A stretch of DNA of 25,772 nucleotides, taken from IMG/VR virus record IMGVR_UViG_3300031218_000306, positions 1 through 25,772 of that record; one strand, given 5' to 3'. A model generated the notes under the pieces. The model did not search any database and was not told the DNA's origin. It worked only from the letters and a program-made list of their open reading frames with translations. Below are positions 1 to 25,772 of the stretch, piece after piece; position 1 is the stretch's first letter, and each line of letters opens with the position of its first letter. This stretch comes from a virus. The translations under genes were made by a program, and so were the position numbers.

Positions 1-2
1 CG

Positions 3-239
3 CAAGCACCGTTCACACCGGCGGGGGCAGTGGACGGGCACAGCTCCCTACAGGACCGGATCGACCATGCCGAGGCCGTGCGCGCCAAGGCGCGCGAGGT
101 AGATCGGATCAAGGCGCGGCTGGCGCGCGAGAAGCAATTCAACAAGCGCGTGGCGATCAACGCAGAGCTTCGCGCGGCGAAATTGGAATTGGAACGGCTC
201 ACCGGGGCGACCGCCCAACCGGCCGCACAGAGTGAGTGA
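3..239 (+). CDS. DUF4391-like protein, C-terminal part (cut by left edge)
   Basis: The reading frame is open from the left edge to TGA at 237-239, so this is the 3' end of a longer gene. A GTG at position 30 exists, but nothing marks it as the true start. The visible 78 residues form a charged helix rich in Lys, Arg, Glu and Ala, with the stretch AREKQFNKRVAINAELR followed by KLELERL. This resembles the C-terminal coiled coil of DUF4391 proteins as I remember that family; the identification is from memory, not from a search. DUF4391 genes are commonly found beside Type III methyltransferase genes, which fits the position here, a few bases before mod. Its biochemical role is unknown; its place in the operon suggests an accessory or regulatory part of the R-M system. 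Confidence 0.6.
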   Translation, partial: QAPFTPAGAVDGHSSLQDRIDHAEAVRAKAREVDRIKARLAREKQFNKRVAINAELRAAKLELERLTGATAQPAAQSE

Positions 240-252
240 GAGGACGATGAGT

Positions 253-2163
253 ATGGATAAGATGAAGCTGCACAGCCCCGACCTGAGCCAGGACAACATC
301 GCCAAGATCCGCGATTTGTTTCCGGGCTGCGTGAGCGAGGCCGCGGACGAGAACGGCAGACTGCGGCTTGCGGTGGATTTCGATCAACTTCGGCAGGAAC
401 TGAGCGACCATATTGTCGAAGGTGGGCAAGAAAGGTACCGGCTCGATTGGCCAGGAAAGCGTGAGGCTGTTGCACTTGCCAATGCACCGATCCTAAAAAC
501 GCTGCGTCCTTGCGAAGAAGAGAGCTCAAATTTTGCTTCGACCCGAAACCTGTTCCTGGAGGGGGACAATTTTGAAGTACTCAAGACCATTGAGGATACA
601 TTCTTGGGGGCTGTGAAACTCATTTACATCGATCCGCCTTATAATACGGGCAGAAATCTCATTTACAAAAATGACTATAGCGAAAGAACCGCTGACTTTC
701 TGGAAAGGTCAGGACAACTAGATGAAGACGCCGGAAAACTCGTCGCAAACCCCGAGACCAACGGAAGGTTCCATTCTGATTGGCTTTCGATGATGTATCA
801 GCGGCTCAAGGTTGCAAAAAATGTACTGGCGAAAGACGGCGTATTGGTATGTGCAATCGACGAAAACGAGTTTGGCACTTTGTCTGTGCTCATGAAAGAG
901 GTATTTAGCGGCGCTGCTTGGGAGCATGCTTACGTGAGTGTGGTGCACAATCCCAGGGGCCAACAGGGAACCAATTTTTCCTACGTAAATGAATACCTGA
1001 TCTTTGTTTTCCCGAGCGGGACCAAGGCCATTGGAGATCGAAAAATCCGAGAAGAGGATGTTAGCTGGTCGCAATTTCGGAATTGGGGGGGCGAGTCAGA
1101 GAGAACTGATGCAAAGAATTGCTTCTACCCAGTGCTGGTTAAGGAAGGCAAGATCATTGGTTTTGGAGACGTATGCCCCGACGATCTCCACCCAAAGCAG
1201 ACGGAGTGGAAAGGTGAAGTCGCCTATGTCTTTCCCATTGATAAATCCGGAGTTGAGCGGAAGTGGCGATACGCAAGACAAAGCGTTGATAACATCGCCA
1301 CTATGCTGCGTGCTAGGCAATCAGGCGACGGTTATCAGATTGAAATCGGAAAAACTTTTGGCCTCTATCGAAGCGTTTGGACAGACAAGCGCTATGATTC
1401 TAACGAATATGGAACAAAGCTTGTAAATGGCCTTGTCGAAGGATCTGGCTTCACTTTTCCAAAGAGCCTTTGGGCAGTCTATGACCCTGTAGAAGCAGTG
1501 ACAGGCAACGACAAGGATGCCATCGTTCTGGACTTCTTCGCAGGTTCGGCGACCACCGCGCATGCCGTTATGCAGCTTAACGCGGACGACGGGGGAAATC
1601 GACGTTTCGTTATGGTGCAGGTCCCAGAACCAATTGACCCCGGCCTTCCGCCATATAAGCGTGGCTTCACTACGATTGCAGAAATTTCTAAGGAACGCAT
1701 TCGCCGTGCCGGAAAGGAGATCCTTAAGGGTGAATGCCACTCTGACTGGAAGCGCGATGTTGGATTCCGAGTCCTGAAGATCGACACGTCGAACATGCGG
1801 GACGTCTATTATCGTCCTGACGAAGTCAAACAGGCCGACCTGCTCACCGCCGTCGACAACGTCAAACCGGACCGAACGGCCGAAGACTTGCTCTTCCAGG
1901 TGCTGGTGGACTGGGGCGTCGACCTGACGCTCCCCATCCGGCGCGAGACCGTGCAGGGCAAGATCGTGTTCTTTGTCGACGACAACGCGCTGGTCGCTTG
2001 TTTTGACACTGGCATCACCGAGGATCTGGTGAAGGAGCTGGCCGGGCATGAACCGCTGCGCGTCGTGTTCCGCGACAACGGCTTCGTCTCGGATGCTGTG
2101 AAGATCAACGTCGAACAGATCTTCCGCCAGCTCTCTCCCACCACCGACGTCAAAACCATTTGA
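253..2163 (+). CDS. mod: Type III restriction-modification methyltransferase subunit (Mod)
   Basis: An N6-adenine DNA methyltransferase of the beta class that modifies the system's recognition site and provides target recognition for the Res subunit. The catalytic motif DPPYNTG is at residues 127-133, and the S-adenosylmethionine-binding motif DFFAGSATT is at 427-435. The catalytic motif precedes the SAM motif, as expected for this class. The roughly 300 residues between them should hold the target recognition domain. The length, 636 residues, is normal for Mod. I chose ATG 253 because GAGAGGA lies about 8 bases upstream and the N-terminus ([13 protein letters not shown]) matches typical Mod starts. 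ATG 247 and GTG 232, which would overlap the previous gene, remain possible. GC falls to about 40% in the middle rows (660-720, 1380-1440) against about 60% near the 3' end. Function is confident; sequence specificity cannot be read. Confidence 0.95.
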
Positions 2164-2176
2164 AAGGGCGACAAAC

Positions 2177-5100
2177 ATGAAACTGAAGTTCAAGGTCCAG
2201 CCCTATCAAACCAATGCCGTCGACTCCGTCGTGGACTGTTTCGCCGGTCAGCCAATGGCCAGTGGCGTCAACTATCGGATCGACCCCGGCCGCAAGGCAC
2301 AGACCAGCGCGTTCGAGGAAGGCTTCAAGAACGCCGACATAGCGCTGAGTGAGGCACAAGTTCTGGCAAACATCCAAGATGTGCAGCACCGCCAGAACCT
2401 GCCGTTCAGCCAAAGCCTCACAGACTTCACCGCCGTCAACGGGCGTGGCGAGCGAACACCGGCGCCAACGACCTACACCCGCGACGCGCTGGCCGCGAGC
2501 CGCTACCACCTCGACGTCGAGATGGAAACCGGGACCGGCAAGACCTATTGCTACATCAAGACCATCTTCGAGATGAACAAGCGCTTCGGCTGGTCGAAGT
2601 TCATCATAATGGTGCCCAGCATTGCGATCCGCGAAGGCGTCTACAAATCGCTTCAGATCACGGCTGACCACTTCACGGAAAGCTACGGCAAGAAGGCAAG
2701 GTTCTTCATCTATAATTCCAAGCGTCTGCACGAGCTGGAAAGCTTCTCGTCGGACGCTGGCATCAACGTGATGGTCATCAATATTCAGGCCTTTGCTGCC
2801 CGTGGTGCGGATAACCGTCGCATCTACGACGAGCTCGACGACTTCCAGTCTCGCCGCCCCATCGACGTGATCGCCAGCAACCGGCCGATCCTGATCCTGG
2901 ACGAGCCGCAAAAAATGCAGGGTAACGCGACGATGGAAGCGTTGCCAAAGTTCAAGCCACTCATGGTCCTTCGTTATTCAGCCACCCACAGGACACAGCA
3001 CAACCGGATCCATCGCTTGGACGCCTTGGATGCCTACAACCAGAAGCTCGTGAAGAAGATCGCCGTACGTGGAATCCAAACGCGCGGTCTGGCCGGAACC
3101 AATGCCTACCTTTACCTCGAGGGGATCGACATCTCGAAGAAGGCGCCGGTCGCCCGGATCGAAATGGAAGTGAAGCTGAAATCCGGCGAAATCAAACGGC
3201 AACTTCGGCGGCTGGAATTTCGCGACGACCTGTTCACGCTTTCCGGGGAGCTGGATCAGTACAAAGGCTTCACGATCTCTCAGATCGACTACAACCACGA
3301 CACGGTGGAATTCACCAACGGCGAGGTGCTTACGGCTGGCGAGGCCACAGGTGACGTGTCAGAGCGCGACATCCGGCGGATCCAGATCCGCGAGACGATC
3401 AAAGCGCATTTCGACAAGGAAAAGCAGCTCTTCGCTCAAGGGATCAAGGTCCTTTCGCTATTTTTCATCGATGAGGTGGTTAAGTACCGTGACTACGGTC
3501 AGCCGGACGAAAATGGAGAGTACGCCCGTGTCTTTGAAGAGGAATACGAGCTGTTGAAGGAAGAGTATCTTTCAGAGCTGGCAATCGACAACGAGGCGTA
3601 CCGAAAGTATCTCGCAGCAATTGATGTGACGAAGACTCACAACGGCTATTTCTCAATCGACAAGAAAACCAAACAGTTGAAGGATCCCGCAGTCGGTGCG
3701 CGGGCCGTCGATTCAGATGATGTCGACGCTTATGATCTCATCCTGAAGGACAAGGAGAGCTTGCTAAGCCTTCCCGGTCCAACCGACAGCGCTGATCAAC
3801 GGGCAAAAAGAGAAGTTCGTTTCATTTTCTCTCACTCTGCGCTGCGGGAGGGGTGGGACAACCCCAATGTCTTTGTCATGTGCATGTTGAAGCATAGCGA
3901 CAATACGATCTCTCGGCGCCAAGAAGTGGGTCGGGGTTTGCGGCTATCCGTAAACCAGCACGGTGACAGAATGGACCACCCGGCGGCGGTTCATGACATT
4001 AATGTTCTTACGGTGGTCGCGAGCGAAAGCTACAAGGACTTCGTGGGCGGGCTGCAGAAGGAAATTTCGGAGACTTTGTCCTCACGGCCCCGGCAGGCCA
4101 CCGAAGCCTACTTTGCAGGCAAGACCATCACCACCGATGCGGGCCCTATTGAAATCACGCCTGCAATGGCGAAGCAGGTCTACAGATATCTCGTCAAGAA
4201 TGATTACACGGACGACGCTGATCAAATTTCTGAAGACTACCACAAGGCAAAAGAAGCAGGCACGCTGGTCGAGTTGCCAGATGAACTTAAGCCGCATGCC
4301 GAGCAGATATTCCAGCTCATTGACAGTGTGTTCAGCGATGCACAGCTGCCTAAAGTCGACGACGGGCGAAAACCAAAGACGAACCCGCTCAATGCCAACT
4401 TCGAGAAGAAGGAATTCCAGGAGCTCTGGTCCCGGATCAATCGGAAAGCAGTCTATCGCGTGGACTTCAACTCAGCTGAGTTAGTTCGAAAATGTGTCCG
4501 CGCCCTCGACAGCCAGCTACGCGTAACACCACTTCAGTATACCGTTCAAGCAGGCGTTCAGACGGATGGGATTACCGACGACCAGTTGAAGGCTGGCGAC
4601 GGTTTCGAGGTGACCGCGACTTCCACCCAACATGGTGGCTCGGTGTACTCACGAGTGAAATATGACTTGGTTGGCAAGATCGCAGAGAATTCCCAGCTCA
4701 CGCGTCAGTCGACTGCCTCAATCCTTTCAGGCTTAGAGGCTAGTATCTTCGCTCAGTTTCAGCAGAATCCAGAGCACTTTATCGCAGAGGCATCGCGGAT
4801 TATTGCCGAGCAGAAGGCGACGATGATTATCGAGCGTCTGAGCTATGACGAGGTCGCTGACTGCTACGACGTCGATATCTTCACCGCCAATCAGAGCGGT
4901 CAAGATTTCTCGCGCGCAAGCGCCAAGCTGAAGAACCACGTCTACGATTATGTTGTAACCGATTCTGATGTCGAAAAGCGTTTCGTGGCAGAGTTGGAAA
5001 CCAGCTCAGAAGTGGTCGTATACGCCAAGCTTCCTCGTGGTTTCCTCATTCCAACGCCAGTTGGAGATTACAACCCAGATTGGGCGATCTCTTTCAAGGA

Positions 5101-5305
5101 TGGGGGCGTGAAACATATTTATTTCGTGGCTGAAACCAAAGGTTCGATGTCAACGATGAAATTGCGCGAGATAGAGAAGACCAAAATCGAGTGCGCCAGA
5201 AAATTCTTTGATGAAATCAGTCAGAAAATTTCACAAGATAAGGTGAAATACGAGGTCGTCACTGATTATGCAAAGTTGATGGATATAGTCGGTCGTGCAG
5301 CGTGA
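2177..5305 (+). CDS. res: Type III restriction endonuclease subunit (Res, helicase-nuclease)
   Basis: The ATP-dependent helicase and nuclease subunit that, with Mod, senses pairs of unmethylated sites and cleaves DNA. It is 1042 residues long. Walker A METGTGKT is at 116-123, the Walker B/DEAx-type motif DEPQ at 242-245, RYSATH is the motif III region, and QEVGRGLR starts near 582 (motif VI). The C-terminal PD-(D/E)xK nuclease site is visible as PD at 967-968 followed by ETK at 986-988. All catalytic elements are present and the frame is intact, so the enzyme should be active. Its ATG lies 13 bases after the mod stop with AAAGGG as ribosome binding site, so the two subunits are translationally close. 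The second half is somewhat AT-richer than the first, again hinting at a mosaic history. Confidence 0.95.
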
Positions 5306-6252
5306 TGAAACCCCGCTCGATCAACATCTTCCTCCTCGACGGCGATCCGAACGGCATTCGGGTAGCGCAAATCTCGATGTCTACGATCCAGGCAATCGCC
5401 TTCCGCCGCAACCAGCTGCGCCGGGTTCGCGAGGCTTTTCCCGAGATTGAGCGGCCAGGCGTCTATATCTTGATTGGCTCCGATGACAATCAGGCGGATC
5501 AGCAACTCGCCTATATCGGTGAGTCTGAAGGTATCGGTGGTAGGCTATCCACTCACAACTCCAATGAAAGCGGGCGAGATGCTAAAGGTTTTTGGACAGA
5601 CACGGTTGTCCTGATAAGCAAAGATGAGAACCTTACCAAAAGCCATGCGCGCTACGTGGAAGCATGCTTGATCCGTAGCGCTGGGAGCAATCCTCGCTGG
5701 ACCCTGCCCAATACTAGAATGCCGTCCAACGATGCTGGGAAGTTACCGCTTCCTGATCGCGCGGCCATGGACGAATTTGTTGATCAGACGAAAACACTGG
5801 TCGGCGCTCTCGGCTGGGATGTGTTTCGCGAGATGCGTGGGCGGGCACCGCAAATGATACCGCTAGAACAGGACATGCTGCAGCCTGAGCCGATCGCAAG
5901 CGCAAAATTCTTTTTCCGTGGCGAAGGCTTTTCGGCAGAAATGGTGGTCGGCCCGTCCGGGGATTTCATTGTTCAAGCGGGGTCAAAAGCGCGGCTTCGA
6001 ACTACATCCACAATCCCCAGAGGAACCACGACTTTGCGCTCCACCCTGCTTGAAAAGGGCGTGTTGCGTGAAGACGGGAAATTTCTCCTCTTTACCAGCA
6101 ACTACAGCTTTTCATCGGTTTCAGCCGCCGCTGCAGCAGTGATCGGAGCAAGCGCGAACGGCCGAATTCTTTGGAAGCTGCCCGACGGATCAACCTATGC
6201 GGATTGGGAGTCGGGTCTGAGCGAAAAAGACGCTGCTGAGCCAACCAAATAG
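5305..6252 (+). CDS. GIY-YIG nuclease-like protein with C-terminal DUF4357
   Basis: Predicted 315-residue protein with a GIY-YIG nuclease core. GVYIL at 52-56 and AYIGES at 69-74 are the two name-giving strands, Arg80 is the conserved arginine, and Glu119 in the helix KSHARYVEA is the likely metal ligand. The C-terminus, about 244-296, resembles DUF4357: RSTLLEKGVL, then FLLFTSNYSFSSVSAAAA and NGRILWKLPDG. The ATG at 5305 shares one base with the res stop (TGATG), so translation is coupled to res; a GTG at 5302 is an alternative. Co-translation with a Type III system suggests an accessory nuclease or DNA-binding function in the same defence unit. Its substrate is unknown. Family assignment rests on motifs seen by eye. 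Confidence 0.85.
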   Translation: MKPRSINIFLLDGDPNGIRVAQISMSTIQAIAFRRNQLRRVREAFPEIERPGVYILIGSDDNQADQQLAYIGESEGIGGRLSTHNSNESGRDAKGFWTDTVVLISKDENLTKSHARYVEACLIRSAGSNPRWTLPNTRMPSNDAGKLPLPDRAAMDEFVDQTKTLVGALGWDVFREMRGRAPQMIPLEQDMLQPEPIASAKFFFRGEGFSAEMVVGPSGDFIVQAGSKARLRTTSTIPRGTTTLRSTLLEKGVLREDGKFLLFTSNYSFSSVSAAAAAVIGASANGRILWKLPDGSTYADWESGLSEKDAAEPTK

Positions 6253-6397
6253 GGTGGTTATGCATTCGAATCCGAAGCTCCCAATACCACGTTCGCCGTC
6301 AGGCACGTCAACGACAACACCATGATATAAATTCAGAAACTTGGTTTGTCGGCGTGGGATTGCTATTTGGAATTTTCCTTTCCACGCGTAGGAAGCC
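6253..6397. other. Convergent intergenic spacer between R-M operon and phage late operon
   Basis: This 145-base spacer separates the ends of two converging operons. It holds an imperfect inverted repeat, GCGTGGGA (6352-6359) with TTCCACGC (6380-6387), including one G-T pair, and its 20-base loop contains the small palindrome GGAATTTTCC. This could be a weak bidirectional terminator, but there is no clear T-tract. I see no tRNA fragment, integrase or direct repeat that would mark an attachment site. Confidence 0.35.
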
Positions 6398-6661
6398 TTA
6401 TGGTGCCGACCAACTGCAGGCCCGCGCCTGATCTCGCATGACCGCGTAATCGCCCATCATCTCGACGACGGCCGATCCGTCCGGCAGAAGAGCGAGTTCC
6501 TCCGTCGCGCGGTTCCGAATTTCCCTACTGTATTCCACGACCGGCGGACATGCCGCCAAACCGTTCGCTTCAAAACCCGCCGTCGCGCAGCCGGTCAACC
6601 AGCTCGCCACGATCACGAGGACGGCGAACCGCCGCCTCCAGCATCCGGCGTTGGATTTCAT
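6398..6661 (-). CDS. Outer-membrane spanin lipoprotein (Rz1-like)
   Basis: An 87-residue lipoprotein. A positively charged N-terminus (WRRRF) precedes the hydrophobic stretch AVLVIVASW and the lipobox LTGC, with Cys25 as the lipidated residue. The mature part (about 63 residues) includes ACPPVVEYSREIRNRATEEL and ends in ARACSWSAP. This type of short lipoprotein ends many alphaproteobacterial phage lysis cassettes and, by analogy with Rz1, should sit in the outer membrane and join an inner-membrane partner to fuse the membranes at lysis. I chose ATG 6661 because GGGAGAAG lies just upstream and it places the lipobox correctly; longer readings of the frame add non-conserved residues. The first 92 bases overlap the preceding spanin gene in another frame, as in Rz/Rz1 pairs. 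Confidence 0.75.
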   Translation of the reverse strand: MKSNAGCWRRRFAVLVIVASWLTGCATAGFEANGLAACPPVVEYSREIRNRATEELALLPDGSAVVEMMGDYAVMRDQARACSWSAP

Positions 6662-6827
6662 TGGTCTTCTCCCTGGTTTCAAGGCGTTCCGCCAAGCGAC
6701 CAACGCGCTCGCCGGAACGGCGGATCGAAAGCAGGAACAGGACGATGGCGACAACCATAGCTCCATAGCGCAAAGCGGCCCGCGCCGGTGGGGTGGCAAC
6801 GATCCCGCCGAGAATGCCGGCGATCAT
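6570..6827 (-). CDS. Inner-membrane spanin candidate (Rz-like)
   Basis: An 85-residue protein with one N-terminal membrane helix (about 20-35, ALRYGAMVVAIVLFLLSI) and then a charged helix with coiled-coil character (about 38-68). This is the architecture of an i-spanin: membrane anchor plus periplasmic coiled coil. The ATG at 6827 overlaps the endolysin stop (ATGA), which favours it over a TTG 18 bases upstream, and a G-rich ribosome binding site lies within the end of the endolysin gene. Its 3' third is shared, in a different frame, with the lipoprotein gene, supporting a spanin pair. Assignment is from topology and position, since spanins are poorly conserved in sequence. Confidence 0.65.
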   Translation of the reverse strand: MIAGILGGIVATPPARAALRYGAMVVAIVLFLLSIRRSGERVGRLAERLETREKTNEIQRRMLEAAVRRPRDRGELVDRLRDGGF

Positions 6828-7504
6828 CTCTGCCCCCGTTTCCAATCATCGAGGCGGGCATAGATGGTGACCGCGATCCCTCCGAGCGCCACGGCGATGA
6901 ACACCCAGCGCAACGTGTCCAGATATGGCACCAGTGGCAGGACGGCGGACTGGGTCTCGGACAGGACGCTCTGTGCGACTTCGACCCCCGCCGCGCCCAG
7001 CGTCGCAACCCCGGCCGCCCCGCCGCCCTTCATTGTGCGACTGTCGGCCAACACCTCGCGCGCGGGCGGCGTGTCCTCGGCGAATACGGTCGCCCGGACC
7101 GGGAAGCGCTCGCCCCATTGGCGCGCCGGCCCCAGATCAACATGCATGAAGCCCGAGCGCGGGTAATAGCCGAAGCCGAGGAACCCGACCTCGCGGGCTG
7201 CTGCTTCGAAGGCCGCGGGATCGTGGTTCGCCATGGCGATATCGAAGGCGGTGCCATCCATGTGCTTCGAGGCATTTGCCCCGCCAACAGCGCGGTTGTG
7301 CTCGGGGGAGCGATACGCCGAGCGAACGATCATCGGCTTGCCCAAGCGCTCGCGCAGCGCCTGCAGGGTGTCGAGCGCTGCGGGGTGCAGCTTGAGTTGG
7401 CCGGTTCCACGACAGGCGATCTCGGCGGGCGAGAAGTTGCGCCAGCGCCAGAGCTGGTCCGGCACATCGCGGAAATGGCGGAAACTGCGGATGGGGTCGG
7501 CCAT
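6824..7504 (-). CDS. Peptidase M15 family endolysin with C-terminal membrane segment
   Basis: A zinc D-Ala-D-Ala carboxypeptidase-type enzyme (peptidase M15_3-like), 226 residues, probably the phage endolysin that cuts peptidoglycan peptides. The zinc-binding pattern SKHMDGTAFD gives His81 and Asp88, and MHVD gives His121. The preceding RSAYRSPEHNRAVGG is also typical of the family. There is no N-terminal signal. Instead the C-terminus carries a predicted membrane helix, about 200-216 (WVFIAVALGGIAVTIYA), followed by a charged tail, so the enzyme may be tail-anchored. ATG 7504 is preceded by AAGGAG at the right distance; the longer open frame upstream is not coding-like. The stop overlaps the next gene's start (ATGA). 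Confidence 0.85.
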   Translation of the reverse strand: MADPIRSFRHFRDVPDQLWRWRNFSPAEIACRGTGQLKLHPAALDTLQALRERLGKPMIVRSAYRSPEHNRAVGGANASKHMDGTAFDIAMANHDPAAFEAAAREVGFLGFGYYPRSGFMHVDLGPARQWGERFPVRATVFAEDTPPAREVLADSRTMKGGGAAGVATLGAAGVEVAQSVLSETQSAVLPLVPYLDTLRWVFIAVALGGIAVTIYARLDDWKRGQR

Positions 7505-7608
7505 GATGGGTCTCCTTGGGCTTTTAGGACATAGGAACAGCGCGCCGCCCGTGGGGACGGACGGCGGGTCGGGAAACGGTGCTGAGAGAGGTTTTTCCGG
7601 ATCGCGTT

Positions 7609-7629
7609 GCGCTCCGGTGCACGGAGCGC
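7609..7629. repeat. Inverted repeat (8-bp perfect stem) between holin candidate and endolysin
   Basis: GCGCTCCG at 7609-7616 pairs perfectly with CGGAGCGC at 7622-7629 around a 5-base loop. It lies just downstream of the small membrane protein gene, in the 131-base gap before the endolysin. No T-tract follows on the minus strand, so it is not a standard intrinsic terminator; it may stabilise or attenuate the message. A second imperfect GC hairpin lies near 7542-7568. Confidence 0.4.
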
Positions 7630-7635
7630 GCGCTG

Positions 7636-7944
7636 TCAGTCGTCGCTCTTGCGCTGGAAGGCGGCGAACATGAGGTTGCGCATGTCGTGGATGTCGCGCT
7701 CGATGCGTTCCAGGCGGTCGTGATCGATGCGACGGTCCTCGTCGCGGCGCTTCTCGATGCGCAGTCGCTCGGCCTCGAGCTCCTGCTCGAGCTTGTGCAA
7801 GAGCGCCTCGTTGGTAAATGCCTTGCGCGTCACGGCCGCGGCCAGCCCGGCAATGAGGCTGAACCACACGCCGATGGCCGCGGCCAACCCGTGCTCGCGC
7901 AGGGCGTGGATGATCTGATCGGAAATACTTTCGCGGTCGGGCAT
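7636..7944 (-). CDS. Small membrane protein with coiled coil, holin candidate
   Basis: A 102-residue protein with a short cytoplasmic-type N-terminus, one hydrophobic segment (about 18-39, HGLAAAIGVWFSLIAGLAAAV) and a long charged, probably coiled-coil helix (about 45-90, rich in Glu, Arg and Asp). It sits directly before the M15 endolysin, the usual place for a holin, but a single membrane helix with a long coiled coil is also seen in other phage membrane proteins. ATG 7944 is preceded by AGGGAG 6 bases away and is preferred; ATG codons further upstream lack a ribosome binding site. Whether it makes membrane holes cannot be told from sequence. Confidence 0.6.
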   Translation of the reverse strand: MPDRESISDQIIHALREHGLAAAIGVWFSLIAGLAAAVTRKAFTNEALLHKLEQELEAERLRIEKRRDEDRRIDHDRLERIERDIHDMRNLMFAAFQRKSDD

Positions 7945-8025
7945 CCGGTCTCCCTGATGGCTGGCGTGCTGGTCGTGCATGATCATGGGGGCTGCGGGGA
8001 GCGACGGGCGGAGATGCGCGCTCCT

Positions 8026-8041
8026 CCGGGCCGCGGCCCGG
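8026..8041. repeat. 16-bp perfect palindrome after fibre gene
   Basis: CCGGGCCGCGGCCCGG reads the same on both strands and ends one base from the stop codon of the 8043-8585 gene. In RNA it could fold only with a tiny loop. No T-run follows on the minus strand. It may be a weak pause or processing site. Confidence 0.35.
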
Positions 8042-8042
8042 C

Positions 8043-8585
8043 TCACATCCCGGCGCGGTTGCGCGCGACCGCTTGGATGTGGTCGCGCGTCGCGCTGTCC
8101 AGCGTGCCGGGAAACAGCATCACCTGATTGGCGTGCCCCGACAGCCCGAGCGCATTGATCCCGGCCGACAGCGGGATCACGTCCTCGGTGAACGTATCGT
8201 CCGGCCGGTAGATCATCAGCGTCCAGGTCCCGGCCTGCGCCTGTGGAATGGTGACGCTGAACCCCGCCCCGTCCCCGAACTCCAGAAAAGGCATAACCGT
8301 GCCGGCGCGGTAGACCGGCCGATCCCTGAAGCCGAACATGTCACCCGAGAGATCCGAGATGTCCCGAACAAGTGCATGGCCCGACGCCTTCCGGATGGCG
8401 GACGTCGTGTCTGTTGCCAGACCTGCGACCACGAACGCCGTGGACTTGCGAACCGGAGATTTGCCTTCCGTTTCCAGCCCCTCCACCACATGGGCCGTGG
8501 CTTTTCGAACGGCGGATCTGCCTTCGGTGTCCAGACCCGCCACCACGAACGCCGTGGATTTCCGGATCCGGGTAACGTCGGTCAC
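8043..8585 (-). CDS. Phage tail-associated protein with N-terminal 19-residue tandem repeats
   Basis: A 180-residue protein of unknown family. The GTG at 8585 overlaps the stop of the previous gene by 4 bases (GTGA), which fixes the start. Residues 8-64 are three tandem 19-residue repeats with the pattern RKxTAxVVxGLxTxxxSxx, and a partial fourth copy starts at 65. The C-terminal part (about 75-180) looks like a beta-rich domain (PFLEFGDGAGFSVTIPQA, GTWTLMIYRPDDTF). Its place, last in the tail and fibre set before the lysis genes, suggests a fibre or fibre-attached component. No catalytic motif is visible. Confidence 0.75.
   Translation of the reverse strand: MTDVTRIRKSTAFVVAGLDTEGRSAVRKATAHVVEGLETEGKSPVRKSTAFVVAGLATDTTSAIRKASGHALVRDISDLSGDMFGFRDRPVYRAGTVMPFLEFGDGAGFSVTIPQAQAGTWTLMIYRPDDTFTEDVIPLSAGINALGLSGHANQVMLFPGTLDSATRDHIQAVARNRAGM
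8394..8564 (-). repeat. Three coding tandem repeats of 57 bp (19 residues)
   Basis: Units run 8564-8508, 8507-8451 and 8450-8394. At the protein level they begin RKSTAFVVAGLDT, RKATAHVVEGLET and RKSTAFVVAGLAT, so units 1 and 3 are closest. The DNA copies are diverged, so the repeats are not very recent, but unit number could still change by recombination. Confidence 0.8.
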
Positions 8586-9565
8586 GTGAGCGCCTCGAGC
8601 CCGAACTGCGCCTCGTCGATCTCCGAAGCCGTCCAGGCGACCCCGGTTGCGGGGTTCACGTCCCAGAAGAACCGGACAGCGCCAAGCGCGTCCTCGATAT
8701 CGACAGGCGATCCCAGCAGATCCGCACCGGCCCGGCCGTCGAAACGCTGAACCGGAGAGGCTCCGCTCCTGAACGCGGCCGCGACAAACGACACCCCGAA
8801 GATCGCGGTGTCGGCAGGCAACGCGGGCGTGTCGGCGAGATTGAACACATGCGCCTGTCCTACTTTGCTCGCGACCATGGCATCCGCGACATCCGCAAAC
8901 GCGGTGCCCGAGATGCTGGCGACCGACCCTGTGAACGCCGCGGGCGTGCCGTCGGAGACCAGAGGCAGGGTGTGCAGCCTGAATCCGAGGGTCGGAACAT
9001 CCGCGACGATCAGCTCGGCCCATGGCACATTGTAGAAGTCGTTGGTCCGGTCCGAACAGCCCTCAACGCGCAGGGAGGCCACGAGTTCCGATGTCCCCGG
9101 CTTGAGCGCGCCCTCGTGCACGAATTGCAGGATCCCGTCGATATAGGCCAGAAAGACCCCGTCCGGATCGCCGATCTTCACATACATATCGATGCTGGCC
9201 GCGCCGAAGACCGGGAAAGCTTCCTCGAGACCGGCATGGGTGCGAAACCACAACGTCTCGTCGGCCTGCGATCCGGTAGTCGGATTCCAGAGACCGCAGA
9301 TCACGTTGCCATCGGCATCCTCGAGCCCGAGGATCCAGGACGGTCCGTCATGCGCGCTAGCGCTCTGCCGCGACAGAACGCGCGCGTGCAGCCAGACGCC
9401 GTTCGTCGGCGTGAACCCGAGACGCGCGCGCGTCGGATAGAGAACCGCGTTGCCCACGCGCGAGTTGGGGCCGCTTTCCGTCAGGTCGGTGTATCTGATG
9501 AGCGCTGACAGCGCCGGCAGCTCGGTGAAGCCGTCGAACTCGCTCGTTGCCGCAAGAATAGTCAT
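8582..9565 (-). CDS. Phage tail protein, possible lectin-like (concanavalin fold) domain
   Basis: A 327-residue protein without an enzyme motif. The N-terminal half (about 1-200) is a run of beta-strand-like segments such as GVWLHARVLSRQS, GNVICGLWNPTTGSQ and SIDMYVKIGDPDGVFLAYID. This is the sort of pattern seen in jelly-roll lectin domains of phage tail proteins. The C-terminal half is also beta-rich (FWDVNPATG). ATG 9565 overlaps the stop of the preceding small gene (ATGA), with GGGAGA upstream. Its position after the tail tip and fibre genes suggests a receptor-binding or fibre component. The lectin reading is by general pattern only. Confidence 0.7.
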   Translation of the reverse strand: MTILAATSEFDGFTELPALSALIRYTDLTESGPNSRVGNAVLYPTRARLGFTPTNGVWLHARVLSRQSASAHDGPSWILGLEDADGNVICGLWNPTTGSQADETLWFRTHAGLEEAFPVFGAASIDMYVKIGDPDGVFLAYIDGILQFVHEGALKPGTSELVASLRVEGCSDRTNDFYNVPWAELIVADVPTLGFRLHTLPLVSDGTPAAFTGSVASISGTAFADVADAMVASKVGQAHVFNLADTPALPADTAIFGVSFVAAAFRSGASPVQRFDGRAGADLLGSPVDIEDALGAVRFFWDVNPATGVAWTASEIDEAQFGLEALT

Positions 9566-9753
9566 TGAAACGTCTCCCGTTGGTTTTTGGCCACCCCGAC
9601 AGGATCGCCATCAGTGACATTGCCGGGCGGCTGCCCCCGCCACTGCGCCAGGGCGCCGGCCTGATTGGCGTCGATCCAGGCTCCGGGGAACTGTTGGACG
9701 TTCACATCGATCTCGTCGCCGGACAGGAACAGGGCGGTGAACAACAGCGGCAT
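9562..9753 (-). CDS. Small phage protein of unknown function (63 residues)
   Basis: A 63-residue frame starting MPLLFTALFLSG and containing VQQFPGAWIDANQAGALAQW. It fits exactly between its neighbours: ATG 9753 shares a base with the preceding stop (TGATG) and its own stop overlaps the next start (ATGA). This perfect coupling is the main evidence that it is a real gene. The N-terminus is mildly hydrophobic, but no clear membrane helix or motif is seen. It may be a small fibre-assembly or structural component. Confidence 0.65.
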   Translation of the reverse strand: MPLLFTALFLSGDEIDVNVQQFPGAWIDANQAGALAQWRGQPPGNVTDGDPVGVAKNQRETFQ

Positions 9754-10475
9754 CAGATCACCGCGCCGCGCAATGTGACGGCCGTGCCCGCGACGGATGC
9801 CTCGGCCGGGGCTGCGAACGAGGACGCGACGAACCGCACGACCGATCCGGCGTCGATCCGCACCGGATCCGGCGATGTGGTCGAGAACGTGACCACGCCG
9901 GTGCTGGACACACCGATCGTGCTGACCGATAGCCCGTCGACCGTGACATCCACCGACCACGCGGCGTCGGGCGGCACATCGACATGCCCGACCGCGCCTT
10001 TAAGGCTCGCCGGCAGAAGCACATCGCGCGGCATCACCAGTTTTCCGATGACGTCGCCCGGGCCGGGTGTGGCCATGGACACGAACCCGAAATCGTAGAT
10101 CTCGCGCGCGGCCGGCTGAACACCACCGCCGGAGAGATAGAGGATCCGCTGATCGCCGGGCTCGACTGTCGTTTCGCCGGCACCACCGGCGCGCGTGATG
10201 ACGGCCACGGCATCCGCGTCGTTGCGCACGAGGACAAGTCGCTTAACGGCCGGGAAGGCAACCGTGACCCCGGCGCCGGGCGCGCCTGTCAGCACGAGCC
10301 GCACGAGACCGAGCGCCTGCGCGGACGGCACGGTGATGATGCCGCCGGCACTGACATCCAGGATACCCGATTCCGTGATGGCGAGATCGAGCGCATCGAA
10401 GGCGGCGTTCGCGGTGACCTCCTTCTGGTCCTGCGATGCCTGGATATGGGCAATGGAGAGATTGGGCGTGCTCAT
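9753..10475 (-). CDS. Phage tail protein with DUF2793-like N-terminus
   Basis: A 240-residue protein. The start, MSTPNLSIAHIQASQDQKEV followed by TANAAFDALDLA, is the signature of tail proteins related to DUF2793 found in Rhodobacterales phages and gene transfer agents. The rest is glycine- and valine-rich beta structure (GGIITVPSAQALG, RILYLSGGG), as in fibre proteins. The ATG at 10475 directly follows the stop of the large tail tip gene with no gap, and its AGGAG binding site lies inside the end of that gene. It probably attaches to the tail tip and contributes to host contact. Confidence 0.8.
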   Translation of the reverse strand: MSTPNLSIAHIQASQDQKEVTANAAFDALDLAITESGILDVSAGGIITVPSAQALGLVRLVLTGAPGAGVTVAFPAVKRLVLVRNDADAVAVITRAGGAGETTVEPGDQRILYLSGGGVQPAAREIYDFGFVSMATPGPGDVIGKLVMPRDVLLPASLKGAVGHVDVPPDAAWSVDVTVDGLSVSTIGVSSTGVVTFSTTSPDPVRIDAGSVVRFVASSFAAPAEASVAGTAVTLRGAVI

Positions 10476-13400
10476 TCATGTCTCCTGCACTGGGGCGACC
10501 AAGGGGGCGATCACTGTGGCCGTGGCGGGAAAACCGCGCCCGACCGCCGCGCTGATCTGGTGGACGCGCAGGGTGAGCGTGCCCGGCACCGCGCCGAAAT
10601 CGGCCTCCGCGTCCTCTGCTGTGTAGAGCACCTGCGGCGTGGCACTCTCCAGCACCCGGATCACCTCGCCACCTGCACCCAGCACGTCCACCTCATAGGC
10701 CTCCGCCGCCTCGGCGAGGGGCACGGTACCGGTGCCGTCACGCCAGTCGCCGCCGATCCGGGTGCGTCGCCGCCAGCCGATCGTGATGCCGGCGGCCGTC
10801 CACGCGCCCGCGACATGCGCCGGGGCGTAGGGCTTGAGATCGGTGCCGCGCAGGGTTTGCGTCACCGTGTCCCCCTCGTCGAACGCCTCGCCCCGGCCGA
10901 CGCCGCGATAGCGCAGCGGCTGGCCGACCAGCCCGAGGGGTTCGGTAAACAGCGCGCCCTCGTCCTCGAGCACCACGATCACCGCCCCGGCCGCATGCGC
11001 GAGCCGGGCCTCGGAGCCGCGCCGCCCGCGCAGCAGCGTCGAGAGCCGGTAGATATCATTGCCGAGCGGCGTGACATCGCGAAACTGGATCAGCTCGGCC
11101 CCGCCATCCGCATCGACCACCAGTGCTGCGTTGCGGCCATTGAGCAGCTGCAGGTCCGAGACCGATTCGAGCTGACCGTTGGGGTCGCGCAGGCGCGCCT
11201 CAACGACATTCGCCGCGTCCCATGTCCAGACCGAGCGCGGCGGGCCGAGCGGTGCCCGCAAGGTGCCGATCAGCGCGGGATCGCTGATGCGCGCCGGGAT
11301 GTCCCAGTCCGCCCCGTCGCGCGAGCGAAAGAGCGACAGGCCGGTCCACGGCCCCGCCACGCGCGGGGCGGCGAATAGATACTGCCGCGACGCCACGCCG
11401 CCGGTATCATGGCGATCGCGCAGCAGCGGGACTTGTGGCACGACCCACCGTGAGGGCACATCACCGAGCACGCCCGAGGTTTGGGCCCCGGTGCCGGTCG
11501 CGCCGATGGCCTCGGAGACATAGGCCGACCCGATATGCCGGACGCCCTTCGCGCGCAGCTCCCAGTCCGCGCCGATCTCGACCTGCGTGAGCCGCACTGC
11601 CACCTCGGAGCCGCCCGGTGCGTTGATACGTAACAGATCCGTCGGATCGAGGCGCAGAAACCCCGGCCGCAGGGCAAACTCGACCCCATCGCGCTCGATC
11701 CAGGCCGAGGCCATGAGGCGTTCGGCGATGCGTTTGGCCTCCGTGGCCTCGAGCGCCATGGGCAGTTCCACGTCGCGCTTGTCGCGCGAGCCCATCGTGG
11801 CGACGGGCTGCGAGACCCGCGTGGCGGACTGGGCGCCCTGATTGTAGTCGCCGCCCGTTCCCTGACCGGTCTCCTGGCCGGCGTCCTGATAGGTGACGGT
11901 GATACGCTCGGGCAAATCGGTCTCCTGCACGCGCTGGAGCTGCACGACGCGGCCGGTGTCGCGCGCGGGCACGAGATCGTCCGCGGTCAGAAGCGGGGCG
12001 TCAACAGCGGACCTTGCGCGCGGGACAAAGCGGATCCGGTCGTCGGACTCGACCGCGTCGAAGGAAAACGCCTGCGCCACCGGCTCTATGCCCGACCGCG
12101 CCGAGCCCTGCCGGCCGATGGCGTAGCCCCGGAATACCGGCGCGTCGATCTCGGACACGTCGATATCGGCAGGCCCAAGCCCGACGCGGGCGCAGATATC
12201 CGCAACGACGCTGCCCGGCGTCACGCCTTCTCCGGCCGTGCGGTTGAGAAACAGCCGGGTTGCGGCCGATCCGGTCTGCACATAGCCCGTGAGCGTGTCC
12301 GAGCGGGCGTCATACCCCGCGGCCTCGCCGCCGCCGAAGATGCTGCCCGCGGCGAATCCTTCGGTGAACAGGATCTCCGCGCCGGTGCGCAGATCGACCT
12401 GGCAGACCTGCGGTTCGCGATGCCACGCCATGCGCCTTCCCTCGGTGCGGGACTTCGCTATGGCCATGTTCTCCTTGCGCCTGGTGGAGAACGCAAAGAG
12501 CGACAGCCGCGTCGCCCAGATCACCCCGTCACCGGGGCGCCACTTGACCGCATACCGCCCGGCGAGCTCCCCGAGCGCGTCCGGAAACGCGAGGGCGCTG
12601 ATCCACACGAGCGCGTCATCGACGGGATCATACACAGCCCCGGCCGGCTCATATGTGAATCCGGTCGCGTCAGGGTGGATGTCGGCCGGAGAAAGCTGCC
12701 AGTGCCCGGCATTCTCGACGACAGGCTGGGGTGCGCCCGGGCGCAGGCGGAGCCGCTCGATGGGAATGGTGCTGGCCGTGCCGGTATTTGACGTGCGCAG
12801 GATCCACGCTTCGCCGAGGCCCTCGCCCACGAGACCCTGCACGATAGTCTCGACATTGGTCGGCCCCGGTCCCATGCGCGGCAGGTTGGCGAGAAACTCC
12901 ATCGTCTCCGTGAGAATGCAGCCATGGCCGCCGCCGAAGCGGCCCGAGGCGATCAGGACATCGACAGGGCCGGTCAGGCTGAGCGCGCGCATCCAGCCGA
13001 GTGTCGTGAGGGATACGAAGCCGCCTGCGTTGTTGCTCAGGCTGCTGCTGCGGCGCCCGAAGCTGTCCACGATCGCCATGGCGTCGAGATCGATCTTCAC
13101 GATCGGCTTGGTGTTGCTGATGCCCAGCTGAGTGTAGGCATACCCATCGCCGCCGATGAAGCAGTGATCGAACCTGAAATTATCCTTGTAGAGGTTCAAT
13201 GCGTCGGCCAGCGCGTCGGAAATCAGATCCTCGGGCTGTGCCTGCGCCAATTCCTCCAGCGTGCGCAGATCGAACAGCCGCAGACCGTCCGGCGACAGCA
13301 TGAGCTGGCGCTGGCGGTGCCAGTCGGTGGCCCCGTAGCTCGTCAGCACGCTGTCGAGCGCGCCGCCGGGCAGCGATGTGCTCTTGAGCGCGGGGTACGC

Positions 13401-14024
13401 CGCCCGCGCGTTGAAGGTCACCTCGGCGGTGATGTTGGGGATGCGGTTGCCGAAGTTCTCCAGCGGCAGATCCTCGAACACCAGATAGGCCAGTCCGCGA
13501 AAGGCCGGGGTGCGGCCATGGCCTTGCGTGGCCTCGATCAGCGGATCAGGCAGCTGGTCCTCGCTGCCTTCGTGGAACCGGAACTCCAGACCGGGGATCG
13601 ACACATCCGGATTGGTGCCGCGCGCGTCATGGATGAGCTTGCCATCGGCCCAGATCCGGATGAGGTCGCCGGCCGGGCCTTCGGCGAGCCCGAGCGCGAA
13701 GGAGGCGTAGTAGCCATAGGTGGTCTGACGCTGACCGCCGCCGCCCTTGCCGCCCACCTTGCGGGTCTGGCGTTCCTCGCGAATCCCGGGCGCCCAGATC
13801 ACGTTGCCAGAGGCGCGCATGGTGCCGTAGATCAGCGGGATCGGCGCGCCCCAGGCCGAGGAGGTCACCGACAGATCGCGCAGGCGCGGCCCCTCGATAT
13901 CGGGCTGGTCGGGGCCGAACAGGAGAGAGCCGACAGTCGAGCCGATCAGCCAGCCGGCCTGCCAGCCCAGCCCGAGCGCCGTGCTGCCGAGCGCGCCCGC
14001 GCCGGCGATGGCCAGCACCGCCAT
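10476..14024 (-). CDS. Large phage tail tip / host specificity protein (gpJ/GTA-like, Phage-tail_3)
   Basis: A 1182-residue protein forming the tail tip and likely determining host contact. The hydrophobic, glycine-rich N-terminus (MAVLAIAGAGALGSTALG) and the segment VTSSAWGAPIPLIYGTMRAS are typical of this family. Residues about 225-600 contain repeated strand motifs (DGLRLFDLRTLEEL, KIDLDAMAIVDSF, QVCQVDLRTGAEILF) suggesting a beta-propeller. Residues about 600-790 match the Phage-tail_3 type (TPGSVVADICARVGLG, LPERITVTYQD, KRIAERLMASAW). The C-terminus ends in a fibronectin/Ig-like strand region. ATG 14024 shares a base with the NlpC stop (TGATG). The upstream extension of the frame lies inside the NlpC gene and is rejected. 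Confidence 0.9.
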   Translation of the reverse strand: MAVLAIAGAGALGSTALGLGWQAGWLIGSTVGSLLFGPDQPDIEGPRLRDLSVTSSAWGAPIPLIYGTMRASGNVIWAPGIREERQTRKVGGKGGGGQRQTTYGYYASFALGLAEGPAGDLIRIWADGKLIHDARGTNPDVSIPGLEFRFHEGSEDQLPDPLIEATQGHGRTPAFRGLAYLVFEDLPLENFGNRIPNITAEVTFNARAAYPALKSTSLPGGALDSVLTSYGATDWHRQRQLMLSPDGLRLFDLRTLEELAQAQPEDLISDALADALNLYKDNFRFDHCFIGGDGYAYTQLGISNTKPIVKIDLDAMAIVDSFGRRSSSLSNNAGGFVSLTTLGWMRALSLTGPVDVLIASGRFGGGHGCILTETMEFLANLPRMGPGPTNVETIVQGLVGEGLGEAWILRTSNTGTASTIPIERLRLRPGAPQPVVENAGHWQLSPADIHPDATGFTYEPAGAVYDPVDDALVWISALAFPDALGELAGRYAVKWRPGDGVIWATRLSLFAFSTRRKENMAIAKSRTEGRRMAWHREPQVCQVDLRTGAEILFTEGFAAGSIFGGGEAAGYDARSDTLTGYVQTGSAATRLFLNRTAGEGVTPGSVVADICARVGLGPADIDVSEIDAPVFRGYAIGRQGSARSGIEPVAQAFSFDAVESDDRIRFVPRARSAVDAPLLTADDLVPARDTGRVVQLQRVQETDLPERITVTYQDAGQETGQGTGGDYNQGAQSATRVSQPVATMGSRDKRDVELPMALEATEAKRIAERLMASAWIERDGVEFALRPGFLRLDPTDLLRINAPGGSEVAVRLTQVEIGADWELRAKGVRHIGSAYVSEAIGATGTGAQTSGVLGDVPSRWVVPQVPLLRDRHDTGGVASRQYLFAAPRVAGPWTGLSLFRSRDGADWDIPARISDPALIGTLRAPLGPPRSVWTWDAANVVEARLRDPNGQLESVSDLQLLNGRNAALVVDADGGAELIQFRDVTPLGNDIYRLSTLLRGRRGSEARLAHAAGAVIVVLEDEGALFTEPLGLVGQPLRYRGVGRGEAFDEGDTVTQTLRGTDLKPYAPAHVAGAWTAAGITIGWRRRTRIGGDWRDGTGTVPLAEAAEAYEVDVLGAGGEVIRVLESATPQVLYTAEDAEADFGAVPGTLTLRVHQISAAVGRGFPATATVIAPLVAPVQET

Positions 14025-14485
14025 CAGACCACCCCCGGAATGCGCCAGGCCGCGCGCCGGCGCGACAGCCATGGCTCGATCAGCGGCTCCTCGAGCACGC
14101 AGCGCCGCAGCGCATGCGCGTGCAGCAGATGCGGGACACCGTGCCGCGCGGTGAGGAACCCCGCATGGCAGGGATAGCTGGTCTCGGCAAAGACCAGAAT
14201 GTCGCCGGGGCAAGAGTCGGCGAGGGGAAGCGGGTCGAGATCGACCGCAAATGCCTCCAGCAGCCTCGTGCCGGTCGCGCGTCGGTCATAGCCCGTCACG
14301 TCATGATGCGGCACGCCGAGCGCGTCGGCGACCACGATCAGCAGCCCGATGCAGTCGACACCGGCCGGCCCGCGGCCCTGATGACGCCAGCGCGCCCCGA
14401 TCCAGCGGCGTGCTTCGGTCACGATATCGTCACCGCGCATTGGCGCATCGTGCACTGGCTCTCTATCCATTGATTCACCGTGCAT
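14024..14485 (-). CDS. NlpC/P60-type phage tail tip peptidase
   Basis: A 153-residue cysteine peptidase of the phage NlpC family (TIGR02219-like), which opens peptidoglycan during DNA injection or helps assemble the tail tip. The catalytic Cys45 is in GVDCIGLL and the catalytic His107 in PCHAGFL; a His in HLLHAHA (122-125) could be the third residue. The frame starts at ATG 14485, which has GGAG 7 bases upstream and overlaps the end of the DUF2163 gene by 11 bases. ATG 14440 would lose this binding site. The gene lies between DUF2163 and the tail tip, the standard order in GTA-like tails. Confidence 0.9.
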   Translation of the reverse strand: MHGESMDREPVHDAPMRGDDIVTEARRWIGARWRHQGRGPAGVDCIGLLIVVADALGVPHHDVTGYDRRATGTRLLEAFAVDLDPLPLADSCPGDILVFAETSYPCHAGFLTARHGVPHLLHAHALRRCVLEEPLIEPWLSRRRAAWRIPGVV

Positions 14486-15338
14486 TGGGCGTCTCCGTCA
14501 GCTTGTCGGCGCCGGGCACGAAGGGATCGCCCCGGAAATTGAGCACATTGTCGAAGCGCTCGATGCAGGTAGAGAGCCGCTTGTCGCAGCCCGGATAGAT
14601 CTCGAACGCGTCGCCCGTCCCGACCGGAAATGGCGGCGGGAAGGACAGCACCAGATCACCCGTCGCCAGATCCGCGCCGCGGACCTCGATGGCCCGGCCG
14701 CTGTTCTGCCCGGATGTGAAGCGAATGACCCCGCCGGCGAACCAGTCGTCGGGTTTGTCGGTGATATCGATCGCCGCGGTGAACGACAGCGCGTCGAGCG
14801 GCGCGGTGACGAGGCCTGGCCGCGTCCATTGCGGATCGCGGATGTCCACCCCGCAGCGCGCGTCGCCGAGATCGGCGCGGCAGTCGGGCGTGTAGGGCTC
14901 GATCAGCCGCTGTGCGAGCACCTGGGACATGCCGCGCAGTTCGGTGCGCCACTGGCCCTCGCTCGACAGCATGACCTCGCCCAGCCAGCCGCGGCGCAGC
15001 CGGAGGGTGCCCTGCGACGGATCCTGCCAGTTGACCAGGAAGATCCGCACTTCGGCGCCGTCATAGAGCCCGGCGCGCAACGCGTCCGCGTCGATCCCGG
15101 CATCGTCGAGCACGCCCTCGAGATCGACATTGCCGACCGCGAGCCCGGCCTCCGAGGCCACGGCGGTGCGCGAATACCCCGCACGCGCGCGGTAGATCTC
15201 GCCGTCGACCGCGAGATCGCCATCGTGATCGGTGGCGCGAAACACCACCCCGTCGCGGCGCGCCAGCCGCCAGCAGGTGGCCAGTGTGAGCACATCGCCC
15301 TCAAGATGCGCGGCCAGTTCCGGGGAGACCGTCTTCAT
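14475..15338 (-). CDS. DUF2163/TIGR02218 tail hub protein
   Basis: A 287-residue protein of the TIGR02218 family, a baseplate hub component in gene transfer agents and related phages. Supporting segments are CWRLARRDGVVFRATDHDGD near the N-terminus, MSQVLAQRLIEPYTPDCRAD in the middle, and the C-terminal YPGCDKRLSTCIERFDNVLN. The four cysteines (CRADLGDARC and CDKRLSTC) are characteristic and may bind a metal, as inferred for the family. ATG 15338 has an AAGG site and lies 10 bases after the DUF2460 stop; the longer frame overlaps the upstream gene. The neighbours on both sides are the expected partners. Confidence 0.9.
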   Translation of the reverse strand: MKTVSPELAAHLEGDVLTLATCWRLARRDGVVFRATDHDGDLAVDGEIYRARAGYSRTAVASEAGLAVGNVDLEGVLDDAGIDADALRAGLYDGAEVRIFLVNWQDPSQGTLRLRRGWLGEVMLSSEGQWRTELRGMSQVLAQRLIEPYTPDCRADLGDARCGVDIRDPQWTRPGLVTAPLDALSFTAAIDITDKPDDWFAGGVIRFTSGQNSGRAIEVRGADLATGDLVLSFPPPFPVGTGDAFEIYPGCDKRLSTCIERFDNVLNFRGDPFVPGADKLTETPNAR

Positions 15339-15348
15339 GACATCACCT

Positions 15349-15951
15349 TCATTCGCGGATCTCCACCACGGTGATGCGGCCCCATTGCTGCATCTCGAAG
15401 GTCTCGACGGTGAGATCGGCGGCATCGGTGTCGAACCGCGCCGGCACGTCGAACTCGAAATCCGCGGTGACGGCGACGCCGGGGTCTGGCGGTGTCGAGA
15501 AGGTGATGATCCCTGTCGCGTAATCCACCGAAACCCCGGACGTGGCCTTCACACCGTCGCGATAGACCATGACCGTGCCCTCGACCGGGCGCGTGATCCG
15601 GCGTTCGTGCACGGTGCCCCCGCTGTCATAGCGTCGGACCAGTTGAAAGGCGATCTGTTCTCCGTCGCCCGTCCCAAGCAACTGTCCCGCCGCCCGGAAA
15701 TCGGTCCAGTCCTTGAAGCGAAACCCGTGCGCACGGCCGCGGCGGGCGTAGAAGAAGGCGAGGAATGCGGACACGTCGGCGCGCGAGCGGATGCCCGTGG
15801 AGACGTTCCATTCGCCGCGGGAGCCCTGCCACTGTGCCACGCGCTGCTCGCGCCCGCTCTGCGTGGCGGTAATAGCGGTCAGGAACCGCGGCCCGCCGCT
15901 GGCGCCATAGGCGATGGTGGCCGGAAACTGCACATCGTGAAAGTCGGTCAT
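15349..15951 (-). CDS. DUF2460/TIGR02217 distal tail protein
   Basis: A 200-residue protein of the TIGR02217 (DUF2460) family, the distal tail component between the tube and the hub. Typical segments are FHDVQFPATIAYGASGGP at the N-terminus, FLAFFYARRGRAHGFRFKDW in the middle and AVTADFEFDVPARFD before the C-terminus. ATG 15951 is preceded by AGGAG that overlaps the tape measure stop, indicating tight coupling. The length and position match the family. It is probably the first protein assembled on the tape measure initiator complex. Confidence 0.92.
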   Translation of the reverse strand: MTDFHDVQFPATIAYGASGGPRFLTAITATQSGREQRVAQWQGSRGEWNVSTGIRSRADVSAFLAFFYARRGRAHGFRFKDWTDFRAAGQLLGTGDGEQIAFQLVRRYDSGGTVHERRITRPVEGTVMVYRDGVKATSGVSVDYATGIITFSTPPDPGVAVTADFEFDVPARFDTDAADLTVETFEMQQWGRITVVEIRE

Positions 15952-15959
15952 CTGTGCTC

Positions 15960-18509
15960 CTACCTGTTGCGCCGCGCCCGCGCGATGGCGCGGCTCATCT
16001 CAGCGGTGATCTGGCCCTGCGAGCGGCGGAAGCTGTCGGCATCGGGCGTGCTGATGCTCATGTTAATGGTGATGCCACCGCCGTGGTCACCGCCAGCACC
16101 GCGCTGCGTCTCGGCCACCTCCCTTCGCGACAGCACCCGCTCGCCGCGCTGCAGGATCGCGGGGACCTCGTCGGGCCGAAGGCCCGCAACACCAGAACCG
16201 GGGCGGAGACCGGGATAACCGCCACCATGGAAACGCTCAGCCCCGGCGAAGGCCATGGCCGGCACCTGCCGCTGCGGCAGTGCCGAGACACCGATCACTC
16301 CGCCCGAATGCGCCACCGCTGCGGTGAGGCTGCCGCCCAAGCTACCTCCAAGCCCGCCCCCGATTCCGCCAAGCGCGCCGCCCAGCCAGTTGGCGAGGGG
16401 CCCGAGCACCGCCGAGCGCAGCGCGATGCGGGTGATGTTCTCGAGGATCGAATTGGCCAGATCGCGAAAATCCACCTTGCCCTTTGTGACCAGCGCCAGA
16501 AGCGCGTCCTCGGCCCCGCGAAACGCACTGACCAGCGCATCGCCGATCTGGCGGCCGGTTTCCATCGCACTGTCAGCATAGCCCTGAAGGCTTTCTGAGA
16601 CCGCATCCCAGCCGCGCGCCGCCGTCTCGCCGGCTGCCGCGATCGTGTTGCCGGCCTCCGTGGCGGCGTTGGCCGCACGTCCCGCGGCACCGCTGCTGCC
16701 GGAACCGGTGCCGGAGGCCCCATCCGTGCCGCCGGCGATCCCGTCAAAAGCATCGCCGATCCCGGCGACGGAGTCCGCTGACGCATCGGCCGCCTCCGAT
16801 GTCCGCGCCAGCACCTCGCGGATCGCCGCGACCGACTCCAGCGGCCCGGTCGCCGCGGCGCGCAACGCATCGACCACCCCGCGGAGTGCGTCCTGCGTGG
16901 CCCGGGCGTCCGCGGCATAGGCCCCGAGGCCGAGATCGGGGACGCGATACTCCCGCTCGAAGGCTTGCGTGAACGCCTCCGCCGCCCGGCCGCCGGCGTC
17001 GCGTGCCGCGCCCGCGAACCGGTTCCCCAAATTGCCGAGGCTGACATCCTCGAGCGCGCCGATGCGCAGCCCGCTGTCGCCCACGGCCCATGCCGGCAAT
17101 GCGGCGAGCACCGTGTTGATCCCGGCGATGAAGCGGTTCACCCGCCCGATCACCGAATTGAGCATCCGCTCCACGCCGCGCACCATGGCATTGGCCGCCC
17201 CGGTCACGACCTCGCCCAGCACGGCCGGCAGATCGGACCAGATCGCGCTTGTTGCTGCGAACGCCCCGCGCCACGTGTTGACGATCAGCGATGCGCCGCG
17301 CGCCACCGCGTCAAGACTGGCCTGCACGCCGTCGGCGACACTGGCGCGGATGCCGGCCCACGCTGCCGCCACCGTCGCCCCGAGCGCCTGTGCGCCGGTG
17401 CCCATGCGGTCCCAGACCTCCGCGGCCACGCCGCGCATAAGATCGAGGGCGTCGGAGAAACTCCCGGCAGCAGCGACCAGTCGGCCAAAGCGCAGGATCA
17501 GCTCCTGCGCGCCGATCACCAGCGCCACGAAGGGCAGCCGGATCAGCGCCCCGCGCAACAGCGCCAGCGCCGTGGCCAGCCCGCGCACGCTGACAGCCGC
17601 CGCTGCCAACCCGGCCACAAAACGCCCCGCCACAAGCCCTGCTGTCGCTGCAAGCGTGGCCGCCAGCCGGTCGAGATTGCCCAGCACCAGCTCGATGGCA
17701 CGGCCCACCGGGCCGCTGCGCTCCGCGAGTGCTGCCATCGCGTCGGCCACGGCCTCCAGCGCCGGGGCTGCGGCCACCGCCAGCTGGTTGGCCAGCCCGC
17801 GCCAGATCAGCCCCAGCCGCGAGATCGCATCGTTGGTCCGCTCGATCTGGGTCGCGTCCTGCGCCGAGACCACGACCCCGAAGGCGCGCACGTCCTTGGT
17901 CGCCTGGCGCAGCGTGGCGCTATCGATCCGGCCCATGGCGATCGAACCTTCCTCGCCGAAAAGCTGGCCCGCCACCGCGGCCCGCTCGGCCGCGGGGACG
18001 AACTCCTTGATGGCGGCGTTGATCGCCCCGACACGCTCATCGAGCGGCAGCGCGATCAGGTCGGTGGCCGACAGCCCCAGCCGGTCCAGCGCGTCCGTGG
18101 CGGGGCCGGTCCCGGCCGCGGCCTGGCTGAGACGGCGCGTCAAATCCTTGGTCGCCTGCTCGATGCCCGACATCGACACGCCCGCCAGCTCGCCCGCGCG
18201 CTCCAGCGTCTGGATCGAGGCGACGGTGGTGCCCAGCGATTGCGCCAGCTTGGCCTGGCTGTCGACGACCTGCAGCCCGCTGCGGATCATCGCCGTGGCT
18301 GCAGCCCCCACGGCCGCAGCACCTGCCGCCGCCGCGATCCGCAGCCGGCGAAAGAACCGGTCGGCGCGCGCATTCGCGGCTTCCATCTCCGAGCCGAGAC
18401 GCTGAAAGGCGGTGGCGCCGTCGGCCCCGATCCCCTTGAGTTCCGCGCGCACCTGCCGGCCACCCTCGGCCGCCAGCCGCACCGTGACCTGTTTTGATGC
18501 GCTGGTCAT
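15960..18509 (-). CDS. Tail length tape measure protein
   Basis: An 849-residue Ala-rich, largely helical protein that sets tail length and is threaded through the tube. The N-terminus (MTSASKQVTVRLAAEGGRQV) and the segment QSLGTTVASIQTLERAGELA are typical of tape measure proteins. Several hydrophobic stretches lie near 58-75 and 260-330. The C-terminal GLRPDEVPAILQRGERVLSR is common to phage tape measures and is near the likely processing end. ATG 18509 has GGAG upstream. It follows the tail chaperone pair, as in lambda. A tail of moderate length is implied by the protein length, as inferred from the family rule. Confidence 0.92.
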   Translation of the reverse strand: MTSASKQVTVRLAAEGGRQVRAELKGIGADGATAFQRLGSEMEAANARADRFFRRLRIAAAAGAAAVGAAATAMIRSGLQVVDSQAKLAQSLGTTVASIQTLERAGELAGVSMSGIEQATKDLTRRLSQAAAGTGPATDALDRLGLSATDLIALPLDERVGAINAAIKEFVPAAERAAVAGQLFGEEGSIAMGRIDSATLRQATKDVRAFGVVVSAQDATQIERTNDAISRLGLIWRGLANQLAVAAAPALEAVADAMAALAERSGPVGRAIELVLGNLDRLAATLAATAGLVAGRFVAGLAAAAVSVRGLATALALLRGALIRLPFVALVIGAQELILRFGRLVAAAGSFSDALDLMRGVAAEVWDRMGTGAQALGATVAAAWAGIRASVADGVQASLDAVARGASLIVNTWRGAFAATSAIWSDLPAVLGEVVTGAANAMVRGVERMLNSVIGRVNRFIAGINTVLAALPAWAVGDSGLRIGALEDVSLGNLGNRFAGAARDAGGRAAEAFTQAFEREYRVPDLGLGAYAADARATQDALRGVVDALRAAATGPLESVAAIREVLARTSEAADASADSVAGIGDAFDGIAGGTDGASGTGSGSSGAAGRAANAATEAGNTIAAAGETAARGWDAVSESLQGYADSAMETGRQIGDALVSAFRGAEDALLALVTKGKVDFRDLANSILENITRIALRSAVLGPLANWLGGALGGIGGGLGGSLGGSLTAAVAHSGGVIGVSALPQRQVPAMAFAGAERFHGGGYPGLRPGSGVAGLRPDEVPAILQRGERVLSRREVAETQRGAGGDHGGGITINMSISTPDADSFRRSQGQITAEMSRAIARARRNR

Positions 18510-18552
18510 TGGGACTCCGATCCCTGTTTCTCTGCTTTTATGGCGTGTCGTT

Positions 18553-18876
18553 TTACTGTGGGCGCTGCGCCCGGATCTGCGCGTTGACCGCGCGCACCAT
18601 CGCCGCCTCGATCACCGGCAGAAGCTCGACCGCGGCGCGTGGGTCGAGCCCGGCAGCTGTGGCCATGGCCAGCACCGCGCCCATGTCCCAGCCGAGCACC
18701 GCGCCGTCCGAGACGCGCAGCTGGCCGGTGGCCCGGCAGGCGACATCCCAGGCCAGCGCGCCCTCGCGCGTCAGCGGCGCGTTTTGCCGCGCCGGGCAGG
18801 CTTTGCAGATTTGCGGGCAGTTGTTGCAGTACCCGTCGCCCCCGCCGAAGTGCCATTCGGCGAGGGCGCTGAGGCG
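18553..18876 (-). CDS. Tail assembly chaperone second domain (T), made only by -1 frameshift
   Basis: This 107-residue frame has no start codon of its own in a suitable place. It is open without a stop from the slippery site at 18882-18876 to TAA at 18553-18555. Its translation is protein-like: RLSALAEWHFGGGDGYCNNC near the start, then LTREGALAWDVACRATGQLR and LDPRAAVELLPVIEAAM. A cluster C-x2-C-x3-C-x2-C lies at domain residues 17-27. By analogy with lambda gpG/gpGT, a -1 shift would join it to the first 115 residues of the upstream gene, giving a 222-residue fusion that helps load the tape measure and tail tube. It lies directly before the tape measure gene, the expected place. Confidence 0.85.
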   Translation of the reverse strand, partial: RLSALAEWHFGGGDGYCNNCPQICKACPARQNAPLTREGALAWDVACRATGQLRVSDGAVLGWDMGAVLAMATAAGLDPRAAVELLPVIEAAMVRAVNAQIRAQRPQ

Positions 18877-19220
18877 TTTTTTTCCTGCTCCAGATGCAGG
18901 CCCGGGGCCACGTAGCGCAGCTGGAACGCCTCGAAGATCGGCACGATCTCCAGCAGTGCGTCGAGCCCTTCGGGGCTGAGCGCGGCCGGCGCGTCGGTGG
19001 CATCATGCACGCCGGCCCAGTCATCCACGGCCACCCGAGCCAGCGCCTTTGCGAGGGCTATGCCGCGCCTGTTCGCGCTGGCCTCTTCCGGCAGATCCGC
19101 GAGGATCGGCTCCTCGCGGGCACGGTTCATCAGCGAGGTGGTGATCGGGGCCACGCGCAGCTGCACACCGTGGCCGAGATCGAGCCAGTCGGGCGACGCG
19201 TTCAGGTCGAGACGGATCAT
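18771..19220 (-). CDS. Tail assembly chaperone (G analogue)
   Basis: A 149-residue protein whose first half (MIRLDLNASPDWLDLGHGVQ, RGIALAKALARVAVDDWAGV, LLEIVPIFEAFQLRYVAPGL) looks like a helical tail chaperone. After the slippery codons at residues 114-115 the zero-frame tail becomes a low-complexity Ala/Thr/Lys/Arg stretch ending GKTRR, as expected for the non-shifted product. ATG 19220 shares a base with the tail tube stop (TGATG). By the lambda model the short form is made in excess and the frameshifted form in a fixed small ratio. It acts in the cytoplasm and is not expected in the finished virion. Confidence 0.85.
   Translation of the reverse strand: MIRLDLNASPDWLDLGHGVQLRVAPITTSLMNRAREEPILADLPEEASANRRGIALAKALARVAVDDWAGVHDATDAPAALSPEGLDALLEIVPIFEAFQLRYVAPGLHLEQEKNASAPSPNGTSAGATGTATTARKSAKPARRGKTRR
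18837..18882 (-). promoter_or_regulatory. -1 programmed ribosomal frameshift signal
   Basis: On the minus strand the heptamer A AAA AAC (18882-18876) is in the correct zero-frame phase (GAA AAA AAC). A 7-base spacer (18875-18869) follows, then a 13-bp stem, 18868-18856 with 18849-18837, containing one G-U pair and closed by a 6-base loop. Slippery site, spacing and stem all fit a standard stimulator. Confidence 0.88.
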
Positions 19221-20491
19221 CAGGTCTCTCCATGGGTTGGGACATCGTTGAGCAGGGCGACCTCGAGCATCACGCCGGTCGCATCTGCGGCGGCGCGCCA
19301 GTCGAAACTCGCCTCGACCCCGGCCGGGCCGGTGATCGAATACTTCGGCTTGGGCAGGTAGACCCGCGGTAGCGTGAAGCTGAGCGCGTAGCCTTCGGCC
19401 ATCGCAAAGCCGTAGACCAGCGCCACCGGATCGCCGCTGGCGGCCTCGGCCATCAGCGTCTCGCCATCGAAGCGCACGGTCAGCGATCCCTCGCAGGTGG
19501 CAAGGGTCGGATCGGCGCCATCGATGCGGCCATCCTCGCGGATCGACCGCACCCGCTCGATGCCGTTGGAGAAGGTCAGCGAGCCGGAGGTGACGCCCGC
19601 CAGCGGTGATCCTGCGCGCACAATGCGCCCGCGTCCCTGGCTGAAGCGGCGCAGCGCGAAGGCGGCGGGGTTCGGCTCCAGCGTGGCAGTTGCGGTCTCC
19701 TCGCCCTGCGCCACGACCGAGACGGTGGCATTGGCCGGGCCTTCCTGGCCCATCTGGAACGACAGCTCCTCCAGCACCGCGCCCGCATGGCGAAAGAAGA
19801 CCGGGGTGGTGAGCTTCGGGTGCCCGATCTCGATCAGGAAGGACGGGATGCTGTCGGCCCCGCTGCGCCAGACATGGCGATAGCCGCCGCCAGTGAGCGT
19901 GGGGGCGGAGCGTTGCGCAAATGAGGCGTCCAGCGTGAAAGCGTTTCCGTCCGGGCCGGTGGCGTCATGGGTGATCGTGAGGGTTGTATCATCCTCGACC
20001 GTGTAAGAAGCGACGGAGATGGCGGGATCTGTGGCGACGTTGAGGTCCGCGGCAAGTGCTGTGAGCGTATCGGCCAGCGTCGCGCCGATCTCGGTCTCGT
20101 CACCGGCCGCAACTCCTGCAACAAGGGTCCATGTCATCCCGTTCAGCGTGAGCGTGTCGCCCGGCGCGGGATTATCCGCGAAGGTGATCCGTCCGGTCGC
20201 CGCCTGCGGTGTGGTCTCGGGATCGCCAAACAGCGCCGTCATCCACCAGCCGGTGCCCTGCAGATCGAACGGGATCTCCAGCTGGCCCTCATCGGTGACC
20301 AGCCCGCGATACGGGTCCTGCGCATTGCGCCCGCGCCCCAGCAGCGGGTCGTCGCCGAGCGGGATGCTCGCCGACAGATCCGCCGTCTTGAAATCGAGCG
20401 CCCGCACCGGGCCGGTTGTGGCCCCGCCATACTGCGTCTCGCGCACCGCCCTGAGTGTGGCATCGGCGCCATAGGCGCGTTGCTTGCCCAT
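19220..20491 (-). CDS. Major tail tube protein with inserted domain
   Basis: A 423-residue tail tube protein. Supporting features are the N-terminal ATLRAVRETQYGGATTGPVR, the segment LVTDEGQLEIPFDLQGTGWW and the central HAGAVLEELSFQMGQEGPAN. Residues about 98-196 form an insert (GRITFADNPAPGDTLTLNG, DTLTALAADLN, TGPDGNAFTLDAS) resembling a domain found in many phage structural proteins; it would probably project from the tube surface. The protein is longer than insert-free tube proteins, consistent with the extra domain. ATG 20491 has AGGAG 5 bases upstream. Its neighbours, terminator upstream and chaperones downstream, are the standard ones. Confidence 0.88.
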   Translation of the reverse strand: MGKQRAYGADATLRAVRETQYGGATTGPVRALDFKTADLSASIPLGDDPLLGRGRNAQDPYRGLVTDEGQLEIPFDLQGTGWWMTALFGDPETTPQAATGRITFADNPAPGDTLTLNGMTWTLVAGVAAGDETEIGATLADTLTALAADLNVATDPAISVASYTVEDDTTLTITHDATGPDGNAFTLDASFAQRSAPTLTGGGYRHVWRSGADSIPSFLIEIGHPKLTTPVFFRHAGAVLEELSFQMGQEGPANATVSVVAQGEETATATLEPNPAAFALRRFSQGRGRIVRAGSPLAGVTSGSLTFSNGIERVRSIREDGRIDGADPTLATCEGSLTVRFDGETLMAEAASGDPVALVYGFAMAEGYALSFTLPRVYLPKPKYSITGPAGVEASFDWRAAADATGVMLEVALLNDVPTHGET

Positions 20492-20537
20492 GTCATGTCT
20501 CCTGTGATGTTCGAAAATCTGCGCCTGTCGGCCGCTC

Positions 20538-20963
20538 TCACCCGCTCAGCGGATCGCTGACCTGGTATTCCAGCGTCACTGCCAGCGCCGCGGCCAGAAA
20601 CGGCGCGCCGCCCTCCACCGGCACCGGCTGCAACTCCGGCGCGGACGGTGTCATCAGCTCGACGCGCCCGCCGAGGCTGTCGTCATGGGCCAGCGCGGCC
20701 CCGATGCGGGCGAGCAGCGCGTCGAGCGCCGCCTCCGCCGCGCCCGGCGGCATGAACGCCTCGATTTCCACGCGGTGCCGGTAATACGCCCGCCACGGGC
20801 TCAGCGTCACATCCGGCTCGCCCGGGTTGCCGTCGCGCAGGATCACCAGCCCTTCGGCCGGCACCCGCTCAGGCAGTGTCGCGTTGCGCCGGACCTCGGC
20901 GCCTGCGCGCGCGGCCAGCTGCGCCGTCAGCGCAGCAAGGATCGTCTCGCGGGTCGAGGGCAT
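20538..20963 (-). CDS. Tail terminator-like protein
   Basis: A 141-residue protein (MPSTRETILAALTAQLAARA, LVILRDGNPGEPDVTLSPW, YYRHRVEIEAFMPPG). It fits the size and place of a tail terminator, which caps the tail tube and joins it to the head. Relatives in Rhodobacterales are sometimes given the unrelated name acyl-CoA transferase. ATG 20963 is preceded by AAGGA; the longer frame continues into the AT-richer insert and is not supported. Directly upstream of its start is the opposite-strand moron insert, so this gene is no longer adjacent to the DUF6441 gene that would normally precede it. Confidence 0.75.
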   Translation of the reverse strand: MPSTRETILAALTAQLAARAGAEVRRNATLPERVPAEGLVILRDGNPGEPDVTLSPWRAYYRHRVEIEAFMPPGAAEAALDALLARIGAALAHDDSLGGRVELMTPSAPELQPVPVEGGAPFLAAALAVTLEYQVSDPLSG

Positions 20964-21298
20964 GGGTGGTCCTTCGGTGGGTGGGTGGATAAACGCTGCA
21001 GGCACGATTAAGAATGATGCAGTGTCGGGCGCGTCAGGTAAAGATTGAGACAAGTCAATATCCGTGGTCAACGTGTGGCAAACAGAACTAAGAGCCGTCC
21101 GTGCAGCGGGCGAGAATTGTTTTTTAAGGAATGAGGAGCACGAATTCCCTCTCTGAAAATCGGCGTGCGTATTCCCGGAGAAAGTTGACTTTCCATGTTT
21201 TGACTTTAAGCATGCTCAGCGAGGTCGCCAAGGTTTGGACGGATCATGTTCAAGCTGACAGGCGGGGTATAAAGTCAACTAACGTTTTAGGATTGGAA
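20964..21298. promoter_or_regulatory. AT-richer intergenic region upstream of the moron, with TTGACTTT repeats
   Basis: This 335-base stretch has no convincing gene and is about 47% GC in places, against up to about 83% in adjoining phage rows. TTGACTTT occurs at 21185-21192 and 21200-21207 (direct) and as AAAGTCAA at 21271-21278 (inverted); the outer pair extends to a perfect 10-bp inverted repeat (21183-21192 and 21271-21280). A TATAAA at 21269-21274 could be a -10 element without a clear -35. These are candidate operator and promoter elements for the + strand gene that follows. A weak hairpin (21096-21112) followed by TTTTTT (21120-21125) is also present. Confidence 0.45.
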
Positions 21299-21901
21299 AT
21301 GGGACTAATGAGATGCGAGCTTTGTGGTATGACGTATGTCGAAGGCGACCCGGAAGATGAACAAAGGCATGATGAGGAAAGACACGACGGTTTTATTGAA
21401 GCTCTCAAGCCGGCGCCTTCATCAGAACTAAGGGTAGAATATCAAAGCAATCCTGAAATAGTATGGGTCGATCTTAAATCCCCAGAGTGGCTCCGAACAT
21501 CAGTCTACTGGCGCGCGAAGATTTTCAAGCGCGAGTTTGGATACGACATGCCCCAATGGGAGATCAAAGGTTACCATGACCCCAAAGCAATTGGCTATAT
21601 TTTTCGTGACAACGATTTTCGAATTATCGGTGCATGCTGTTTCCGTCCACACGAAAAACAAAGCAAACAGATGCTCCTTGATTGGATTTGGATATGTCCG
21701 AGTGAAAGACGCAAAGGTGTCGTCTCCCAACACTGGGAAGAGTTTAGACAACGCTTCGGTACTTTTTTAGTTGGAGGCCCGGTATCAGAGGCAATGCTAG
21801 AGTTTCTCCGGCATCGCTTTCCGGATCACAAGATTACTGGCGACGATGATGTGCAGCAACCACAAGTTCCAATGGAAAGATTCGTGAATGCTGCAACTTG
21901 A
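21299..21901 (+). CDS. Prophage moron: ESCO-like C2H2 zinc finger fused to a probable GNAT acetyltransferase domain
   Basis: A 200-residue protein on the strand opposite to all its neighbours. The N-terminal finger has Cys6, Cys9, His24 and His29 in the frame CELCGMTY, then DPEDEQRHDEERH. This is very close to the zinc finger of the eukaryotic cohesin acetyltransferases ESCO/Eco1, as I recall that family. The C-terminal half carries a possible acetyl-CoA-binding motif, LDWIWICPSERRKGVVSQHW (127-146), with the basic and Gly residues at 137-140 typical of GNAT enzymes. Substrate and role are unknown. ATG 21299 is chosen because AGGA lies upstream and the finger starts at once; a longer frame from 21131 lacks support. 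Base composition (about 50% GC) differs from the phage genes, a sign of transfer. Confidence 0.75.
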   Translation: MGLMRCELCGMTYVEGDPEDEQRHDEERHDGFIEALKPAPSSELRVEYQSNPEIVWVDLKSPEWLRTSVYWRAKIFKREFGYDMPQWEIKGYHDPKAIGYIFRDNDFRIIGACCFRPHEKQSKQMLLDWIWICPSERRKGVVSQHWEEFRQRFGTFLVGGPVSEAMLEFLRHRFPDHKITGDDDVQQPQVPMERFVNAAT

Positions 21902-21921
21902 TCTTCTTAGTCACGCATCAG

Positions 21922-22560
21922 CTACATACCAGCTAATTTTCCATCCAGCCAGTTCGCCACGATCAAGCCTGGCATCGCATCATGCGCCCTCGCGGTGTCC
22001 CTGTCGAGATCAAGCCGTTTTGGCAGTTTGACCTGCGGCACCAGCAGGAAGATCGGCACGGTGGTCAGGCCGCGGCCGGTTTTCGAGCGCGAGGCAACCG
22101 CACGGCCGCCCTTGTTCAGCCGCCCCTCGGCGACGAGCAGGCTTGGGCTGGATCGGCGATAGACAAAGCGCAGGCGCAGGCCCGTGCGGCGTTCCCATTC
22201 GCCCGGGGTGATCCGCCCGCCGCGCCGCGACTTGCCGGCGGCTGCCGTCGGGATTGTCAGCCAGAAGCCGTTGCGCGAGCGGATCAACGGGCCGGTATCA
22301 TGTGCGCTGACGATGTCGGGCGCTTTCGACCAGACCAGCGCAGCGGCATTCAGGCTGGGCTGACCCTTCGGGTACTGCTCGGACCGGATCGTGCGCGCCA
22401 GCCGCTGCCCCAGCCCGGCGCTCGTGATCTGCCCGCGCCATGCGGTTTTGAGGCTGGTCCCGGCCTCGCGCGTGGCCGCCGTGACGGCCTTCTCGCCCGC
22501 CTTGATCTCGGCGGCCATCATGGCGGCCAGATCGGGCGTGATGTCGAGCTTGAGTTTCAT
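21922..22560 (-). CDS. DUF6441 family phage protein (minor tail / neck component)
   Basis: A 212-residue protein of the DUF6441 family. Supporting segments are MKLKLDITPDLAAMMAAEIK, LNAAALVWSKAPDIVSAHD, RRTGLRLRFVYRRSSPSLL and TVPIFLLVPQVKLPKRLDLD. In related phages this gene lies between the head-tail connector and tail terminator genes, and by position it may act as a minor tail or tail-completion protein, comparable in place to lambda gpZ. Its ATG (22560) overlaps the stop of the connector gene (ATGA). Its own stop lies 20 bases from the converging end of the moron gene. Confidence 0.85.
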   Translation of the reverse strand: MKLKLDITPDLAAMMAAEIKAGEKAVTAATREAGTSLKTAWRGQITSAGLGQRLARTIRSEQYPKGQPSLNAAALVWSKAPDIVSAHDTGPLIRSRNGFWLTIPTAAAGKSRRGGRITPGEWERRTGLRLRFVYRRSSPSLLVAEGRLNKGGRAVASRSKTGRGLTTVPIFLLVPQVKLPKRLDLDRDTARAHDAMPGLIVANWLDGKLAGM

Positions 22561-22868
22561 GCTGGCCTCAGGTCCACAGTCCAGACAAGCCGCTCACGAT
22601 CCCGGACCGGCTCGCTCTGAATAAGGAACGCCTCGCCACCAAACTCAACCCGGTCGCCGGGACGCGGGGCCGGTACCTCTGCCACGCGTAGATCGATGCG
22701 CGTGGTTTCCGACCAGATGCGCGCTTCGCCGAAGCTTGAGACGTCATCCGCGCGGCGGGTGACCACGCGAACGAGTTGGGGTGCGCCGCCTTCAGCGATA
22801 TAGACAGCGTCCGTCGCGATATTGCCATCGGCAAAGAGCGCATCCATCGCTAAGGCGACGGCGTCCAT
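22557..22868 (-). CDS. Head-tail joining protein
   Basis: A 103-residue protein (MDAVALAMDALFADGNIATD, LVRVVTRRADDVSSFGEARI, PGDRVEFGGEAFLIQSEPV) in the position of lambda gpFII, between the major capsid gene and the DUF6441 protein. The pattern of a short helix followed by a beta barrel with a GEAFLIQ-type strand fits phage head-tail joining proteins. ATG 22868 shares bases with the capsid stop (TAATG), and its stop overlaps the next start (ATGA). The longer frame upstream lies inside the capsid gene. The role is inferred mainly from size and position. Confidence 0.75.
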   Translation of the reverse strand: MDAVALAMDALFADGNIATDAVYIAEGGAPQLVRVVTRRADDVSSFGEARIWSETTRIDLRVAEVPAPRPGDRVEFGGEAFLIQSEPVRDRERLVWTVDLRPA

Positions 22869-23881
22869 TACGTCCGCCGCGCGCTGCGCAGCACTTGCGG
22901 CCGGGTGCAGATCGGCAGCGGGTTGCTTTCGATCTCGAGGCGCACCCATTCGTCACGGTCGCGATCGGGGATCATCCGCGCATAGAGCGGCAGGCCCACG
23001 GTGTTGACCGTCTCGAACGTGTCGGCCGGGGCGTAGTAGATCTCGAACAGCCCCTCGACGCCCTCGGGGTAGAAATACGCCTTGTCGGTCGGCACGCCGA
23101 AGCCGAGCCCGCCGCGGTAGCGGCGTAAGGTGATGCCGCCGAAGCTGACTTCCTCGCCGACGCGCCCGCGCAGATCGGCCGCCGCGGCGGTGTTGAGATA
23201 GGTCTCGCGGACCTCCTTGTGGGCGACCAGATCGGCGAAGAAGGCCGAGCCGCATTCCGCACGCAGCTGCACCTGACCCGCGGCCAGACCGCCGAGCGTG
23301 TCCTCGACACTTTCGATCAGCGCCTGACAGCGCTTGCGCAGCGCGCCCGAGGCTGGCGAGGTGTTGTCGAGATCGAAGTCGATCTCGGTGGCAGGCGTGA
23401 TGCCGAACTCAGCGTGGTAGTCGATCACCGTGGCCCCGTCGCGTGGGTCCTTCACCACGCCCTGGATGCCGTTGAAGAGGTGGAACTCGAAGGTGGCCTC
23501 GGCGTCATTGCGCAACCGGCCCAGCTTGCGGGCGACCTCCGCCTGTACCTGCTGGACAGCGGTCTCCGAGCCGAAGTCGCGGATCGCCTGGATTTCCGAG
23601 GCCCAGAGCACGTCCTGCTTCTTGAACTGGCGGCAGACGAAGGCGCGCATCTCGCGGCGTTCGGGGATCTGGGACTCGTAAGCCGAACCGCGTTCGGAGA
23701 ACGGGATCAACGACAGCGTGCCGTCGCGACTTTCGATCATCACGGTGCGGGCGCGCACGCCGCGGGAACCAAACAGCCCCGCACCCGAGAGGATCGCGGG
23801 CTTGAAGGGGATGTTTTCCAAAGCCCGGGTCAGCTCGATGATGGTGAAGGCATCGCCTTCAAAGATATCCATGGTGGCCAT
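22868..23881 (-). CDS. Major capsid protein E family
   Basis: A 337-residue protein of the lambda gpE-type major capsid family, forming the icosahedral head shell. Typical segments are MDIFEGDAFTIIELTRALEN, IPERREMRAFVCRQFKKQDV, DAEATFEFHLFNGIQGVV and KAYFYPEGVEGLFEIYYAPA. The family normally has around 340 residues, so the gene is complete. ATG 23881 has AAAGGA about 6 bases upstream; the second ATG, three codons in, is less favoured. It follows the decoration protein gene, as in lambda (C-D-E order). Confidence 0.95.
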   Translation of the reverse strand: MATMDIFEGDAFTIIELTRALENIPFKPAILSGAGLFGSRGVRARTVMIESRDGTLSLIPFSERGSAYESQIPERREMRAFVCRQFKKQDVLWASEIQAIRDFGSETAVQQVQAEVARKLGRLRNDAEATFEFHLFNGIQGVVKDPRDGATVIDYHAEFGITPATEIDFDLDNTSPASGALRKRCQALIESVEDTLGGLAAGQVQLRAECGSAFFADLVAHKEVRETYLNTAAAADLRGRVGEEVSFGGITLRRYRGGLGFGVPTDKAYFYPEGVEGLFEIYYAPADTFETVNTVGLPLYARMIPDRDRDEWVRLEIESNPLPICTRPQVLRSARRT

Positions 23882-23905
23882 GGCAATGTCCTTTCTGTTT
23901 CAGGC

Positions 23906-24277
23906 TCAGCGCAGCAGGATGCCAAGCGCGGCCAGCGCGGCGGTCGCCGTGGTGATCTGCGCTTCGGTGATGTCGTCCGGCAGCATGATCTCGTGACGGT
24001 TGGCGATGGCGGGGCCGCGCACCAGCACGACGGCGGGGGCGTCGGTATCTGTGGCATCGGCAGGACCCCAGAGGATACCGGCGACGTTTTGGCTGCCGTT
24101 GGTGGCGCCGGGTGTCAGCACGGTGAACTTGCCGCCCGAGGTGATCTTGCCCAGCACGGTGCCGGGGGCGAGCTTGCCGGCCCCAGAGGCGAGGGTGACG
24201 GTGTCGCGGGTGAAGTCGCGCAGCACTTCCCATGTGAGGAAGCCGCCGGGATGGGGGCCTTCGGTGAGCGTGGTCAT
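23906..24277 (-). CDS. Head decoration protein D
   Basis: A 123-residue member of the lambda gpD family, which binds the threefold sites of the expanded capsid and stabilises it. Supporting segments are ASGAGKLAPGTVLGKITSGG, NVAGILWGPADATDTD and VVLVRGPAIANRHEI. ATG 24277 lies 4 bases after the protease stop, with AAAGG upstream. The gene order protease, decoration, capsid is the lambda-type order. Confidence 0.92.
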   Translation of the reverse strand: MTTLTEGPHPGGFLTWEVLRDFTRDTVTLASGAGKLAPGTVLGKITSGGKFTVLTPGATNGSQNVAGILWGPADATDTDAPAVVLVRGPAIANRHEIMLPDDITEAQITTATAALAALGILLR

Positions 24278-24281
24278 GATT

Positions 24282-25274
24282 TCAGCCTTTCAGTTTGAAG
24301 GTGCGGGCGATGACATCGCCCCAGGGGCGCGTCGTGGGGTTCGGCCCCGGTTGCGGGTGATGCGGCGTGATCTCCGGCTCCGCTGCGGCGCGGGCGTCTA
24401 GGAGGCTGGCGCGGACCGCATCGAGGCTTGCCTCCTCCTCGAGAAACCGGCCCGCCATCTGCGGCTGACCCGCGAGCCGGCAGAGATCCACGACGGCGCG
24501 CGCATGGGCGATGGCCTCGGCGCGGATGGCGGTGGCATCAGGCGCAGTGTTGGCGTCTGCAACAGTGCTGTCGGACTCGTCCATCTCGGGCGATGGCGCG
24601 GGATCGGTGGTCGGTGCAACATCGTTGGCGTCTCCAACGATGTCAGCAGCTGTGGGCGCCCCAATCGGCTCGGCAGCCTTGACCGCCTCGACCAGGTCCG
24701 GTGGCGCATTGCGGAAACGCCCGATATCGAAGCTGGCCGCGATGCGCACGGGCTCGGCCATGCGCGTGGCCAGCCCCGCGTCCAGCGCCTCAGCGGCATC
24801 AAACCAGGTCTCGGCCGCCATGAATGCCGCGATCTCGTCCTCGGGCTTGCCGGATCGGGCGGCGTAGCCGCGCATCATGCTGGCTGCGATCTTGTCCAGC
24901 GTTCCGGCCATGTCGCGCATGTCCGCCGCGTTACCCATCACCAGCCCCGACGGGTCGTGGATCATCAGGAAGGCGTTTTCCGGCATGACGATCCCGTCAC
25001 CCGCCATGGCGATGTAGCTTGCCGCCGAGGCGGCGATGCCGTCGATCCAGACAGTGACCGTACCGGCATGGCGGCTCAGCGCGTTGTGGATCGCGACGGC
25101 ATCGAAGACCGAACCGCCGGGGCTGTTGAGGCGCAGATCGATGGCCGTGCCCTCGGGCAGCGCGCCCAGCTCGGCCAGAAAGCCCCTGGCCGAGATGCCA
25201 TAGGCGCCGATCTCGTCATAGATCAGCACCTCCGCGCCGCTGTCGCGGGCGCGGATCGTGTACCAACTGTTCAT
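24282..25274 (-). CDS. ClpP/S49-like head maturation protease
   Basis: A 330-residue protein with an N-terminal ClpP-type serine protease domain (about 1-180) that processes the capsid scaffold. IDLRLNSPGGSVFDAVAIHN forms the substrate-binding strand, Ser83 in GIAASAASYIAMAGD is the likely nucleophile and His106 in FLMIHDPSG the base. The third residue is less clear because the expected GLxD is GLATR here. The region from about 205 to 240 is an Ala/Pro/Asp linker and the last 90 residues are helical, so they could act as a fused scaffold. ATG 25274 has AGGAG upstream and lies 4 bases after the portal stop. Confidence 0.9.
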   Translation of the reverse strand: MNSWYTIRARDSGAEVLIYDEIGAYGISARGFLAELGALPEGTAIDLRLNSPGGSVFDAVAIHNALSRHAGTVTVWIDGIAASAASYIAMAGDGIVMPENAFLMIHDPSGLVMGNAADMRDMAGTLDKIAASMMRGYAARSGKPEDEIAAFMAAETWFDAAEALDAGLATRMAEPVRIAASFDIGRFRNAPPDLVEAVKAAEPIGAPTAADIVGDANDVAPTTDPAPSPEMDESDSTVADANTAPDATAIRAEAIAHARAVVDLCRLAGQPQMAGRFLEEEASLDAVRASLLDARAAAEPEITPHHPQPGPNPTTRPWGDVIARTFKLKG

Positions 25275-25278
25275 GGTG

Positions 25279-25772
25279 TTACTCCTGTGTATTGGCGCTG
25301 TCGCTGCCAGTGCCCGGGTCCTTGCCATCGCCTGCGCCGTCACTCGGATCAGGCCGGGCCGCAGGCGTCGCCCGCGCGCCCTGCGTCTCGCCCGGGCTGG
25401 TGCGGTAGCGCAGGCCGAGCCCCTCGGCGCGTTTGGCATCCACCGCGTTCTCGCGGTCCACTTCCTCGACGTCGTAGCCGGTGGCTTCGACCACCTTGCG
25501 CCGCGAGGTGATGCCGGCTTCCATCGCCAGCACCTGCGCCTGAATGTCCTTCAGCGGATCGACCCAGTCCCAGCGGGGAGGGATCCATTGCACCATGCGC
25601 GCAGCGGCGGGATCAGGCAGGTCCAAGCGCCCCGCCAGCTGCGCGGTCTCCAGCCAGCGCGCCCAGATGGGCCGGCAGAGCTGATGCGCGATCACCCCGT
25701 GCTGGAGCTGCTGCACGCGGCGCCGGAACTCCACCAGTTCGGCCCGCAGGCTCGAATAGTTGGCCTGCCGGA
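25279..25772 (-). CDS. Phage portal protein, lambda family, C-terminal part (cut by right edge)
   Basis: The minus-strand frame is open to the right edge and ends at TAA 25279-25281, so 163 C-terminal residues are visible. The segments RQANYSSLRAELVEFRRRVQ, LCRPIWARWLETAQLAGRLD and WIPPRWDWVDPLKDIQAQ are typical of the lambda-type portal (Phage_portal_2), which forms the DNA entry ring and docks the terminase. The tail after about residue 115 is a disordered Gly/Asp/Ala/Pro stretch, as is common in this family. The terminase and gpW-like genes should lie just beyond the right edge. Confidence 0.92.
   Translation of the reverse strand, partial: RQANYSSLRAELVEFRRRVQQLQHGVIAHQLCRPIWARWLETAQLAGRLDLPDPAAARMVQWIPPRWDWVDPLKDIQAQVLAMEAGITSRRKVVEATGYDVEEVDRENAVDAKRAEGLGLRYRTSPGETQGARATPAARPDPSDGAGDGKDPGTGSDSANTQE

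Follow-up and report, generated by a model that had tools for sequence, protein, structure and literature searches.

The window analyzed here, a virus record of 25,772 bases taken in its whole length, carries tailed-phage structural genes on its minus strand. Among them lies a short open reading frame, G (18771..19220, minus strand), whose ATG shares one base with the TGA stop of the gene directly upstream, which encodes a 423-residue tail tube protein (19220..20491, minus strand; Phage_tube_2, E = 2e-44). The 149 codons of G comprise 115 up to and including a slippery heptamer, A AAA AAC (18876..18882, minus strand), and a 34-codon zero-frame tail that ends with the stop at 18773-18771 (minus strand). 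From the heptamer onward, the −1 frame stays open for 107 codons up to a TAA (18555-18553), and this extension, designated T (18553..18876, minus strand), is directly followed by the gene for an 849-residue tape measure protein (15960..18509, minus strand; Tape_meas_lam_C, E = 1e-21; phrog_8462, E = 1e-148). Judged by the profile matches, the gene order is tail tube, G/T, tape measure, as in the lambda-type G/GT arrangement. The tail tip genes on the same strand (10476-15951) resemble those of gene transfer agents, with matches to Rcc01698_C, Phage-tail_3, a phiJL001 Gp84-like hub, BR0599, and DUF2460. Next to the structural genes, but on the other strand, we also noted a type III restriction-modification-like cassette (232-6252, plus strand) with N6_N4_Mtase, ResIII with an RE_endonuc domain, and GIY-YIG with DUF4357.

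Codons 113 to 115 of G read GAA AAA AAC, which places the heptamer in the X XXY YYZ phase that a tandem −1 slip requires. A 7-nt spacer, GCCTCAG (18869..18875, minus strand), separates the heptamer from a putative stimulatory stem-loop (18837..18868, minus strand; −30.9 kcal/mol over a 50-nt stretch), in which positions 18868-18856 and 18849-18837 form 13 pairs, including one G-U, around a 6-nt loop. Translated through a −1 slip, G and T would yield a fusion protein, GT, of 222 residues. In the window, the −1 frame past the heptamer contains no ATG, GTG, or TTG until a GTG at 18699, 59 codons in. A preliminary description of this DNA had reported an in-phase heptamer in a G-like gene, the spacer, stem, and loop at 18837-18882, an open −1 frame of 107 codons reaching the TAA at 18553-18555 ahead of the tape measure gene, and the lack of a useful start codon in that frame; all of these features were confirmed, each at the coordinates given for it.

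The site is also exceptional within its own sequence. The window contains 43 heptamers of the XXXYYYZ type, and the fold behind A AAA AAC at 18882-18876 is the strongest, the second-best fold downstream of any heptamer elsewhere in the window being −16.9 kcal/mol. None of 1492 46-nt stretches sampled from the structural-gene region folds equally well, and the stem-loop has a z score of −4.1 against dinucleotide shuffles of the 50-nt stretch and of −3.4 against synonymous recodings. Ahead of the heptamer, G has a G+C content of 0.77/0.43/0.85 at the three codon positions; past the heptamer, the −1 frame has 0.76/0.56/0.91. Using a codon-usage model trained on the remaining phage genes, the best two-frame switch point was found at 18872-18875, within about one codon of the heptamer, and a switch at this point is ~60 ln units better than frame 0 throughout.

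Residues 6 to 114 of G match PHROG 313, “Tail assembly chaperone” (E = 8e-7). The AlphaFold model of G (mean pLDDT of 86) matches predicted viral tail or pre-tape-measure chaperones in BFVD (E = 6.5e-4; TM-score, 0.55), the best structural match being the “pre-tape measure chaperone” of CcrColossus (E = 6.5e-4; 20% identity in the Foldseek alignment); the same model gave no significant match in the PDB. As judged from its sequence and its predicted fold, G is a tail assembly chaperone. In T, residues 172 to 219 of the fusion match PF24752, or DUF7697 (18565..18708, minus strand; E = 7.9e-22; 77.4 bits versus a cut-off of 27), and residues 168 to 220 match PHROG 11212; no function is assigned in either family. 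The DUF7697 model has 52 positions and covers only the last half of T, and from these matches DUF7697, and likewise PHROG 11212, can be equated with the C-terminal half of the T domain, the first half lying outside the model. In most relatives of the locus, the first usable starts in the −1 frame fall at T codons 52 to 64 (fusion residues 167 to 179), and both family models begin close by. The models have thus probably been shortened by gene callers: they start late, likely because they were built from gene calls unable to begin earlier, and the true T domain would begin at the heptamer.

The first half of T, in the stretch read in two frames, harbors a C-x2-C-x3-C-x2-C motif (Cys4; fusion residues 132 to 142; 18796..18828, minus strand), each Cys of which is kept in 50 to 51 of 51 relatives. 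The motif looks like a zinc knuckle. The AlphaFold model of T has a mean pLDDT of 71.5, with low confidence in the first 20 residues, and did not match any structure in the PDB. Rfam and NCBIfam returned no match, and the family searches did not link T to lambda T by sequence.

Relatives of the locus were confirmed by tblastn at 79 viral-contig loci, at 80 loci of bacterial genomes (mostly Rhodobacteraceae), and in 15 named-phage records; a non-redundant set consisted of 51 genes with <90% identity. In almost every locus with two halves, the C-terminal part lies in the −1 frame of the N-terminal part, and the junction falls at the same heptamer. Within 90 codons past the heptamer, the −1 frame is free of stops in all 51 relatives, whereas frame 0 has a total of 150 stops and frame +1 has 47. 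The heptamer codons are GAA AAA AAC in 49 of 51 relatives, a share to be weighed with the full locus list and its few exceptions, given that the set was chosen by the heptamer at the junction; from the codon usage of the same genes, these codons would be expected in only ~18%. The other two, Rhodobacter cluster RcC phages, have GAG GGA AAC. Probabilities derived from such stop and codon counts overstate significance because kin genes are treated as independent, and it is the contrasts that matter. A third-frame open reading frame of 172 codons (18506-19024, minus strand) overlaps both G and T; the corresponding stretch is stop-free in only 5 of the 51 relatives, and we rejected it as a gene, since it is probably a chance product of GC-rich DNA.

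In a few loci the relation between the halves is disturbed. The isolate genome of Roseisalinus antarcticus (L012:2147-2827 / L086) has A8 followed by C, which brings G and T into one frame; this is either a homopolymer or sequencing error of a draft genome or a case in which frameshifting was lost naturally. Metagenome contigs L002-L004, L029, L048, and L050 carry further indels or frame breaks, and the in-frame G-T fusions of L002-L004 were set aside because several contigs of neighboring metagenome sets have other frame breaks. Indels of this kind could suggest that the two frames of the window reflect a disabling frameshift, or an assembly error, that mimics a signal. However, the same −1 relation is found in isolates, metagenome-assembled genomes, and finished phages, and both frames as well as the hairpin are under selection. 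The probability of such a mimic is negligible, and for the window locus this reading is already refuted by conservation among the sequences compared.

More distant members of the family show a similar organization. A search with PF24752 detected the family in 11 of 289 alphaproteobacterial genomes. In these distant prophages, T lies in the −1 frame of G where both halves can be placed, and the junctions are A AAA AAC or G GGA AAC, with differing stem sequences; one locus (L223) is less clear, as T appears in two frames. At the junction, A8 precedes a G in Synechococcus phage Sc-Yong805-1, in Nostoc phage Nsp-JY21, and in a Maritimibacter prophage. In both cyanophages T is again in the −1 frame of G, and their records annotate it as a separate 77-aa open reading frame.

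These cyanophage annotations, the short DUF7697 model, and the GTG or ATG often present near T codons 52 to 64 could be taken to mean that T is a separate gene, as the gene calls imply, translated from its own start through coupling or internal initiation. The position of the candidate start codon, however, is not fixed among relatives, and in every locus the −1 frame reaches back to the heptamer without a stop. Moreover, the conserved first half of T, including the Cys4 motif and a WxFGGG segment, abuts the heptamer and precedes the usable starts in most loci, which makes an independent start of T extremely unlikely.

The hairpin overlaps a conserved protein segment, ALAEWxFGGGD, and its conservation alone therefore proves nothing. 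Selection on the hairpin was assessed by synonymous recoding in place of covariation, with 200 recodings of the same T peptide per locus. The native RNA was among the best 5% of synonymous foldings at 52 of 62 loci (mean z of −2.5), while three control stretches of the same genes reached the best 5% in 2, 3, and 7 of 51 cases. For the Leu of the stem, CTG is used in 0 of 49 genes, although it makes up 60% of Leu codons in the rest of these genes; for the middle Gly of the stem, GGG is used in 41 of 45, against 14% elsewhere. Stem codon choice tracks pairing, not usage, and the hairpin is under selection beyond protein coding. Consistently, 93.5% of the stem pair cells are paired in register, compared with 44 to 63% when the arms are slid. 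Classical covariation in the stem is weak among close relatives, where changes on both sides were seen in 2 cells, not clearly above shuffles. In a divergent set, RNAalifold recovered only a 4-bp core because the stem registers differ across that set. The unusual hairpin is absent or weak in five relatives (L053, L085, L107, L137, and L226).

Both the hairpin and the heptamer variants bear on whether the shift might take place during transcription, with RNA polymerase gaining or losing an A in the A7 run and the altered mRNA encoding GT without a ribosomal slip. The A7 homopolymer at the junction, and the A8 in the two cyanophages and Maritimibacter, would be suitable for such a process. Genes that depend on transcriptional slippage are expected to conserve a homopolymer run in all members, but at this site the RcC phages, L225, and L226 have G GGA AAC, which is no homopolymer, and a selected downstream hairpin is not needed by polymerase slippage. 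On account of these relatives and of the selection on the hairpin, we regard transcriptional slippage as very unlikely.

Thus, the locus almost certainly directs programmed −1 ribosomal frameshifting in the manner of lambda G/GT. The preliminary description had proposed a tail chaperone frameshift of this type, to be abandoned if close relatives conserved neither heptamer nor −1 frame; we found both to be conserved in the 51 non-redundant relatives, and together with the selection on the hairpin they support the proposal. We infer that most ribosomes would read G through to the stop at 18773-18771 and produce the 149-residue chaperone. A minority would be held at the hairpin with tRNA-Lys and tRNA-Asn on AAA AAC, both tRNAs would move back by one base onto AAA AAA, and the next 107 codons would be read in the −1 frame, yielding the 222-residue GT. 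If the lambda analogy applies, the tape measure protein would be coated by the G part and tail tube subunits would be brought in by the T part, which would make the ratio of G to GT important for building the tail. In E. coli, A_AAA_AAC shifts far less readily than A_AAA_AAG (PMC5009743), which makes the shift efficiency in the phage's own host uncertain.

Like lambda G/GT, the system is flanked by the tail tube and tape measure genes, shifts into the −1 frame near the 3′ end of G, and has an extension without a start codon, giving a short and a long product, the latter being predicted here. That tail chaperone genes use programmed frameshifts is textbook knowledge, and the lambda heptamer is G GGA AAG; unlike lambda, the window has A AAA AAC and a strong 13-bp hairpin. 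The lambda G/GT tail assembly chaperones (Xu, Hendrix and Duda 2004, as cited in PMC5009743) are made at a gpG:gpGT ratio of ~30:1, with G binding the tape measure protein and T binding the tail tube protein (PMC5009743).

The Rhodobacter capsulatus cluster RcC phages RcKemmy (MW677517) and RcKvothe (OP009275) possess the same G/T family, with ~43% identity and the same site, although their heptamer is G GGA AAC rather than the A AAA AAC of the window. GenBank already has a joined coding sequence, “tail assembly chaperone,” for both phages, and the tail chaperone frameshift is termed usual in a paper on R. capsulatus phages (PMC8601537). Among the pre-tape-measure chaperones of Caulobacter phages, AAAAAAC was reported for the phiCbK group and GGGAAAC for CcrColossus (PMC3556154); both heptamers are shared with the window family, but these are different, much larger phages. 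With joined annotation and heptamers known from relatives and from Caulobacter phages, the frameshift is not new in kind, and the suggestion in the preliminary description that the signal may be undescribed holds for the exact locus only.

What is added here is the correspondence of DUF7697 to the C-terminal half of T, the near-invariant Cys4 motif of T, and the predominance of AAC-ended heptamers. DUF7697 and PHROG 11212 would thereby gain a role as the C-terminal half of the T domain, and a large family of prophages, found in Rhodobacteraceae and other Alphaproteobacteria, receives a well-supported frameshift signal; the chaperone of this family is likely split or shortened by gene callers. 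In the Rhodobacter phage RcWaterboi (L242:11933-12660), whose tail chaperone is annotated without a join, G GGA AAC stands in phase immediately ahead of the stop and the −1 frame is open; this phage probably has an unannotated frameshift. RcTiptonus (L243:11594-12486) resembles RcWaterboi, with A AAA AAG.

The heptamer is AAC-ended in nearly all members of the window family, and G GGA AAC is found in the RcA, RcB, RcE, and RcSimone-Hastad phages. Among the Rhodobacter phage clusters compared, only RcF has an AAG-ended heptamer, and no such heptamer was found in RcD phages. We considered a separate Lys-CUU tRNA as the cause of AAC over AAG and rejected it: among the 37 of 41 tRNAs examined in Phaeovulum veldkampii, no Lys-CUU tRNA was found and the only Lys tRNA is Lys-UUU. 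A search of four genomes for Lys-CUU by one guessed anticodon-loop pattern found none. It is possible, if rather doubtful, that heptamers ending in AAC, although weak in E. coli, are efficient shift sites for alphaproteobacterial ribosomes. If so, what makes a slippery site effective would differ between bacterial classes. The preference for AAC becomes testable in a genetically tractable host.

AAC-ended heptamers also occur in the g-t frameshifts of haloarchaeal viruses, with G_GGA_AAC in HCTV-1 and A_AAA_AAC in HCTV-2, while that of HCTV-5 ends in AAG (PMC5009743). HCTV-1 and HCTV-2 thus resemble the window family in their heptamers, but their hosts are archaeal. The RcA, RcB, RcE, and RcSimone-Hastad phages have a zero-frame stop directly after the heptamer; in the window, by contrast, G continues for 34 codons beyond it, and the hairpin lies within the stretch that is read in both frames.
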